This document shows positions 1 through 64,000 of a stretch of 64,000 nucleotides of DNA, in pieces. Origin of the DNA: Candidatus Thorarchaeota archaeon (GTDB lineage Archaea; Asgardarchaeota; Thorarchaeia; Thorarchaeales; Thorarchaeaceae). Location: positions 124,001-188,000 of the forward strand of contig JAGSHN010000025.1 in the NCBI GenBank assembly GCA_029855935.1, read 5' to 3'. Each line of letters begins with the position of its first letter. Position 1 is the stretch's first letter. Both the position numbers and the translations under genes were made by a program. Under the pieces are notes generated by a model. That model searched no databases. It had not been told where the DNA came from and was given only the letters and a program-made list of their open reading frames with translations.

Positions 1-77
1 GTCTCGCTTGCCGGGAGGTGCACGTGAGACAGCGAATGAGACCTCATTTCAAGGAATGAGGAGCGTAGGGTCATTCT

Positions 78-230
78 CTACGAGCCCGAATAGAGGTAAC
101 GCAGCGTTTCGGCGTCAGCATCCGTTGGGTCACGATCACTGTCGAGCAGTCCGTACAGAACGTGAAGCACCTGTGCGTTTCTCTGGAGCGTGGAACTGGG
201 CAGCCGGGACTTGTTCGTCTTCTCGGTCAT
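78..230 (-). CDS. possible small protein, 50 aa, unknown function
   Basis: A short minus-strand reading frame beginning MTEKTNKSRLPS and ending LRYLYSGS. A GGAG lies 9 nt before the ATG, and a TATA-like GTTATACC lies about 30 nt upstream, consistent with a short leader. The composition is soluble and polar, with no membrane segment or metal motif, and I do not recognise a family. It sits alone at the window edge, so there is no operon context. It could equally be a chance frame; the support is only the start signals and the protein-like composition. Confidence 0.3.
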   Translation of the reverse strand: MTEKTNKSRLPSSTLQRNAQVLHVLYGLLDSDRDPTDADAETLRYLYSGS

Positions 231-597
231 CACTCGCTTCTCCGTGTTCGCTTTCTGTGGTATAACTGACCTCCATTTCCGGTGGACAGGCTAATAAGGA
301 TTGGTGCAACCCAGATATGCTCACCGTAGTCCCTGCATGTAACAAGGAGCCCCCGCGAGATTCCTCTCGTGATTACCATAGCGCCCGATCTAGCGATAGA
401 CCAAGAGCGGCCAGTCTACACAGTTTCACTCAAGAGGTGAGAAGATGGAGGACAGACCACGAGACTCGAACGCAGGAGCAGACGCCTGGGCGGCAGGACC
501 GATGCGACTCCCCTTCTGGCCGGCTTAGTCACAGTTAGAGTATTGTCGGGAGGAGATTCAATAGTCCTTTGATCAGATGAGGGCAATGTGACGGGCA
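231..597. other. no convincing gene; region before decayed methyltransferase
   Basis: I see no conserved protein here. The only start-like signal is GAGGTGAG followed by an ATG at 445 that opens a 27-codon frame ending at 528, which resembles nothing I know. The stretch precedes a degenerate methyltransferase gene and may be its former upstream region or debris. Confidence 0.4.
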
Positions 598-1410
598 TTG
601 GGGCCTCGGGAAAGGTTCCACACAGCGGTCGAGCGTGAGGAGCCCGACAGAGTGCCACTGGATGTCTGGATAACTCCTGCAGCCTATGAACGCGTCCGCT
701 ATCATCCTGGAATCAATGCGTCGGAGAGACTTGAGTGGGGAATAATGGCGCCGCTCAAGGTGTCAAAGGAGTTTCTGCACAGGCTTCACATAGACTACAG
801 AAGTGTATACATGAATCCCTCCTCCAAGTTCAAGCCAAGACGTACCTGGATGGGAGTACGGACACGGAGTTCGGCCTCAGGGGCAAGTGGTATGGCCCCC
901 ACTGGGAGATCGTGTATCACCCGTGGGCGGACTTCACGGAGATTAAGGAGGTGGAGGCCTACGAGTGGCCTGACCCAGAAGACCCCTCTCGTATGAAGGG
1001 CGTTGCCGATTGGGCGAGATACCAGCATGAGAAAACAGACTACGCGGTTGTAGGTATGGTAGGCGGACCTTGGGGCGCATTTGAGATCTGTGCTCACTAT
1101 ATGCGGGGATTCGGGAAGTTCCTGTTGACATGGTGGAGAATCCGAGATTCGCAGAGGCGATGATGGACAAATCCAAGCGGCTCGCCATTGAGATGAATCG
1201 TGTGTTTCTAGATGAGGTCGGGGAGTACCTTGATCTCGTATTTGTGGGGGATGACCTCGGACATCAGCACGGTCTGATAGTGAGCCCGAAGATGTTCCGC
1301 TCGATGGTGAAGCCACGAGTCAAGAGAATCTATCAGGACATCAGGCGCAGATCACCTCACGTGAAGATCCTCTATCACAGCTGTGGCGCACATCTCGCTG
1401 ACTATTCTGT
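598..1410 (+). pseudogene. URO-D family corrinoid methyltransferase, frameshifted and 3'-truncated
   Basis: The translated pieces match the uroporphyrinogen decarboxylase-like methyltransferase family (MtaA/CmuA type), which moves methyl groups between substrates, corrinoid proteins and coenzymes. The start is TTG at 598, giving a typical N-terminus (PRERFHTAVEREEPDRVPLD). Homology changes frame near 835-840 (into KTYLDGSTDTEFGLRGKWYG) and again near 1122 (into VDMVENPRFAEAMMDKS). The conserved GDDLGHQHGL, SPKMFRSMVKPR and ILYHSCGAH segments follow. After the HSCGA motif the expected C-terminal part of roughly 100 residues is absent, because the sequence runs antisense into the inverted 3' end of a second family member. 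Two frameshifts plus truncation make this a pseudogene. Neighbouring genes are intact, which argues against general sequencing error. Confidence 0.85.
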
Positions 1411-2132
1411 TGGTCACCCCGCAGATGTAGACGGTCACGCGAGCGCCCTGCTGATGTGTATACTCAACCATCTCACTGAGGAATGGCTGCGAGAAGGAGC
1501 CGAAGTGCCGAGAAGAGATTATGCTGTTACTCGCCGATGGTTCTAATATGACAATGTTGTGCGCCCCGTTTACGATGAGATTCTCGACATAGGGTCGCAC
1601 CAGTTCCCCAGAGCGAGCTACTACATAGATAGCGGTGTCAAGATCCTCAATCCTCATCTCAAGAACAGGGGGCGGTCCCAAGAGATATCCAGCAAGAGTC
1701 AGAGGCCCGATGACATAGCTGCTGACAAGATGCGTTGACCCCACAGTTTGGGAGAGTATCTTGGTCGTCTCCACAAAGATGCGCAGGCGTGTCTTGTGAG
1801 TGGATGGGGGTTCGAAAGATCCAATCTCGGTAGGGTCGGCGATGGGGTGTCCTGCAACGTACGGTAACTCTCCGCTGGGGAAAACGGCCTCGGCACCGAG
1901 GCCTCCGCCTGAGCTGTCAGGTCCATCACATTGAACACGCCGTTGTAGCCTAATCTCTGTAGCGTACGCAGGAGAGCGTCTACCTGAGTCTGGGCGTCAG
2001 TCAGTATCTCCTCTGTCGAAATACCCGTCACAGAGCAAGAGAACAGTCCAAAGAAAGGCAAGACAGGGGGCGTTCAGGCTCTGAGTAAGCCAGTGCCTGC
2101 TGAATCAGCCTCAAGGGTTTCAGTTCTGACAC
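1395..2132 (-). pseudogene. second URO-D family methyltransferase, frameshifted and 3'-truncated
   Basis: Read on the minus strand from a GTG at 2132, this is another uroporphyrinogen decarboxylase-like methyltransferase, of a different subgroup. It opens with LRLIQQALAYSEPER, shifts frame near 2070 at a run of Cs (next PVLPFFGLFSCSVTGIS), continues through GYNGVFNVMDLTAQAEA, and shifts again near 1885 (SGELPYVAGHPIADP). It then reads VIGPLTLAGYLLG, ILEPSASNSIISSRHFG and VTVYICGVTNRIVSEM, after which homology stops. The missing end coincides with the missing end of the convergent plus-strand gene. The simplest history is two tail-to-tail genes joined by a deletion that removed both 3' ends. 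Confidence 0.8.
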
Positions 2133-2192
2133 TCTAGCAATCACCCGCAGTTCTTTGAGTAGACACGGTTGTTTGATAAACTGCGTCTAGGA

Positions 2193-2207
2193 AATTATGC
2201 CATAATT
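2193..2207. promoter_or_regulatory. 15-bp perfect palindrome, possible operator
   Basis: AATTATG-C-CATAATT is a perfect inverted repeat with a single central base. It lies between the start of the minus-strand methyltransferase pseudogene and the corrinoid-protein remnant, where a shared regulator of divergent genes would bind. No regulator gene is next to it. Confidence 0.4.
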
Positions 2208-2235
2208 GACAGCCCATCTGGAGGCGAGACTCACA

Positions 2236-2764
2236 ATGTCCAGCGAGATTCTGGCGGAGATTCGAAGAGCGGTAGTCGACGTAAACAGAGGGCTGGCTGC
2301 GGATGGTGAGAAAAAGGAAACTGGAGGCCGAAATAGATACACTGACCATTGTCATCGAGGCCGTCATGGAAACAGTGGGCCATCAGCTGAAGAGTGGGGA
2401 GGAGGTGAAGAGAGGGACCGGGGTCATCGGGACCTGTCACGGCGACATTCACTCTCTGGGCAAGAACCTTGTCGCCTCTATGCTTGAGGCCTCTGGATTT
2501 GAGGTGGTCAACCTTGGAGAGGACGTCCCGACAGAAAAGTTCGCGACAGCGGCGACCGAGCATAGGGCGGACATCGTGGCAATCTTAGCACTGATGACGA
2601 CATCTCTGGCCGCGATGCGAGAGGTCGTTGACACAATCAGAAAACGGAGACTTCTTGTCAAGACAATGGTCGGGGGAGGACCTGCGACACCAGACTATGC
2701 TCACGCAATTGGTGCCGATGGCTATGGCCAGGATTCTGTGGAGGCTGTTCACGTGGCGAGGTAA
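2236..2764 (+). pseudogene. corrinoid-binding protein remnant (MtaC/MttC type), internal deletion
   Basis: The C-terminal part is a clear B12-binding Rossmann domain: CHGDIHSLGKN contains the base-off histidine motif DxHxxG, and VGGGPATPDYA matches the GGG loop. Proteins of this type carry the methyl group for MtaB/MttB-like methyltransferases. The N-terminus (MSSEILAEIRRAVVDV, from ATG 2236) is in frame 1, whereas the B12 domain and the helix before it are in frame 2 (from about 2303). About 50 residues of the helical cap domain that normally covers the cobalamin are missing between them. A frame change plus loss of the cap makes it nonfunctional as a standard corrinoid protein, unless a short product initiates at the ATG/GTG codons near 2303. 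It lies beside two decayed methyltransferases, so the whole set probably decayed together. Confidence 0.75.
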
Positions 2765-2941
2765 CTGCTCGGCAAGAAGTAGCACAGCCCGCGTAGCCCG
2801 ACCTCCCTCAGGGCCTGACACTGTGGAATGTTGCGAAGTACAGAATGCGCAAGAGGAGAAAGAAAAAGGGGATATCACCGCGGCCGCGAACGTGTTGACA
2901 TTCGAGCCACGGTGTACCTTCATATTATGTGTGTCAGACCA

Positions 2942-5479
2942 TCACGAACGCCGTTTCGTGATGATCACGATGACGATCAGCAGCACTAGGGCACCTATGA
3001 TGATGTAGAGCAAGTAGGAGGACACTATTGCTCCCACACCGCCAGGTGCCGTAGTGGTGCCCGTGGTCGTCGCTCCACTGCTGACAGTGACTGTGACCTC
3101 GTCAGAAACAGCATAGCCAGCTGAATCAGTGACCGTGAGTCTGAATACGTAGGTCCCTGCAGACAGACCATCGACTGATATCGTGATTGGAGAGCCATCC
3201 CACTGACCACCAGCTACTACTGCTCCGTCACGAGTGACCTCAAAGGAGTCGGGATGGAGGCTGTGTGCGTCCCACGTGATCTCGTTCCCTGTCTCGCCCT
3301 CCACATAGGAGATATCGGCGGGACTGTTGACAGAGGGTGCCGTCAGAAACGCAATCTCATTGACCCACAGCTCGTACGCGTCTTCGTATCCGGAAACGTC
3401 CGAATCACTACTGAGGGCGTCTATCAAGAATGTGTTGAGGATGGTCATATTGTCGTTTCGCAGCACTACGAGAGACATATTGTCCTGAGGTGTGCTGAAG
3501 TTGCCCGCAATGGCGGTCGCATTCGGCAACACCGTCATCAGATCACCGTCATCAAGCCAATAGAGCACACTGGGGTTGAATGTTGTGGTGCCAAAGTCAA
3601 ACGGGAATGAGAATACTGGATGGCCGGCATCCCACACTTTGACCTGTACGTCATTCGACAGCGAGACACCTGTGGGCGTAGCGCCAAGCAGAGGCCAGAT
3701 CCTGTGGTCGAGATTCGACTCGACATCAAAGGTCGATAGAATCAGTCTACCACCGTTCTCAACGTGTCTTGCTAGTGGGTCGAAAAAGTTCACGCCACCA
3801 TAGTTGGGGGCATCTGCAACAACAACCGATGGCGACCACGTGTTGATTGACACGTTCAGCCTAGAACGCGTGAAGACGAGATAGAACGGCAACCGGAGAG
3901 CATTCAGCGCACGGGCAGACGGACTCACGTAGGGGTTCGGCGGAAAAGGATTGTCGGTGTAGAGAACTATGTCAGAACCGTAGGATACCAGCCAGTTCAT
4001 CACGTTGAGAGCAAACTGACCGTTCGTGCCATTACTCAGATGACTGTTGTCCATCCAATTCATATCCGCTGAGACCACAATCCGGCCGGAGCCAGCGAAT
4101 GCTGCAGCGACCGGATAGCCGCCCGAGGTATTCCACACTGGGAAGGCACTGGGACTGATCATATCCACATAGCCGTAGAAGTTACCGATTGACAGCTGTG
4201 GTGTAGTCCAGGCCTCGGTGAGAAGAGAATCAAGTGGCTCTGCCGTGTCGTAGGTATGGGCTGCAAGGGTCATGTTGACCTCTACCCCGAGTGTGGTGAT
4301 GATCCGATTGATCTGGTCAGCCTGAACAGCGAATACAGGCGAAACTCCTGATTCGGTAAGTGCGAACAGTGTGCCACCATCAGCAACCCAGTTCTGAACA
4401 GCAGTCACCTCAGCCGCCGTATAGTTGAAGTCAGGACTGACAAGAACCAATACGTCGTAGGGGGCAAGCCGCTCAGCCGTGAGATTGGCGGACGAAGTGG
4501 GGTAGAGCTTGTCAAAGGTGTGGTCTGCCGCGACCCATTTGTCACGAACATTGCTATAATAGTCGGGATAGCTTGAGAGGTTGTCCCAAGCATCGACTCC
4601 AAGGCGCGGAGAATGACTAAGGTCAAACACAATTCTGCCCTTCGGCATTGGCGCGAGCCACTCCACTGAGTCAACGACCAGGTTTCTCAGATCCACCTCG
4701 GGGGTGGTCACGTTGAGAGGAAGCTGGATGACTTTTCCGCCCCTCTCTGAGGGGTCATAGGCAACAGCTGCAGTATCAAAATCGGTGGTTGTGCTCCGGT
4801 TCAGTAGTGGAATCATTCGATTGTGATCCGCTGACTCCTTCAGCGCACTCCAGTTGAAGAGTGCATAGTCGAACCCGCCTGGCTTGATGGAAAGGCTCTG
4901 TCCAAGGACGTAGTGACGTGTCGGTGGAGCTATTGTCTTGACAGTGTAGTTGTACTGCCAGGCATAGCGCCAGGTACTCAGGTAGCCCTCGGAGCCCTCG
5001 GACTCCTGCGGCAGAATGCCGGCATAAGTGATGTAGCTGATTGCACTGTCAATACTCAGGATGCCTCCTCCTCCGAGCCAGAACTCCTTGATATATGACA
5101 CAATACTCTCTCGCGGAAGGACATCGGGGATAATCAGGACATCATAGTTGCTTGTGAGCAGCTGGTGATCCACAATATCCTCAAGTGTGATGTTGGTCAA
5201 CAGATAGCCATTGGCCTCCAACAGGTCCCACAGACCTGTGAAGTCCGGAGTGGTCAGACCAGACGTGACATAGTCAGGCCTTGTCAAGTTCGGTTCGAAG
5301 TACACTGCAACCCTCACCGTCCTTGGTGGTAGGTCCGCAGGGACTTCCTGTGTGCCTCCGTCAGGCGCGGGGCCTGCTACGATGCCGTCACTACTGTTAA
5401 ACGGCGTGACCCCGACTGGAGCCAACACAAGCGAGACTAGAAACAGAGCGCCGAGTAGCAATGGCGCTGTCTTCTTCAT
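2942..5479 (-). CDS. large secreted, C-terminally anchored surface protein with GATase/ThuA-like and Ig-like domains
   Basis: The protein has about 845 aa from the ATG at 5479, which opens a good signal peptide (MKKTAPLLLGALFLVSL). An ATG-less extension of 8 codons upstream is less likely. The mature region contains several repeats with the look of class I glutamine-amidotransferase/ThuA-like folds (for example YDVLIIPDVLPRES, YDVLVLVSPDFNYT, and repeated WVADGGTLFALTESG-type turns), but I see no catalytic Cys-His-Glu set. Residues about 715-800 form an Ig/PKD-like domain (ISYVEGETGNEITWDA, then VFRLTVTDSAGYAVSDEVTV). A Thr/Gly linker, a transmembrane helix and a basic tail (ITKRRS) end the protein. 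Many NxT/NxS sites suggest glycosylation. I infer an extracellular surface protein; its ligand is unknown. Similar N-terminal folds occur in the 903-aa flippase fusion in this window. Confidence 0.75.
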   Translation of the reverse strand: MKKTAPLLLGALFLVSLVLAPVGVTPFNSSDGIVAGPAPDGGTQEVPADLPPRTVRVAVYFEPNLTRPDYVTSGLTTPDFTGLWDLLEANGYLLTNITLEDIVDHQLLTSNYDVLIIPDVLPRESIVSYIKEFWLGGGGILSIDSAISYITYAGILPQESEGSEGYLSTWRYAWQYNYTVKTIAPPTRHYVLGQSLSIKPGGFDYALFNWSALKESADHNRMIPLLNRSTTTDFDTAAVAYDPSERGGKVIQLPLNVTTPEVDLRNLVVDSVEWLAPMPKGRIVFDLSHSPRLGVDAWDNLSSYPDYYSNVRDKWVAADHTFDKLYPTSSANLTAERLAPYDVLVLVSPDFNYTAAEVTAVQNWVADGGTLFALTESGVSPVFAVQADQINRIITTLGVEVNMTLAAHTYDTAEPLDSLLTEAWTTPQLSIGNFYGYVDMISPSAFPVWNTSGGYPVAAAFAGSGRIVVSADMNWMDNSHLSNGTNGQFALNVMNWLVSYGSDIVLYTDNPFPPNPYVSPSARALNALRLPFYLVFTRSRLNVSINTWSPSVVVADAPNYGGVNFFDPLARHVENGGRLILSTFDVESNLDHRIWPLLGATPTGVSLSNDVQVKVWDAGHPVFSFPFDFGTTTFNPSVLYWLDDGDLMTVLPNATAIAGNFSTPQDNMSLVVLRNDNMTILNTFLIDALSSDSDVSGYEDAYELWVNEIAFLTAPSVNSPADISYVEGETGNEITWDAHSLHPDSFEVTRDGAVVAGGQWDGSPITISVDGLSAGTYVFRLTVTDSAGYAVSDEVTVTVSSGATTTGTTTAPGGVGAIVSSYLLYIIIGALVLLIVIVIITKRRS

Positions 5480-5612
5480 ACTCAATGTTACAAACTCCAA
5501 CAATGCGCGGGTGTGGCGCTCGGAACGCTCCGTCTGAACGCTAATTAACTTGCCGATGGAGTGACTGTTCCAACAGGACGAGTGAATTCAGCCTCCTGGG
5601 GTTTCTCCAGTG

Positions 5613-6449
5613 TCACTCGGTCCCCATCTCAAGGTCCTGTGAACCGTTCGTTGTGGCATATCCCTGCGCAATGACATCGTGCTTGTGGATGCTCTCCAAC
5701 GATGTCGCCTCTGCGAACATCTCAAGCTCGCGGTCAGCGTAACGTTCCCTCGCAATCTGCAGGATGTTGCGACAGACATCCTCAACGAACTGGGGGTTCT
5801 CATGCATTGCCTTTGTGACGAACTTCTCATCTTCGAGCTTGAGGAGCGAGTACGTCCTCCCCGAGAACGACTCTTCCACTATCTCAATCATCGACCCGTA
5901 TGTCGGAATCTGGTCGATGGTACCTGTCACCCTGAGCGTTCCAATCGCCCGTTGCATATGCGTGAGCCCATCGTTGTTGGCCATACAGTGTGGACAGACC
6001 GTGTTGCCCACCACCCTGACCTCCGCACTATGGATGACGGGACAACCCTCCTCAACCACAGTGACGGCCGTGACGTCACAGACCTCCCAAGTCCGTTTCT
6101 TGGACACAGGCGTCCTGCTGGCGTACCCGAACTCGAACTCGAACTTGACCTCGCCCCTCTTGAACGGGTGCTTCTGACGCAGTGCCTCAAGAATGCGCAC
6201 CTGCAGCTGCTCGACCGACGGGTACACACTAAACTCGTCGCTGATGACTTCGGTCATCGACTCAACGAGTCTAGACATATGAACCCCTTTGAGGTCGGCA
6301 GGAAGGTCAATCACAATCTCAACCCGCGGAATCAGATGCTGTCTCAGTCCGCTGCGCTCAATTATGACGAACGTCTTCAGATTGCGCACGCCGACACGGC
6401 TGAGCCGGATCTTGTGCCTCGGCTCCTCGTTCTGTGTGTCGAAGATCAA
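5613..6449 (-). CDS. mptA: GTP cyclohydrolase MptA/FolE2 family
   Basis: The product (278 aa) belongs to the GTP cyclohydrolase IB/IV family, which opens GTP to a dihydroneopterin phosphate as the first step of archaeal pterin synthesis (tetrahydromethanopterin or folate). Family features visible are the opening DTQNEEPRHKIRLSRVGV, the DLPADLKGVHMSRLVES segment with the metal-binding His, and the TVCPHCMANNDGLTHMQRA segment with paired Cys and a His. The late VEDVCRNIL and ESIHKHDVIAQG stretches also fit. In archaea the usual product is 7,8-dihydroneopterin 2',3'-cyclic phosphate (MptA), but bacterial-type FolE2 activity cannot be excluded from sequence alone. The next gene upstream on the strand is a PTPS-like enzyme, so this is a small pterin cluster. 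A possible TATA (CCTAAAAGC on the minus strand, near 6525) lies about 75 nt upstream. Confidence 0.85.
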   Translation of the reverse strand: MIFDTQNEEPRHKIRLSRVGVRNLKTFVIIERSGLRQHLIPRVEIVIDLPADLKGVHMSRLVESMTEVISDEFSVYPSVEQLQVRILEALRQKHPFKRGEVKFEFEFGYASRTPVSKKRTWEVCDVTAVTVVEEGCPVIHSAEVRVVGNTVCPHCMANNDGLTHMQRAIGTLRVTGTIDQIPTYGSMIEIVEESFSGRTYSLLKLEDEKFVTKAMHENPQFVEDVCRNILQIARERYADRELEMFAEATSLESIHKHDVIAQGYATTNGSQDLEMGTE

Positions 6450-6616
6450 GTCCTTCGCCTCAAGAGGGTGATTGGTGCTCCGTTGGGGGCACGCCTCTGG
6501 GGCTGGCGCGTCGGTCTGTGCTTTTAGGTTTGCGCCATATGGAGATTCCTGTTGCCAAGCAGTGAACTGTTGCCCTCAGACCACGCGTTGGGTCGCTGAA
6601 CTCAGAAACGAACCAT

Positions 6617-7072
6617 CTAGCCAGGTGAGGCATAGCAGGCAGTAGAGCCGGGGCTCTCGCTGACGCAGACGGTCATCCTCAGGCCGGGGGCGAGTTCTAT
6701 TCGAGAGTAGATATACTCCGCCAGTAGCTCTGCGGTCGTCGCGCCAATGGGGAGAATCACACAGTCGTCAGCTGGAAAGACGTACCGCCGTCCTTGAGAT
6801 CTGACCGTCACCTCGGTCCCTTGGCTCCTGACTTCGATGACGTGGGAGTCCGCGGGGAGCAGGACTCGATGATCGAGCTCCTCACAGATAGATATGACCT
6901 GTCGCCTCAGCTCACGAAAGTCAATCACCATACCGTGCCCGTCAAGAGGACCCTCCACCTCTACAGTCACGCTGTAGTTGTGGCCGTGGAGTTTCTCCAC
7001 ACCTCTCTCGTCAGCCACAAAGTGCGCTGAGCTGAAGGACATCCTCTCATCAGTCACGACAACGGAGTGCAT
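6617..7072 (-). CDS. 6-pyruvoyl-tetrahydropterin synthase family protein, Glu-type active site
   Basis: This 151-aa protein has the PTPS/QueD fold signatures: MSFSSAHF, KLHGHNYSVTV with the zinc His pair, VIDFRELRR, ELDHRVLLP, GATTAELLAEYI and CVSESPGSTACY. Most QueD and PTPS enzymes have a catalytic Cys four residues before the HGH motif. Here that position is Val and the next residue is Glu (GVEKLHGH), the arrangement I associate with PTPS-III enzymes, which make 6-hydroxymethyl-dihydropterin for folate-like cofactors. Adjacency to mptA supports a pterin-cofactor role rather than archaeosine synthesis, though QueD-like activity remains possible. The gene starts 6 nt after the ligase stop, and its ribosome site (GAGGTGA) overlaps that stop, so it is translationally linked to the ligase gene. 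Confidence 0.8.
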   Translation of the reverse strand: MHSVVVTDERMSFSSAHFVADERGVEKLHGHNYSVTVEVEGPLDGHGMVIDFRELRRQVISICEELDHRVLLPADSHVIEVRSQGTEVTVRSQGRRYVFPADDCVILPIGATTAELLAEYIYSRIELAPGLRMTVCVSESPGSTACYASPG

Positions 7073-7078
7073 CCTAGG

Positions 7079-8833
7079 TCACCTCAGTCCCCGCTGCATC
7101 TCGAAGAGATCAATGAGGTCCGCGACAGTCGTGGCCTGCGTCGGATTCTTGTCATCGCGAAATCGTCCGGTGAACCGGGGGAAGCGGATTGCAAGGCCCC
7201 CTGTCCCAATCTTCTCACGACCCGCAGGATGAGTCGGGCTGATTGTGACTTCATCACCTACGACCTCTACCACCAGACGTGGCTCGAACCAGACGTCCGC
7301 CTCAAGGTCAGAAACAACCCTTGGATCACGAGCGTCGAGAACATAGTCAGCAAGCCGTCGCTTGAATTCCTCAAGCATCTCATCGGTGAAGCCGGTGCCA
7401 ATCTTACACACGGTGGGAAAGGTATCCGTGTCCTCATCATACACAGCAGCAAGGATTGCGCCATACACGCCAGTCCGTTTGCCGCGACCGTGAAACGCGC
7501 CCACGACGACGAGGTCGAGGGTGTCCATCATCCCCTCCGAATAAGATGCCTTGAGCTTTATCCAGAGCCAGCTACGGGAGCCCGCCTGGTATCTTGAGCC
7601 CTCATGGACCGCCTTTGCCATTATCCCCTCGTGGCCGGTGTCGAGAGCCGTCATAAAGATCTCCCGCAGCCGTTCGGCACTGTCCGTCACCTCACCAACT
7701 GTGAGCCCTATGTCTTCGCATTTGTCGACAATCTTCTCAAGAACGGACCGCCGATCGAGCATTGGGCGGACACTGATGTCCTCGCCATCAGCATAGAGGA
7801 CATCGAAGAGGAAGACCCGAACGGGCACCTCCTTTGTCATCTCCTCGATGTCGAACTTGCGCCGACGCCGCATCAGTTCCTGGAACGGACGCGTCTCGCC
7901 TGTCCCCGGGTCGTATGCTACAACTTCTCCCTCGATGATACAGGAGCCCGTTCGCACATGGTCGCGGACATATTCCACAACGTCAGGATATTGATCGGTT
8001 ATGCGCTCCTGTCGGCGTGAGAAGAGAACAATCTCATCACCCTTCTTGTGCGCTTGGATTCTCTCTCCATCGTACTTGTACTCTACAAGTGCCCTTCCGC
8101 CGACCTTCTCCATTATCTCCTCGGGACTCGAGAGTTTCTTGGCGGCCATCATCCGTATTGGCCGACCGACCTCGATTGACACGCTACGCACAGCCTCTAT
8201 CCCCTCCTCTGCGAGGAGTCTGGCCACATATCCGAGGTCACTGCAGAGGTTGAACGCGTGCTCAATGTCAGACCTGTTGTCGCGGCTGCCGGTGAAGGCG
8301 AGCGCAAGCGAGTCTACAATCATCATATGCCCCAGACCAAGTCGGAGGCTCCCTGTGACCGTCCGCATAATGTAGCGCGCCTCCAGAGGTTGGGCCTCGG
8401 TCAGGAGACCGACAAGGAGTGACGTCTTCATCTTACTACTCCCCGAGCCCGACGCACGTGCGACAGAGTAGAGTGTGTCAAAGACCCTACTGACCGTCAG
8501 CTCCTCACTCAGGAGGGTCATCTGAACGCTGGACTTGAGGAGTTCCTCGGCGGCTGCGCCAATGTCACCCAGCCGTTTCACTACTTTCTTGACCTCGTCA
8601 TCAGGCACTGATGCGGCCTGCGCTACGACCTGTACGGCCATCTTCTCAGCAATTCCAATCTCGGGCTCGCCCTTCCAGTCCGGGAAGAGCTTTCCCAGTG
8701 TCAGAGCAATGACCTTCTCGATCTCAGAGGCCTCGGCCTCGCGCAGTAGCTCGGCAAGGATTGCAATCTTGTCGAGAGAACCGGATGTGTTCTCAATCTT
8801 CTCGTACGCCTCAGCAAGACGCTGATAGAGCAT
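7079..8833 (-). CDS. lig: ATP-dependent DNA ligase
   Basis: The 584-aa product has the full domain order of archaeal replicative ligases: an N-terminal DNA-binding domain (1-220), the adenylation domain with motif I KYDGER (Lys about 253), motif III VRVFLFDVLY, motif IV HEGIMAKA, motif V SWLWIKLK, and a C-terminal OB domain with the PTHPAGREKIGTGGLAIRFP segment. It seals nicks in Okazaki-fragment joining and repair. Length is normal for the family. Transcription probably starts from a palindromic TATA shared with the divergent S17e gene, and the PTPS gene follows at once in the same direction. Confidence 0.95.
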   Translation of the reverse strand: MLYQRLAEAYEKIENTSGSLDKIAILAELLREAEASEIEKVIALTLGKLFPDWKGEPEIGIAEKMAVQVVAQAASVPDDEVKKVVKRLGDIGAAAEELLKSSVQMTLLSEELTVSRVFDTLYSVARASGSGSSKMKTSLLVGLLTEAQPLEARYIMRTVTGSLRLGLGHMMIVDSLALAFTGSRDNRSDIEHAFNLCSDLGYVARLLAEEGIEAVRSVSIEVGRPIRMMAAKKLSSPEEIMEKVGGRALVEYKYDGERIQAHKKGDEIVLFSRRQERITDQYPDVVEYVRDHVRTGSCIIEGEVVAYDPGTGETRPFQELMRRRRKFDIEEMTKEVPVRVFLFDVLYADGEDISVRPMLDRRSVLEKIVDKCEDIGLTVGEVTDSAERLREIFMTALDTGHEGIMAKAVHEGSRYQAGSRSWLWIKLKASYSEGMMDTLDLVVVGAFHGRGKRTGVYGAILAAVYDEDTDTFPTVCKIGTGFTDEMLEEFKRRLADYVLDARDPRVVSDLEADVWFEPRLVVEVVGDEVTISPTHPAGREKIGTGGLAIRFPRFTGRFRDDKNPTQATTVADLIDLFEMQRGLR

Positions 8834-8871
8834 TGGTCACACTCCCAACACCTAGTTGGCGCACCACATTG

Positions 8872-8879
8872 TTTATAAA
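8872..8879. promoter_or_regulatory. palindromic TATA box between lig and rps17e
   Basis: TTTATAAA reads the same on both strands. It lies 39 nt from the ligase ATG and 42 nt from the S17e GTG. With archaeal spacing of about 26 nt to the start site, both genes would get leaders of roughly 15-20 nt. One element could thus serve both directions. Confidence 0.6.
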
Positions 8880-8920
8880 CGCAGCCTAGGGCGATGCTCA
8901 CTCAGTCAGCCTGAGAAACG

Positions 8921-9184
8921 GTGAAGAACTTGGGATGTATCAGACCTCGCTACATCAAGAATGCGGCCCGTGAACTGTTGATGCACTACCCAGACGAGTT
9001 TACGACCGACTTTGAAACGAACAAGCGCCTCGTCGAACAGTACACGGACGTTGACAGCAAGAAAGTGAGGAACCGTATCGCGGGCTACCTCGTCCGTCTG
9101 GTCAAGAACCGAATGCGGATAGAGGCCCAGATGGCGACCGATGAGGAGGAGATCGACACCGGCACTGATTTTGCAGCAGAGTAG
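8921..9184 (+). CDS. rps17e: 30S ribosomal protein S17e
   Basis: The protein (87 aa, GTG start) matches the S17e family found in archaea and eukaryotes: RPRYIKNAARELLMHYPDEF, TTDFETNKRLVEQYTDV and KKVRNRIAGYLVRLVK are the conserved blocks. It is a small-subunit ribosomal protein. It is somewhat longer than the common archaeal length of 60-70 residues, owing to an acidic C-terminal tail (ATDEEEIDTGTDFAAE). It is monocistronic here, divergent from DNA ligase across a symmetrical TATA box. Confidence 0.93.
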   Translation: MKNLGCIRPRYIKNAARELLMHYPDEFTTDFETNKRLVEQYTDVDSKKVRNRIAGYLVRLVKNRMRIEAQMATDEEEIDTGTDFAAE

Positions 9185-9350
9185 TGAGGCGTTCGTCCTC
9201 CTGCCAGCTTACAGCCGGTCCCACGTAGGGCTGCAACATCTTGTATTTGCTCACTACCCATATGGTCGCAAGATAGCATACCGTTTGCCTGCCCTGCCCA
9301 ACTCTTGCCGCTGGAGCCACATCCTGCGATGGCTACAGGCGGGAGAGAGA

Positions 9351-12062
9351 TCATATCACGAGCTTCTTCTTCTCTCTAGTCAACTCCTCTGCCTCTCTCA
9401 TCGCCTCGTCATAGATGTCGATTGGAAATCTATTGTGCAGCGGTGAGATTCTCGCTCCGAGTGCCACAGCCCCGTAGAACCTGCGCGAGAGCCATCCGAT
9501 GCCGCGCATCCTCACCATCTCCGAGGCGCGCTTGAACTCCGCCATTGTCCTGTCGTCCCAAGTGCCCGAGAGGCCGCTCACAAAGGAGTACACATACAGA
9601 GAGGGCAACGTGCCAAGGAAGAACAGCACGGCAGAGGAGAGGATGTCCCCAACGCCGCCCCAGATCACGCGCGCGACCATCTCAAGACATACGTAGTTCG
9701 CCACCGCTGCAATTGAGGGCCCGATATAGCTCTGCCAGACATAGAACTTCGGCGCCGAGATCGTACGCCGAATCAACACCCAGGCCACAATGTCCTTCAC
9801 AAACAGACCTATGCAGTATCCCACGATGATTCCAGGCATCCCTCCGAGATAGATGCCGAAGACTACCGGCTCCGTGACGACAAACCACGTCATTGCAACA
9901 GCACGAATCGACTGCTCAAGAATCCAAACTGCCGCAGCCAAGCCAGTCCGCTCAGCACCAGCGAACATCCAGTCTCCTAGCCAACTCCAGAATCCCAAGA
10001 CCTGAAACACAAGGAAGAACTGCAGCAGGACGGCGGCGTAGGCCCATTCAGGACCAGCCGCACCGAGTATCGCTCGAGCGCCAATTGCTGCGAGCATGGA
10101 GACCAGCCAGAAGACGAAGAAGGCGCCGTACTTGAGGCCCTGCGCCGTATAGAGCTCGGTGAGGCGCTTCTTGCCGTGTGAATAGGCCTCAGAGATGCCT
10201 CCGAGCATTCCCTCCATGAACAGACCCACAACACTGACCATGATGGCGAGATCCCACGCCAGTTGATACTGACCCTGCAGTGCAGACCAGTTGAGAAGAT
10301 GCGTGCTGATCAGGAGCATCTGGTAGAACCAGACCAGCGGAACGGCAGCGGCGCCGACCGTCCACTTAGCACCGAACTTCAGCGCCTTGGCGACCTGTTC
10401 GCGACCATAGTCTATTCGAAACAGGGTCGTCAGCTTGAGGCCGAGACGCCGGAAGAGAACGACAGAGACCCCGAACACCATCCACTCGGAGAGGTACGAC
10501 CCGATGGCCTGACCAATGGCTGCACCAAGAGCCTCTCCGAAGATGGGATTCTGGGCGCCCCACCAGCGAAAGATCATTATGAGCGAGTAAGGGCCGATGG
10601 TGTCAAAGACGATGTACTTGGCCACTGTGAGTATCTGTTGGTAGTCTATACGGTTCATCCCGCGAAAGACGTGAATGAGGAGTAGGGTGAAGCCCGGAAA
10701 CTGGAACAGCGAATGTGCGATAAAGACGTATGATAGATGTGCGAGATACGTGTGAGGAAAGACTATCGAGCCGATGAACGCAACAAGGGTGATCTGGACC
10801 ACGCCGGTGATGCACTGGAACCATATGAAAATCTGAGCGTACTTCACGGCCTCCTCGGGATGTTCGACTCTATACTCCGCGAAGTACTTGGCTAGTGCAA
10901 CACTGGTGCCCAAGTCGAACACGGTCCACAGACCAAGGAAGAGATTCACACTGAAGGAATACCAGCCAGCAGCCTGTGGGAAAGGCATCACATAGCGGGG
11001 GTAGATCATAATGGCCATCACGACTCGGGGGATGACTAGCAACAGCGTCACAAAGAGCTGTATCAGAAAACCACCCAGCTGGCGGTGCATACCCACTTCC
11101 TCCCACTCGTCAATCTCCTCCGAAACCTCGACGAGCAGCTCGGCCCGTTCCATCTCATCAAGTATCTCCCTGTGCCGTGCAGAGTAGCGCTTCATAGAGC
11201 GATACGAAACGGCAGTCAGGACGGCGATGGCGAACACGATGATACCGATGACCATCTGCTGCTCCGTGTGAGGGACGGGCGAGTATGCCCACTCGGCGTA
11301 GGTGAGCGGACTCCCGCCAGCCAGATAGACAGCAGACGAGTAGAGGAAGTAGTTGTAGTAGGGCCAGAGTGTGAGCTCCAGATTCGTCTGTGTCTCCTCG
11401 GCAGAGGCATTGACAGTCAGCCACGGAGTGAAGACCAAGACCTCACCAGAACCGACCCGGGATGACACGAGCAGGGGGACACCATAAGTCCCGAACCCTG
11501 TGTCGTTCGCGAGGAGAATCTCTGCGCCCGGCGCGACATTGGGAAGGACTGTGATCCTGTCAGTGGGCGGTGCAGAGGACCAGTCAAAGCTCATCACGGG
11601 ATGCTCCGTATTGACCATTCTCGTGACGATGGCAGCTCGCGGCCGACTCGCGGTCAGGTCGTTCGAGACAGTGACGCCCAGCTCAGACATTCCCGTGCCA
11701 TTGACCGTCATCTCGGGGCCCAGCAAGACCAACGCGCCGTGCCCGGATCCCAAGAAGGCCTGAAGCGAAGACACATCAGATGTGGAGAGAGGAGTATCCA
11801 CAATGACAAGAGCGTCAATATCACTGTCCCCCAGTGCCTCTTCGACTGTCGCGTGGCGGGCAAGTGAGATTGAGTTGTGGTCCAGCTCGAGGGCTGTGAC
11901 TACAGATGGTGCACGCTCGTAGCCGACAATTCCAACAGTCACGGGCGATGTGTCCTGAAGTGGCATTGTTGGTTGTGCGAGGACACTGGCCATGACGACA
12001 CCTGGCAGAGCCATCACGAAAAGAAAGAGTATCAGGGGTAGATAGGCAGACCGCGCGTGCAC
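9351..12062 (-). CDS. MATE/MOP-like flippase fused to N-terminal extracellular domain
   Basis: The 903-aa product starts with a signal-type helix (YLPLILFLFVMALPGVVM), followed by an extracellular domain of about 240 residues. That domain has a Rossmann/ThuA-like pattern (PVTVGIVGYERAPSV, DIDALVIVDTPLS, GALVLLGPEM). After a helix (QQMVIGIIVFAIAVLTAV) and a charged linker come about 12-14 membrane helices arranged like polysaccharide/lipid flippases of the MOP superfamily, for example FDLGTSVALAKYFAEYR and FRGMNRIDYQQIL. The C-terminus is cytoplasmic and basic. Such flippases move lipid-linked sugars; the fused outer domain is unusual and may bind the cargo or a surface protein. The substrate cannot be told. 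It is convergent with S17e and shares a domain style with the 845-aa surface protein nearby. Confidence 0.7.
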   Translation of the reverse strand: MHARSAYLPLILFLFVMALPGVVMASVLAQPTMPLQDTSPVTVGIVGYERAPSVVTALELDHNSISLARHATVEEALGDSDIDALVIVDTPLSTSDVSSLQAFLGSGHGALVLLGPEMTVNGTGMSELGVTVSNDLTASRPRAAIVTRMVNTEHPVMSFDWSSAPPTDRITVLPNVAPGAEILLANDTGFGTYGVPLLVSSRVGSGEVLVFTPWLTVNASAEETQTNLELTLWPYYNYFLYSSAVYLAGGSPLTYAEWAYSPVPHTEQQMVIGIIVFAIAVLTAVSYRSMKRYSARHREILDEMERAELLVEVSEEIDEWEEVGMHRQLGGFLIQLFVTLLLVIPRVVMAIMIYPRYVMPFPQAAGWYSFSVNLFLGLWTVFDLGTSVALAKYFAEYRVEHPEEAVKYAQIFIWFQCITGVVQITLVAFIGSIVFPHTYLAHLSYVFIAHSLFQFPGFTLLLIHVFRGMNRIDYQQILTVAKYIVFDTIGPYSLIMIFRWWGAQNPIFGEALGAAIGQAIGSYLSEWMVFGVSVVLFRRLGLKLTTLFRIDYGREQVAKALKFGAKWTVGAAAVPLVWFYQMLLISTHLLNWSALQGQYQLAWDLAIMVSVVGLFMEGMLGGISEAYSHGKKRLTELYTAQGLKYGAFFVFWLVSMLAAIGARAILGAAGPEWAYAAVLLQFFLVFQVLGFWSWLGDWMFAGAERTGLAAAVWILEQSIRAVAMTWFVVTEPVVFGIYLGGMPGIIVGYCIGLFVKDIVAWVLIRRTISAPKFYVWQSYIGPSIAAVANYVCLEMVARVIWGGVGDILSSAVLFFLGTLPSLYVYSFVSGLSGTWDDRTMAEFKRASEMVRMRGIGWLSRRFYGAVALGARISPLHNRFPIDIYDEAMREAEELTREKKKLVI

Positions 12063-12233
12063 CTGCTCGCCTCCGGGTTGAAGGACCTCTGGCGCGGTGG
12101 CTAATATTCGTTCCTAGCGTAGGAGCACCAGTGTTCTGACTTCTCGCACCACTGGCAGAGCATACTTATGTACGGCGTTTTCATACGGAGACCGACAATG
12201 AACAATTCTAACAATGTGTGGTGACTGACCTTG

Positions 12234-12842
12234 ATGGACAGGGGGTCGGCTCACGGCAAGTACCTGATATGCCTGGGAGTCCTCTGGTTGACGTTCCTCG
12301 TTGTGACAGCGCACATCATCACTCGACCCCCGACGACAGATTCGCCTGAATACCTGGCCATCTTCTCCGCTCGTCTAGTTCTCAACCTTGTTGTTGTAGC
12401 CGTTGGGTTGCTCTATGCGTGGATAGGCCGTCGCCTGTCGTCGCTCCCCATCGTAGTGGCGGGCATCGCAGTTGCCATAGTCCCACTGGCATTTGGAGGC
12501 AACACTACAGTCACCATCATCGTGGGCGTCCTGTTTATGCTGCTCATAATGGGAGCCAGAATCCCGTCGAACGAGTTGAACGTCCTAGAGACTACCCATA
12601 TGGGCAGGGTGATCTCCTACCTGCTAGTCATTGGTCCTACGGGATTCATCACTACTGCTATAGTATCAGTCGTCATCATGGCCCCTCTGGAAACTCTGGG
12701 TCTGCTCTTCATATACATCATAGTACTCGGATTGTTCTCAGTGCCTGTCGCCTACGTAGAGCGGGGCATCCAGTTCGTATCTGGCGACGACGACATCGGA
12801 TCGTATCCTGCAGACCATTCCACACACACGCTCAGCCTCTAG
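12234..12842 (+). CDS. small multi-pass membrane protein, unknown
   Basis: About 202 aa with six probable membrane helices (for example CLGVLWLTFLVVTAHII, LVLNLVVVAVGLLYAWIG and LGLLFIYIIVLGLFSVPVAY) and a short acidic tail. I do not recognise a family, and no catalytic or metal motif is visible. GGTGAC at 12219-12224 places the ribosome either on TTG 12231 or on ATG 12234. A TATA-like ATACTTATG (12162-12170) predicts a start site near 12192, just before a tiny frame MNNSNNVW (12198-12224) that contains this ribosome site. Gene structure is solid; function is unknown. Confidence 0.7.
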   Translation: MDRGSAHGKYLICLGVLWLTFLVVTAHIITRPPTTDSPEYLAIFSARLVLNLVVVAVGLLYAWIGRRLSSLPIVVAGIAVAIVPLAFGGNTTVTIIVGVLFMLLIMGARIPSNELNVLETTHMGRVISYLLVIGPTGFITTAIVSVVIMAPLETLGLLFIYIIVLGLFSVPVAYVERGIQFVSGDDDIGSYPADHSTHTLSL

Positions 12843-12936
12843 GTCCACGCGTCTCCGCTCGCAGGCATCGTAGCCACATTGCCAAGATTGCAAGTGACGC
12901 GGCAACGTAGGGAACAGCTGCACGGTGAAACGCACC

Positions 12937-12945
12937 ATACTTAAG
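12937..12945 (+). promoter_or_regulatory. TATA box of the DNA methyltransferase gene
   Basis: ATACTTAAG is centred 27 nt upstream of the methyltransferase ATG, so the predicted transcript starts at the ATG itself and would be leaderless. No ribosome site precedes the start, which agrees. Confidence 0.55.
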
Positions 12946-12967
12946 AGGGCTGTCAGAAAAGAGTAGT

Positions 12968-14041
12968 ATGGGCCAGTGGGTGAATAGACTCTTCCACGGA
13001 GACAGCCTTGAAGTGATTAGTCAGTTGATGGAAGAGCTGAGAGGGAGGGTCAGGCTCATCTACATAGACCCGCCATTCTACACGGGGACGGACTACTCAA
13101 TCAGGAGAAAGAAGGGGGGTAGTGCCGCCGCTGCACCAGCAGTCGCGGAAACAGCGACATTCAGTGACCGATGGGACGGCGGCCTCGGGGAGTACATCTC
13201 GTTTCTCCGAGAGAGGCTTGAACCAATCCGGGAGATTCTCTCGGAGACAGGAAGCCTCTGGCTACATCTGGACTGGCACGTCAGCCACTATGCCAAAGTG
13301 ATGGCTGACGAGATCTTCGGACGGAGGAACTTTGTCAACGAGATCATCTGGAGAAGGACCAACAGTCCGAAGGCTCAGAGTGTTGGACTTGGTAGCCAGC
13401 ACGACACGATCCTCCTGTACGCGAGGGACAGAGCGAAGTTCAGACTCAAGCCCATATACAGAGAACACGATGCTCACTCGCTGAGGCCCTACAGATACAG
13501 GGATGAGAGAGGCAGATTCAGACTGATAGAGATCGAGGCTCACGGTATCCAGAGAAGCGCCTCAAGAAGACAGTTTGAGTGGCGCGGGAGGACCGCTCCC
13601 TATCTCTACAAGAGAGAGACCTTGGAGAAGTGGTGGAGGGAGGGATTGATCTACAGAAGCAGGAACGGCAGGTACTCAAAGAAGCAGTACCTCGATGAGA
13701 CGAGGGGTGTTCCGGTTTCAGACTTGTGGCTTGACATACCTCCGCTACAGGGGGCATCTGCGGAGTACACGGGCTTTCTCACTCAGAAGCCTGCTGCATT
13801 GCTGCGAAGGATCATAGAGTGCGCCAGCGACCCAGGGGACATAGTGGCCGACTTCTTTGTAGGCTCCGGCACCACTGCTGTCGTGGCTCAGGAGTTAGGC
13901 AGGCCGTGGGTCGCCTGCGACATCTCAGAGGCAGCCCTGGTAACCACGCAGGAGAGGCTCCTCAGCGTCTCAGACTCCACGCAATTCACCGTGATTGACC
14001 TGATGGCAAGGGACGAAGAGGAATCTTCAATTGTGTGTTGA
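12968..14041 (+). CDS. DNA adenine (or N4-cytosine) methyltransferase, beta class, solitary
   Basis: The 357-aa protein has motif IV IDPPFYTGTDY near residue 34 and, about 240 residues later, motif I DFFVGSGTTAVV followed by RPWVACDISEAA. This order, catalytic motif before AdoMet motif, marks the beta class (MboII/type III Mod-like). DPPF favours N6-adenine but does not prove it. The middle (residues 130-260) is rich in basic residues and is the likely target-recognition region. No restriction endonuclease or helicase adjoins it, so it looks like a stand-alone methyltransferase for regulation or repair, or a relic of a restriction system. Confidence 0.85.
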   Translation: MGQWVNRLFHGDSLEVISQLMEELRGRVRLIYIDPPFYTGTDYSIRRKKGGSAAAAPAVAETATFSDRWDGGLGEYISFLRERLEPIREILSETGSLWLHLDWHVSHYAKVMADEIFGRRNFVNEIIWRRTNSPKAQSVGLGSQHDTILLYARDRAKFRLKPIYREHDAHSLRPYRYRDERGRFRLIEIEAHGIQRSASRRQFEWRGRTAPYLYKRETLEKWWREGLIYRSRNGRYSKKQYLDETRGVPVSDLWLDIPPLQGASAEYTGFLTQKPAALLRRIIECASDPGDIVADFFVGSGTTAVVAQELGRPWVACDISEAALVTTQERLLSVSDSTQFTVIDLMARDEEESSIVC

Positions 14042-14062
14042 GTCTCGGGTGGGGGTCGGACA

Positions 14063-15352
14063 ATGATGGCTGAGAGTACGGAAGTGGCCACGAGGTTTGA
14101 GAGAGGAACGCTCGTTGCGAAGCTGTCCACAGCAGCAATGGTCTTCCTGACGGTCATCAAGGGGTATGTGGGCCTAGTGTATGGAAGTGTCGCACTTGTG
14201 GCCGATGCACTCAACTCCCTCTCAGATATTCTTGCCTCGGCGCTGATATGGTCCGGGCTTGTGATGGTGAGCAGACCTCCCAACGAGAGGTTTCCGTATG
14301 GATACTACCGCGTGGAGTCGATAGCCACGCTCCTCGTTTCCCTGATGATTGCCGCCTCCGGTGTTGAGATAGTGATTCAGGCGGTTCATAGGCTGCTCAA
14401 TCCCCAGCCGCTAGTGGATGCCGGAGTACCGCTTGTGGCTGCAGCGATATCTATGTTCACCTACTACATTCTCTCGGTCTACAAGAAGCGTGTGGGAAGG
14501 GACATAGGGAGTTCCAGCCTGGTTGCAGACAGTACTCACTCGATGGTGGACGTGTACGCCGGACTACTGGTGTTTGTGGGAATAGTCTTCTCATCGATGA
14601 AGATGTCGATAGTTGAGATTCTTGTGGCATTCGGACTTGGAGTCTACGTCATCCTGCAGGGTGCTGATTTCGCCAAGGGTGCTGTCCTTGCCCTGATGGA
14701 CGCCGGAGTGCGACCCGAGGTGGTCGACGAGGTCAAGAGAATAGCCGGACAGATAGACGGTGTGGTAGACGTCCACGATGTCAGGGTGAGATACGCCGGA
14801 CCCGTGTGCTTCGCTGAGATGCACCTCACGGTGACGCGCGACCTGACGATTGACGAGGCACACGAGATTGCCGACATTGTGGAGGAGAGGCTCCGTGAGA
14901 GAATTCCTGAGATGGAGACCGTGACGATACACACGGAGCCAGACGGGAGGGTCAGAAAGCGGCTTGGCGTCCCTGTGGACGGGGGCGAAGACCTCAACGC
15001 TACGGTGAGTCATCACTTCTCCAAAGCCCCCCGGTTTGTGATAGTTGAGGTGGGACCTGAGGGCGTCAGGAGTACACAGCCCATCGACAATCCGGCCGTC
15101 ACGATGGAGAAGAGAAGAGGGGTCACCACTGCTAACGTGCTGACACAGAAACACGTCACCGCAATCGTCGTGGACAGAATAGGGGAGGGACCATTCGACA
15201 TCCTTCAGGGGAGGCACATCGTGATATACGCACTCCCAGAGGGCGCCACGACAGTGGGGCAAGTGGTGGAGGCCTATCTTGAGGGACGCCTGAAACGACT
15301 GAGGTCCCCAACGCAGACCCACGACCAGCAAGTGCCGCACGAGGGTGAGTAG
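14063..15352 (+). CDS. cation diffusion facilitator fused to NifX-like domain
   Basis: Residues 1-210 form the six-helix CDF transporter core, exporting a divalent metal against protons. The helix-2 site reads ADALNSLSD, so the first metal ligand is Asn rather than His or Asp (NxxxD); the helix-5 site is the usual HSMVD (HxxxD). Residues about 215-295 are the cytoplasmic ferredoxin-like CDF dimer domain (VVDVHDVRVRYAGPVCFAEM). Residues about 305-415 form an added domain resembling the NifX/NifB-C iron-molybdenum-cofactor-binding fold (TVSHHFSKAPRFVIVEV, then HVTAIVVDRIGEGPFDIL and TTVGQVVEAYLEG). I infer a transporter whose activity is tuned by a bound metal cluster or small ligand. The metal is unknown; iron or cobalt is as likely as zinc. 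Confidence 0.85.
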   Translation: MMAESTEVATRFERGTLVAKLSTAAMVFLTVIKGYVGLVYGSVALVADALNSLSDILASALIWSGLVMVSRPPNERFPYGYYRVESIATLLVSLMIAASGVEIVIQAVHRLLNPQPLVDAGVPLVAAAISMFTYYILSVYKKRVGRDIGSSSLVADSTHSMVDVYAGLLVFVGIVFSSMKMSIVEILVAFGLGVYVILQGADFAKGAVLALMDAGVRPEVVDEVKRIAGQIDGVVDVHDVRVRYAGPVCFAEMHLTVTRDLTIDEAHEIADIVEERLRERIPEMETVTIHTEPDGRVRKRLGVPVDGGEDLNATVSHHFSKAPRFVIVEVGPEGVRSTQPIDNPAVTMEKRRGVTTANVLTQKHVTAIVVDRIGEGPFDILQGRHIVIYALPEGATTVGQVVEAYLEGRLKRLRSPTQTHDQQVPHEGE

Positions 15353-15423
15353 AACACTCTCGAGACCAATGCCCAAAAGAACGGCATAGAGCCAGTGAAA
15401 CAGACGATGCCGCGACTGTCTCG

Positions 15424-16158
15424 TCACATCAGATCCTTGATCTTGCGGATGGCTCCGCCTGGAGCAACGCCCTTGGGGCAGACCCGTACGCAGTTCATGA
15501 CAAGGTCACATAGTGGTGCCCCATTCGGTGCCTTTGCCGCTTCAAGATAACGTTCCGGCTCGGCGACCCTAGTGTCATTGTAGAACCGCCACGCCTTGGC
15601 CAGTGCGGCAGGACCGACATACTCCGGATGCTCCGCATTGACGGGACACGAGCCGTAGCACAACGCACATAGAATGCAGTTGACGTACCGGCTGATGCGC
15701 TGCCGGTCCTCTGGACTCTGACTGCGAGGGCTATCACCCTCTTCGGGCTCGACCCATAGACGCATCTTGCGGAGAGCCTTGAAGAATGGCTCCATGTCCA
15801 CGACGAGGTCCTTCAGGAGGGGCAGGTTCGGCAGCGGCTCCACCAACACCTCGTTCTTCGGGTCCCATCCGGAGGGGATATTCTCAAGAGCAGAAAAGGG
15901 ACGCAGTCTGACTGACAGATCTGGGAGTTCCAGTATCTGGGTTCTACAGGCCAGCATTGGGACCTTGTTGATCAGCATCGCACAGCTGCCGCAGACAGCG
16001 CCCCTGCACGAGTATCTGAATGCCAGTGACGGGTCCATCAGGTCCTGAATCTGAAACAAGGCGTCAAGGACCGTCATACCCTTCTCAGCACTGACCTTGT
16101 AGAGGTCATAGTGGGTCACCTGGCCACCCTTGCGACTTCTGGCAACACGGAACATCAT
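15424..16158 (-). CDS. sdhB: succinate dehydrogenase/fumarate reductase iron-sulfur subunit
   Basis: A 244-aa SdhB/FrdB protein. The N-terminal [2Fe-2S] ferredoxin domain has CRGAVCGSCAMLINKVPMLAC (split here as Cys ligands about 50-71). The C-terminal domain has CILCALCYGSCPV for the [4Fe-4S] cluster and NCVRVCPKGVAPGGAIRK for the remaining ligands. It passes electrons between SdhA and a membrane quinone or another carrier. It follows sdhA with no gap. No SdhC/D-like membrane subunit or heterodisulfide-type partner lies next to it, so how it contacts the membrane is unclear. Confidence 0.95.
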   Translation of the reverse strand: MMFRVARSRKGGQVTHYDLYKVSAEKGMTVLDALFQIQDLMDPSLAFRYSCRGAVCGSCAMLINKVPMLACRTQILELPDLSVRLRPFSALENIPSGWDPKNEVLVEPLPNLPLLKDLVVDMEPFFKALRKMRLWVEPEEGDSPRSQSPEDRQRISRYVNCILCALCYGSCPVNAEHPEYVGPAALAKAWRFYNDTRVAEPERYLEAAKAPNGAPLCDLVMNCVRVCPKGVAPGGAIRKIKDLM

Positions 16159-17838
16159 CTAGTACGTCCTCTCCTTTACCTCGAATCTTCCCAGTGTCAC
16201 ATCCTTGTATGTGACTTTCAGTCCCTCAGCGGTCTTTGTTATTAGCGTGTGCTTGAGGAACCTCTTGTCATCGCGTGCAGGAAAGTCGGTTCTCCAGTGT
16301 GCTCCCCGGCTCTCCTCGCGCTTCAGTGCCCCCAGTACTATCGTTTCGGCAAGGTCCAGCATATTGCCAAGCTCAAGAGTTCGAATGAGGGCGTAGTTGA
16401 ACCGCTCATCACTATCACCGAGTGCCACCTTCTGGTAGCGCTCTCTCAATCGACCGATCTCTCTGAAGGCGTGGGTCAGCCCCTCAGCGTCTCTGAAGAC
16501 ACCAGCATACTCATCCATAGCCCTGTGCATTGCCTTCCGAATGGTGGCCGGACTCTCACCTCGTTCCCGCATCAGGATACGCTGTAGCCGTTGACGCTCT
16601 GAGAAAACCTGTTCGTCCACTGCTGCGGAGTCGGGAGAAGACGCAGACTTGAGATATTCGCCAACAGCCTGACCGACGACGCGCCCGAAGACAAGGGTCT
16701 CCAGCAGAGAGTTGCCGCCAAGACGATTGGCACCGTGGACACTCATACACGCCGTCTCACCGACTGCATAAAGCCCGGACAGGACGGTCTCCCCGCGCAC
16801 ATTGCAATCAATGCCACCCATCGAGTAGTGCTGACCCGGTACAACAGGGATAGGCTCGTCAATCGGATCGATGCCCGCAAAGTGAATGCATATCTCACGG
16901 ATGCCGGGCAGACGCTCCTTTATCCTGTCAGCACCGAGATGACGGAGATCGAGATGTACATAGCCATCCTCGAATCCACGACCCTCGATTATCTCAGTTC
17001 TGATGGCCCTGGCAACTATGTCTCTGGGTGCGAGCTCCATCTTCTCGGGGGCGTACCGTTGCATAAACCGCTCTCCATCTGCATTCAGCAGATGACCACC
17101 CTCACCGCGCGCGCCCTCAGTGATGAGAATGTTCGAGCCATACAGTGTAGTGGGATGGAACTGGACAAACTCCATGTCCTTCAGCGGAACGCCCGTACGC
17201 AGACAGACGGCCGCACCGTCGCCCGTGTTGATCAGTGCATTGGTCGAGTTGCCGTAGATTCTCCCGAATCCGCCCGTCGCTATGACAACCGCACGGGCGC
17301 CTATACCATGTACCTGACCCGTAGGTATCTTGAGGGCCGTGACACCGCACACACGATCGCCACACCTCACCAGTGAGGTGACGAACCACTCCTCGTAGAA
17401 GTGTACTCCTCTACGAAGCGCCTGCTCATATGTGGTGTGAAGCAGATTGTGGCCAGTCCTGTCAGCAGCGTAGCAGGTCCTTGGAAATCCGGCGCCACCA
17501 AAGGGGCGCTGCGCAATCCTGCCATCCGGTGTCCGTGAGAAGGCTGTGCCCCATCTCTCGTTCTCAATCACAGCAAGGGGAGCATTCCTCGCAAGCACCT
17601 CGACTACGTCCTGGTCGGCGAGATAGTCTGATCCCTTGACAGTGTCGAACGCGTGGCTCTCCCACGAGTCGTCGGGACGGAGAGCAGCATTGATTCCGCC
17701 CTGAGCAGCAACCGAGTGTGACCTGAGTGGATGCACCTTTGTCAGAACAACAACGTCGAAGCTGTCTGCCAGCTCTATCGCCACGCGCAGACCGGACAGG
17801 CCAGCACCGACCACCACTACGTCATGAAGATAGTCCAT
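16159..17838 (-). CDS. sdhA: succinate dehydrogenase/fumarate reductase flavoprotein subunit
   Basis: The ATG at 17838 gives MDYLHDVVVVGAGLSGLRVA, the FAD-binding start, and GAGGTCG precedes it; an ATG 12 codons earlier is less likely. RSHSVAAQGGINAAL carries the His that binds FAD covalently in SdhA. FVQFHPTTLYGSNILITEG and HYSMGGI are the substrate-site blocks, and HGANRLGGNSLLE is the C-terminal FAD motif. About 559 aa, normal length. It interconverts succinate and fumarate. Its gene order korA-korB-fumC-sdhA-sdhB places it in a continuous 2-oxoglutarate-to-malate branch, direction undetermined. Confidence 0.95.
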   Translation of the reverse strand: MDYLHDVVVVGAGLSGLRVAIELADSFDVVVLTKVHPLRSHSVAAQGGINAALRPDDSWESHAFDTVKGSDYLADQDVVEVLARNAPLAVIENERWGTAFSRTPDGRIAQRPFGGAGFPRTCYAADRTGHNLLHTTYEQALRRGVHFYEEWFVTSLVRCGDRVCGVTALKIPTGQVHGIGARAVVIATGGFGRIYGNSTNALINTGDGAAVCLRTGVPLKDMEFVQFHPTTLYGSNILITEGARGEGGHLLNADGERFMQRYAPEKMELAPRDIVARAIRTEIIEGRGFEDGYVHLDLRHLGADRIKERLPGIREICIHFAGIDPIDEPIPVVPGQHYSMGGIDCNVRGETVLSGLYAVGETACMSVHGANRLGGNSLLETLVFGRVVGQAVGEYLKSASSPDSAAVDEQVFSERQRLQRILMRERGESPATIRKAMHRAMDEYAGVFRDAEGLTHAFREIGRLRERYQKVALGDSDERFNYALIRTLELGNMLDLAETIVLGALKREESRGAHWRTDFPARDDKRFLKHTLITKTAEGLKVTYKDVTLGRFEVKERTY

Positions 17839-17901
17839 CGTATCGACCTCGACCGAGATGAGAAGTCTATGCAAATGGCCTATTAGGCGTTTCCGGAGGG
17901 C

Positions 17902-19287
17902 TCACACCATCTTGCGGGGGTCGAGCAGCTCGTCCAGACCCTCCACCTCAAGGCCCATTTCTTCTACGACCTTGCGTACGCTGTGGCCCGACCTCAGAGC
18001 CTCCTGTGCGATCTCCGCCGCCTTGTCGTATCCGATGACCGGTGCAAGACGGGTCACAATCATCAAGTCTTGATCGAGCGTCTGCTCGATTCGTTCGGTG
18101 TTTGGCTTAAGGCCATTGAGGCACCTCTCAGCAAAGGACACCATGGCATTGCTCAGGATGTGAAGGGACTCGATGATCGCAGTGATGATGAGGGGCTTGG
18201 CCACGTTGAGATCGAGATTACTGAGGACGCCCTCACCAAGGGAGATACAGAGGTCGTTCGCCATCACCCTCAGACACACCTGCGCCAACATCTCGGCCTG
18301 AGTTGGGTTGACCTTTCCAGGCATGATTGACGAGCCGGGCTCATTCTCTGGCAGAACCAGCTCCGCCAGACCAGCTCGTGGCCCCGAGGCCATCAACCGG
18401 ATGTCATTGGCCATCTTCAGCAGGGCAAGGGCGAGTGACCGCAGAGCGCCGCCCAGCCGGGCAAAGACGTTATGCGAGGCGATGGCCTCGGCCCTCAGGC
18501 CAGACGCGCGAAGAGGCAGTCCGGTCTCCTTCTCAAGATGACGCACGACAGTCTCGCCGAAGTCCTCTGGCGCATTCAATCCCGTGCCAAGGGCGGTCCC
18601 GCCAATCGGTAGAACAGACAGGTCGTCCCGCACGTGCTGAATGCCTGCTAGAGCGGAGAGCACATGATGGTGGTACACTCTGAACTCCATAGCCAGTGGT
18701 ATCGGCACGGCGTCCTGAAGATGGGTACGCCCCACCTTCACGATCCCCTGGAACTCCTCAATTTTCTTCTCAAGCACATGTATGAGATGTTCAGCCCCCG
18801 GGATGAGGTCGTCCGACAACATCTCAAGAGCACAGAGATGCATGGCAGTCGGTATCACATCATTCGACGACTGGCTCATATTCACGTGATCATTGGGGTG
18901 GACTGGCGACTTGGTTCCAAGAGGCTGCCCAAGTATCTCGTTTGCCCGGTTTGCCACGACCTCATTCATATTCATGTTTGTCTGAGTCCCAGAGCCGCTC
19001 TGATAGATGTCCACCGGGAACTGACTGAGGAGTTTCCTCTCCTCGATTATCTCGTCCAGTGCCTCAAGAATCGCCTGACCGAGCTCAGGATCCAATCTAC
19101 CCAGCTCCATATTGGCCAGCGCGCACGCCCTCTTGACGCGGGCGAGGGCAATGATGAATCTCTCAGGCAGCCCCTTGCCGCTTATGTCAAAGTTCTGCCG
19201 CGCACGCTCCGTGACAGCCCCCCAGTATGCGTGAGCGGGGACCCTCACCGGTCCAAGAGAGTCCCTCTCCTCGCGTTCCCGTCTCAT
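17902..19287 (-). CDS. fumC: fumarate hydratase, class II
   Basis: The 461-aa product has the class II fumarase/aspartase blocks in order: SGSGTQTNMNMNEVVANRA, SPVHPNDHVNMSQSSND, VGRTHLQDAVPIPLAMEF, and the mobile loop SSIMPGKVNPTQAEM with the catalytic Ser. Fumarase (not aspartase or argininosuccinate lyase) is favoured by the HPNDHVN B-site and by the neighbouring sdhAB. It adds water to fumarate to give malate. Class II is the oxygen-stable, cluster-free form. The gene starts 25 nt after korB. Confidence 0.93.
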   Translation of the reverse strand: MRREREERDSLGPVRVPAHAYWGAVTERARQNFDISGKGLPERFIIALARVKRACALANMELGRLDPELGQAILEALDEIIEERKLLSQFPVDIYQSGSGTQTNMNMNEVVANRANEILGQPLGTKSPVHPNDHVNMSQSSNDVIPTAMHLCALEMLSDDLIPGAEHLIHVLEKKIEEFQGIVKVGRTHLQDAVPIPLAMEFRVYHHHVLSALAGIQHVRDDLSVLPIGGTALGTGLNAPEDFGETVVRHLEKETGLPLRASGLRAEAIASHNVFARLGGALRSLALALLKMANDIRLMASGPRAGLAELVLPENEPGSSIMPGKVNPTQAEMLAQVCLRVMANDLCISLGEGVLSNLDLNVAKPLIITAIIESLHILSNAMVSFAERCLNGLKPNTERIEQTLDQDLMIVTRLAPVIGYDKAAEIAQEALRSGHSVRKVVEEMGLEVEGLDELLDPRKMV

Positions 19288-19312
19288 TGTGAGTCCCCCG
19301 GTCAGCTGACCA

Positions 19313-20179
19313 TCACACTCGCAGACGGTCGATGATCTCCTCCAGCAATTTCAGGTCGGTCGCGTGGTCGCGAAGGCGCCCCTCGGGGACGGAGAGCCCC
19401 TCGATGAGCAGTGGCCCCTCTCCACGGTAGAAGACCCCCACTGGAATACGTTCGCTGCTATCCATTGCACGCTGTAGCGCAGCAATGCGGTCGCTGGGAT
19501 CATGACCATCCTCTTCTAGCCGATAGATGCGTTCGTTGTAGTAGCGCCACGTGAGCTTTCGGTTCCACGTGACGCACGGCTGGATGATGTCCAGCACGGC
19601 AAAGCCGCGATGCGTGATGGCCTCCTTCATCAGCCCGACCAGTGACTTCTGATCTCCGGCGTAGCCTCGCGCAACAAAGGTGGCACCTGCAACTATCGCG
19701 TGAGCGACACCGTTCACCGGGTCCATAGGCGCGCCCGGTGGCGGCGGCGAGGTCTTTGAGACGTATCCGCGCGGCGATGAGGGCGAGTACTGGCCCTTTG
19801 TCAGAGCGTTGACGCCGTTGTTGTGAACGAACACCGCAATATCGACATTCCTCCGGGCTGCGTGAATGAAATGGCCCAGACCCTCGGCGTAGCAGTCGCC
19901 GTCACCAGTATGTACTATGATACGCAGGTCCCGGTTGGCCATCCGCAGACCAGTCGCTACCGGGATTGGCCGACCGTGAAGAGTGTGGAAGGAGTTCAGG
20001 TTGATGTAGTGCGGGGTCTTGCCTGAACATCCGATGCCCGAAACGAGGACGTAGTCATGACGCGGGATGTCCAGCTCCATCACAGCCTTCTTCAGTGCTG
20101 CGAGTATGCCGAAGTTTCCGCACCCTGTACACCACGTGATCTTCTGCGGCGGTGCGAGCTCTTCTGCTGTGATTGTCAC
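19313..20179 (-). CDS. korB: 2-oxoacid:ferredoxin oxidoreductase beta subunit
   Basis: The start is the GTG at 20179, which overlaps the korA stop as GTGA and has a strong GGGAGGTGAT 5 nt upstream; a longer frame from 20212 lacks such support. Product about 288 aa. It binds thiamine diphosphate: TWCTGCGNFGILAALKKA and the GDGDCYAEGLGHFIHAARR...NNGV region are the ThDP/Mg site, and Cys residues near the start and in SGIGCSG are cluster ligands typical of these enzymes. With korA it oxidises a 2-oxoacid, probably 2-oxoglutarate from context, to the acyl-CoA and reduces ferredoxin. Confidence 0.92.
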   Translation of the reverse strand: MTITAEELAPPQKITWCTGCGNFGILAALKKAVMELDIPRHDYVLVSGIGCSGKTPHYINLNSFHTLHGRPIPVATGLRMANRDLRIIVHTGDGDCYAEGLGHFIHAARRNVDIAVFVHNNGVNALTKGQYSPSSPRGYVSKTSPPPPGAPMDPVNGVAHAIVAGATFVARGYAGDQKSLVGLMKEAITHRGFAVLDIIQPCVTWNRKLTWRYYNERIYRLEEDGHDPSDRIAALQRAMDSSERIPVGVFYRGEGPLLIEGLSVPEGRLRDHATDLKLLEEIIDRLRV

Positions 20180-21891
20180 GCGATCACCTCCCTGACCCGG
20201 TCCATCACCCATCGAGGCGTCATGGGTCGCCCATCGAACTTGTTGATGTGGCCGTCAAAAGTATGACCTGTCTCCATCGTGACGAGATGGGCGAACTGAG
20301 ATGTTGCGTTCTGTTCGACCGAGACGACACGCTCGGACGACGCAAACATCTCTTCAAGACGACCCGTCCGCAATGGGTAGATGTCCGTGAAGTGAAGATG
20401 GGCGATGGTACGGTCCTCCTTCTCATTGAGTATGGTGACCGCCTCCCGGATGGCGCCCCAGGTCGTGCCCCAAGATACTATCGTCAGCTCAGGATTGTCC
20501 GGTCCGTAGAGGTCAGGCTCGCGAAGCGACTCCCGGATGGCAGGTATCTTCTTTATGAACTTCTCGACCATTGCATCTCTAAGGCTGGGGTCCTCCGTTA
20601 TGTGACCGTTCTCGAGATGTGCATTGCCTGAGGAGACTACCACCACTCCCGGGTCACCCGGGAAGGCACGTGGAGAGATGCCGTCCTCAGTCAGCAGGTA
20701 CCTCTGGTACTGGTCTTGAGAGCCATCATAGAGCTTCCCCCGGTCGATCGTGACGCCTGGGACATCGAGCCCCTCGATGTTCATAGCCGAGTCGGCCAAG
20801 TACTGATCGCCCAGCACAATGGCGGGGACCTGAAACCGGTCAGCCAGATTGAAGGCCCTCACTACCGCCTCGAAGGCGTCCACAGGATCCCTCGGTGCAA
20901 ATACCACTCTCGGAAACTCTCCCTGACTGGCAAACAGAGTGAACAGAAGATCAGACTGCTCGGTGCGTGTGGGCAGCCCCGTACTGGGGCCGGGTCTCTG
21001 AGCATTGTAGATCACCACAGGCGTCTCGGTCATACCTGCTAGGCCGAGAGCCTCGACCATGAGCGAGAACCCCCCGCCCGATGTTGAGACAAAGGAGCGT
21101 ACGCCGCCGTACGATGCGCCAATTGCCATAGCCAGCGCAGCTATCTCATCCTCCGTCTGCAGTACGCCAATGCCGAGTTCGCGCGCGTGACTCACTATCT
21201 CCACAAAGGCACCAGTCGAGGGGCTCATGGGATAGGCGGCCACCCACTTGGCATTCGCAGCCATCGCACCGAAGGCCACAGCCTGATTTCCAGTGACGAC
21301 TAGGCGTGCGGTGGCCTTCCCGGGCCTCAGGTCACGGAGGAGAGTTCGACAGCTCCCCGTAAATCGTTCTGCCGTGAAGTCGTAGAGAGCCTGCGCCACC
21401 CGGATGTTTCTCTCGACGACATCCGAGCCCTTCGCACTGAAGATGTCACTCAGGACCTCCTTCGCAAGATCAAAGGGAAAGCCGACAACTGACAGCAGAG
21501 CGCCAAGGGCCGCTGCATTTGTCATCCGTGTCGAACCGCCCACAGACTTTGCAGTCTTGGACAGAGGAGCTGGAAAGTGACACTGCTCTGAGGGCTCGAA
21601 GTCGAGCCGATCGTCGTAGATGATCACCCCGTCTGCGACAAGCTGGTCCCTCTTTCCGGTTATGGCATCCTTCGAGAGCGCAACGATGACGTGAATATCA
21701 TCCACCGGGCAGTGAACAGGCCTGTCAGAGACCCGTATCTGGGTGAAGTTATAGCCGCCACGTATCCGTGACTCGAAGTCCTTCACCGTGAAGGTGTACA
21801 GCCCATTCCGGACGAACACCTTGGTGAGAAGATCGCCGATGGTGTCAATGCCCTGTCCGGCCATGCCACCAATGTTGAACGTGATATCCAT
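20176..21891 (-). CDS. korA: 2-oxoacid:ferredoxin oxidoreductase, fused gamma-alpha subunit
   Basis: 571 aa. Residues 1-190 are the gamma domain (FNIGGMAGQGIDTIGDLLT, SRIRGGYNFTQIRVSD); residues about 200-570 are the alpha (pyrimidine-binding) part (GNQAVAFGAMAANAKWVAAY, then MSPSTGAFVEI, ASYGGVRSFVSTSGGGFSLM and QRPGPSTGLPTRTEQSDL). This gamma-alpha fusion with a separate beta subunit is the usual form of archaeal 2-oxoglutarate- or 2-oxoacid-specific enzymes. It heads the korAB-fumC-sdhAB series. A TATA-like element (GGCAATAACC on the minus strand, near 21942) lies about 50 nt upstream. Confidence 0.92.
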   Translation of the reverse strand: MDITFNIGGMAGQGIDTIGDLLTKVFVRNGLYTFTVKDFESRIRGGYNFTQIRVSDRPVHCPVDDIHVIVALSKDAITGKRDQLVADGVIIYDDRLDFEPSEQCHFPAPLSKTAKSVGGSTRMTNAAALGALLSVVGFPFDLAKEVLSDIFSAKGSDVVERNIRVAQALYDFTAERFTGSCRTLLRDLRPGKATARLVVTGNQAVAFGAMAANAKWVAAYPMSPSTGAFVEIVSHARELGIGVLQTEDEIAALAMAIGASYGGVRSFVSTSGGGFSLMVEALGLAGMTETPVVIYNAQRPGPSTGLPTRTEQSDLLFTLFASQGEFPRVVFAPRDPVDAFEAVVRAFNLADRFQVPAIVLGDQYLADSAMNIEGLDVPGVTIDRGKLYDGSQDQYQRYLLTEDGISPRAFPGDPGVVVVSSGNAHLENGHITEDPSLRDAMVEKFIKKIPAIRESLREPDLYGPDNPELTIVSWGTTWGAIREAVTILNEKEDRTIAHLHFTDIYPLRTGRLEEMFASSERVVSVEQNATSQFAHLVTMETGHTFDGHINKFDGRPMTPRWVMDRVREVIA

Positions 21892-22128
21892 TCATCCTCA
21901 CCAGTCCATCTCAGATGAGGGTCACATAGGGGGCGTTGGTTATTGCCCTTTTGGTAGCGACCAATTGCGAAGGCCAACACTGAGAGGAACACATGGATAT
22001 GGGGGCAGCGAGTCCTGGTCTGTCCGAACAAGTTTCGGTTCTGCGACGGCCGTCATCCTATGACTCGAAAGGTCTGCCGAGCCCCGCAACCAAAAGGTAA
22101 TATCGTTCAGACACACCCATCATCTGGA

Positions 22129-24474
22129 ATGACCGAGCGCACGGAACGTCTCAAGAGGCATGTCTTGGACGCACAACCGACAATATCTGCGGAGCGGGCG
22201 AGGCTCTTCACAGAATATCTGAGAGAACATGAGGACCAGCCCACTGTCCTCCGACTTGCCGGAGCCTTTGCCCACGTACTTCGAAACATGACGGTCCGGA
22301 TTGAGCCGGGCGAGATCATAGTGGGCAATATGGGCCCAACTCCTCGTTCCTGCTAGGTCTTCCCAGAATACAGCTGGACGTGGATTGAGAGCGAGCTGGA
22401 CCGCTTTGAGAAACGTCGTACCGAGAGGTTCGCAATATCGGAGGAGGACAAAGAAGCTCTGAGAGAGATGTTCCGGTACTGGAGAGGCAGGAGCATCGCA
22501 GAGATCGCGCAAGAGAAGATGCCTCCCGAGTCGATAGCTGCGTCAAAGACGGGTCTGTTCACCATCGGTGCGCCTGGGACAGGAATAGGTCACGTAATCG
22601 TGAACTACAAACGAGTCCTCCAGAGAGGTCTTGAGGCGATCATAGAAGACATCAGAGCCATCAAGGAGTCGGCGGTGGACGACCACAAGAGGATGGTCTA
22701 CGAGGCGATGGAGATAGAGCTCCGCGCCGCAATTGAGTACGCTGAGAGATTCGCCGACCTCGCTGAGCGAATGACTGGTGGGGAAGAAGGCGCACAGAGA
22801 AGAGAGGAACTCCTCTAGATAGCACGCGTATGCAGACACGTCCCAAGACGTCCTGCACGAACCTTCCACGAGGCTTTGCAGTCATTCTGGTTCATTCACT
22901 TGCTCGTGCAGACAGAGTCGAATGGCCACTCCATCTCCACGGGCCGATTCGACCAATACATGTACCCGTTCTTTCAAGAGGATGTGAACAGTGAGATGCT
23001 CACTAGGGAGGAGGCCATCGAGCTCCTTGAGTGCCTGTGGATAAAGTTCACCTCTCTGATCAAGCTCCGTGACGAGTACTACAGCACAGCCTTTGCTGGC
23101 CATCCGATGTTTCAGAACTTGACAATTGGCGGGGTCGACGCTGACGGAAATGACGCCTGCAACGAACTCACGGAACTCATTCTGGTAGCCACTGGGAATA
23201 TCAAGGTCACCCAACCCACTGTGTCATTCAGATGGCATAGAGGCACCCCTGAGAAGATGAAGCGACTTGTGGTCGATGTCATCTCAAAGGGCCTTGGCAT
23301 GCCCGGCCTCTTCAACGATGAGGTCATAATCCCGATGATGCTGAGGAAGGGGACCGACCCCGAAGAGGCCTGGAACTATGCGATACTGGGTTGCGTGGAG
23401 CCGATCATTGCTGGCAAGACCGATGCGCGCCCGGACATCGGCTACATCAACATCCCCAAGATCCTTGAGATCACACTGAACAATGGTCACGACCCAAAGA
23501 CAGGCAGGCTGGTCGGTGTCGAGACAGGTGACCCGAGAGAGTGGACCTCGTTCGAACAGCTATGGGACGCCTTCGTCCGGCAGATGGACCACGCTGTCGA
23601 GCTCCTGACACGCGCTGACAGAGTCGCCGCAGGACTTCACGCGGAGCTGAAGCCGACACCCTTCAGCTCAGCACTGATTGATGGATGCATTGAGTCAGGT
23701 AAGACGATGCAGGAGGGTGGTGCAGTCTACAACTCAGGAGGAATAATGGGCGTCGGAATCGGCATCGCAACAGACTCACTCGAGATGGTCAGGAAGCATG
23801 TCTTTGAGAACCGTGATGTGAGTATGGACACGCTTCTTGATGCACTGTCAAAGGACTACGAGGGTTATGAAGAACTGCAGGCGAGACTCCAGTCGGATCC
23901 CTCCAAATACGGCAATGACATAGAGCGGGTTGATTTCCTCGCTTGAGATGTGGGCAGGGCATTCTGTGAGGCTGTCCAGAGCCGGGAGACTACGCGCGGC
24001 GGACCGTATCACGGTGCGCTATTCTCAGTGTCCACGTACATCCCGCAGGGAGAGGTGGTCGGTGCGACGCCTGATGGACGACTCACCGGCTATATGCTGT
24101 CAGACGGTGTGTCGCCAACACAGAATCGCGACACTCACGGCCCGACAGCCGCTACGAGATCAGTGGCACGTCTTGACCACGGACTGTACTTCGATGGCAC
24201 ACTGTACAACATGAAATTCACACCTGATATGTTCTCGACTCCAGCCAAGAGAGAGAAGTTCATCGGCCTGATAGATGGCTACTTCAGACTCGGTGGGCTA
24301 CACGTCCAGTTCAACGTGGTCTCAAGAGAGGTACTTGAGGATGCGAAGGTACATCCGGAGAGCCACCGTGATCTCATAGTCCGTGTTGCTGGCTACAGTG
24401 CATACTTCATCGAACTCGACCCGTTCGTACAGGACAGGATCATCGCCCGGACGGAGTTCTCCTCCGCTAGATGA
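22129..24474 (+). pseudogene. glycyl radical enzyme (PFL/dehydratase type) with three in-frame stops
   Basis: The whole 2.35 kb reads in one frame as a full-length (about 780 aa) glycyl radical enzyme. The start MTERTERLKRHVLDAQPTIS is typical, the active-site cysteine lies in AILGCVEPIIAG, and the radical glycine lies in VRVAGYSAYFIELDPFVQDR near the C-terminus. The frame is cut by TAG at 22354-22356 (before VFPEYSWTW), TAG at 22816-22818 (before IARVCRHVP) and TGA at 23944-23946 (before DVGRAFCEAV). There are no frameshifts. The stops sit where relatives usually have Gln, Glu and Lys/Arg, each one base from a sense codon. GCVEP suggests the dehydratase/lyase subgroup (glycerol, propanediol, hydroxyproline or choline type) rather than true PFL. 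No radical-SAM activase gene lies in the window. Most likely a young pseudogene. Confidence 0.85.
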
Positions 24475-24550
24475 GAGAGACCAGCTCGACCTCTCCGTCC
24501 CGGGAGCGGACGCGCTACCCTATGCGAACTGCGTTACCTCTGCCCCAATG

Positions 24551-24558
24551 TTTTTAAG
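24551..24558 (+). promoter_or_regulatory. TATA box of the thermosome gene
   Basis: TTTTTAAG is centred 25-26 nt before an ATG at 24580 and about 109 nt before the thermosome start, so the transcript should carry an 80-nt leader beginning close to that ATG. The leader also contains an inverted TGGAAC...GTTCCA repeat around 24600-24635. Confidence 0.55.
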
Positions 24559-24662
24559 CACTTCAGAGGCGAGAAGTGCATGTACAGTTTTGTTGTAGAC
24601 GACTGGAACTATGCCAATGTGAGAAGGCAGGTTCCAGAACAAGACTCAGATGGTGATAGAAA

Positions 24663-26321
<1,659 letters not shown>

Positions 26322-26360
26322 TAGGCCTAGTGCCCGAAACGCACAGTCGCACAGAATAGA

Positions 26361-26393
26361 GGGAGCCAATCGGCTCCTCCTAGTTCCTTTTTT
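26361..26393 (+). terminator. hairpin plus T-run terminator after the thermosome
   Basis: GGAGCC (26362-26367) pairs with GGCTCC (26372-26377) across a 4-nt AATC loop, and six Ts follow at 26388-26393. Both a hairpin and a T run are present, and the site lies 40 nt after the thermosome stop. Confidence 0.65.
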
Positions 26394-26410
26394 CCACGAG
26401 GCTGAGTACG

Positions 26411-27328
26411 TTGAGTCACAGAGTCCTAGTCTTAGGGATGAGCCCGTTCGACTCAGGCAAGACGGAGATGTCAATCCGCCTGGCCAAGTTCCTTCAACAG
26501 GAGGGCCATACGGTAGAGTATTTCAAGCCGGCCAGCGGTAGCAATTACTGGTACAAGTACGACCACATCAGGCACTGTGTCCGAACGGGTCACCTGATCT
26601 CCGTCGACGCCACACGTGCACGGAAGCAGCTGGGTTCGCATGTCTCACCGCTGATGACGAATCCTGTGCACTCGCTCTTTGTGCCGAGCAGACTGACGAG
26701 ACCGATAAGACCATATCCCAATACCTTGGGACTTGCTGGTTGGGACTCGTTCCTCGTGCTTCAGCGGTTCAGCAGACCCGCGGGAGGCGTCGTCCAGTCT
26801 ACAATGCTGGTCGCCGACGCGCTGATTGACAACTCGACTGTAATCATCCCCAGAGAAGAAGTGGATGCTCTTACGCAGTTTGCGAGAACGATATCCGTCA
26901 ACTCTCTGGAGGAGGCGCAGGCGTACGAGAGAGACCTCTACGAAGACTCTGTCACCGCATCGTTTGCAGTCGTTGAGAAACACGCCGACGTGGTCGTGAT
27001 CGAGTCGTTCAACAACTCGGCCTGGCCGTGGGACGGTCTTGATCAGGTGGATGTCGTGCTTGTCGTTGGACCGGGACAGGCCTTCACCTACGACCCGTGG
27101 AAGTTCCGGCGTGCTGTCGAGTTCACCAGACGTGGAAAGGAACCTATAGGGCAGGTCACCGTAGGTCGGGTTGTCGACCTTGTGAGTCCGCTGAGGAGGC
27201 TTGAGCTGAGGCCCGGCATCGGCCTTGGGGAGGAGGAGATTGGCATCCTAGTAGAGTGCATTGAGGAAAGAGTGATTAGCAAGAAATACGCAGAAATTGA
27301 GAGCAAGGCAGGGAGGATGACAACTTGA
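26411..27328 (+). CDS. P-loop NTPase, dethiobiotin-synthetase/MobB-like, function unknown
   Basis: 305 aa with TTG start and a GAGGCTGA ribosome site. The N-terminus VLVLGMSPFDSGKTEMSIRLAKFL is a Walker A with a DSGKT core, and VEYFKPASGS resembles the KP motif of dethiobiotin-synthetase-like and cobyrinic-type P-loop enzymes. VVVIESFNNSAWPW around residues 196-210 is a plausible Walker B region, and VDVVLVVGPGQAFTYDPW follows. I cannot assign a substrate. The stop overlaps the trxB start as TTGA, so the two genes are co-translated. Confidence 0.65.
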   Translation: MSHRVLVLGMSPFDSGKTEMSIRLAKFLQQEGHTVEYFKPASGSNYWYKYDHIRHCVRTGHLISVDATRARKQLGSHVSPLMTNPVHSLFVPSRLTRPIRPYPNTLGLAGWDSFLVLQRFSRPAGGVVQSTMLVADALIDNSTVIIPREEVDALTQFARTISVNSLEEAQAYERDLYEDSVTASFAVVEKHADVVVIESFNNSAWPWDGLDQVDVVLVVGPGQAFTYDPWKFRRAVEFTRRGKEPIGQVTVGRVVDLVSPLRRLELRPGIGLGEEEIGILVECIEERVISKKYAEIESKAGRMTT

Positions 27329-28260
27329 GCAACGACGAAGAATGGGACCTGATTATCATCGGTGGCGGGCCCGGAGGAATGACAGCCGCAATCTACGGCG
27401 CGAGATACGGACTCAGGACACTGCTCCTGGAGGGAGGAGTCCTCGGAGGAGCACAGGCAACAAGTCCGGCAATTGAGAACTATCCGGGCTTTGTGTTCAT
27501 CACGGGAATGGAACTCGCTGAGAAGATGAAGCAACACGTCAAGAAGGCGGGAGCCACTATCAAGGAGATCACAGAGGTCAGCAGTGTCGAGAGAGACGAC
27601 AATACGGGTAAGTTCATTGTGACCACGAGGCGTGGTGACTACGTGGCAAGAACCATCGTGTTCGCCACAGGCGGTGGTCACCGGAAGCTGGGTGTCCCTG
27701 GAGAGGAAGAGTTCACAGGCAGAGGCGTATCATACTGCGCCACCTGCGACGGGCCGCTGTTCAGAGGAAAGACCGTCGCCATTGTGGGCGGCGGTAACAG
27801 CGCCGTGACAGAGGCGCTATACCTGGCAGAGGTCACAGGCAAGACATATCTCATTCACCGCAGGGACGAGCTGCGTGCCGAGAAAGCACTGCAGAATCAG
27901 ATTCTCAACAGCAGTGTGGAGATACTCTGGAGCACAATCCTCAAGGAGATACGTGGCGACCAGCTTGTCACAGAACTCGTTCTCGAGAATGTGAAGACTG
28001 GCGAGCAGATGACTCTGAAGGTGGACGCCGTGTTCATCTCCATAGGCGTCGAGCCCAAGAGTGAGCTGGCAAAGGAGCTCGGTGTGGAGACAAACGAATA
28101 CGGAGAGATACTCGTCGACAAGCAGCAGAGGACCAACATCCCAGGCGTCTTTGCAGCCGGAGACGTGACAGACGCTATGAAGCAGATTGTTGTCGCGGCT
28201 GCGGGCGGAGCGGTGGCAGCGGATTCCGCACACAAGTACATCATGCAGATGGAATCATAG
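27325..28260 (+). CDS. trxB: thioredoxin reductase
   Basis: 311 aa from a TTG overlapping the previous stop. FAD motif IIIGGGPGGMTAAIYGARYG at the N-terminus, redox pair CATC in VSYCATCDGPLF, NADPH-site VAIVGGGNSAVTEALYLAE, and the C-terminal FAD block GVFAAGDVTDAMKQIVVAAA. This is the low-molecular-weight thioredoxin reductase family; it passes electrons to thioredoxin or glutaredoxin-like proteins. The residues after the GGGNSA motif include HRRDELRAEK, the pattern of NADPH-binding members. Confidence 0.93.
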   Translation: MSNDEEWDLIIIGGGPGGMTAAIYGARYGLRTLLLEGGVLGGAQATSPAIENYPGFVFITGMELAEKMKQHVKKAGATIKEITEVSSVERDDNTGKFIVTTRRGDYVARTIVFATGGGHRKLGVPGEEEFTGRGVSYCATCDGPLFRGKTVAIVGGGNSAVTEALYLAEVTGKTYLIHRRDELRAEKALQNQILNSSVEILWSTILKEIRGDQLVTELVLENVKTGEQMTLKVDAVFISIGVEPKSELAKELGVETNEYGEILVDKQQRTNIPGVFAAGDVTDAMKQIVVAAAGGAVAADSAHKYIMQMES

Positions 28261-28274
28261 GCCTGACAATTGCA

Positions 28275-28307
28275 GGAGGGGGTGGAGCTGACCCTCATGC
28301 CCCCTCC
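28275..28307 (+). terminator. GC-rich hairpin after trxB
   Basis: GGAGGGGG (28275-28282) and CCCCCTCC (28300-28307) form a perfect 8-bp stem with a 17-nt loop, 15 nt after the trxB stop. No T run follows directly, so termination is likely but not certain. Confidence 0.45.
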
Positions 28308-28434
28308 CACCTGTTGTCTTGATGATGTTCGACACAGCACCCACGGTCTCTACTTCTTGGGAAACGTTAATAACTGCCCCATTGTCCGAGGCTGAATGCG
28401 CTGAGCATACTTCCTCAGCGACAGCTTGGATGAG

Positions 28435-29664
28435 ATGTCCTCCATGACAAGAATGAAGGCTGCAGGACTACTACTTGCGATGATGTTCGTGTCCATGGCG
28501 CTTCTCACACCGCCTGTCTCAGCGAACCCCGCCACTCGGCTGGAGTCTGTACACTCGTACCTCAACGACCATTACGACACCACCGAGGGAGGATACTCGC
28601 TGAAGGCCGAGAAACTCTCCCGTGCAGAGCCGACGTTCTCAGCACTGTTTGCGCTCAACGAGTTCGGTGACATTGCGACGCGACCCCCATCGATCAACCT
28701 CACGAAGACAAAGGAGTTCATCAATCACCTGCAGTGGACGAGAATCAAGGAGAAGGAGGACAAGTACGGAGGGTTCTCAAGTGCAATCGCAGTCACGCCC
28801 TCTGTGATGTCAACATACTATGCTCTGAGGGCTTGGCAGATACTGAGCCTGCACAACGACTACATCGGAATGACAGAAGTCGAGATCAACGAGACAGCTG
28901 CGTTGGTCTACCTGAATCGCACCTTCACGGACGAGGGATCCTTTGCCTCGAACGTCGGCGAACAGGGCAGCCTCTTGACAACCTATATGGCAGTGTATTC
29001 TATTGACTACCTCGCCAGGCTGATTGAGGAGGAGGATGGCACTCCCTATCAGAAGACGATGGACAAGTGGCTCAACGAGTCCGCCGTTGTCGACTATGTC
29101 CTCAGTTGTCAGAGCGGGGACGCCTTCAAGCCGACGCCTGATGCAAGTGTCCCAGGGGTCACGCCCACTGCGGCCGCACTGCTGACTCTCGACATCCTCG
29201 ACAGACTGAATGCCGTAGGAGATCTCCAGGGCGTTCGTGACTGGCTGCTCGCACGACAGGTGGTCACCCCCACTGCAGGCGAGTACGTCGGCGGGTTCAC
29301 TGAGGGATATCTCACTAACGACACCAACCTGATGAGCACGTACTACGCACTCAAGGCACTTGATGTCCTGAATGCCATTACCAACTACGTGAACGTGAGC
29401 CTCGTCGAGGACTTCGTCATCAGTTGCCAGGCTGCAGACGGCGCGTGGGCACTGAGTCCAGACAGTCCCGAGGGCGAGACCACATACATCGGGATTGCAA
29501 TTGAGGCACTGACACTGCTTCCTGACGTCAACGTGGTGACAGCGCTGAGCGTGGAGGATCCGAATAACCGCTCGCCGCCAGCGATAGACTGGCGTTGGAT
29601 TGCTGTAGCGGTCCCGCTGGTGCTGGCACTCGTAGCCGGGCTTGTTGCCCTGAGGCTTGACTAG
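28435..29664 (+). CDS. secreted alpha/alpha-toroid (prenyltransferase-like repeat) protein with C-terminal anchor
   Basis: About 409 aa. ATG codons at 28435, 28444 and 28453 all keep the signal peptide (MKAAGLLLAMMFVSMALL). The body has repeated helical units with the look of prenyltransferase/squalene-cyclase toroids: TPSVMSTYYALRAWQIL, GSLLTTYMAVYSIDYLARL, VTPTAAALLTLDILDRL, and DTNLMSTYYALKALDVL, each near a YGGF- or GGF-type turn. A membrane helix (IAVAVPLVLALVAGLVAL) ends the chain. I infer an outside-facing, membrane-anchored binding protein; catalytic Asp motifs of cyclases are not evident. TATA-like GTTAATAAC lies at 28366-28374. Confidence 0.7.
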   Translation: MSSMTRMKAAGLLLAMMFVSMALLTPPVSANPATRLESVHSYLNDHYDTTEGGYSLKAEKLSRAEPTFSALFALNEFGDIATRPPSINLTKTKEFINHLQWTRIKEKEDKYGGFSSAIAVTPSVMSTYYALRAWQILSLHNDYIGMTEVEINETAALVYLNRTFTDEGSFASNVGEQGSLLTTYMAVYSIDYLARLIEEEDGTPYQKTMDKWLNESAVVDYVLSCQSGDAFKPTPDASVPGVTPTAAALLTLDILDRLNAVGDLQGVRDWLLARQVVTPTAGEYVGGFTEGYLTNDTNLMSTYYALKALDVLNAITNYVNVSLVEDFVISCQAADGAWALSPDSPEGETTYIGIAIEALTLLPDVNVVTALSVEDPNNRSPPAIDWRWIAVAVPLVLALVAGLVALRLD

Positions 29665-29669
29665 CCAAG

Positions 29670-29681
29670 ATTCTTAAGAAT
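29670..29681 (+). promoter_or_regulatory. palindromic TATA element ATTCTTAAGAAT
   Basis: A 12-bp perfect palindrome containing CTTAAG, immediately followed by another, CCCTGCAGGG (29682-29691). It is centred about 25 nt before the ATG at 29700, so it should fire a transcript beginning at that ATG. The GC palindrome beside it could be an operator. Confidence 0.5.
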
Positions 29682-29699
29682 CCCTGCAGGGACGTACAC

Positions 29700-29759
29700 A
29701 TGAGCGGCCCAGCCAGTGCAGTGAGAGGCGGCCGCTTCACGAGGTGCCTCCGCCAATGA
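29700..29759 (+). CDS. possible leaderless 19-aa leader peptide
   Basis: An ATG at the predicted first base of the message opens a 19-codon frame (MSGPASAVRGGRF...) whose TGA overlaps the ATG of the next gene as ATGA. Within it, GAGGTG serves as the ribosome site for that gene. The arrangement allows re-initiation coupling. The peptide is basic and unlike known families. Confidence 0.35.
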   Translation: MSGPASAVRGGRFTRCLRQ

Positions 29760-31234
29760 GCAGGGTCGAGCTGAACGGGTCAAGATACGTCCGGGGGTTC
29801 GAGTGGTTCCTCCACCTAGCAGAACACCATCTGACAAGACGTAGATGGAGAAGGCTCGGATTCCTCTCGTTCTACGATGCGCCCTACATAGATAGCGATG
29901 CACTCTATCTTTCGCCGAAGCAGACAATGCTTGTGATGGCCAAGCTGGCCAAGAAAAGTGACAACGCCCTGATCATAGTGGCGGACGCACTTGAGAAGGG
30001 CGAGATGGGTCTGAGCAGCAGAGAGGGCTTCGACCAGTTTATGTCGATCTTTGACCGTGTCTTCCCGAATGCTGCAAAGTACTATTTCGGACCGAAGACA
30101 TCGGACCGCGCCTGGCTTCACGAGGCGCGACCATTGAAGATTCCGCTGAAATGGCTCGTGGAGCATCCGAACGTATTGGCTGAGGTCCTCTCTGACGCGT
30201 CACCCGTTGGTGAGATTATCGGACCGGGCGATGCTGCCTTCGAGGACCTGGAGGGGATGAGAGAGGTTCTCATCGAGAAGCTCGGACCGCCCTCGCTCAC
30301 AGAAGAGGTACTGGGCAAGATCAGAACCGCTGAGGCGAGCGAGTACGCGGGAGAGGCTGTGGGACTGATGACCGTATTCATCAGCCCCGCCACCGCTGTA
30401 TCCCGCGGGATGAAGTACCTCGGCAAGTTCGTCAGCATGGTCAAGGAGCGACGACGGCAAGAGGTCAGAGAGATCTACGAGGAGTGGCAGCAACGAGTCG
30501 AGAACGGATACTCTGTCGACAACCTCCGCAGATTCCTCGATGAGGACCCCAACGCGAGACTTGATGTCGTCGACCATGTCAAGAATCGCGGGACCGTGCT
30601 CATTATCACAGAGACTCGAGACACTCTCTACGACCTCTTCCTGCCGCTACTTCTGAGACGTCTTGTAGAGGAGATCGGCTATGTGCCTCCGCACCTGCGA
30701 CCAAGACGCGAACCGTCATCAGAGGGGGCAGGGGATAGCGAGAGCGGAGCGACTGGCCAGACCTCAGAGGACGATGGCGGGGGTATGCAGAAGGAACCGT
30801 TTGAGGGAAAGCCCGAAACTGTGCTCTTCCTCGATGCGGCGACTCATCTCTCCAAGTTCACGAGGTCGTTCGAGTTCGCCGTCGGAATCCCCGACAGAAT
30901 GCCCAATGTGTCCGTTGCAGCATCGTTCTTCACAAATCAGCAGCAGGTGACGGAGTCACTAGAGAAAGGAGTCATCGAGTATATGAGAAACTGGGCATTC
31001 GTGTTCGACCTACATCCCCAACTCTTTGACATAGTCACGAGCAATCTGCCAATCTCGAAGAAGGCGTGGCTGATGCTGCAGCTTCAAGAGCTTGAGCGTG
31101 TCAGGTCGGAGGGCGGTGTCGGTTTCCTTGAGTACTACGCTGACTCAGAGATGCCGTGGCACCTGCACGTGGTGGAGAAGCCGGAGAAGGGCCTCCTTGG
31201 TGATGTCAGGGCATGGTTCCGCAAGATCCGCTGA
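29756..31234 (+). CDS. unrecognised 492-aa protein, possibly a P-loop-less HerA/TraG-like fold
   Basis: ATG 29756 has GAGGTG 9 nt upstream. Residues 1-180 are helical and basic; residues about 200-300 include a helical region with a long charged segment (SMVKERRRQEVREIYEEWQQ). A low-complexity acidic linker (about 315-345) separates a C-terminal part. There, VLFLDAATHLSKFTRSF resembles a Walker B strand with Asp-Ala instead of Asp-Glu, ASFFTNQQQV resembles a sensor-like Gln motif, and YMRNWAFVFDLHPQLFDIV follows, an order seen in HerA/VirD4-type ATPases. No Walker A exists anywhere. The resemblance is weak and I give no function. Confidence 0.5.
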   Translation: MSRVELNGSRYVRGFEWFLHLAEHHLTRRRWRRLGFLSFYDAPYIDSDALYLSPKQTMLVMAKLAKKSDNALIIVADALEKGEMGLSSREGFDQFMSIFDRVFPNAAKYYFGPKTSDRAWLHEARPLKIPLKWLVEHPNVLAEVLSDASPVGEIIGPGDAAFEDLEGMREVLIEKLGPPSLTEEVLGKIRTAEASEYAGEAVGLMTVFISPATAVSRGMKYLGKFVSMVKERRRQEVREIYEEWQQRVENGYSVDNLRRFLDEDPNARLDVVDHVKNRGTVLIITETRDTLYDLFLPLLLRRLVEEIGYVPPHLRPRREPSSEGAGDSESGATGQTSEDDGGGMQKEPFEGKPETVLFLDAATHLSKFTRSFEFAVGIPDRMPNVSVAASFFTNQQQVTESLEKGVIEYMRNWAFVFDLHPQLFDIVTSNLPISKKAWLMLQLQELERVRSEGGVGFLEYYADSEMPWHLHVVEKPEKGLLGDVRAWFRKIR

Positions 31235-31399
31235 GGGCGCAACAAGACCACTTCCAGTCTGTCAGCGATTCGCCCTCTCTGCCACTCTGAGAACCGACAC
31301 TGGGGAGAACATAGGAGGCACCTGCAGGGGCAATCTTGCCTTGCGCGTGGGGAGTAGTAGTTTCTGGCAGAACTGGCGCTGCAGGCTCCATCCCACAAG

Positions 31400-31408
31400 A
31401 AATATAAT
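31400..31408 (+). promoter_or_regulatory. TATA box of the AbrB/ACT-like gene
   Basis: AAATATAAT is centred about 23-25 nt before the GTG at 31427, so either a leaderless start at 31427 or initiation at the later GTG with a ribosome site is possible. Confidence 0.5.
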
Positions 31409-31453
31409 CGGGGCCTGACAAAAAGCGTGATTGTCAATCTGGAGGCAAGAGAA

Positions 31454-31870
31454 GTGTCGAACACTGACCTGACACAGGCGCGCGTGATGAGAGTCGAGGC
31501 GGGGAATGTAGTAACGCTGCCGCCAGAGTTTGTGGAGGGTATAAAGAAGGAGTATAGTCTTGTCATCCTAGTGAAGAAGGACGGCAACGTCAAGATCTAC
31601 CCTGTCGAGGGGAAGGAGGTTCTCTATCTGAAGCTTGACATAGAAAAGCTCAGCAAGAGCTTTCTTGAAGAGCTGACAGGGGTGTTCGCCGACGCCGGCC
31701 TAGAGGACATACTCTTCACAAGCGGCATCTGTCAGACCAAGAGCCAGTGCTACTATGAGTGCTATTTCACGCCCCAGCAGCTCACAGTGGACAGGGAGAA
31801 CCTGAGGGACCAGCTGGAGAAGATATCAGGGGTACAGAAGGTCGTTCTGGAGCCGGTACCGACATCGTGA
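31454..31870 (+). CDS. small regulator-like protein, AbrB-type N-terminus and ACT-like C-terminus
   Basis: GTG 31454 has GGAGG 8 nt upstream, giving about 138 aa; the GTG at 31427 would add 9 residues if the message is leaderless. Residues 1-55 (VMRVEAGNVVTLPPEFVEGI, then VKIYPV) have the swapped-hairpin AbrB/SpoVT pattern. The rest has an ACT-like layout (LEELTGVFADAGLEDILFTS, LRDQLEKISGVQKVVLEPV) around a cysteine pair region (ICQTKSQCYYECYF). I infer a ligand- or metal-responsive DNA-binding regulator, perhaps of the downstream asparagine-synthase-like gene; this is a guess from position. Confidence 0.55.
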   Translation: MSNTDLTQARVMRVEAGNVVTLPPEFVEGIKKEYSLVILVKKDGNVKIYPVEGKEVLYLKLDIEKLSKSFLEELTGVFADAGLEDILFTSGICQTKSQCYYECYFTPQQLTVDRENLRDQLEKISGVQKVVLEPVPTS

Positions 31871-32004
31871 CACAACGGACGAGTGCGATCAGGCCTGTGA
31901 TAGCAGACAGGCTCTGTTGTCCAATCTTCTCCCTTGCATTCCTTGTGGAACCATCCGGAGGCCGAGGCCCCCGGCGTTGGCGCCGAGGGAACTGAGAGGA
32001 AAAC

Positions 32005-32061
32005 ATGACCGACAAGACCAAGAGGACCCTATCTTCACACATCACTTGTGAACCGTCGTGA
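32005..32061 (+). CDS. possible 18-aa leader peptide
   Basis: MTDKTKRTLSSHITCEPS is encoded after a GAGAGGAAAAC ribosome-like site, and its TGA overlaps the GTG start of the next gene as GTGA. There is no run of one amino acid as in classical attenuators. The likely role, if any, is translational coupling. Confidence 0.3.
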   Translation: MTDKTKRTLSSHITCEPS

Positions 32062-33512
32062 CAGGTATGAGCATCGTCGTTGGTCGCGGTGATGAGGCTG
32101 TCGTAGAGGATACTGCCAGATACGTGGCCCGGAGGCTCACCCGACGCGGCACACCAGAGATCTCGTTCTACACGAGGGAGGGGCTACAGGTGGCTGTCGT
32201 CATTCACCGACACGAACGCCGTGGCTATCTCTCGCCGCTACTCGGCCCATGGGTCTTCGACGACAGCGACGACCGCCTCTCGGTCACGATGCGCTGGCCT
32301 CTGCCTGATGAGGATGCAACAAGGACCAACCTGTGTCACCAGATTGAGAATGGTCGACTCACGAGCGCTCGTGGGAACCTGTTCATGTGGCGCGTCCACT
32401 ATGGTCTGACCAGTGACGTTGTCGTCGTGACCCACGACCCCTTTGCACTGGAGAACGTAACCGACGACGTGCACCGGCTTGAACCGGGGGAACGACTCGT
32501 ACTCGATGACGGAATAATCGGTGTACAGGAAGTACAGCCGCTCCAGAAACCAGCCCATCCGAGATTCGACTCCGAGCAGAATGCTGTGGCGCTCCTCGCC
32601 GCAGTGCTCCCGAGATGCCTCTCGCCGTTCTACGGAGTCGACGTGGGTGTCCTCTTCTCTGGCGGCGTTGACAGTAGCCTGATTGCACTGCTCCGTTCCC
32701 ACTCGAACGCCCGCACAATCCTCTTCGCTGTCATCGGTCCCGATTCGCGAGATGTGGATGCGTCGCAGCGCGCAGCTGAGAAACTCAATCTCAATCTTGT
32801 CACGGTCCCAATCGATCATCACATCGTCTGGGAGATGTTGCCGGAGCTGATCTACGCAACAGGCACCACCAGCCAGATGGACATCGCGATATCGATTCCA
32901 ATGTACGCAGCTGCAAGAGAGGCCGTGAAACGCGGATTTGTCACGCTGCTGTCAGGACAGGGGCCGGATGAGCTGTTTGGAGGCTATGCCCATCACGTCA
33001 AGATTCTCAGGGAGAGAGGGCCCGAGGCACTCGACGAGACGCTCTGGTCGCAGGTCTCCACGACCCACAGAAACAACCTTGAGAGAGACGAAGCTGTCGT
33101 CGCGTGGGCTGGGGGCGAGTTGTGGTTTCCCTACGTCGCCCCAGAAGTCGTCGACCTCGCACTCTCAATCCCACCCTTGTGGAAAGTGGACCCGGGCGGC
33201 AAGCCCGAGAGGAAGGTCATCTTCCGCAGAGCGGCTGTGGCACTAGGCCTAGATAGAGAGATTGCAGAGGCGCCCAAGAGTGCCGCACAGTTCAGCTCGG
33301 GATCGGACAGGCTGCTCATTGAGGCCGTACGGCATCACTGCAGGAGTGGAGAGAATCTTAGTCTACGCCGGGCCCGAAGACATGTACAGGACGTGCTCGA
33401 CGACATAGCCAGATACTTGCACAGCGGTGGCGTGGAGGGCGGGGAACCGGGGTTTGATACATCTGCCGCCGACAGACTACTTGCAGAACTGGACAGAATG
33501 CGCGGAGCGTAG
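32058..33512 (+). CDS. asparagine-synthase-like amidotransferase lacking the glutaminase Cys
   Basis: 484 aa (GTG 32058, or ATG 32067). Residues about 195-420 hold the ATP-pyrophosphatase synthetase domain: VLFSGGVDSSLIALL is the PP-loop, LSGQGPDELFGGYAHH is the second conserved block, and ELWFPYVAPEVVDLALSIP matches the C-terminal region. The N-terminal 170 residues are diverged from the Ntn glutaminase of AsnB and the start is MSIVV, not MCGI, so glutamine hydrolysis is not expected. It may use ammonia, take ammonia from a partner, or form another amide. It could be an asparagine synthetase variant or a specialised amide ligase. Stop and start overlap with an upstream 18-aa frame. Confidence 0.8.
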   Translation: MTGMSIVVGRGDEAVVEDTARYVARRLTRRGTPEISFYTREGLQVAVVIHRHERRGYLSPLLGPWVFDDSDDRLSVTMRWPLPDEDATRTNLCHQIENGRLTSARGNLFMWRVHYGLTSDVVVVTHDPFALENVTDDVHRLEPGERLVLDDGIIGVQEVQPLQKPAHPRFDSEQNAVALLAAVLPRCLSPFYGVDVGVLFSGGVDSSLIALLRSHSNARTILFAVIGPDSRDVDASQRAAEKLNLNLVTVPIDHHIVWEMLPELIYATGTTSQMDIAISIPMYAAAREAVKRGFVTLLSGQGPDELFGGYAHHVKILRERGPEALDETLWSQVSTTHRNNLERDEAVVAWAGGELWFPYVAPEVVDLALSIPPLWKVDPGGKPERKVIFRRAAVALGLDREIAEAPKSAAQFSSGSDRLLIEAVRHHCRSGENLSLRRARRHVQDVLDDIARYLHSGGVEGGEPGFDTSAADRLLAELDRMRGA

Positions 33513-33616
33513 ACTTGCTAGACAGTTGCCGAATTGCGCTTCAACTCTACGCGGTGGACATGTAGCTAGAGATAAGTAGGATGGTAGTGCCTTGGAACTC
33601 GTCATTGAACGATGTT

Positions 33617-33649
33617 GGCCCACCCCTTTCGGTGAGAGCCGTTTGGGCC
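33617..33649 (+). other. bipartite hairpin with GAGA tetraloop between two genes
   Basis: GGCCCA (33617-33622) pairs with TGGGCC (33644-33649). Inside, CGGT (33630-33633) and GCCG (33638-33641) close a GNRA-type GAGA loop, with a 7/2 asymmetric internal loop between the stems. It lies about 100 nt after the asparagine-synthase-like gene and 50 nt before the next promoter. It may be a terminator or a small structured RNA. Confidence 0.4.
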
Positions 33650-33667
33650 CCAGAGTCGGACGAAAAC

Positions 33668-33715
33668 CTTTATGAACGCCTCCGGGGCCACAGGTGAGCC
33701 AAATGTCGTAAGACA
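33668..33715 (+). promoter_or_regulatory. TATA box and leader hairpin of the mevalonate operon
   Basis: CTTTATGA (33668-33675) predicts a start near 33697, leaving a leader of about 55 nt before the HMG-CoA synthase ATG. The leader opens with TGTC-GTAA-GACA (33704-33715), a short hairpin capped by a GNRA loop. Confidence 0.45.
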
Positions 33716-33751
33716 GTTCGGCGTTTAACGAACACAAGGGGTTGAAATCTG

Positions 33752-34795
33752 ATGGTTGGAATCATCGGCTACGGAGTGTACATACCAAGATACCGCATCA
33801 AGACCGAGGACATCGCAGCGGTCTGGGGCGAGGATGGTCCAAAACTCGCCAAGGGTCTTGGTGTGTATGAGAAGTCAGTGCCGGGTCCCGATGAGGACGT
33901 CGCCACAATTGCGACCGAGGCGGCACGAAACGCTGTGAAATACGCACGGATCGACCCAAAGGACATCGGCGCGATATATGTCGGTTCCGAGTCCCATCCA
34001 TACGCCGTGAAGCCCACAGGAACGATAGTCCTTGAGGCTATCGATGGGAGCCACGAGAGCACATGTGCGGACTACGAGTTCGCCTGCAAGGCAGGCACGG
34101 CCGCGATACAGACGTGTATGGGCCTTGTCCAGTCCAAGATGATAAAGTATGGACTGGCAATTGGCGCTGACACCGCGCAGGGCAGACCTGGTGATGCACT
34201 GGAGTACTCGGCTGCAGCCGGAGGGGCGGCCTACATCATTGGAGAGGACAACCCCGTCGCAACCATTGAGACCACCGTGTCCTTTACCACGGACACGCCC
34301 GACTTCTGGCGCAGGGAGGGAGAGGACTTCCCATCGCACGGTGCACGCTTCACTGGAGAACCAGCCTACTTTAGGCACATCGGCTCTGCAGCACGACTGC
34401 TGCTGGAGAAGACGAACACGACCATTGAGGACTACGACTATTTTGTCTTTCACATGCCAAACGGCAAGTTCCCGGTCAATATGGGACGGCAGCTCGGCGT
34501 ACCGAAGGAGAAGTTGCAGGAAAGTCTTGTTGTGAGAAAGATTGGAAATACCTACTCCGGGTCGGCAATGATTGGGCTGGCCCGAATCCTTGACATCGCG
34601 GAGCCCGGCTCCAAGATATTCGCGGTGTCGTACGGCTCGGGCGCTGGTAGCGATGCCTTTGTGATTCGTGTTGAGAAGGAGATAGAGAAACACCGCGGAG
34701 AGGTGCCGACAGTGGACGACTACATCGAGAGGAAAAAGTACGTCGACTACGCCACCTACGCCAAGTACAGGCGTAAGATCAAGGCGCTTGCTTAG
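33752..34795 (+). CDS. hydroxymethylglutaryl-CoA synthase (archaeal type)
   Basis: 347 aa, the archaeal length. [17 protein letters not shown] is the typical opening; [17 protein letters not shown] contains the catalytic Cys; [16 protein letters not shown] holds the His pair; [18 protein letters not shown] and [16 protein letters not shown] complete the thiolase-fold pattern. It condenses acetoacetyl-CoA with acetyl-CoA for mevalonate and archaeal lipids. It is followed by thiolase and DUF35 genes, whose products form a channelling complex with HMG-CoA synthase in other archaea. Confidence 0.95.
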
Positions 34796-34810
34796 GGAGG
34801 GAAGAGACGA

Positions 34811-35971
34811 ATGGAGAGAGATGTTGCAATCATTGGCGTTGGAATGAGCAAGTTCGGAGAGCTCTGGGAGAAGAGCCTGAGAGACATCACACTCGAGGCA
34901 GGGATGTACGCCATATTCGACTCTGGCGTCAGCGGCAAGGACATAGATGGTATAGTGATTGGAAACATGAGCGCTGGCAGATTCACCGGACAGGAGCATC
35001 TCGGTGCAATGGCCGCGGATATGGGCGGTCTTGCTGGAGTACCTGCGTACAGCGTTGAGGCGGCCTGTGCCAGTGGCGGTGCTGCAGTGAGACAAGCGTA
35101 TATGGCAATCAAGTCTGGCGAACACGACCTGATGCTCGTTCTGGGCTGCGAGAAGATGAGTGATGTGACTCAGGGCGAGGCCATAAACACGGTATCTGTG
35201 GCCACGGACTGGGAGTGGGAGGGCATGTTCGGTGCGACGTTCCCCGCACTCTATGCATTTATGGCCCGCAGACACATGCACCAGTACGGCACAACAGAGG
35301 AGCAGATGAGCTTGGTGACAGTGAAGAATCACAAGAATGCCCAGTGGAACCCGTGGGCACAGTTTCAGAGGCCTGTACCACTGGAGATTGTGATGAAGTC
35401 GGGTCTCATAGCCGACCCCATAAGAGTACTCCACTCCTCTCCGGTGACGGACGGCGCCGCTGGACTTGTGATGTGCTCAGCAGACCTTGCCAAGAAGTTC
35501 ACGGACACGCCCATCTACATTCTGTCATCCGAGCAGGCGAGTGACACGCTCTCCCTCCACGACAGGAGGGATATAACGACGATGGACGCCGTAGTCAGGT
35601 CGACCAAGTCGGCCCTGAAGGAGTCCGGCCTTGAGATAAAGGACATCGATGTGTTCGAGCTTCACGACAGCTTCACGATTGGTGAGATCATCCTCACGGA
35701 GGACATCGGCCTCACCGAGAAGGGCAAGGGTGGGAAGCTCGTCGAAGAGGGTGTCACTGAGATAGACGGGAAGTATCCTGTCAACCCGTCCGGAGGGCTG
35801 AAGGCCAGAGGCCATCCCATTGGCGCCACGGGAGTGGCACAGATAGTGGAACTTGCCCTGCAGCTGCGGGGCGATGCTGAGAAGCGACAGGTGGATGGTG
35901 CGGAGAAGGGCCTCGCCGTGAACATCGGGGGCACTGGCGGGACCTCGATTGTCCACATTCTAGGGAGGTGA
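34811..35971 (+). CDS. acetyl-CoA acetyltransferase (thiolase)
   Basis: 386 aa. The nucleophilic Cys lies in YSVEAACASGGAAVRQAY near residue 85; the second block is DVFELHDSFTIGEII and the C-terminal one NPSGGLKARGHPIGATGVAQ with its catalytic His. It makes acetoacetyl-CoA from two acetyl-CoA for the preceding HMG-CoA synthase. In this archaeal thiolase family a CGH motif is replaced, and I see VNIGGTGGTSIVHIL at the C-terminus, as expected for the complex-forming type. GGGAGGGAAG precedes the ATG. Confidence 0.93.
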   Translation: MERDVAIIGVGMSKFGELWEKSLRDITLEAGMYAIFDSGVSGKDIDGIVIGNMSAGRFTGQEHLGAMAADMGGLAGVPAYSVEAACASGGAAVRQAYMAIKSGEHDLMLVLGCEKMSDVTQGEAINTVSVATDWEWEGMFGATFPALYAFMARRHMHQYGTTEEQMSLVTVKNHKNAQWNPWAQFQRPVPLEIVMKSGLIADPIRVLHSSPVTDGAAGLVMCSADLAKKFTDTPIYILSSEQASDTLSLHDRRDITTMDAVVRSTKSALKESGLEIKDIDVFELHDSFTIGEIILTEDIGLTEKGKGGKLVEEGVTEIDGKYPVNPSGGLKARGHPIGATGVAQIVELALQLRGDAEKRQVDGAEKGLAVNIGGTGGTSIVHILGR

Positions 35972-35976
35972 CATGA

Positions 35977-36405
35977 GTGGCAGAGAAGCCAGTAGCACAG
36001 TTCTGGAGAAAGATCAGGTCGGTCTACAATATCGTCGGTACGCACTGCAAGACCTGCGGCGAGTACTACTTCCCGCCGAGGCCAGTCTGCCCGAACTGCA
36101 GGCGGAAAGGCGAGCTGGAGGAGTACAAGTTCAAGGGACTCGGCAAGGTCTACACCTTCTCTGTGGTCCGTCAGGCGCCGCCGGAGTTCAAGCGTCAGGT
36201 GCCCTACGTGATAGCGCAGGTGGAACTGGATGAGGGTCCCCGTCTGACGGCGCAGATTGTCAATTGTGACCCCGAGGACGTACACATCGGGATGCGCGTC
36301 AGAGCGTGTTTCAGGAAGATCCGCGAGATGGGTGGCGGTGGCATCATCGTCTACGGCTACAAGTTCGAGCCCACCATGAAGGTCACCGGCCACAACAAGG
36401 AGTGA
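35977..36405 (+). CDS. DUF35 zinc-ribbon/OB-fold scaffold protein
   Basis: 142 aa from GTG 35977, 7 nt after GGGAGGTG; an ATG at 35973 is too close to that site. THCKTCGEYYFPPRPVCPNC forms the four-Cys zinc ribbon (residues about 23-42) and the rest is the OB-fold that binds acyl-CoA in this family. In the known archaeal complex it bridges thiolase and HMG-CoA synthase so acetoacetyl-CoA is passed on directly. The gene ends one base before the convergent phosphoesterase gene. Confidence 0.92.
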   Translation: MAEKPVAQFWRKIRSVYNIVGTHCKTCGEYYFPPRPVCPNCRRKGELEEYKFKGLGKVYTFSVVRQAPPEFKRQVPYVIAQVELDEGPRLTAQIVNCDPEDVHIGMRVRACFRKIREMGGGGIIVYGYKFEPTMKVTGHNKE

Positions 36406-37107
36406 TCAGTCGTCGGTCCACAGCTCAAGTTGCGTGATCCTCCCGGTGGCAGGGAGCGACACGTTGCGTACGAGCGTACCATCAATCCAGGCCTCGTGTA
36501 CCACGGAGTTGTGCGCGTGACCGTGGATCACGAGGTCTGGACTCTCTCTTCTTATCAGCTCCTCAAACCTACGGCTCCATGTCCACGGTACTACTCGCTC
36601 CGGCTCGCCTCGGCAAGTCGCCAGACAGGGGCTGTAATGCATCAGCAGAATCACCCTGTCCACAGACGGGCGGATACGCTGTAGTAGAGACTCAGCACGC
36701 CTTGCCCGACGCTCAAACTCTGTTCTCACACGCGGGATGTTCCGCCGTTGCCAGCTCGTCGGCTCGGTGAGAGACCCCTGCGTGCCGACTATTCCAATAC
36801 GGATGCCTCTTATAGTGAGGATGAGGTCGCGTTCGTCGAGCATCACGACGTGATCTCTCACGCGTGAGGCTATTGCCTTTCGCAATTCAGTGTACTCCTG
36901 GTTGCCGTAGCAGCCGACAATGGGAAAGGCCGTGCCGAGCCGATCGCGAATCATAGAAACGACTGCCGCAAACTCCTCCGGAACGCCCTGGTCAACAATG
37001 TCTCCGGCCAGTAGGAAGAGATCTGGCGGGCTGCAGTCGTTCAGTGCTCTACCAAACTCGCCCAGATAGCGCGGACTGTGTACATCGCCAACGGCTGCGA
37101 TCTTCAT
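36406..37107 (-). CDS. calcineurin-like metallophosphoesterase
   Basis: 233 aa with the family metal ligands in order: GDVHSPRYL (DxH), LLAGDIVDQG (GDxxD), CYGNQEY (GN[H/Q]E), LLMHYSPC and IHGHAHNSV (GHxH). The usual GNHE is GNQE here; the Asn ligand is kept. It hydrolyses a phosphoester whose identity is unknown; UPF/YfcE-like phosphodiesterases are the nearest style. It is convergent with the DUF35 gene with no gap and divergent from the PPAT-kinase fusion. Confidence 0.85.
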   Translation of the reverse strand: MKIAAVGDVHSPRYLGEFGRALNDCSPPDLFLLAGDIVDQGVPEEFAAVVSMIRDRLGTAFPIVGCYGNQEYTELRKAIASRVRDHVVMLDERDLILTIRGIRIGIVGTQGSLTEPTSWQRRNIPRVRTEFERRARRAESLLQRIRPSVDRVILLMHYSPCLATCRGEPERVVPWTWSRRFEELIRRESPDLVIHGHAHNSVVHEAWIDGTLVRNVSLPATGRITQLELWTDD

Positions 37108-37120
37108 AGCCTCTACTCGT

Positions 37121-37158
37121 GTGACTTTTGGTCAAGTCACTGAAACATTGATTTAAGC
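37121..37158. promoter_or_regulatory. divergent promoter region with 7-bp inverted repeat
   Basis: ATTTAAGC (37151-37158) can act as a TATA box in both directions: 37 nt from the CoA-gene ATG, 47 nt from the phosphoesterase start. Toward the phosphoesterase lies GTGACTT (37121-37127) and AAGTCAC (37134-37140), a perfect repeat spaced by 6 nt, sitting at its expected start site. Confidence 0.45.
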
Positions 37159-37191
37159 GTTGGGTGCCAGAGATGGCAGTGTGCATCGGCA

Positions 37192-38184
37192 ATGACCGGG
37201 TCCTGGGCGCTCAATCTGTTCGACAGGTTCCATCTGGGCCACCAAGTACTCATTGAGAGGCTCCTTGAGTTGCCGGAGCCAAGGACTGCCTGTGTGGTGG
37301 AGGGGGAGTTTGTCGGACACAACCTTGAGCTGCCCCAGCTCATACAGCCCATCGACCTACGTGTCAAGAACCTCAAGCGGTATCTTGCTGAGACCGACGG
37401 TGGCGACACAATTGACGTTGTCACGATGTCGCAGTTCGACGACCTGTTGCGGATTGAGGGTTCCACGACGTTCCTGGTGTTTCAGGGGCCCTGCTGTGCA
37501 GAGATTGACGAACTGGGTCTTGCGAGACGTCAGCAGGTACTCGGCACGGAGGATGAGAGAGTGTATCTCAAGCCGGTCATGGCACGAGATGGTGGCAAGC
37601 TCTCGTCCGCACGCATCAGGCTCGGCGAGATAGACAGAGAGGGCCGAAGACTGAAGGGAACTGACGAGCCACCACGACGGCTCCCCGAGACCGGTAGAGG
37701 GTCTCTCAAGACGCCCAAGGGAATCCTGTTTGACGTCTGTGACGGCCCGCCGGAGGCACGTGTCGGGCAACGACTTGAGGAGGAGAAACCACCTGTCGTG
37801 ATAGCGGTTGGAGACGTCACCAGTACGACTCTCCTCGATGTCGGGGTCCAGCCAGACGTGTGCATCGTCGATGGGGCCACAAAGAGAGGGGCCTTTGAGA
37901 GAGAAGTGCGGACGCGTGAGAGGTTTGTCATATACAACCCGCCAGCCACAATCTATCCGGAGGCATGGTCAACGATTGCCACAGCCATCGAGTGCGATGC
38001 TCCGGCCGTCATTGCTGTGGAGGGCGAGGAGGATCTACTCGGCTTTCCTGCGGTACTGCTCGCTCCTGAGGATGCCGTGATGCTGTACGGTCAGCCTGAC
38101 CGCGGCATTGTATGGGTACCCGTCAACACAGATAGCAAGGCTGCAGCGAGGGCACTCCTTGAGCAGATGCCCGTCATCGAATGA
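37192..38184 (+). CDS. fused phosphopantetheine adenylyltransferase and GTP-dependent dephospho-CoA kinase
   Basis: 330 aa. Residues 1 to about 155 are a nucleotidyltransferase of the archaeal PPAT type: NLFDRFHLGHQVLIERLLE carries the HxGH motif and KLSSARIRLGEID matches the late KxSS(T)xxR motif. Residues about 185-330 are the DUF359 domain (VVIAVGDVTSTTLLDVGVQ, IVDGATKRGAF, NPPATIYPEAW, EGEEDLLGFPAVLLAPEDAV), which is the GTP-dependent dephospho-CoA kinase of archaea. Together they catalyse the last two steps of CoA synthesis. These are separate proteins in the archaea I know, so this fusion is worth note. The stop overlaps the convergent NAD(P)HX repair gene. Confidence 0.88.
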   Translation: MTGSWALNLFDRFHLGHQVLIERLLELPEPRTACVVEGEFVGHNLELPQLIQPIDLRVKNLKRYLAETDGGDTIDVVTMSQFDDLLRIEGSTTFLVFQGPCCAEIDELGLARRQQVLGTEDERVYLKPVMARDGGKLSSARIRLGEIDREGRRLKGTDEPPRRLPETGRGSLKTPKGILFDVCDGPPEARVGQRLEEEKPPVVIAVGDVTSTTLLDVGVQPDVCIVDGATKRGAFEREVRTRERFVIYNPPATIYPEAWSTIATAIECDAPAVIAVEGEEDLLGFPAVLLAPEDAVMLYGQPDRGIVWVPVNTDSKAAARALLEQMPVIE

Positions 38185-39703
38185 AGACCCCTCTCATAGC
38201 CTCAGGTATCTGACCGATACAGTCGGTAGCAGTGATATGATCACCGAGCTGGGAATGCGCAATCTCTCCGGCAAGTCCCGAGATGAAGGCCGCAGCAGAT
38301 GCCGCAAGAAAGGCACCGCGCCCTCGGGCGAGAAGTGCGGCACAGATTCCGGTCAGCACATCACCAGTGCCTCCAACTGTCATCGCAGGGACACCAGTCT
38401 TGTTCAACTTGTGCCTGCCGTCCGGTGATGCAATCACATCAATGGGACCCTTGAGCAGAACCGTTGAGTTGTACTCACGTGCACCTTGAACTGCGTGCTC
38501 GACTCTGTTGTCAATATCGTCCGCCGGGCCGAGATCGTCTCCGAGGAGTATGCCCAGCTCGCCCCAGTGTGGTGTGAGAATCACCGTCTCCGGGTCGAGT
38601 CTCAGACCGGATCCGGCAATTGCCTTAAGACCGTCAGCGTCTATCACCATCAATGTCCCCTCAGCCGTCAGCGTGCCCACAATCTGTCTGACAGCCCGCA
38701 CGGTCGTATCATCTCTCCCCAGCCCGGGTCCAATCGCCACCACATCGTTGGCCCTCGCCGCATCCAGAACCACATCCACGCAATCTGGACTGAGAACTGT
38801 CGTGCCCGTACTGCGGACCATCAGATTGGGGCTGAACGATCTGATGGCCCCAACAACAGGCTCGGGAGCAACCACACTCACGAGGTCCGCGCCCGTACGC
38901 AGTGCGCCAAGCGCCGAGAGAGCAGGCGCGCCCGAGAATACATTGCTCCCGCCCACCACGAGAACTCGTCCGTAGTCCCCCTTCTTTGACATCGATTTGC
39001 GAGGTCTGTTGAAGACCCAGAGGTCGCCGTCTCCGCATATCGTGTACGCCTCCGGAGGGATTCCAATAGGTACCACGACGAGCTCACCGACATACTCGCC
39101 TGCCTTCAGCAGTCCCGGCTTTGGAGCGTGAAGTGTGATTGTGACATCAGCCCGCACGGCCTCACCAAGTACCTCTCCACTGTCTGCATTGATCCCGGTG
39201 GGGACATCAATGGCGTACTTCCGGCCGCCTGCAGCATTAAAGGCACGCACCGCGGACAGAATGGGCTCTCTGAGAGGCGAACGCAGACCAAAGCCGAGCA
39301 TAGCGTCGACAAGAATATCAGCAGCCCTCAGGGCCTCACAGTCTCGGACAGCGCTCTCCGTGCGGAGGGTGTGAACAGGGATACCGTCCAGATTCTTCAG
39401 AATGCTCCAGTTGAATCGCGTGTCCTCGCTTGAGATGCTGTGTTCCGACCCGATGAGATAGACGTCCACTGTCGCCCCTGCCTCGTGGAGATGCCTTGCC
39501 GCCACCATCCCGTCGCCACCGTTGCCACCACCGCCACATAGGATGACTACCCTCTTCCTGTCGACACCCTTCTCGTGATCCGTGACTACGCGAGCGACCT
39601 CGCGGCCCGCTGCCTGCATCAACATACTAAGGCTCACTCCGAGGTACTGGGCGTTAAGCTCGAGGACTCGCATCTCAAGAGTTGACAGTGGTTCCTTCTG
39701 CAC
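38174..39703 (-). CDS. nnr: bifunctional NAD(P)H-hydrate epimerase/dehydratase
   Basis: The GTG at 39703 follows GAGGTGAT, giving 509 aa; longer frames lack a site. The N-terminal epimerase domain (about 1-215) has ILCGGGGNGGDGMVAARHL and IDVPTGINADSGEVLGEAV. The C-terminal ADP-dependent dehydratase (about 235-509) has VLVVGGSNVFSGAPALSALG, AIGPGLGRDD, VIDADGLKA, ILTPHWGELGILLG and TVGGTGDVLTGICAALLA. It repairs hydrated NADH and NADPH. Gene length and domain order are normal. It overlaps the convergent CoA fusion gene by 11 nt. Confidence 0.93.
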   Translation of the reverse strand: MQKEPLSTLEMRVLELNAQYLGVSLSMLMQAAGREVARVVTDHEKGVDRKRVVILCGGGGNGGDGMVAARHLHEAGATVDVYLIGSEHSISSEDTRFNWSILKNLDGIPVHTLRTESAVRDCEALRAADILVDAMLGFGLRSPLREPILSAVRAFNAAGGRKYAIDVPTGINADSGEVLGEAVRADVTITLHAPKPGLLKAGEYVGELVVVPIGIPPEAYTICGDGDLWVFNRPRKSMSKKGDYGRVLVVGGSNVFSGAPALSALGALRTGADLVSVVAPEPVVGAIRSFSPNLMVRSTGTTVLSPDCVDVVLDAARANDVVAIGPGLGRDDTTVRAVRQIVGTLTAEGTLMVIDADGLKAIAGSGLRLDPETVILTPHWGELGILLGDDLGPADDIDNRVEHAVQGAREYNSTVLLKGPIDVIASPDGRHKLNKTGVPAMTVGGTGDVLTGICAALLARGRGAFLAASAAAFISGLAGEIAHSQLGDHITATDCIGQIPEAMRGVFIR

Positions 39704-39918
39704 AGGTATCACCTCGCTCGTACCACATCCGAACTCACACTGTCTAATGAACCCTTTCGACACGTCTGACGACGGAGTGCCCGTAGCACGACCGGACAAT
39801 TCCCTGAGACCTTGTGAATGGAAGAGGACAGGATGAGAGAGGACCGGAGAGTACATGGGGGGTCACGATAGAAGAGAGAGGAGGACGCTAGCTATGAATG
39901 CCAGCGCCCATCGACCTA

Positions 39919-39936
39919 TGTACAGCGACCTGTACA
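39919..39936 (-). terminator. perfect hairpin just after nfnB
   Basis: TGTACAG (39919-39925) and CTGTACA (39930-39936) form a 7-bp perfect stem with a 4-nt loop, 8 nt past the nfnB stop on its strand. It is terminator-like in position, but no T run follows. Confidence 0.4.
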
Positions 39937-39943
39937 AGTGCTG

Positions 39944-42216
<2,273 letters not shown>

Positions 42217-42321
42217 CAAGCTACGCCTCGCGCCCTTGTGACGCCGCGTGGGCCGACTTGAGGCGGTCATAAAGGTTTGGGTACCCACCTAATATCAGAA
42301 GCGCAATGGTTGCACAGACGC

Positions 42322-44049
42322 CTAGAAGACGGCACGGACAGTGTTCAGTACAAGACCCACGAGATCCCTTGCCCGAGAGACCCTGATGACCGTCGCGCCC
42401 GCCTTGGTCAGAAGGGCCATCGACGGAGGATCAGAGCCCTCATCAAGCCATATGTGGAACACGAACAGGCTATGGCCGCGCTGTGTCAACCTCCTCACGC
42501 AGCGGACCATCTCTCCCCAGTTAGAGACTTCAGCGTCCGTGACCATCAGCACGACGGTCCTGTGCTCTGAGAGCAGACCCATCGTTTCGATTGCCTCGGC
42601 GGGAAGGACAGTGCCCTCCCCTTGGTACCTGAGCAGCACACGTTCGAGCAGGCTTCGTTCCCTCGTCCATCTCGTCTCAATCCAGTCTGAGGAGAAGTTG
42701 ATGACAGCAACCCTGGACCCGCGACGCAACACATAGTCGATTGCGGCAAAGGCGGATAGGAGAGCAAGATGAAATGCTCCCGAGAGCGAGGAGGTCCTGA
42801 CATTCCAGGTCATCGAGCCACTGGAGTCAAGCACAAGCAGAAGGTCTGGGAGGACCTTGGCCTCCGTGTCGGAATAGGACTCTACCCGGTGCCACCTCCG
42901 CGTTGATAGGTTCGGTATGAGGACGGGAAATGCCTGCAACGACTGGACCACATCAAGCTCCTCAATTGGATCACCAATCCGCCATACAATCGGAGCTAGC
43001 GGCAGGGCACCAGTGTGGCTACGCTCTCGTATCTCAAGCCTGACTAGCTCGCGAGCAAGGGCACGATACCAGAAACGGAGCCAGTCACGGCCTGAACCAG
43101 TGACCCCGCGCAGTACCATGGCCGCGCGAAAGTCCTCAAGATTGCCACCACGTTCTCTGATACTCGCAGCAGTGGCCTCAATCTCGGCCTCACTGGCGCG
43201 ACGCAACGGGTCTGTGCATTCTCTCACACGCTCGCCGTTGCGAATCTCGACGGGACTGCCCATCACCCTGTCTACATCTTGTGGGACACGAACAACATCC
43301 TCCTTGCCCTCACCACGCCACGGCAGGCGCACCATCTTGATGCTCTCGCCCGAGCCGCTGCCCGGCAGGCCCTCTTCCCCTGAAGTCCCCCCGAGTCTGG
43401 CAATGATCTGAGCAATCTTTTCGACTGCCAAGGGCCATCTGCGTTCACGATGACGATACTGGCGGAACACCTCCACAATCTCGGAGGCTGCAGCCAAGAT
43501 GTCTCTACCGAGCTTCACGGACTCCGGAACGGGGAGACCCCACTGGACTCGGTAGGTCGCCACGATGAGCGACCAGAGGACTGACCGCTGGGCGCCCTTC
43601 ATTGCGGAATAGTAGACCGAGTGTACGATCCGATTGTGGGTCAGACGAGGATACTGCTCAAGAAGTAGGGAGTCGACGACGAGGTCCGCGAACAGGTTAC
43701 ACGCGAACATAGCGGTCTCGTCATTCAGATGTCGTCGGGCACGGGAGAACATCATCGCACTGGTCACGTTGTCATAAGGACAGGTCAGGTAGTGCTGCAG
43801 CTCATGATGGCACACTGACCTGACAAAGGCGAAGGTCTCTTCGCTCGTCAGATAGTCGGGGACACTAGCGAGGTTGAGATGGACAGTCCACGTCTCGGTG
43901 TCGATGTAAAAGTGGCTGGGACGCTCGTCGTCGATGTCTATGACAGGGTCAGGGACAGGCGGCGAGTACAGGTCAGCCAGTGCCCGTGACCACGCACGCT
44001 CTGCGACCTCTATGATATGAGGCATGCCAGATCTGCTGTCGGACACCAT
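42322..44049 (-). CDS. vWA protein with HExxH metallopeptidase-like N-terminal domain
   Basis: 575 aa from ATG 44049, which overlaps the MoxR stop as TGATG and has GAGG before it. Residues about 72-130 hold SVCHHELQHYLTCP, an HExxH zinc motif (82-86), with CNLFADLVVDSLL downstream as a plausible third ligand region. Residues about 400-575 are a vWA domain with an intact MIDAS motif, LLLVLDSSGSMTW (408-412), plus VLMVTDAEVSNW. This matches the predicted metal-dependent peptidase/vWA family that usually pairs with MoxR ATPases. The pair may remodel or process a protein target; the target is unknown. Confidence 0.78.
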   Translation of the reverse strand: MVSDSRSGMPHIIEVAERAWSRALADLYSPPVPDPVIDIDDERPSHFYIDTETWTVHLNLASVPDYLTSEETFAFVRSVCHHELQHYLTCPYDNVTSAMMFSRARRHLNDETAMFACNLFADLVVDSLLLEQYPRLTHNRIVHSVYYSAMKGAQRSVLWSLIVATYRVQWGLPVPESVKLGRDILAAASEIVEVFRQYRHRERRWPLAVEKIAQIIARLGGTSGEEGLPGSGSGESIKMVRLPWRGEGKEDVVRVPQDVDRVMGSPVEIRNGERVRECTDPLRRASEAEIEATAASIRERGGNLEDFRAAMVLRGVTGSGRDWLRFWYRALARELVRLEIRERSHTGALPLAPIVWRIGDPIEELDVVQSLQAFPVLIPNLSTRRWHRVESYSDTEAKVLPDLLLVLDSSGSMTWNVRTSSLSGAFHLALLSAFAAIDYVLRRGSRVAVINFSSDWIETRWTRERSLLERVLLRYQGEGTVLPAEAIETMGLLSEHRTVVLMVTDAEVSNWGEMVRCVRRLTQRGHSLFVFHIWLDEGSDPPSMALLTKAGATVIRVSRARDLVGLVLNTVRAVF

Positions 44050-45803
44050 CAACGCCTCGCTACTTGTCCCAGTCCCTCCTCAATTATCCTCCTCAGTCTG
44101 ATTGCAGGAGTACCACCCGACACCTCAAGAAACACGGATGAGTCCGGTGAATCGCCAGTGACATAGATGACCAGGGTCAGTTGATCCATTCGAATGACAC
44201 GTCGCTTGGGCGGATGTAGGGTCTCCTTTAGGAAGGGCGTCATCTCGGGGAATGCCATACTGATGGTCGTCCACAGCTCACTCCAACGACGGAAGTCAAG
44301 GGTGTACTGCGACAGCGTAAGCCTGTGAAGGGCATCCGAGACCCGGCCAATCAGGGCGGCGCGGTTCGGTATTGTAGATGACCGTACAAGTTCCGCATAC
44401 ACCTTTGAGAGCCTCTTGACATCACCTGCAGCAATAGCAGCATCAATACGATGCACCATCTTCTCGTACGAGGCCTGTATCATCTTCTTTGCCACAGGGA
44501 GATAGTCGAGTCTGACCAGTAGATCGCTCTTGGCAATCTCCTGGAGTTTCTGGATGTCATCACGAGACCCATCACCCGTCTGTAGGCGGGCCATTATCTT
44601 ACGGGCTGGCTCCCGGGCCACGAATCGGGCAGTGGCCAGCTCCACAAGGTGGCACGTGAACTCGTATCTGTCACCATAGAAGGGCGATGCAGCCAGCCGG
44701 TCACGTACAAAGCGGGTGCGATGCCAGAAGACGAGCGGTGCAATCGACTTGACGATGTCCACACTCACTTCATCCGCACCGACAAGCCACGCTAGCGCCT
44801 TGCTGTAACGATTCAGGTCCTTTGCAGCCCTGACGCTGAGTGGGATGACCACTTTGTTGCATACCGTCTTGGCGATGTTGTAGTGACATCCATCACAGAG
44901 TCCCGAGTCAACTGTCAGCTCTCCAGACTGGCTCTTGTCGACACGCACACAGGCGTCGAACTCCCTCACCAATGACCGTATGTACTCGGAGGCCCCGTGC
45001 GATACCGCCATCTTATCCGCAAGATTCCAGATTGTGAGGAGGTCCTCCTCTGTCAGGATCCCCGGCACCTGCCAGAGCTCGTCGTAGCCGAAGAGCCTCT
45101 CATCACGGGTACCCAGGATGATCTCAAGGTCAGAGATTCGAGGCATTGTTATTGGTACGGCAAGGCCAAACCTGTCGAGAAAGGGTGGCGCCAGCTCAAA
45201 GGTCCCCGAGTCGGTTGGATTCATAGTGGCAAACAGGCAGTATTCCTCGCATCGGCGCACCTCATCATAGTACTTGAGTTCGCCCTCCGCAAGCATCGAC
45301 AGGAGTATGTTCTGTGCATGCGGAGTGAGACGATTGACCTCATCGACTATTTTCCAGAAGTCCGTTACAAACCGCCGCCAAACAACAACCTCGCGACCCT
45401 CCTTCATCAACGGGCCAGGACGAAGCGTCGCCACCATCTTCTCCTCGGTCAGCTGTGGGTGTCCACGGAGAATGGCATCCTCGATCTCGGCTATGCTCCG
45501 CCCCGTCATCATCCGGCCAAGGAGTTTCACAAGGGTGGTCTTGCCGCCGCCGTGGCCTCCAACAAGCAGCATCGCAGAGCGAGGGACCAGGGCATTAAGA
45601 ACACAGCTACCAGCAATGAGCGGCAGTCGAATCGACTTCGCACGACCCGCTCCCGCTGGCTGATACTTCACGGTCAGCTCCCCGGAGTGAACGAACAGGC
45701 CGTGGCTCTCGACCGTCGTGATGACCTCCATCACCTTGCGCCTCAGCTGTTCGTTCCTGCTGACCATTGCGATCACATCGCGTACTCTTATCGGAGTCTC
45801 CAT
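44049..45803 (-). CDS. MoxR-like AAA+ ATPase
   Basis: 584 aa. Walker A GGHGGGKTT (82-90), Walker B FWKIVDEVNRL, sensor-1 FATMNPTDSGTFELAPPFLD with the arginine-finger region FLDRFGLAVPI fit MoxR AAA+ proteins. A cysteine patch LCDGCHYNIAKTVCNKV near residue 300 may bind zinc. The C-terminal 200 residues are helical and lack a known domain. Its stop overlaps the start of the HExxH/vWA gene, as usual for MoxR-vWA pairs. It is divergent from the pseudo-AAA/SMC operon; TATA-like AATAAA at about 45858-45866 lies between them. Confidence 0.85.
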   Translation of the reverse strand: METPIRVRDVIAMVSRNEQLRRKVMEVITTVESHGLFVHSGELTVKYQPAGAGRAKSIRLPLIAGSCVLNALVPRSAMLLVGGHGGGKTTLVKLLGRMMTGRSIAEIEDAILRGHPQLTEEKMVATLRPGPLMKEGREVVVWRRFVTDFWKIVDEVNRLTPHAQNILLSMLAEGELKYYDEVRRCEEYCLFATMNPTDSGTFELAPPFLDRFGLAVPITMPRISDLEIILGTRDERLFGYDELWQVPGILTEEDLLTIWNLADKMAVSHGASEYIRSLVREFDACVRVDKSQSGELTVDSGLCDGCHYNIAKTVCNKVVIPLSVRAAKDLNRYSKALAWLVGADEVSVDIVKSIAPLVFWHRTRFVRDRLAASPFYGDRYEFTCHLVELATARFVAREPARKIMARLQTGDGSRDDIQKLQEIAKSDLLVRLDYLPVAKKMIQASYEKMVHRIDAAIAAGDVKRLSKVYAELVRSSTIPNRAALIGRVSDALHRLTLSQYTLDFRRWSELWTTISMAFPEMTPFLKETLHPPKRRVIRMDQLTLVIYVTGDSPDSSVFLEVSGGTPAIRLRRIIEEGLGQVARR

Positions 45804-45875
45804 TCTGCCTTATGGTTGATGCGGTGAACGCGCCAAAGAGTGCCCCGCCCGAAGATGTAATAAACGTAGATTCCG

Positions 45876-46982
45876 ATGCCGGATGAAGGGCAGGTACCTA
45901 CAGTGGGCGAAGAGACCTCATTTGCTGACGCGATAAGGCTGGTGTCGCGGGAGGACATCAGTCCCAGTGGACTAGCACAGCGGTCAGTCGTCGAGATGGC
46001 AGAGTCTGTAGCCGAGGTCATTTCTGGCACCCTAGCCGCACGAGAGCAACTCGAGCAATTGGGCCTCTCCCCATGCACAAGGATACTATTCACGGGCCCC
46101 GTAGGAACGGACTTTGAGGACTTTGTCCTCTCTGTCTGCAGAGAGATGTCGCTGAATCTCGTAAGACTTCGAGTCGAGAGAACATTGCAATACGAGAGAG
46201 AGTTTGACACACTTGTTGCAGCAGCACTGGACACTGCACGCAGAGAGGCACCAGCCCTCCTGCACATCTCGTCACTGCATCTCTTGAGGGCCGTTGGAGA
46301 ACGTTCTGAGGTCCTTCTCCGAGAACAGCTGGCACAGTCGTCTATGGATAGCCAGTCTCTCGTCGTCATTGTGGGCACCACTCACAGGCCACAGGATCTC
46401 GACCCACAGACCCTGCTTGCCTTCGACAGAGTGTTGTGCGTCGGTCCCCCGGACGGAGAGGACCGGCAGAGTCTGCTCGTCCAGGCCCTTGCGTCACACG
46501 AGGACATTGATATTCCTCGTCTCGTAGACCTCACCGACGGGTGGTCCTACGCGTCACTCAGACATCTTGTTGCGGCCGTATTGGCAGAGGGCGGAGAGTC
46601 GGGCGAGGCGCCATCCATAGACCGCATCGAGAAGATGATAGAGGAGGGGCTGTTCGTCCCAGTTCTTGCCACAGGCAGCACAACCGAACTGGAAAAGAGG
46701 CTTGTCGGCGGGGGACGGGGGATCACACACGTCATTGAGGAGGTGTATCCTGATGACCTCCTCGACCAGCTCTACCTGATGGTCGTTACGGAGGACTATG
46801 GGACAGCACAGCAAGTCATCGAGGCCCTAAACGAGGGACTCCCGCTCTCTGATGAGCAGGTGAGGTTCCTCAACCGTTTTCCGTTTCTCCTCTCAGGAGA
46901 GCCCCGTGAGAGGCTCGCCCGTCTGATAAGGGCGAAGAAGAATAGAGACCGTCTGATGCGCGTGATGGGAAGGGAGGAATGA
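45876..46982 (+). CDS. degenerate (pseudo) AAA protein of the Cdc48/FtsH type, upstream of SMC
   Basis: About 368 aa (ATG 45876; a GTG at 45903 is also possible). Residues about 65-240 follow the AAA pattern of Cdc48/FtsH relatives, but the active site is lost. RILFTGPVGTDFEDFVLSVC replaces GPPGTGKT, APALLHISSLHLL replaces the DEID Walker B, VVIVGTTHRPQDLDPQTLL has His for the sensor-1 Asn, and AFDRVLCVGPPDGEDRQ keeps the shape but not the RFDR finger. The small domain (LVDLTDGWSYASLRHLVAAV) is preserved. It should bind no ATP and act as a structural or regulatory subunit. It is 4 nt upstream of the SMC gene, so a partnership with SMC is likely. Confidence 0.72.
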   Translation: MPDEGQVPTVGEETSFADAIRLVSREDISPSGLAQRSVVEMAESVAEVISGTLAAREQLEQLGLSPCTRILFTGPVGTDFEDFVLSVCREMSLNLVRLRVERTLQYEREFDTLVAAALDTARREAPALLHISSLHLLRAVGERSEVLLREQLAQSSMDSQSLVVIVGTTHRPQDLDPQTLLAFDRVLCVGPPDGEDRQSLLVQALASHEDIDIPRLVDLTDGWSYASLRHLVAAVLAEGGESGEAPSIDRIEKMIEEGLFVPVLATGSTTELEKRLVGGGRGITHVIEEVYPDDLLDQLYLMVVTEDYGTAQQVIEALNEGLPLSDEQVRFLNRFPFLLSGEPRERLARLIRAKKNRDRLMRVMGREE

Positions 46983-46986
46983 CTGA

Positions 46987-49900
46987 TTGAGCGTGATCGT
47001 GAGGTCAATCAGACTCAGGAACTTCATGCCCTTCGTGGACGAGACAGTCCCGCTCGACCGCGGACTGACAGTCATTGTGGGGAGGAACGGCGCTGGCAAG
47101 AGTGCGATACTGCACGGACTGAAGTTCTGCCTGGGCTCAAACCAGCGAGAGAAACGATTTGGTAGCTGGGAGGGCTTCATCAGATGGGGCGCGGAAGTTG
47201 CAGAAGTTGAAGTGACGGTTGAGCATCAGGGTGAGACGATCGTCTTCGCGCGCAGGATTGGCAAGAAGGGAGTCCCACTGGCCTACATTAACGGCCGAAG
47301 GGTCCGTGCATCGGAGCTGCGGCGCGAGGTCGAGCGCCTCGGTTTCAAGGTTGACAACCCTCTTGTCTTCCTCCCACAGGAACGTGTCATTCAGCTGAGC
47401 AGTGCATCAGCAACCGACATCAGAGAGATGGTCGAGGATGGTACGGGACTCTACAGACTGAGGGACCGGATCCTCCTTCAGGAGACAGAACTGCGTCACG
47501 ACAGGATGAGATTGGAGGCCGCGCTTCTGGAGGCCCGCTCCATTCAGGGAGAATTGAAGCTTCTCGAGGGCGACCTCAAGCGCCTGAAGAAGAAGCAGGA
47601 TCTGCAGAGGACCAGAGAGAGCCTTGAGATCGAGTTGAAGTGGGCCGAACTCGAACTTGTGGAGAGGAACATCGAGAGAATCGACCAGGAGATTCAGGAA
47701 GAGGAGGTCAGCCTAAGACAGGCCAGTGCAAAAGTCGAGGAGATTGAGAACAAGATAGAGAGTGAGACCCAGACGGCCAAGGCGATCGAGTCGCAGACGC
47801 AGCTAATAAGGACCGAACTCGGCCGACTGAGAGAGCGGCTGGATTCGGAACGAGACCGGTTGAAAAACCTGAAGGAGAGCAACAAGCAGGCTGTGATAGA
47901 GCTCGGGGAGATTGACAAGCGCATCAAGAGAGACAGAATGGAGATGATGGCGCTACAGAGTGACATCGAGGCGAAGAAGAAGGAGATATGGAACACCACG
48001 GAGGAACTCGAGGAACTCAGGGAGAAGGAACAGGCGGCGAGAGAGGAACAGGAGAGACTTGAGGAGGCGCTAACACGCTACGTCGAGTGGAACACGCGTA
48101 GGATGGACATTCGGAGTAGACTGACAGCCGCACGAGGTCGGCTGAAGGACAGAGAGATAGATCTGAGAGCCTATCGCCAGAGGCTTCAGACAGACAGAGC
48201 CGATCTTGAGGAGATTGAGAGACAGTGGAGTGATCTGTGGGAGACGCTCGAGACCACAAGCGAAGAGGAACTACTATCTCAAAGGACCGAGACCAACAAT
48301 AGGATTGAAGAGCTGGCACAGAGGAGGGTGGCACATCTCAGCCGTATCGCTGAGCTGAAGAGGGAACTCGCGTTCACTGAAGAGTTGATAGCAGAGAGGT
48401 CAAAACGGATACCGAAGACTGTTCGTGCCCTCAGGTCTGAGGTAGAGAAGCACGGACTAGAGGCCATCGGTCCTCTCGTAGAGGTCGTGGGCGAGAACGA
48501 GGAGATGGCGGGCGCACTGGAGGCTGTACTGCGTGACCAGCTGGCCTTCGCATTCATAACGACAGACGCTGCGGACTTCCAGCTACTCTGTAGAATACGG
48601 GACGAACTTGAGGCGCCTGCACCAGTATTCCTAGTCGAAGATTCAACAGACGAGCGTGCCAAGGGGGCCCCCGAGATAGGAGGGAGGGAGGGGGTCCTTG
48701 GTGATCTGTGGCGGATGGCCGGGGTGACAGAGGAGCTTGCCCGCCTGCTGCGCAGGAGCATCGGATCGTTCTTGGTAGTCTCTGACGCAGGAGATGCAAT
48801 GCGCATCGCCCGCACAGCAAGGGTAGCCACCGTCACACCTCAAGGCCACGTCTTCATCGTTGGGAATGGTTTCGTCTTGAGCAGGCCCCAGAGTGGGCAG
48901 GCTGGACTCCTCTCGACAGCGCCTCTTCGAGCCAAGAGAGAGGTGCTGAGAAAGCAACTCATCGAAAGCGAACAACAGCTCGCGGAAACAGTCAGAGAGA
49001 TTGCGAATCTGGAGCGACTGCGCGACGAGCTGACCCAGCTTCTCGAGCGCTACGCGGAAAAGGACAGGATATGGGCCAGACGGAGCGAACTCGCAGAGGA
49101 TATCGAGCGGACCGAGGAGGCCATCCGCAAGATCGAGGAGGAGATTCTCCCTCTGAGGGAGGAGATTGAAGAACTCGTGTCCGAGCTGAGGAAGATGGAT
49201 AGCAAGCAGCCTCCTGAGAGGAGCCGGATTCAGGGCCAGCTCGTTGCCGTGCGTCAGCAGATCGCCAAGCTCGCCTCCGACATCTCCGCACGCAGGGGCC
49301 AGGTGGAGCGTGCAAGAGCTATCTTGAGGGCAGATCAGGACAAGGTCGGTACACTGGAAGAGAGCATTGCTGCACTGCAGCAGCATCGTGATGAGCTGAA
49401 GGAGATTCTCAGGCTGGCTGCCGAACAGTCCGACGAGATACTTGAGAACATAGAGGGCCTTGAGAGACGTATAGAGGAACTCTCTTCGAAGGAGGAGTCC
49501 CTGTCGCAGGAGCTGAGCGAACACCAGACAAAGCTGTACGCTCTGAACAGGGAGCTCGCGGAACACAACGTCCGTAGTCAGGACCTCATCAGAGAGGTGC
49601 GGCGCAAACGGCTACAACTGGGAAATCTTGAGACTCGCAGGAAGGAGATACAGAGTCAGGTCGCCTCAATCGCACGACCAGCCCGGGTGAGACCCCTTGC
49701 AGATGTCACCCGCGAGCTGGAGAGCGTGACCTCGCGGTTGGACGAGTACAGGGATGTGGATGATGACCTTCTTCGCGTCAGGTCCGAGCTTGCCCAGCGA
49801 CTGGCGGAGGTCGAGGCCAAGGCCGACCAGATACGTGACGAGATGTCAGAGGCTGAGAGCACGCTGGAGGACATCAAGGCGCAGTACTACAGTGAGATGG

Positions 49901-50424
49901 CAAAGGTGCTGGAGCGTCTCGGCAGAGACATCAACACTATTCTGAGGACTGTCGAGCTGGAAGGGGAGGTACGTCTGGAGATGGTCAAACAGGACGAGGA
50001 GTACGGGGTCGAGTTCCTGACGAGAATCAAGGATGGTACGTTCAAGGGCGTGAGACCGGGATCCGGCGGAGAGCGCACCCTGATAACAATTGCACTGATC
50101 ATCGCGCTACAGCAGCTGAATCCAGCCCCGATATACTTCCTCGATGAGGCGGACATGGCATTGGATGCTGTCTATGCGGACCGCGTCGGCCGACTGTTCA
50201 AGGCGGCTGCGGCCGACAAGCAGATTGTCATTCTGACACCGCTCCGGAGCGTCAAACTTCTCAAGCACGCAGACACTCTTCTGGGAGTTGCAACACCTGA
50301 CGGTCGCACCCCAGTCATCATAGAGGCCCCAGAGGAGGACAAGAACGAAGAACAGAACGAGAGGAAAGAGGGAGATGCCAAGAGGGAGGGAGGCGACGAT
50401 GACGATGGGAGGCAAGAGGAATGA
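46987..50424 (+). CDS. SMC-family ATPase with SMC5/6-like head motifs
   Basis: 1145 aa, TTG start with GGGAGG upstream. Order is head N-terminus (Walker A GRNGAGKSAIL, 32-42), long coiled coil, hinge near residues 480-660 (GPLVEVVGENEEMAGALEAV, VATVTPQGHVFIVGNGF), returning coil, then C-terminal head with signature GSGGERTLITIAL and Walker B IYFLDEADMALD. The GKSAIL Walker A, the FIRWGAEVAEVEVTVEHQG block, VDNPLVFLPQERV and SGGER resemble SMC5/SMC6 more than SMC1-4 or bacterial SMC. It should organise or repair chromosomal DNA with the next two proteins. I infer the SMC5/6 kinship by motif reading only. Confidence 0.88.
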   Translation: MSVIVRSIRLRNFMPFVDETVPLDRGLTVIVGRNGAGKSAILHGLKFCLGSNQREKRFGSWEGFIRWGAEVAEVEVTVEHQGETIVFARRIGKKGVPLAYINGRRVRASELRREVERLGFKVDNPLVFLPQERVIQLSSASATDIREMVEDGTGLYRLRDRILLQETELRHDRMRLEAALLEARSIQGELKLLEGDLKRLKKKQDLQRTRESLEIELKWAELELVERNIERIDQEIQEEEVSLRQASAKVEEIENKIESETQTAKAIESQTQLIRTELGRLRERLDSERDRLKNLKESNKQAVIELGEIDKRIKRDRMEMMALQSDIEAKKKEIWNTTEELEELREKEQAAREEQERLEEALTRYVEWNTRRMDIRSRLTAARGRLKDREIDLRAYRQRLQTDRADLEEIERQWSDLWETLETTSEEELLSQRTETNNRIEELAQRRVAHLSRIAELKRELAFTEELIAERSKRIPKTVRALRSEVEKHGLEAIGPLVEVVGENEEMAGALEAVLRDQLAFAFITTDAADFQLLCRIRDELEAPAPVFLVEDSTDERAKGAPEIGGREGVLGDLWRMAGVTEELARLLRRSIGSFLVVSDAGDAMRIARTARVATVTPQGHVFIVGNGFVLSRPQSGQAGLLSTAPLRAKREVLRKQLIESEQQLAETVREIANLERLRDELTQLLERYAEKDRIWARRSELAEDIERTEEAIRKIEEEILPLREEIEELVSELRKMDSKQPPERSRIQGQLVAVRQQIAKLASDISARRGQVERARAILRADQDKVGTLEESIAALQQHRDELKEILRLAAEQSDEILENIEGLERRIEELSSKEESLSQELSEHQTKLYALNRELAEHNVRSQDLIREVRRKRLQLGNLETRRKEIQSQVASIARPARVRPLADVTRELESVTSRLDEYRDVDDDLLRVRSELAQRLAEVEAKADQIRDEMSEAESTLEDIKAQYYSEMAKVLERLGRDINTILRTVELEGEVRLEMVKQDEEYGVEFLTRIKDGTFKGVRPGSGGERTLITIALIIALQQLNPAPIYFLDEADMALDAVYADRVGRLFKAAAADKQIVILTPLRSVKLLKHADTLLGVATPDGRTPVIIEAPEEDKNEEQNERKEGDAKREGGDDDDGRQEE

Positions 50425-51137
50425 TCAGGGACGCACTCAGGAGTAGGGTGAGACGCCTTGCCCGGAGTGTCGAGTCCGGAGAGGTCGACCCCCTCGAAGT
50501 TGAACTCGCGAGATTGTACAGAGAGCTGCAGGAACTCTCGCAACAACTCCCAGTGAAGATGGAGATCGATGAGGCACTGAACGAACTCCTCAGTGCAAAG
50601 GTGGGTCGGGTGCAGGAACTGGCACGCGCCGTGGTGGACCCAGAACTGCTGGTAGACCGTGTGGCACACATGTCAGCCAGAGAGCTTGCCCGCCTCTTGA
50701 GGCTGAAGCGACCTCTGTTGGTCCCGGGGCTGTCGCATCAGCATATGCATCAGGCAGCGGAACGACTCAGACTTAGAGAACCGAGGAGGCAGTGGGACTT
50801 TGGGCGGGTCGAGCCAGTCGAACGGCCGACAAGGATGGACCTGAGGCTTGAGCCGGAGATCACGGAGGAGGAGGTTGAAGAGTTCCTCACCTCAGTCCCA
50901 GTGGGAGAGCCACTACGACTGAGTGACCTCCTGCGGAGCGAGGACGTGGAGGAGTTCCTGCGTAGGTTCCTGATGGTGGTTCTTCTTGTGGCCAGCGGCG
51001 ACCTTCAGTACGACGCGACCGCCAGAACCCTGACCCGAGTAGAGAGGAGTCCGGACAGTACTTCTTCGCGTGAGCAACAACAGGTCGCTGGCCAGCCAGC
51101 GGACCGAGGGAGGAGATGGAGGAGGCGGTCCCGATGA
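50421..51137 (+). CDS. kleisin (ScpA-like) subunit of the SMC complex
   Basis: 238 aa; the start overlaps the smc stop as ATGA. The N-terminus has EVDPLEVELARLYRELQELS, like the helix of ScpA that touches the SMC neck. The C-terminus holds a winged-helix-like stretch (EEFLRRFLMVVLLVASGDLQ). A central basic, proline-poor linker lies between. This is the order of kleisins. The C-terminal 25 residues are low complexity. Overall similarity to known ScpA is low, so the call rests strongly on the operon. Confidence 0.72.
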   Translation: MIRDALRSRVRRLARSVESGEVDPLEVELARLYRELQELSQQLPVKMEIDEALNELLSAKVGRVQELARAVVDPELLVDRVAHMSARELARLLRLKRPLLVPGLSHQHMHQAAERLRLREPRRQWDFGRVEPVERPTRMDLRLEPEITEEEVEEFLTSVPVGEPLRLSDLLRSEDVEEFLRRFLMVVLLVASGDLQYDATARTLTRVERSPDSTSSREQQQVAGQPADRGRRWRRRSR

Positions 51138-51655
51138 ACAACGAGTTCTCTGTCTTGATGAGCGCACTGACGAGGCCCGGAAACCCCCCGGGGGCAAATA
51201 TCTCAGACCTGATCGAGGTGCTTGGCTATCCAGTCGACCCGGGACGGACAATCGTATTCAGGCTGCTCGCCGGGCTGGATCGCATCCTGCATCAGGTGGG
51301 CCTGAGGATAGCGTTCAATCCGGTCGAAGATGTCTTCTTCATCGATGTCACTGCAAGGGGCAAGGAGGACAGGACAAGACTCCCCGACCGCCTTGCGGCT
51401 ACACTGCTTGCCGTGATAGCACTGTCCTATCGGGAGCGCGACTGGGTCCAGGTGAGCCAAGTCAGACGCGTCCGCAGAAAGACGATGAGATCGGTCCGTG
51501 CGGACCTCCGTGAACTCCAGGTCCTCGGGTACGTAGAGTTCAGTGACGACGGGACCCGCGTCAGACCGGGTATTCGTGTGTCCTTCGAGGTCGACCACGA
51601 TGAGTTCTTCCGTGCGCTGAGCAAGGGAAAGTACGGCGCGAGCAGTGACGAATAG
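51134..51655 (+). CDS. winged-helix KITE-like subunit (ScpB/Nse1-Nse3-like) of the SMC complex
   Basis: ATG 51134 overlaps the kleisin stop as ATGA and GGAGG lies 8 nt before it, giving about 173 aa. The first half (ISDLIEVLGYPVDPGRTIVF, GLDRILHQVGLRIAFNPVED) and the second half (RLAATLLAVIALSYRERDWV, TMRSVRADLRELQVLGYVEF) each look like a winged helix. Two tandem winged helices encoded after a kleisin gene are the mark of KITE proteins. Sequence similarity to any one family is too weak to name it ScpB. Confidence 0.6.
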   Translation: MNNEFSVLMSALTRPGNPPGANISDLIEVLGYPVDPGRTIVFRLLAGLDRILHQVGLRIAFNPVEDVFFIDVTARGKEDRTRLPDRLAATLLAVIALSYRERDWVQVSQVRRVRRKTMRSVRADLRELQVLGYVEFSDDGTRVRPGIRVSFEVDHDEFFRALSKGKYGASSDE

Positions 51656-51733
51656 GTCCCCAGGACGACAAGGAGAACAACTGTTTCAATATGTTTATCT
51701 TGTGTGGGAGGGCGGGATGCACGGTCCTGAATC

Positions 51734-52093
51734 ATGTCGCACAGGAAAGCATTGAGATTCGCAAAGACTGTCTGTCCCATCTGCGGTAGCAAAGAGGTTG
51801 CCCGTGATGACCTGAAGGGCGACCTTCTGTGCACGAACTGTGGCCACATAATCACAAGACATGAGACCCGGGCCGTTGGAAAGTTCGAGATCGCGCAGCA
51901 TCTGAAACGCGAGGGCAAGCTCACGTTCGAGCAGCTCAAAGAGATCACAAAGTCATCGGACGACCGACTGTTTGGCGTGCTGCAGAGCATGCTCAGCATG
52001 GGGCTCATTGACGAACTGGGTGGCAAGTATCACCTGACCAAGCGTGGTCAGCGCTGGTACCGCCAGAGACTGGGACAAGAATGGGGATATTGA
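51734..52093 (+). CDS. zinc-ribbon/winged-helix transcription-factor-like protein
   Basis: 119 aa. The N-terminus has a TFIIB-type ribbon (VCPICGSKEVARDDLKGD, then LLCTNCGHII) with four cysteines. The remainder is a winged-helix-like DNA-binding domain (EIAQHLKREGKLTFEQLKE, LQSMLSMGLIDELGGKYHLT). It is a small regulator without the cyclin repeats of TFB. TATA-like GTTTATC (51693-51699) predicts a short leader. The target is unknown. Confidence 0.65.
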   Translation: MSHRKALRFAKTVCPICGSKEVARDDLKGDLLCTNCGHIITRHETRAVGKFEIAQHLKREGKLTFEQLKEITKSSDDRLFGVLQSMLSMGLIDELGGKYHLTKRGQRWYRQRLGQEWGY

Positions 52094-52450
52094 GATCACG
52101 GCGGTGACCTGCTGCCTGCTCACCGGGCAGAGGACACTCCCTCTGACAAGATGGCGGCGTGGCTCTACCGTCACACACACTCCCACGGTGTTCTGACCGC
52201 CAATCGTTTTGCGGCGAACCTCGTCCAAGACTGAGCACGGCTGCCGAATTTCTGCAGTAAGCCCAATGTTTATTTGAAAAATCGCCGGAATGAGTGTGCG
52301 GTCCGAGTAAGAATACACATCTCCTCATGGAGAACAATCTCCCCCCACCCCTCCTAACCACGCGAATACAACCTACTTCTTTTCTCACTCGGACCGTAAC
52401 CCTCTCTCGCTCTGCCACTACAAGGCCATTCATATTGAGCCGACAAGAGG
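52094..52450. other. intergenic 357 nt, no gene seen
   Basis: Contains a CTGCC...GGGCAG repeat near 52106-52128, which could end the regulator transcript, and a CGCC...GGCG repeat near 52198-52216. A TATA-like TTTATTT near 52268 could serve the YgbA-like gene with a long leader. No protein frame in it looks real. Confidence 0.4.
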
Positions 52451-52882
52451 ATGGCTCTTGTTCCGGAGGACAACATTTTGAGCACGAGCAGCAAGGAACC
52501 CGGACGCATAGAATGGGAGAAAGATGTCGTCAGCGATATGATCAACCTGTACTGCAGAAAGAGACACAATACCCCCAAGGGTGAGCTCTGCAGGGAATGC
52601 GCCGACCTCCTCTCGTACTCCCTAGAACGACTTGACCGATGCAGATACGGTGAGGAGAAACCAACGTGCAAGAACTGTCCTACTCACTGCTACCGTCCGG
52701 TGGAGCGCGAGAGAATCAGGGCAGTGATGAGATTCAGTGGTCTGCGGTTGTTCCTCAGGGCTCCGGTAAAATGGATGGTCCACGCTTTTCACGATAGAGT
52801 AAGACTGAGAGCAATCGAACAGAGAAAAATAGAGGGAGAGGCGGGTGGCCAAGAGGACCACCCATCCTCTGGGTCTAGCTGA
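52451..52882 (+). CDS. YgbA-like protein (nitrous-oxide-stimulated promoter family)
   Basis: 143 aa with the family's cysteine-rich core: YCRKRHNTPKGELCRECADL, then DRCRYGEEKPTCKNCPTHCY and REKIR-like RERIRAVMRFSGLRLFLRAP. This family (E. coli YgbA) is linked to nitrosative stress and Fe-S repair; the cysteines may hold a metal or cluster. It is uncommon in archaea as far as I know, so lateral transfer is possible. Its stop overlaps the convergent pyrophosphatase gene by 8 nt. Confidence 0.75.
   Translation: MALVPEDNILSTSSKEPGRIEWEKDVVSDMINLYCRKRHNTPKGELCRECADLLSYSLERLDRCRYGEEKPTCKNCPTHCYRPVERERIRAVMRFSGLRLFLRAPVKWMVHAFHDRVRLRAIEQRKIEGEAGGQEDHPSSGSS
52843..52863. terminator. hairpin at convergent gene ends
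   Basis: GGGTGG (52843-52848) and CCACCC (52858-52863) form a 6-bp stem with a 9-nt loop at the 3' end of the YgbA-like gene and just past the pyrophosphatase stop. It could stop both transcripts, but no T run is present. Confidence 0.35.
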
Positions 52883-55208
52883 CCGTGACCTGTGCTACCT
52901 CTTCTTCAACTGGCGCAGTGAAGTCCGCAGGTTTGCGGCTCTTGGCAATCGCCCACGCCGTCACCAGCATCAGGACCAGCGCCGCGCCGAGGAGAGCAAT
53001 GTCAGTCTGCAGACTCTGCCCGAACTGGTACTGTACCAGCACGGGTGCAGCTATGAGCGAGATCAGGTTGATGACCTTGATCATCGGGTTCAGAGCAGGT
53101 CCAGCAGTGTCCTTCAGCGGGTCGCCGACAGTATCACCGACAACACTTGACTTGTGACGCTCAGAGCCCTTGCCAGTGTTAGCGGCAGGATTGCTCTCTT
53201 CGTCCTCAATGGACTTCTTAGCATTGTCCCAAGCCCCACCAGTGTTGGCCATAAAGACAGCAAGAAGTTGGCCAGACAGAATCGCTCCCGCGAGGAAGCC
53301 TCCAAGAGCCTCCACGTTGAGCAGAATACCGACCACAAGCGGGATGGATATCGTCATCACGGCCAGGCTGACAAGCTCCTTCTGTGCGGCGGCAGTGGAG
53401 ATTCCGACCGCACGTCCATAGTCGGGCTTTGTCGTGCCCTCAAGCACACCAGGAATTCTGAACTGGCGTCTGACCTCCTGGACCATCTGACCCGCAGCAC
53501 GTGACACAGCTTTGATGTTCAGCGCTGCGAACAGCCACGGAACAGCGCCACCGACAAGCAGGCCAGTGAACACGAGTGGCTCATTGAGCCTGAGAAAAGC
53601 GTACCCGGTGATGTTGACGAGATTCGTGTCCACAGTGTAGCTGTAGAAGAGGCTCACCGCAGCAATCACAGCCGAGGCAATCGCGACACCCTTAGTGATA
53701 GCCTTGGTGGTGTTGCCAACAGCATCGAGGTCGGCCATTATCTGCCGGGCTTCCTTGTCAAAGTCGCCTGGAGAGAGTTCACCGATGCCATTTGCGTTGT
53801 CGCTGATGGGACCGTAGGAGTCCATCGCGACATTGTTGCCAGTGTGAGAGAGCATTCCAATACCGACCAGCGAGATGGCATAGAGGACGTACAGAGCGCC
53901 ATCAGCAGCATAGAGTGCTGTTGCTATGACAAAGCTGGTCACGATTGCCATCAGGGCGGCCACCGTGGACTCGTACCCAGAGGCCAAGCCCTGAAGGATG
54001 ACTGTGGCCGTGCCAGTGTCGGATGCCTTGACAATCTCCTGCACTGGAGCCTTGTACGGAGAGGTGAAGTAGCTCGTTATCGGGTTGAACGACACAGCGA
54101 GCATCACACCTGTCGCAATCAGAGCTCCGAGCCGCCAGTCACCAGCATACACCATACTGATGACGAAGGCGGACAGGATTGTGATTGCACTCGATACCTC
54201 GTACGACATGAACATTGCGTGCTCAGCGTCGTCCGTCTTCCAGACCGCGACCATGAAGGTCCCGACCATCGAGGAGATCACACCAATGGCACGAATCACC
54301 AGCGGGAAGACAATCCAGAACATCGGGGCGCCGCCAGCGAGTCCGCCCATAGCGTGGTAGATGGCCAGACCCAGAATCAGAGAGGAAACAATAGTTACCT
54401 CGTAACTCTCGAATATGTCGGCGGCCATTCCGGCACAGTCGCCAACGTTGTCTCCGACGAGATCCGCTATGACGGCCGCGTTTCGGGGGTCGTCCTCTGG
54501 GAGGCCCTGCTCGACCTTACCGACAAGGTCGGCACCCACATCAGCAGCCTTTGTGTAGATGCCTCCGCCGACTCTCATGAACAGAGCGAGGAGCGTGCCA
54601 CCGAGGCCGAAGCCCAGGAGCGCATCAGGCGCTGCAAGGCCAAAGAAGATGAAGATGGACGTACCACCTAGAAGGCCAAGACCATCAGTGAGCATACCGG
54701 TGAAGGTGCCACCATGATACGCAATCTCAAGGGCATGATTGAACCGGTTCTCACCCTCGCGAGTCGCCTGAGCCACCCTCACGCTGGACTCAACCGCAAT
54801 CCTCATTCCAAGCTGGCCGACAATGAGCGAGAAACTCGCGCCGAGGATGAATGCGCATGTGCGGCCCACGGCGACAATGAATCGCACATAGTCCGGGTTG
54901 TTGCCAAAGACCTCGATTGCCTCCGGAGTCGGCTGGACTATGTAGACGCTCAGAAAGAGAAAGGCGGTGAGTACAACAAGCGTGGGGACGATTGACCTGA
55001 GTTGCTTGTTCAGATATGAGAGAGCACCTTCCTTGATGGCACCCCACACAGCCTGCATCTGCTCTGTGCCCTTGGGCTTTGCCTTGACGCCCTGCCAAAG
55101 CCAGTGTGCGTACACAAGGGAGATTATCGCTGCAACGATGACGAAGAGTAGCATTCCCTGTTCCAGCAGTGTGAAGTGATGAAGGAACGTGTCGAATAGT
55201 CCTTGCAT
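52875..55208 (-). CDS. hppA: membrane-bound proton-pumping pyrophosphatase, K+-independent
   Basis: The ATG at 55208 follows GGTGAT, giving about 777 aa; a longer frame exists but begins with non-membrane sequence. About 16 membrane helices. DVGADLVGKVEQGLPEDDPRN and DNVGDCAGMAADIFESY are pyrophosphate- and Mg-binding blocks; VGDTVGDPLKDTAGPALNP is the third. GNTTKAITKG carries Lys where K+-dependent enzymes have Ala, so this should be the K+-independent, proton-pumping form. It uses PPi from biosynthesis to pump protons. A TATA-like CTTAAAG (minus strand, near 55312) lies about 100 nt upstream. Confidence 0.95.
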   Translation of the reverse strand: MQGLFDTFLHHFTLLEQGMLLFVIVAAIISLVYAHWLWQGVKAKPKGTEQMQAVWGAIKEGALSYLNKQLRSIVPTLVVLTAFLFLSVYIVQPTPEAIEVFGNNPDYVRFIVAVGRTCAFILGASFSLIVGQLGMRIAVESSVRVAQATREGENRFNHALEIAYHGGTFTGMLTDGLGLLGGTSIFIFFGLAAPDALLGFGLGGTLLALFMRVGGGIYTKAADVGADLVGKVEQGLPEDDPRNAAVIADLVGDNVGDCAGMAADIFESYEVTIVSSLILGLAIYHAMGGLAGGAPMFWIVFPLVIRAIGVISSMVGTFMVAVWKTDDAEHAMFMSYEVSSAITILSAFVISMVYAGDWRLGALIATGVMLAVSFNPITSYFTSPYKAPVQEIVKASDTGTATVILQGLASGYESTVAALMAIVTSFVIATALYAADGALYVLYAISLVGIGMLSHTGNNVAMDSYGPISDNANGIGELSPGDFDKEARQIMADLDAVGNTTKAITKGVAIASAVIAAVSLFYSYTVDTNLVNITGYAFLRLNEPLVFTGLLVGGAVPWLFAALNIKAVSRAAGQMVQEVRRQFRIPGVLEGTTKPDYGRAVGISTAAAQKELVSLAVMTISIPLVVGILLNVEALGGFLAGAILSGQLLAVFMANTGGAWDNAKKSIEDEESNPAANTGKGSERHKSSVVGDTVGDPLKDTAGPALNPMIKVINLISLIAAPVLVQYQFGQSLQTDIALLGAALVLMLVTAWAIAKSRKPADFTAPVEEEVAQVTVS

Positions 55209-55490
55209 GTTGATATCACCACATCTGGGGGTCAGGGCCGTGAAACCTACTCCATGCTCTTGTTTCAGGTCCTGAATTCCCCTTTGCACTGTGCTGTCCC
55301 GCAAAGACAAGGCCCTTTAAGCATTGCCTAGACAGCCATCAAGCAACGGGATACGCAATGGGTGCTGGTTGTGAACAGACTGCAGGACTCCCGCCCAGAG
55401 CGACAATGACAGACTACGGTCCTGCACCCCGGCCCGCGAATCTATTGTGCCACTGCGACCTAGAGGAGCCCAGGACGTGAGAAGGAAAGA

Positions 55491-55567
55491 TGGTGGACCG
55501 GGCGAGATTTGAACTCGCGACCTTCTGGATGCAAACCAGACGATCTACCGGGCTAATCTACCGGCCC
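55491..55567 (-). tRNA. tRNA-Ala (anticodon TGC), CCA encoded
   Basis: A 74-nt cloverleaf (55494-55567) plus an encoded CCA at 55491-55493. The seven-pair acceptor stem (GGGCCGG with CCGGTCC) includes the G3-U70 wobble that marks alanine tRNAs; the anticodon loop is TTTGCAT; the T loop is GTTCAAATC. No intron. Confidence 0.96.
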
Positions 55568-55595
55568 ACGTATTGAGACTGTCTGAGGGGGCGTT

Positions 55596-56201
55596 TTAAC
55601 CCTTGCGCTCTCGATACTCCCTTCTGGCCATATCGATCCACGCGGGCGCACCCTTCAACATAGATGCCTCCTCGGATGTGAGTTCCTCATATTTGACCAG
55701 CGTCATGTCGTCTGGAAGGATGCCACTCACTCCAGCGGGGTCCTCAATAACTAGGGTGAACTCAAGCTGACCATCGATTGCCCGGTCAATCATAGCGAGA
55801 ACCTCCGCCCCCCGTGCCTTCTGCTCAGGCCGCTGTGCGAAGTTGATTGCGGTCTGAACAACTGGTCGCACTCGTTGCAACACGCCCTCGACATTGGAGA
55901 TGAACGAGTCGGCCGCGGGGCCCGGCTCGACGTCGATACCAAACTCCAGCAACCTGATAGTCCCGGAGCTAGACCGTATCACGCGTACTCGGAGCATCGA
56001 TGGATCTTTGACGCGCAGCGTCCACCGGCTAGGCTGATGCTGCTCTGTTGAGAAGATGTCATTGTGCCGGAAGCTACAGGAGGGGCACCGCATCGTGAAC
56101 ATTGCTATCTCATTGAAGAAGGGGACAGTGTAGAGAATCGATTTCACCTCAAGGTCGGCCTTGCCACATATCGGGCATCGTATCTTCATCTCATCACTCA
56201 C
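55596..56201 (-). CDS. ZPR1-type zinc-finger protein
   Basis: 201 aa with one ZPR1 unit: CPICGKADLEVKSILYTVPF, then MRCPSCSFRHNDIFS, four cysteines in the CxxC pairs. The remainder (RVIRSSSGTIRLLEFGIDVE, DSFISNVEGVLQRVRPVV) is the following beta domain. Archaeal members carry one unit where eukaryotic ZPR1 has two; the eukaryotic protein works with elongation factor 1A. The role in archaea is unknown, perhaps EF1A folding. Confidence 0.9.
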   Translation of the reverse strand: MSDEMKIRCPICGKADLEVKSILYTVPFFNEIAMFTMRCPSCSFRHNDIFSTEQHQPSRWTLRVKDPSMLRVRVIRSSSGTIRLLEFGIDVEPGPAADSFISNVEGVLQRVRPVVQTAINFAQRPEQKARGAEVLAMIDRAIDGQLEFTLVIEDPAGVSGILPDDMTLVKYEELTSEEASMLKGAPAWIDMARREYRERKG

Positions 56202-56284
56202 GTCATACTCCTCCAGTCACGGTTCATGCTCTCGACGCGCCCGACGGGACCTCTGCGTCATCGTTCTCTCGCTGATATGGCTCA

Positions 56285-57592
56285 ATGTATCACATCCAAG
56301 CAGTACATCCGTGTAACACTCAAAAGGAATTCGACAGAGGATACTTGTGGTCAATAGCTGCGGCACTGGAGGCCCGCCTGTTGGACGCAAAGAGCTTGTA
56401 CATCATAAAGAGAGAGAGTGGCGTGTGCCTTTATCACCGCGACTTCAAGGAGCCTATGTTCGATCCACACCTCATATCCTCATTCATCGCTGCGATGACC
56501 TCTTTCTTCACGGAGTCAAACTACTCCGTGATGTCGACAGCACGTGCGTTCGAAGGGGCCGACTACAAGATCGTTCTAGAGTTTGGAGAGTGGACCGTCG
56601 GAGCGCTGGTTGTGAACAAGGACACTGAGGCGCTCCGCGAGAAACTCAGGGCAATCATCCAGGAGTTTGAGAAGCAGTTCTCCATTCTGCGCTACATTGA
56701 CCTTGACCTTGCAGTCTACACCAGGTTTGAGAAGACTGTGATGAGCGAGTTCATCTTCAACGAGATCACGCCAGAGACAATCATCCGCAAGAAGTTGAAC
56801 TGGGACCTTATCACGGACAATCCCGACGTGAGGTCTTTCCTGCAGCTCCTGCCAGAGAAATGCTCCGTGAGGGACGCGGCTGAGTTTCTTGAGATGCCCG
56901 TGGAGGTTGCAATGAAGCTGACGGCTGAGGCCCTGTGGGAGAGAGCTATCACAGTCTCAGAGCCAGTCCGACCCGACGACATATTCTCAGCGACAGTGCG
57001 CGGCCTCATAGGCGGGCAGACGGATGACGTTTCTCCGGACACCGCCCGTGCCATCAGGGAGCTCGATGGTGAGACACCTCTGGCCATCGCGGCAGAGAGG
57101 GTGAAGACTTCTGATCTTCAGAGGTTCCTCGAGGAGGTCGCAATGCTCGCACGCCGGAGAGCCATTGAGAGAGTCTCGCCATCGCAGACAGCCATGATAC
57201 TGTGGACCTCTCTCATTCAGCAGCTGCTCAACATCGGTGCCAAGATTCTTGGTACTGAGAGAACAGCCCGCGTGTTCACCGAGGCGCGTCGCGAACTGCT
57301 GGGCGTCTATCCGTGGCTGGCCTTTGTAGACCTTGAGAGAGAAGTCGATGTCGACATTCGAAGTGGCCTGATTGCCTCTGCTGTGAAGGGAGAGATCTCA
57401 CCAGTGATAGTCAATGACGGGTTCAGGGCATTGACGCAGTTCTTCACAAAGCGGCTGAGTAGGTATGTGAATATGAAACGGGTCAATGAGGCTATTCTCA
57501 CCGTGAAGGACACAATGGAGAAGGAATTTCCGACACGGTGCTACGACATCGAGTGGGAACTCCTCAAGGTGAGCGAGGAGTCCGTCATCTAA
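56285..57592 (+). CDS. longin/roadblock-like domain protein, Asgard style, with helical C-terminal region
   Basis: 435 aa from ATG 56285; a TTG at 56345 with GAGG six nt upstream would remove 20 residues and start right at the domain. Residues about 28-150 have the small-GTPase-platform pattern common in Asgard proteins: AKSLYIIKRESGVCLYHRDF, PHLISSFIAAMTSFFTE and IVLEFGEWTVGALVV, then a helix with EALREKLRAIIQEFEKQ. After that come helical units, one winged-helix-like (CSVRDAAEFLEMPVEVAMKL), and a C-terminal region resembling a repeated structure (INVND-like VIVNDGFRALTQFFTKRL). Probably a regulator or scaffold of a small GTPase; no partner is adjacent. Confidence 0.65.
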   Translation: MYHIQAVHPCNTQKEFDRGYLWSIAAALEARLLDAKSLYIIKRESGVCLYHRDFKEPMFDPHLISSFIAAMTSFFTESNYSVMSTARAFEGADYKIVLEFGEWTVGALVVNKDTEALREKLRAIIQEFEKQFSILRYIDLDLAVYTRFEKTVMSEFIFNEITPETIIRKKLNWDLITDNPDVRSFLQLLPEKCSVRDAAEFLEMPVEVAMKLTAEALWERAITVSEPVRPDDIFSATVRGLIGGQTDDVSPDTARAIRELDGETPLAIAAERVKTSDLQRFLEEVAMLARRRAIERVSPSQTAMILWTSLIQQLLNIGAKILGTERTARVFTEARRELLGVYPWLAFVDLEREVDVDIRSGLIASAVKGEISPVIVNDGFRALTQFFTKRLSRYVNMKRVNEAILTVKDTMEKEFPTRCYDIEWELLKVSEESVI

Positions 57593-57659
57593 ATCGTAAG
57601 TGTCATATCCCACAATGCGCTTGAGACGTCTGTCTCTTCACACCTAGGGGGCCCAGAGC

Positions 57660-58424
57660 CTGACTGAGAGAAGAACTCCACAAGTCATCGCCTACGTCGC
57701 AATTGCCATCATCGTGCCAGTTGTGGGCGGGCTCCTCCAAATGACCGGGCTCACCAGCGTGCTCCTCCTCTTGATAATCGTTCTTGGCCCGGCCATCGCC
57801 ACCATAACAGGGGCTCTCGGAATAAGGAGATATGCACGAGGAGGGTTCGTCGGACACGATCAGTTCACCGCAATGAATCTACTCGTTGCACTGGGCGTCG
57901 GTGTACTGGTACTCCCTGAGATCCTTGCCTCAATCATCACTATCGTGCCCTCAGCGACAAGTGACGTGATGGTTGTCATGTTGCTTCAGTTCCCGGGCGT
58001 TATCCTGTGGACACTTGGAACGATGAGCTACTACAGTGCTGCCATTAGCGCCCTGAAACGTCGTAGCGTCCGTGGGGACATAGCGACGATGATTGTTGTG
58101 GCAGCGATCGTGACTGTGACTCCTACTTGGCTATCTGTCGACTCTCCTGCGTCAAGAGATGTCATTCGAGCACTGGCCTACTTTCCCACAACAACAGCAC
58201 TCGGTGCCACAGTCATTGCACTGGCTGCTCTTGCATGGTCATTCAGAGGGGGGAGGATTGGAATCTTCATCATTGTCCTCTTGGCCGGCATGATAGTCTA
58301 TCTGGTCCAGAGCCTGATGTGGGGGGCGCTCGGCATACTCCCAACAGACATCATCACACGTCTTCTCTCAGTCGAGGCATACGTTCTGCTGGGGCTAACA
58401 CAGAGCATCGAGGAGACTCTCTGA
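57660..58424 (+). CDS. multi-pass membrane protein, unknown, start uncertain
   Basis: The frame is open back to a stop at 57645. It has no ATG or TTG before GTG 57714, which would start inside the first membrane helix (VIAYVAIAIIVPVVGGLLQM). A CTG at 57660, 8 nt after AGGGGG, gives LTERRTPQ before that helix and is the best start; product about 254 aa. Seven or eight helices follow, without recognisable motifs. The family is unknown. It is convergent with the ABC exporter genes. Confidence 0.55.
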   Translation: MTERRTPQVIAYVAIAIIVPVVGGLLQMTGLTSVLLLLIIVLGPAIATITGALGIRRYARGGFVGHDQFTAMNLLVALGVGVLVLPEILASIITIVPSATSDVMVVMLLQFPGVILWTLGTMSYYSAAISALKRRSVRGDIATMIVVAAIVTVTPTWLSVDSPASRDVIRALAYFPTTTALGATVIALAALAWSFRGGRIGIFIIVLLAGMIVYLVQSLMWGALGILPTDIITRLLSVEAYVLLGLTQSIEETL

Positions 58425-58429
58425 CCGAC

Positions 58430-60409
58430 CTAGTGGGACGGAGGACCGCGACCACGTCCGGTGCCGCGCATTGGTGGACCTCCAGCATGTCCTCTGCGAG
58501 CACCAAGGCGATGTGGAGATACGGGCGGGCCACCTGGGCCGTGCTCGACCGCTGCCTCTCGCTGAACCTCCTGTTGAGCCACCTCCACGACCTCCTCACT
58601 GATCTCCTCTACACCCTGATGCGCATAGTACGTGTCGTACAGGCGCTTGAAGATTCCGCCCGCGGCCAGTAGCTCCTCGACCGTTCCCTGCTCCACCAGA
58701 CGGCCGTGGTCAAAGACAAAGATCCGTGAGGCATTGACAATCGTTGTCAGCCTATGAGCAATGACCACCGTGGTCCTTCCTGCAAACAGGCGCTGTTGCG
58801 CCTCCTGAACCAGTGCCTCGCTGTACGCATCGAGACGACTTGTGGCCTCATCAAGAATCAGTATGCGCGGGTTGGCAAGCATCGTCCTTGCAATGGTAAT
58901 CATCTGCCTTTGACCAGCGCTCAGGTTCTTCCCGTTCTCCACAACGCGAGTGTTGTAGCCGTCAGCCAGCACTTCAATGAACTCGTCAGCACCTATGAGG
59001 CGACACAGCTCGACAATCTCCTCGTCCGTGGCGTCCTCGCGGCCATAGCGGATATTCTCGATTATTGTGCCGTCGAACAGATATGGCTCCTGCGAGACGA
59101 GCGACACAACCCTGTGAAGAGACTCCAGGGTCACGTGCCTTATGTCCTGATCGCCGATGAGGACGCGCCCCTCCTGCGGGTCGTAGAACCTGTTTATCAG
59201 AGCGGCCACAGTGGTCTTGCCCGCGCCCGTGTGACCCACAAGCGCGACCGTCTCACCGGGCATCACCCTGAAGCTCACGTCCTTCAGAACCTCAGTTCCC
59301 TCAACGTAGGAGAAGGTCACGTGGTCAAAGGCTATCCCGTCGCTGTCCTCGCGGAGTGGTACGGCATCAGGAAGGTCTCTGACGGAGGGCTTCGCCTCCA
59401 AGACATCCGAAACACGGTCCATCGCAGCAAGCGACGCCTGCACCTGGGATGCCATCATCGTGAGCATCAGTAGCGGCCAGAGGAACTGTCGCGTCAGCAT
59501 AATGCCCATGAAGACCTCACCAAGCGTCATCACCGGAGCAGCGCCCACAGCAAGAGAACCACCAACAAAGAGGAGTGCAGCAATGACGAGAGAGCCAATG
59601 CCACGCATCAGGGGCTGCATCGATGTCATCAGGACCATCATTCTCTTGCCGTAGTTGTACGCCTTCTGGTTGAGGCGACAGAGAGTCTCAGCAAGCTCCT
59701 TCTCACGATTGAATGACTTTGCGACGTGTATGCCGCTGAGCGACTCGGCAATCTGTCCAGAGACCTGTCCGGTGGCCCTCTGTGAGGCGAGCATAAACTT
59801 CTGACCGACCGTGCCAAACAACAGTGCTATGAGCGCAATACCCGGTACGATGAGCAGGGATGTCAGAGCGACCATCTCTGAGGTGATCCAGAGAAGCGTG
59901 AACGACACTGCCAGCATCAGTACCTGCCCCGCAAAGTCTATGATCATCTGCACACCTGTTGCCAGAGACACTGTGTCAGATGTGACACGCGAGGTGACGT
60001 TGCCGCTCTGTTCCCTCTTGTGATAGAGCAGGTCGGCGTCGACCAGATGGTCGTAGACATCCTGTTGGACCGACTGGACGAACCCCGCCTGCGCACCTGA
60101 CAGTATCCACGTGTAGGCGCCCATCAGTGCCCACGCTGCAACGCGTAATCCGATATACAGCAGTGTCAGAAACACAACACCGTCCAACGCGCCACCGTAG
60201 AAGGCGAGGTCTATGCCACGTGCTATCACAAGAGGCGATACTGCGCTCATCACTGTGGCCAATAGTGACAGGACCGCACCGACAGCCACTATTCTCTTGA
60301 ATGGACCGAAGTATCCAAACATCCGTCTCAGCAGGACTCGCACTGGGCGGCTCGGCTTCTGACGCCTCATCGCAAGGGCCCGTGGACCACCGTGACCTCT
60401 CATTGCCAT
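58430..60409 (-). CDS. ABC exporter half-transporter, catalytically complete site
   Basis: About 659 aa from ATG 60409 (GGAGGTG upstream; overlaps nothing but follows the partner stop by one base). Six membrane helices, then an NBD: GHTGAGKTT Walker A, NLSAGQRQMITIA signature, ILILDEATSRLD Walker B with the catalytic Glu, and VIAHRL with the switch His. The C-terminus is a Gly/Pro/Arg-rich tail (RRGHAGGPPMRGTGRG). It pairs with the next gene to form a heterodimeric exporter of lipids, drugs or peptides. Confidence 0.9.
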   Translation of the reverse strand: MAMRGHGGPRALAMRRQKPSRPVRVLLRRMFGYFGPFKRIVAVGAVLSLLATVMSAVSPLVIARGIDLAFYGGALDGVVFLTLLYIGLRVAAWALMGAYTWILSGAQAGFVQSVQQDVYDHLVDADLLYHKREQSGNVTSRVTSDTVSLATGVQMIIDFAGQVLMLAVSFTLLWITSEMVALTSLLIVPGIALIALLFGTVGQKFMLASQRATGQVSGQIAESLSGIHVAKSFNREKELAETLCRLNQKAYNYGKRMMVLMTSMQPLMRGIGSLVIAALLFVGGSLAVGAAPVMTLGEVFMGIMLTRQFLWPLLMLTMMASQVQASLAAMDRVSDVLEAKPSVRDLPDAVPLREDSDGIAFDHVTFSYVEGTEVLKDVSFRVMPGETVALVGHTGAGKTTVAALINRFYDPQEGRVLIGDQDIRHVTLESLHRVVSLVSQEPYLFDGTIIENIRYGREDATDEEIVELCRLIGADEFIEVLADGYNTRVVENGKNLSAGQRQMITIARTMLANPRILILDEATSRLDAYSEALVQEAQQRLFAGRTTVVIAHRLTTIVNASRIFVFDHGRLVEQGTVEELLAAGGIFKRLYDTYYAHQGVEEISEEVVEVAQQEVQREAAVEHGPGGPPVSPHRLGARRGHAGGPPMRGTGRGRGPPSH

Positions 60410-60410
60410 C

Positions 60411-62264
60411 TTACAGTGCACCTCCTGATACACTGGCTCCCGCCAGCAGTCGCTCAGCACCAGGCAGACGCTCGAAGATTCGCCGGTAGTGCTCCGACGT
60501 CTCCACGAGCTCACTGTGAGGACCGACTGCGACAACTCGTCCGCGGTCAACAATGACTATGAGATCCGACTCCAGGAGGGTGCGCAGTCGCTGTGTGACC
60601 GTGATACTAGTGCGCCCCTCCATCACCTTGTCGAGAGCCTTTCGCAGATAGTACTCCGTCTGAGCGTCAACAGCACTGACGGAATCGTCGAGAAGGAGAA
60701 TCTTCGGGTCCTGAATGATAGCACGTGCGATGGCAAGGCGCTGACGCTGACCACCGCTCAGTGTCATCCCTCTCTCACCAATGACCGTGTTGTAACTCTC
60801 AGGGAGCTGAACGATAAACTCGTGGGCCTGAGCCTGCTTCGCTGCCTCCACTATCTCCTCGTCGGTCGCGTCGGGCCGTCCGAACGCGATATTCTCTCGT
60901 ATCGTCCCCCGGAACAGAAAGATGTCCTGTTCGACCAGTGCCACAGCATCCCTGACCCTCTTTGTGCTGACGCGCCTCAGGTCTACACCACCAATCCTTA
61001 TGCACCCCTCCGTCGGGTCATAGAAGCGCAACAAGAGCTTGAGGATTGTACTCTTCCCGCCCCCGGGGCCACCTATCAGGGCCACCCGTGAGCCCCCGGG
61101 GATTCGGACTGTTATGTCCCGAAGGGCGTAGTGATTGTTCTTTGTATTGGGGTATCTAAAGCTCACATGGTCAAAGACTATGTCGCCAAGCCAGTCAACC
61201 TCAGGCTCGTCCTCCTCGTGAGGCTCGATGAGAGGATCTTCCCAGTTCAGAATGTCCACAATCCGCTGAGCATTGACGTACCCGCCGCGCAGCATCAGCA
61301 ACATTCGTGGCAGCTGAAAGTTGAGAAACTCAAGAGATAGTATTAGACCCAGGATTGACACGAGAGAGCCCACGGTCATCCTTCCAAGCAGCACTGCATA
61401 CGCACCATAGGCAAACGCAGCAGCGACCATAGAGATGAATATCAACACAGGGAGGTAGAAGGCCGCCAGTCGCCCCTCCCGTGCCACAAGCTGTGCATAT
61501 TTCGTGCTGACGTTCCTGAACTTCTTCTTCTCTCGCTCCTCAGCGCCGAATGCCCTCACCACCTCGATACCAGTGAACACTCCCTGAGCAACTGACGTCA
61601 GCTGCTCCATCCACTCCGATCGAGCGCGCCTCACAGGCTCAATTGTCTTGGCGTACCTGTAGGCAAAAAACAGGTAGAGCGGAGAGCCTATGCCAAGAAT
61701 GAGCGTGATCATTGGCAGGTTGACTCCCCAGACCGTCACAATGCCAAGAACCTCAGGGCTCGTGTCATAGGGAATGAGCAGAATGATTGTGACGGCCATC
61801 GAAGATAGGCCAGCCACGACGTTTCTCAGAGCAGGATTGATGGAAAAGCGGACCCAGCTGATGTCCTGCATCGCCACAGAGAGCAGCCTCTTGCTGTCAA
61901 TGGAATCGTGAAACGCCATACTGAAGTCCTGGAGACGCTCAACAAAGTCCTGTCGGGCATCTCGTTCCCATCTGAGTGTGACGATTGCCCAAGAATAGCC
62001 GACGAGAAAGTAGGAGAGCATATAGACGATAGAGATCACCACTATCAGCTCGGTGAGGCTGATGAACTCTGGCGACAGTCCTGAGGCCACAAGGACATCC
62101 ATGGCATCACCCACCAGAACGTTGGGGATGGTGAGCAGATAGGACGACACGAATGTCAGTAGCGTGGCACCGACTATCACAGCCTTGTTGCGGAGCAAGC
62201 TGCTGAGCATATATCTCGTGGCCGTTGCACGATGGCTGGCAGCACCGTTCTCGCTTCTTGACAC
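60411..62264 (-). CDS. ABC exporter half-transporter, degenerate catalytic site
   Basis: 617 aa, GTG start right after the PadR gene. Six membrane helices and an NBD: GGPGGGKST Walker A and TLSGGQRQRLAIARAI are intact. Walker B reads ILLLDDSVSAVD (Glu to Asp) and the switch region VTQRLRTL has Gln for His. The same pair of changes marks the inactive half of TM287/288- and LmrCD-type exporters. So the dimer has one working and one degenerate ATP site. Confidence 0.9.
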   Translation of the reverse strand: MSRSENGAASHRATATRYMLSSLLRNKAVIVGATLLTFVSSYLLTIPNVLVGDAMDVLVASGLSPEFISLTELIVVISIVYMLSYFLVGYSWAIVTLRWERDARQDFVERLQDFSMAFHDSIDSKRLLSVAMQDISWVRFSINPALRNVVAGLSSMAVTIILLIPYDTSPEVLGIVTVWGVNLPMITLILGIGSPLYLFFAYRYAKTIEPVRRARSEWMEQLTSVAQGVFTGIEVVRAFGAEEREKKKFRNVSTKYAQLVAREGRLAAFYLPVLIFISMVAAAFAYGAYAVLLGRMTVGSLVSILGLILSLEFLNFQLPRMLLMLRGGYVNAQRIVDILNWEDPLIEPHEEDEPEVDWLGDIVFDHVSFRYPNTKNNHYALRDITVRIPGGSRVALIGGPGGGKSTILKLLLRFYDPTEGCIRIGGVDLRRVSTKRVRDAVALVEQDIFLFRGTIRENIAFGRPDATDEEIVEAAKQAQAHEFIVQLPESYNTVIGERGMTLSGGQRQRLAIARAIIQDPKILLLDDSVSAVDAQTEYYLRKALDKVMEGRTSITVTQRLRTLLESDLIVIVDRGRVVAVGPHSELVETSEHYRRIFERLPGAERLLAGASVSGGAL

Positions 62265-62265
62265 C

Positions 62266-62817
62266 TCAATCGACCTCCACGTCTACGCCGCTCTCAAGCC
62301 GTTTGAGAATCTCGTCAATCCTCTCACGTGCCGTCCTGAGATATCTGACAAGACGTTCTCTGTCACGTGCGCGAAGCTCGTCCGTCAGCGAACCGACGCA
62401 GTCGATGAGAGTGACCAGCGCATCCCGATAGAGGGAGACTTGATCACGCGGGTCGAGAATGAGGCCCCATATCCGGGGCAACATCTTCGCCTTGCTCCTG
62501 AACATCCGCTGATGGACCCTGTAGGCCGAGAGCGTCTGCCGACCAAGGTCTGTCAGGCGGTAGGTCTTCGTCCGTCCCTCGCGTGCGACAGCCTCAATCC
62601 ATCCCAGTTCCTCCATCTGGGAGAGAAGAGGATAGATTGACCCCGGACTGGGACGCCACGCACCTCCGCTCTGCTGTTCGAGCGTGTCCATGATGTCCAT
62701 TCCCGACATCTCATTGTCACGTAGGAGACGTGCAATGGCGAGCTTGAGCAGCCCGCGTGGAATCGAATGCAGACGGATGTGCTCCGACCTGCCTCTCTGG
62801 GTCGACCCTGCGCACAT
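62266..62817 (-). CDS. PadR-family transcriptional repressor
   Basis: 183 aa. The winged helix spans residues about 20-95 (GLLKLAIARLLRDNEMSGMD, WRPSPGSIYPLLSQMEELGW, YRLTDLGRQTLSAYR); the rest is helical, as in PadR proteins, which repress multidrug-exporter genes and release on ligand binding. It heads a three-gene operon with the ABC halves, the LmrR/LmrCD arrangement. Two palindromes over its promoter suggest autorepression. Confidence 0.9.
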   Translation of the reverse strand: MCAGSTQRGRSEHIRLHSIPRGLLKLAIARLLRDNEMSGMDIMDTLEQQSGGAWRPSPGSIYPLLSQMEELGWIEAVAREGRTKTYRLTDLGRQTLSAYRVHQRMFRSKAKMLPRIWGLILDPRDQVSLYRDALVTLIDCVGSLTDELRARDRERLVRYLRTARERIDEILKRLESGVDVEVD

Positions 62818-62833
62818 ATCATCAACTCATCTC

Positions 62834-62873
62834 ATATCGAATACGATATTTGAATCGATATCGAATGCGATAT
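62834..62873. promoter_or_regulatory. tandem PadR operator
   Basis: Two perfect copies of ATATCG-N4-CGATAT, at 62834-62849 (N4 AATA) and 62858-62873 (N4 AATG), centred 24 bp apart. They cover TATA-like sequences for the PadR gene, whose ATG is 17 bp away, and TATA-like GATATAAATG on the plus strand. Confidence 0.75.
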
Positions 62874-62992
62874 AAATGAATCGGCGGCTGCAACGGGGCC
62901 GAAGAGCACTCTGGAGCAAGCAGCCCGATGCGACTGACCCTCACGACAAGCTTGATAAGAAGACATCAGAGGGTTGCAGAGAACACCGGAGG

Positions 62993-64000
62993 ATGTCACC
63001 TTTGGGCGAGAAGGCCAAGGTCAAGGAGACGGTGCGGCTCTATACGAAGTTATGGCAGTTGCCCTCCTTCGCGGGCATAGTGGCACGACTCGCTATGGCC
63101 CTCCTCGTGGTCAGTGTCCCCATCGCCATCATCAAGACGTTCCCAAGTCTTGGTCTTGAGACTGCGAACGCATTTGCAGAGTATTGTCTCCTCTTTGCGA
63201 TCCCCATTGGTGTTGGGGTGGGCGGCCTCTACCTGACGGTACGACAGCCGGGCTCGCCGCTTGACCTCCGGAGGACGACAGGAGCATCTCTCGTAGCCTT
63301 TGCAGTCTGGCTCATCCTCTCTGCGATAGGTGTGGTCGTGGATGCTGCTGCAGGAACGCAGTACTTCGAGAGCAGGCTCGTCCTGGCAGGGATGGCGCTG
63401 TCGTTCTTTGCTCTGAGTTTCTTGGTCACGGGGCTCAGCACTCTGCATCCGCTGCGGCACTTTGTCGGGACCCTCTTTGCACCAGCCCTTCTGCTACTCA
63501 TGTATGTGGCAGTGACGTGGACCTATGTGCAGCAGCCGTCCGCCACGAGTGACATCGTGCTCGTCGCGCTGGTCGTGGTGGGAGCAATGTCCGTGCGTCA
63601 CATCTTCCGCTCTGTGTCAATGCCGTTTGAGAGAGACCTTGGTATCAATGGTCCCGCTCTCCTCAGGGCGTTCGGTTACTCCTATCTGGTCGACAACCCG
63701 CGACCGTTCGAAGAGATAATGACCCAGATTGCCGAGCAACAGGATGTCCCGATAGAGGTCATCGTGATTCGAGATGCCGACGGCCTCAAGGCGATAGGGG
63801 CAATACTGTACGTCCATCCGGGACCGTTCAGAAACATTGGTAGCAGTGCTCTTCCGGCAACCCTGATTGAACATCTGGAGGACAAGTACGGTGTCACCGC
63901 GTTCGTCCTCCACGGGACCTGCACGCATCACCAGAACCTCACAACAAAGGAGGACTATGGTCCGGTCCTCAAGGAGCTTGATAGGCTGATCGACGAGGCT
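62993..64000 (+). CDS. DUF2070 membrane protein, 5' part (cut by window end)
   Basis: Open to the window end, about 336 residues visible. The start is ATG 62993, or TTG 63002, since GGAGG lies directly against the ATG but 9 nt before the TTG. The first 215 residues have six or more helices (for example IVARLAMALLVVSVPIAII). The soluble part shows the family marks AILYVHPGPFRNIGSSALP and VLHGTCTHHQNLTTKEDY. DUF2070 proteins are widespread in archaea and of unknown function; the histidine-rich motifs suggest metal binding. Confidence 0.85.
   Translation, partial: MSPLGEKAKVKETVRLYTKLWQLPSFAGIVARLAMALLVVSVPIAIIKTFPSLGLETANAFAEYCLLFAIPIGVGVGGLYLTVRQPGSPLDLRRTTGASLVAFAVWLILSAIGVVVDAAAGTQYFESRLVLAGMALSFFALSFLVTGLSTLHPLRHFVGTLFAPALLLLMYVAVTWTYVQQPSATSDIVLVALVVVGAMSVRHIFRSVSMPFERDLGINGPALLRAFGYSYLVDNPRPFEEIMTQIAEQQDVPIEVIVIRDADGLKAIGAILYVHPGPFRNIGSSALPATLIEHLEDKYGVTAFVLHGTCTHHQNLTTKEDYGPVLKELDRLIDEA

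Follow-up and report, generated by a model that had tools for sequence, protein, structure and literature searches.

A second Asgard SMC–kleisin–KITE operon with a probable basal position on the SMC5/6 side

The window, the whole stretch of 64,000 nucleotides of Thorarchaeota DNA that was analysed, contains an operon encoding a degenerate AAA+ protein, an SMC ATPase, a kleisin and a KITE protein. We propose, with a probability of roughly three in four, that this operon specifies a chromosomally encoded SMC-kleisin-KITE complex, the second one in Asgard archaea, whose lineage splits off close to the base of the SMC5/6 side in the SMC tree. If this is true, single operons of Asgard archaea encode complete relatives of the SMC5/6 complex, including a kleisin, a KITE and an AAA+ partner, and the assembly and activity of the SMC5/6-side ancestor would therefore be testable with simple recombinant complexes.

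Organization and distribution of the operon

The operon and its neighbours comprise the following genes (positions in the window):

42,322–44,052, minus strand: VWA/CoxE-like protein, partner of the MoxR-like ATPase (Pfam VWA_2 8.6e-6 and VWA_CoxE 1.1e-3, both under the Pfam curated cut-offs; synteny)
44,049–45,803, minus strand: MoxR-like AAA+ ATPase, divergently transcribed (Pfam AAA_5 7.5e-14, AAA_lid_2; synteny)
45,876–46,982, plus strand: first operon gene, degenerate AAA+ protein of 368 aa (Pfam AAA 1.2e-7; NCBIfam CDC48 2.3e-12)
46,987–50,424, plus strand: SMC ATPase, 1145 aa, placed on the SMC5/6 side (ORF; Pfam SMC_N and SMC_hinge; head trees; insertion character)
50,421–51,137, plus strand: kleisin, 238 aa (AlphaFold2, Foldseek, profile match)
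51,134–51,655 (ORF from 51,116), plus strand: KITE protein, tandem winged helices (AlphaFold2, Foldseek)
51,734–52,093, plus strand: downstream neighbour, TFIIB-type zinc ribbon and winged-helix-like protein, 119 aa (Pfam Zn_Ribbon_TF 8.5e-8; synteny in family f1)

The SMC gene starts with TTG, with GGAGGAA just 5' of the start. The kleisin gene overlaps the SMC stop in an ATGA at 50,421 and the KITE gene overlaps the kleisin stop in another at 51,134. Because both junctions read ATGA, the KITE most likely starts at 51,134 and not at 51,116, where the first in-frame ATG lies. An earlier, sequence-only reading had described three overlapping genes for an SMC, a kleisin and a double winged-helix (KITE) protein. 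The ORFs were found where it placed them, and the Pfam SMC domains and the AlphaFold2/Foldseek folds agree with its assignments, more weakly for the kleisin, but it left out the upstream AAA-like gene, which is part of the operon. The MoxR-like gene is a cluster partner in families f1, f4 and f6 by synteny; the MoxR-VWA pair lies outside the interval covered by that reading (46,987–51,655). The association of the zinc-ribbon protein with the operon is uncertain.

Relatives of the SMC are 32–38% identical within the same GTDB family and 22–26% identical in other families of the phylum, and the AAA-SMC-kleisin-KITE gene order is conserved in seven of its families. Since relatives recur in and beyond the family with the same gene order, the SMC ORF is not a chance one. 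The genome contains one SMC of the window clade and one KITE gene matched by the KITE profile, and elsewhere encodes a canonical SMC-ScpA-ScpB set (Pfam ScpA 7.2e-9, ScpB 2.6e-34). The SMC is missing from some near-complete relatives (G006, 96% complete) and thus is not essential everywhere. The SMC of a named Lokiarchaeota record, found by a profile scan of genome contigs in which the other matches were mostly bacterial SMCs (generic P-loop pattern), is 67% identical to the SMC of about 1480 aa of family f2, a match that links the phylum to Asgard.

The SMC protein and its place in the SMC tree

The SMC has the expected architecture of head, coiled coil and hinge (Pfam SMC_N 1.3e-34, SMC_hinge 2.4e-5), with these elements on the plus strand:

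47,080–47,103: Walker A GRNGAGKS, residues 32–39 (sequence, alignment)
47,176–47,190: FIRWG motif, followed by a short 4-residue loop (sequence, alignment)
47,368–47,388: Q-loop FLPQERV (sequence)
48,466–48,810: hinge domain, residues 494–608 (Pfam SMC_hinge)
50,062–50,076: ABC signature SGGER (sequence)
50,137–50,154: Walker B FLDEAD (sequence)

Walker A, signature and Walker B are all intact, and the motifs quoted by the sequence-only reading (GRNGAGKS, FIRWGAEVAEVEV, DNPLVFLPQERV, SGGER and FLDEAD) are real. The Q-loop corresponds to FLPQDKV in human SMC5 and FLSQERV in yeast Smc5. A head insertion of 4–8 residues is present in SMC1-4, in bacterial SMCs and in 10 of 11 canonical archaeal SMCs, while the window clade, SMC5/6 and Rad50 are without it. 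Since FI[R/K]xG without the insertion also occurs in Rad50, it is probably ancestral and no proof of kinship with SMC5/6. Phylogeny of the heads, with PDB chain sequences representing the eukaryotic SMCs, supports placement on the SMC5/6 side, less firmly than the motifs themselves are read (SH-aLRT/UFBoot 99.8/100; LG+C20, Rad50 outgroup). Locus L172 was rejected as a Rad50; it groups as an f9 SMC in another head tree.

Long-branch pull towards SMC5/6 could have displaced an early branch or fast-evolving duplicate of the canonical SMC side, but this seems unlikely. An AU test does not reject the window clade grouping with the canonical side (p 0.10 with C20, 0.43 with LG), and the second SMCs of f13 and f24, which are canonical-side, are likewise preceded by an AAA+ gene and followed by a KITE gene. 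SMC2 and SMC3 are also the closest PDB matches of the whole-protein profile, scoring above SMC5; this ranking was given no weight, since SMC5/6 evolve fast and coiled coils contribute to the scores. The insertion character opposes nesting inside the canonical clade, the 99.8/100 support under LG+C20 speaks against this reading, and the kleisin and KITE are not ScpA/ScpB by Pfam, whereas the canonical pair of the same genome is. The sequence-only reading had called the head SMC5/6-like and unlike SMC1-4 or bacterial SMC. The maximum-likelihood tree, in which it does not fall inside canonical archaeal SMC, and the insertion agree with this, but the canonical-side grouping survives the AU test.

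The window clade is quite unlikely to be the immediate sister group of eukaryotic SMC5/6, in other words the ancestor's own relative. Its Q-loop and SGGER signature resemble those of SMC5, Nse4 is the best fold match of its kleisin, and the AU test does not reject the grouping with SMC5/6 (p 0.21–0.22). Against this, eukaryotic SMC5/6 cluster with the SMCs of Asgard families f11, f14 and f16 to the exclusion of the window clade, weakly in the Rad50-rooted LG+C20 tree (75.4/80) and at 95.5/99 in another head tree that included f9; a SMC6-like Walker B, DEFDV[YF], is common to the f14/f16 SMCs, the window clade has a single SMC gene, and no Nse2-like subunit was seen in the cluster. Since SMC5/6 group weakly with other Asgard SMCs and the canonical grouping is not rejected, the window SMC probably represents an offshoot of the SMC5/6 lineage and is not its demonstrated ancestor. 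Of the suggestion that it is an Asgard relative of the SMC5/6 ancestor, the Asgard origin and the SMC5/6-side placement are supported, but not the closest relationship, and the f11/f14/f16 SMCs look like better proxies for the eukaryotic ancestor. That the operon is a Wadjet-like anti-plasmid or anti-phage defence system is very improbable: the basic subunits are alike, PADLOC gave weak generic ATPase-domain matches to LmuB and JetC, and loss is patchy in one genus of the family, but no JetD-type nuclease was recognised among the neighbour genes, the kleisin and KITE had no PADLOC match, and the distribution is syntenic, beside DHOD-B-like and pyrophosphatase genes.

Kleisin, KITE and AAA+ partners

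The kleisin and KITE of the window reached no Pfam or NCBIfam family cut-off, and SMC_ScpA and SMC_ScpB (Pfam) matched none of the 22 kleisins or 21 KITEs searched. Sequence profiles of both against the PDB gave nothing decisive, and only the predicted folds were informative. In its AlphaFold2 model (pLDDT 78.5) the kleisin is helical in the N-terminal part and ends in a winged helix. Its top Foldseek matches, with none below 0.001, were 7tve_G (E 0.0099, weak), 7qcd_F (0.085) and ScpA-C 4i99 (0.14), and chains of the SMC5/6 kleisin, ScpA and the cohesin complex were among them; 7tve_G and 7qcd_F we take to be Nse4 chains. The kleisin profile also matches the C-terminus of archaeal ScpA (E 2e-5). 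For the KITE model (pLDDT 86.8) the top 10 matches were all KITE proteins or complexes, namely ScpB-type (five), Wadjet JetABC (three), MAGE-G1/NSE-1 and Nse1-Nse3-Nse4, and MukE was also matched. The KITE profile gave a probability of 85 for the KITE of the f14/f16 SMC5/6-like complex versus 35 for ScpB. The models thus support a KITE fold, and more weakly a kleisin fold. They fit the earlier expectation of Nse4- and Nse1/3-like partners, with Nse4 first for the kleisin and NSE1 among the KITE matches, and the matches were not confined to ScpA and ScpB, as JetABC, NSE1 and MukE appear besides ScpB.

The AAA+ protein has GPVGTDFE in place of Walker A and has lost the acidic residues of Walker B (LLHISSLHLL). 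Its gene lies directly upstream of the SMC gene in all 37 window-clade loci examined, from seven families, and the P-loop lysine is absent in 37 of 37, so that the ATP-binding motif is lost, whereas it is intact in related Asgard SMC operons. Such a gene before an SMC, with the motif lost throughout a clade, is apparently undescribed, and we know of no AAA+ subunit of any SMC-kleisin complex. Van Hooff et al. (2025, Cell Reports 44:115855), whose title indicates that archaeal ancestors of eukaryotic SMC complexes are covered, may have reported the kleisin/KITE before, or even the AAA+ partner. The constant position and the lost motif suggest a fourth, pseudo-ATPase subunit. Tentatively, Asgard SMC5/6-side complexes could ancestrally have had an AAA+ protein as their fourth subunit or loader, one that is active as an ATPase in some lineages (f11, f20 and f21) and dead throughout the window clade. 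Consistent loss of the motif in one clade's partner would speak for a structural role of that protein and for an evolutionary switch that can be tested.

Proposed complex and comparison with known systems

We infer by homology that two copies of the single SMC would dimerise at the hinge and that their heads would engage on ATP. The kleisin would link both heads, and a dimer of the KITE bound to it would help to clamp DNA, which could let the complex use ATP to entrap DNA, translocate on it or extrude loops alongside canonical SMC-ScpAB. The AAA+ protein is most likely a non-catalytic scaffold or regulatory subunit, and in some lineages assembly or remodelling is a candidate function of the MoxR-VWA pair.

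Eukaryotic SMC5/6, a repair complex, has the paralogous SMC5 and SMC6, the KITEs Nse1 (RING) and Nse3, and the SUMO ligase Nse2. The window operon resembles this complex (Smc5, Smc6, Nse4, Nse1, Nse3) in its head motifs, short loop, Nse4-resembling kleisin and KITE partner, but it has one SMC gene and one KITE gene instead of two each, adds the AAA-like gene, and belongs to a clade that, in the trees, is not the archaeal lineage closest to SMC5/6. The cluster genes scanned had no RING/Nse2-type Pfam match, and no Nse2, Nse5 or Nse6 was recognised next to the operon. With bacterial and archaeal SMC-ScpAB it shares the SMC, kleisin and KITE in a single operon and a KITE fold nearest ScpB (Foldseek); in contrast, its partners are not ScpA/ScpB by Pfam, its head is without the canonical insertion, and it coexists with a true SMC-ScpAB. 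Wadjet/MksBEFG and MukBEF have the same SMC-kleisin-KITE architecture, and the predicted KITE fold resembles the JetABC KITE and MukE, but no nuclease subunit was recognised at the window and the SMC is not MukB/JetC-like.

Archaeal 'SMC5/6-related' SMCs have already been published (Yoshinaga & Inagaki 2021, as described in PMC9389158). As described there, they are likewise archaeal, on the SMC5/6 side and distinct from canonical archaeal SMC, and the window SMC, compared by this description only, most likely belongs to them. According to the same description the 2021 study deals with the SMC gene; what is added here concerns the partners, the AAA+ gene, and the two groups into which the Asgard SMCs divide.

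Organization of the operon and its AAA+ partner

The operon comprises four genes:

45876-46982, + strand: degenerate AAA+ relative (Pfam AAA 1.2e-7, CDC48 2.3e-12)
46987-50424, + strand: SMC
50421-51137, + strand: kleisin
51134-51655, + strand: KITE (51134 being the likely start)

The last three open reading frames lie where the sequence-only reading had placed them, and the ATGA overlap it described is present at both the SMC/kleisin and kleisin/KITE junctions. The SMC starts with TTG immediately past the stop of the AAA+ gene, which is a member of the operon, with GGAGGAA just 5' of this TTG. Its Walker A, signature and Walker B motifs are all intact and a hinge is present. Just downstream of the operon, 52451-52882 encodes a nitrous oxide-stimulated promoter (YgbA-type) family protein. 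Several genomes of the same family (L040, L041, L045, L050) carry a gene of ~450 aa on the opposite strand between kleisin and KITE.

SMCs of the window type form a clade across seven families of the Asgard phylum. In 37/37 of its loci where the gene before the SMC could be seen, a same-strand gene directly upstream of the SMC aligns to the AAA family of the window, and every one of these 37 genes lacks the P-loop lysine (GPVGTDFE in the window, typically GPPGTDFE). A regular-expression match to a P-loop in locus L055 was rejected, as it lies ahead of the P-loop position. Several members are still recognisable to Pfam by an AAA fold or lid; the distant L149, L065 and L148 were detected only by a profile built in this analysis, and their membership is therefore based on position and that profile. 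Upstream AAA+ genes in operons of families f11, f20, f21, f24 and f28x have an intact motif (7/7), and those scanned (L217, L218, L157) gave strong Pfam AAA matches (best 9.6e-36). Judging from these sequences, the AAA+ protein is likely an old partner that turned pseudo-ATPase in the window's clade, and it may be a physical subunit of the SMC complex. The association is wider than the SMC5/6 side of the SMC tree, since f24 and f13 operons with an upstream AAA+ belong to canonical-side SMCs. These are second SMCs (L157, f24; L075, f13), each also followed by a KITE that the window-type profile matches.

On the upstream side of the AAA+ gene, genes for a MoxR-like ATPase and a VWA/CoxE-like protein point the other way. 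This pair is divergent yet adjoins the operon in the window's own family (f1), and in f4 and f6 the order on one strand is MoxR, VWA, AAA, SMC, kleisin, KITE; in the synteny comparison it was not seen adjoining the operon in the remaining families. MoxR-VWA pairs are in general chaperone-like remodelling modules, so that a role in assembly of the SMC complex would be plausible.

Placement of the SMC head

Head trees used some 360 alignment columns from the two ATPase halves, N- and C-terminal; PDB sequences supplied the eukaryotic SMC1-6. They separate a canonical side (SMC1-4, bacterial and canonical archaeal SMCs) from an SMC5/6 side that includes the window's clade, with SH-aLRT/UFBoot supports of 99.6/99 (LG+F+R4) and 99.8/100 (LG+C20 PMSF, four Rad50 outgroups); the window's clade itself is supported at 100/100. 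In AU tests, nesting of SMC5/6 with the canonical side was rejected (C20, p 0.024). Neither grouping of SMC5/6 with the window's clade (p about 0.22) nor grouping of that clade with the canonical side (p 0.10-0.43) was rejected. High bootstrap and non-significant AU values for this placement have to be cited side by side: the SMC5/6-like head proposed earlier was recovered in the trees, but AU leaves the canonical-side grouping standing. The trees do not support the window's clade as the closest relative of the SMC5/6 ancestor: eukaryotic SMC5 and SMC6 join f11, f14, f16 (and f9) SMCs instead, apart from it, at 95.5/99 in the LG+F+R4 tree and only 75.4/80 in the LG+C20 tree.

The loop after FI[R/K]xG is a character independent of the trees. 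It has 4 residues in 15/16 window-clade SMCs (6 in the remaining one), in f11/f14/f16/f28x SMCs (10/10), in SMC5/6 (4/4) and in Rad50 (4/4), and 8-12 residues in SMC1-4, bacterial and 10/11 canonical archaeal SMCs. The insertion that lengthens the loop is most plausibly a derived trait of the canonical clade, and this puts the window's clade outside it. Since Rad50 also lacks the insertion, the short loop is probably ancestral and by itself no proof of kinship with SMC5/6.

By its title, van Hooff et al. 2025 (Cell Reports) reportedly deals with archaeal ancestors of SMC complexes. Archaeal 'SMC5/6-related' SMCs that group with SMC5 and SMC6 (100/0.99) appear in the passage of PMC9389158 citing Yoshinaga & Inagaki 2021. 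Because of that report and the overlapping title, what we put forward as apparently new is limited to the degenerate AAA+ partner, the loss of its motif and the gene order in detail, subject to what van Hooff et al. 2025 describe.

Kleisin, KITE and related complexes

Pfam ScpA/ScpB matched 0/22 kleisins and 0/21 KITEs. With the AlphaFold2 model of the KITE (pLDDT 86.8), Foldseek returned five ScpB-type chains, then Wadjet JetABC, MAGE-G1/NSE-1, Nse1-Nse3-Nse4 and MukE; by profile, it is nearer the KITE of f14/f16 SMC5/6-like operons (prob 85) than ScpB (prob 35). The kleisin model (pLDDT 78.5) gave weak matches, best to the SMC5/6 complex chains 7tve_G (E 0.0099) and 7qcd_F (0.085), which we take to be Nse4, and next to the ScpA C-terminal domain (E 0.14). 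Its C-terminal winged helix resembles archaeal ScpA in profile comparison (E 2e-5). The Nse4/Nse1/Nse3-like partners of the sequence-only reading are thus borne out in part: matches extend beyond ScpA/ScpB to SMC5/6-complex, JetABC and MukE chains, but ScpB-type chains lead for the KITE and the Nse4-type matches of the kleisin are weak.

The window's genome (2.97 Mb, 32 contigs) encodes an ESCRT-II EAP30-type protein above the family cut-off, which 0/14 control genomes reach. Since it also encodes an ordinary SMC of 1228 aa with ScpA (Pfam 7.2e-9) and ScpB (2.6e-34) behind it, the window complex is additional to the ordinary one. The window KITE profile (E <= 1e-5) matched 109 genomes among 393 relatives, all within the phylum, and none of about 165 genomes outside it (derived from the 393 searched and 228 covered by the phylum search). 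The SMC of locus L088, a named Lokiarchaeota record, shares 67% identity with the SMC of f2, in the same phylum as the window; with the EAP30-type protein, this identifies the phylum as Asgard. The complex is absent from some near-complete relatives (e.g. G006, 96% complete) and can therefore be lost.

Besides the window-type SMC, the Lokiarchaeota-type genomes of L175, L176, L182 (f2) and L088 have a ~1480-aa SMC, which falls with the canonical-side SMCs in the tree. The window's own genome also encodes a ~433-aa SMC-like ATPase (L184, C10:42000-48000), possibly an archaea-specific SMC-related protein (ASRP). In f14, f16 and f29, PriL, the large subunit of DNA primase, is encoded after five SMC5/6-like SMC-kleisin-KITE operons (assigned by Pfam in L076; in L077, L224, L227 and L228 a gene of ~450 aa in this position looks the same), and a ThiF/E1-like gene follows too in L076 (by Pfam), L077 and L224. 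These neighbours hint at ties of SMC5/6-like operons to replication and ubiquitin-like chemistry.
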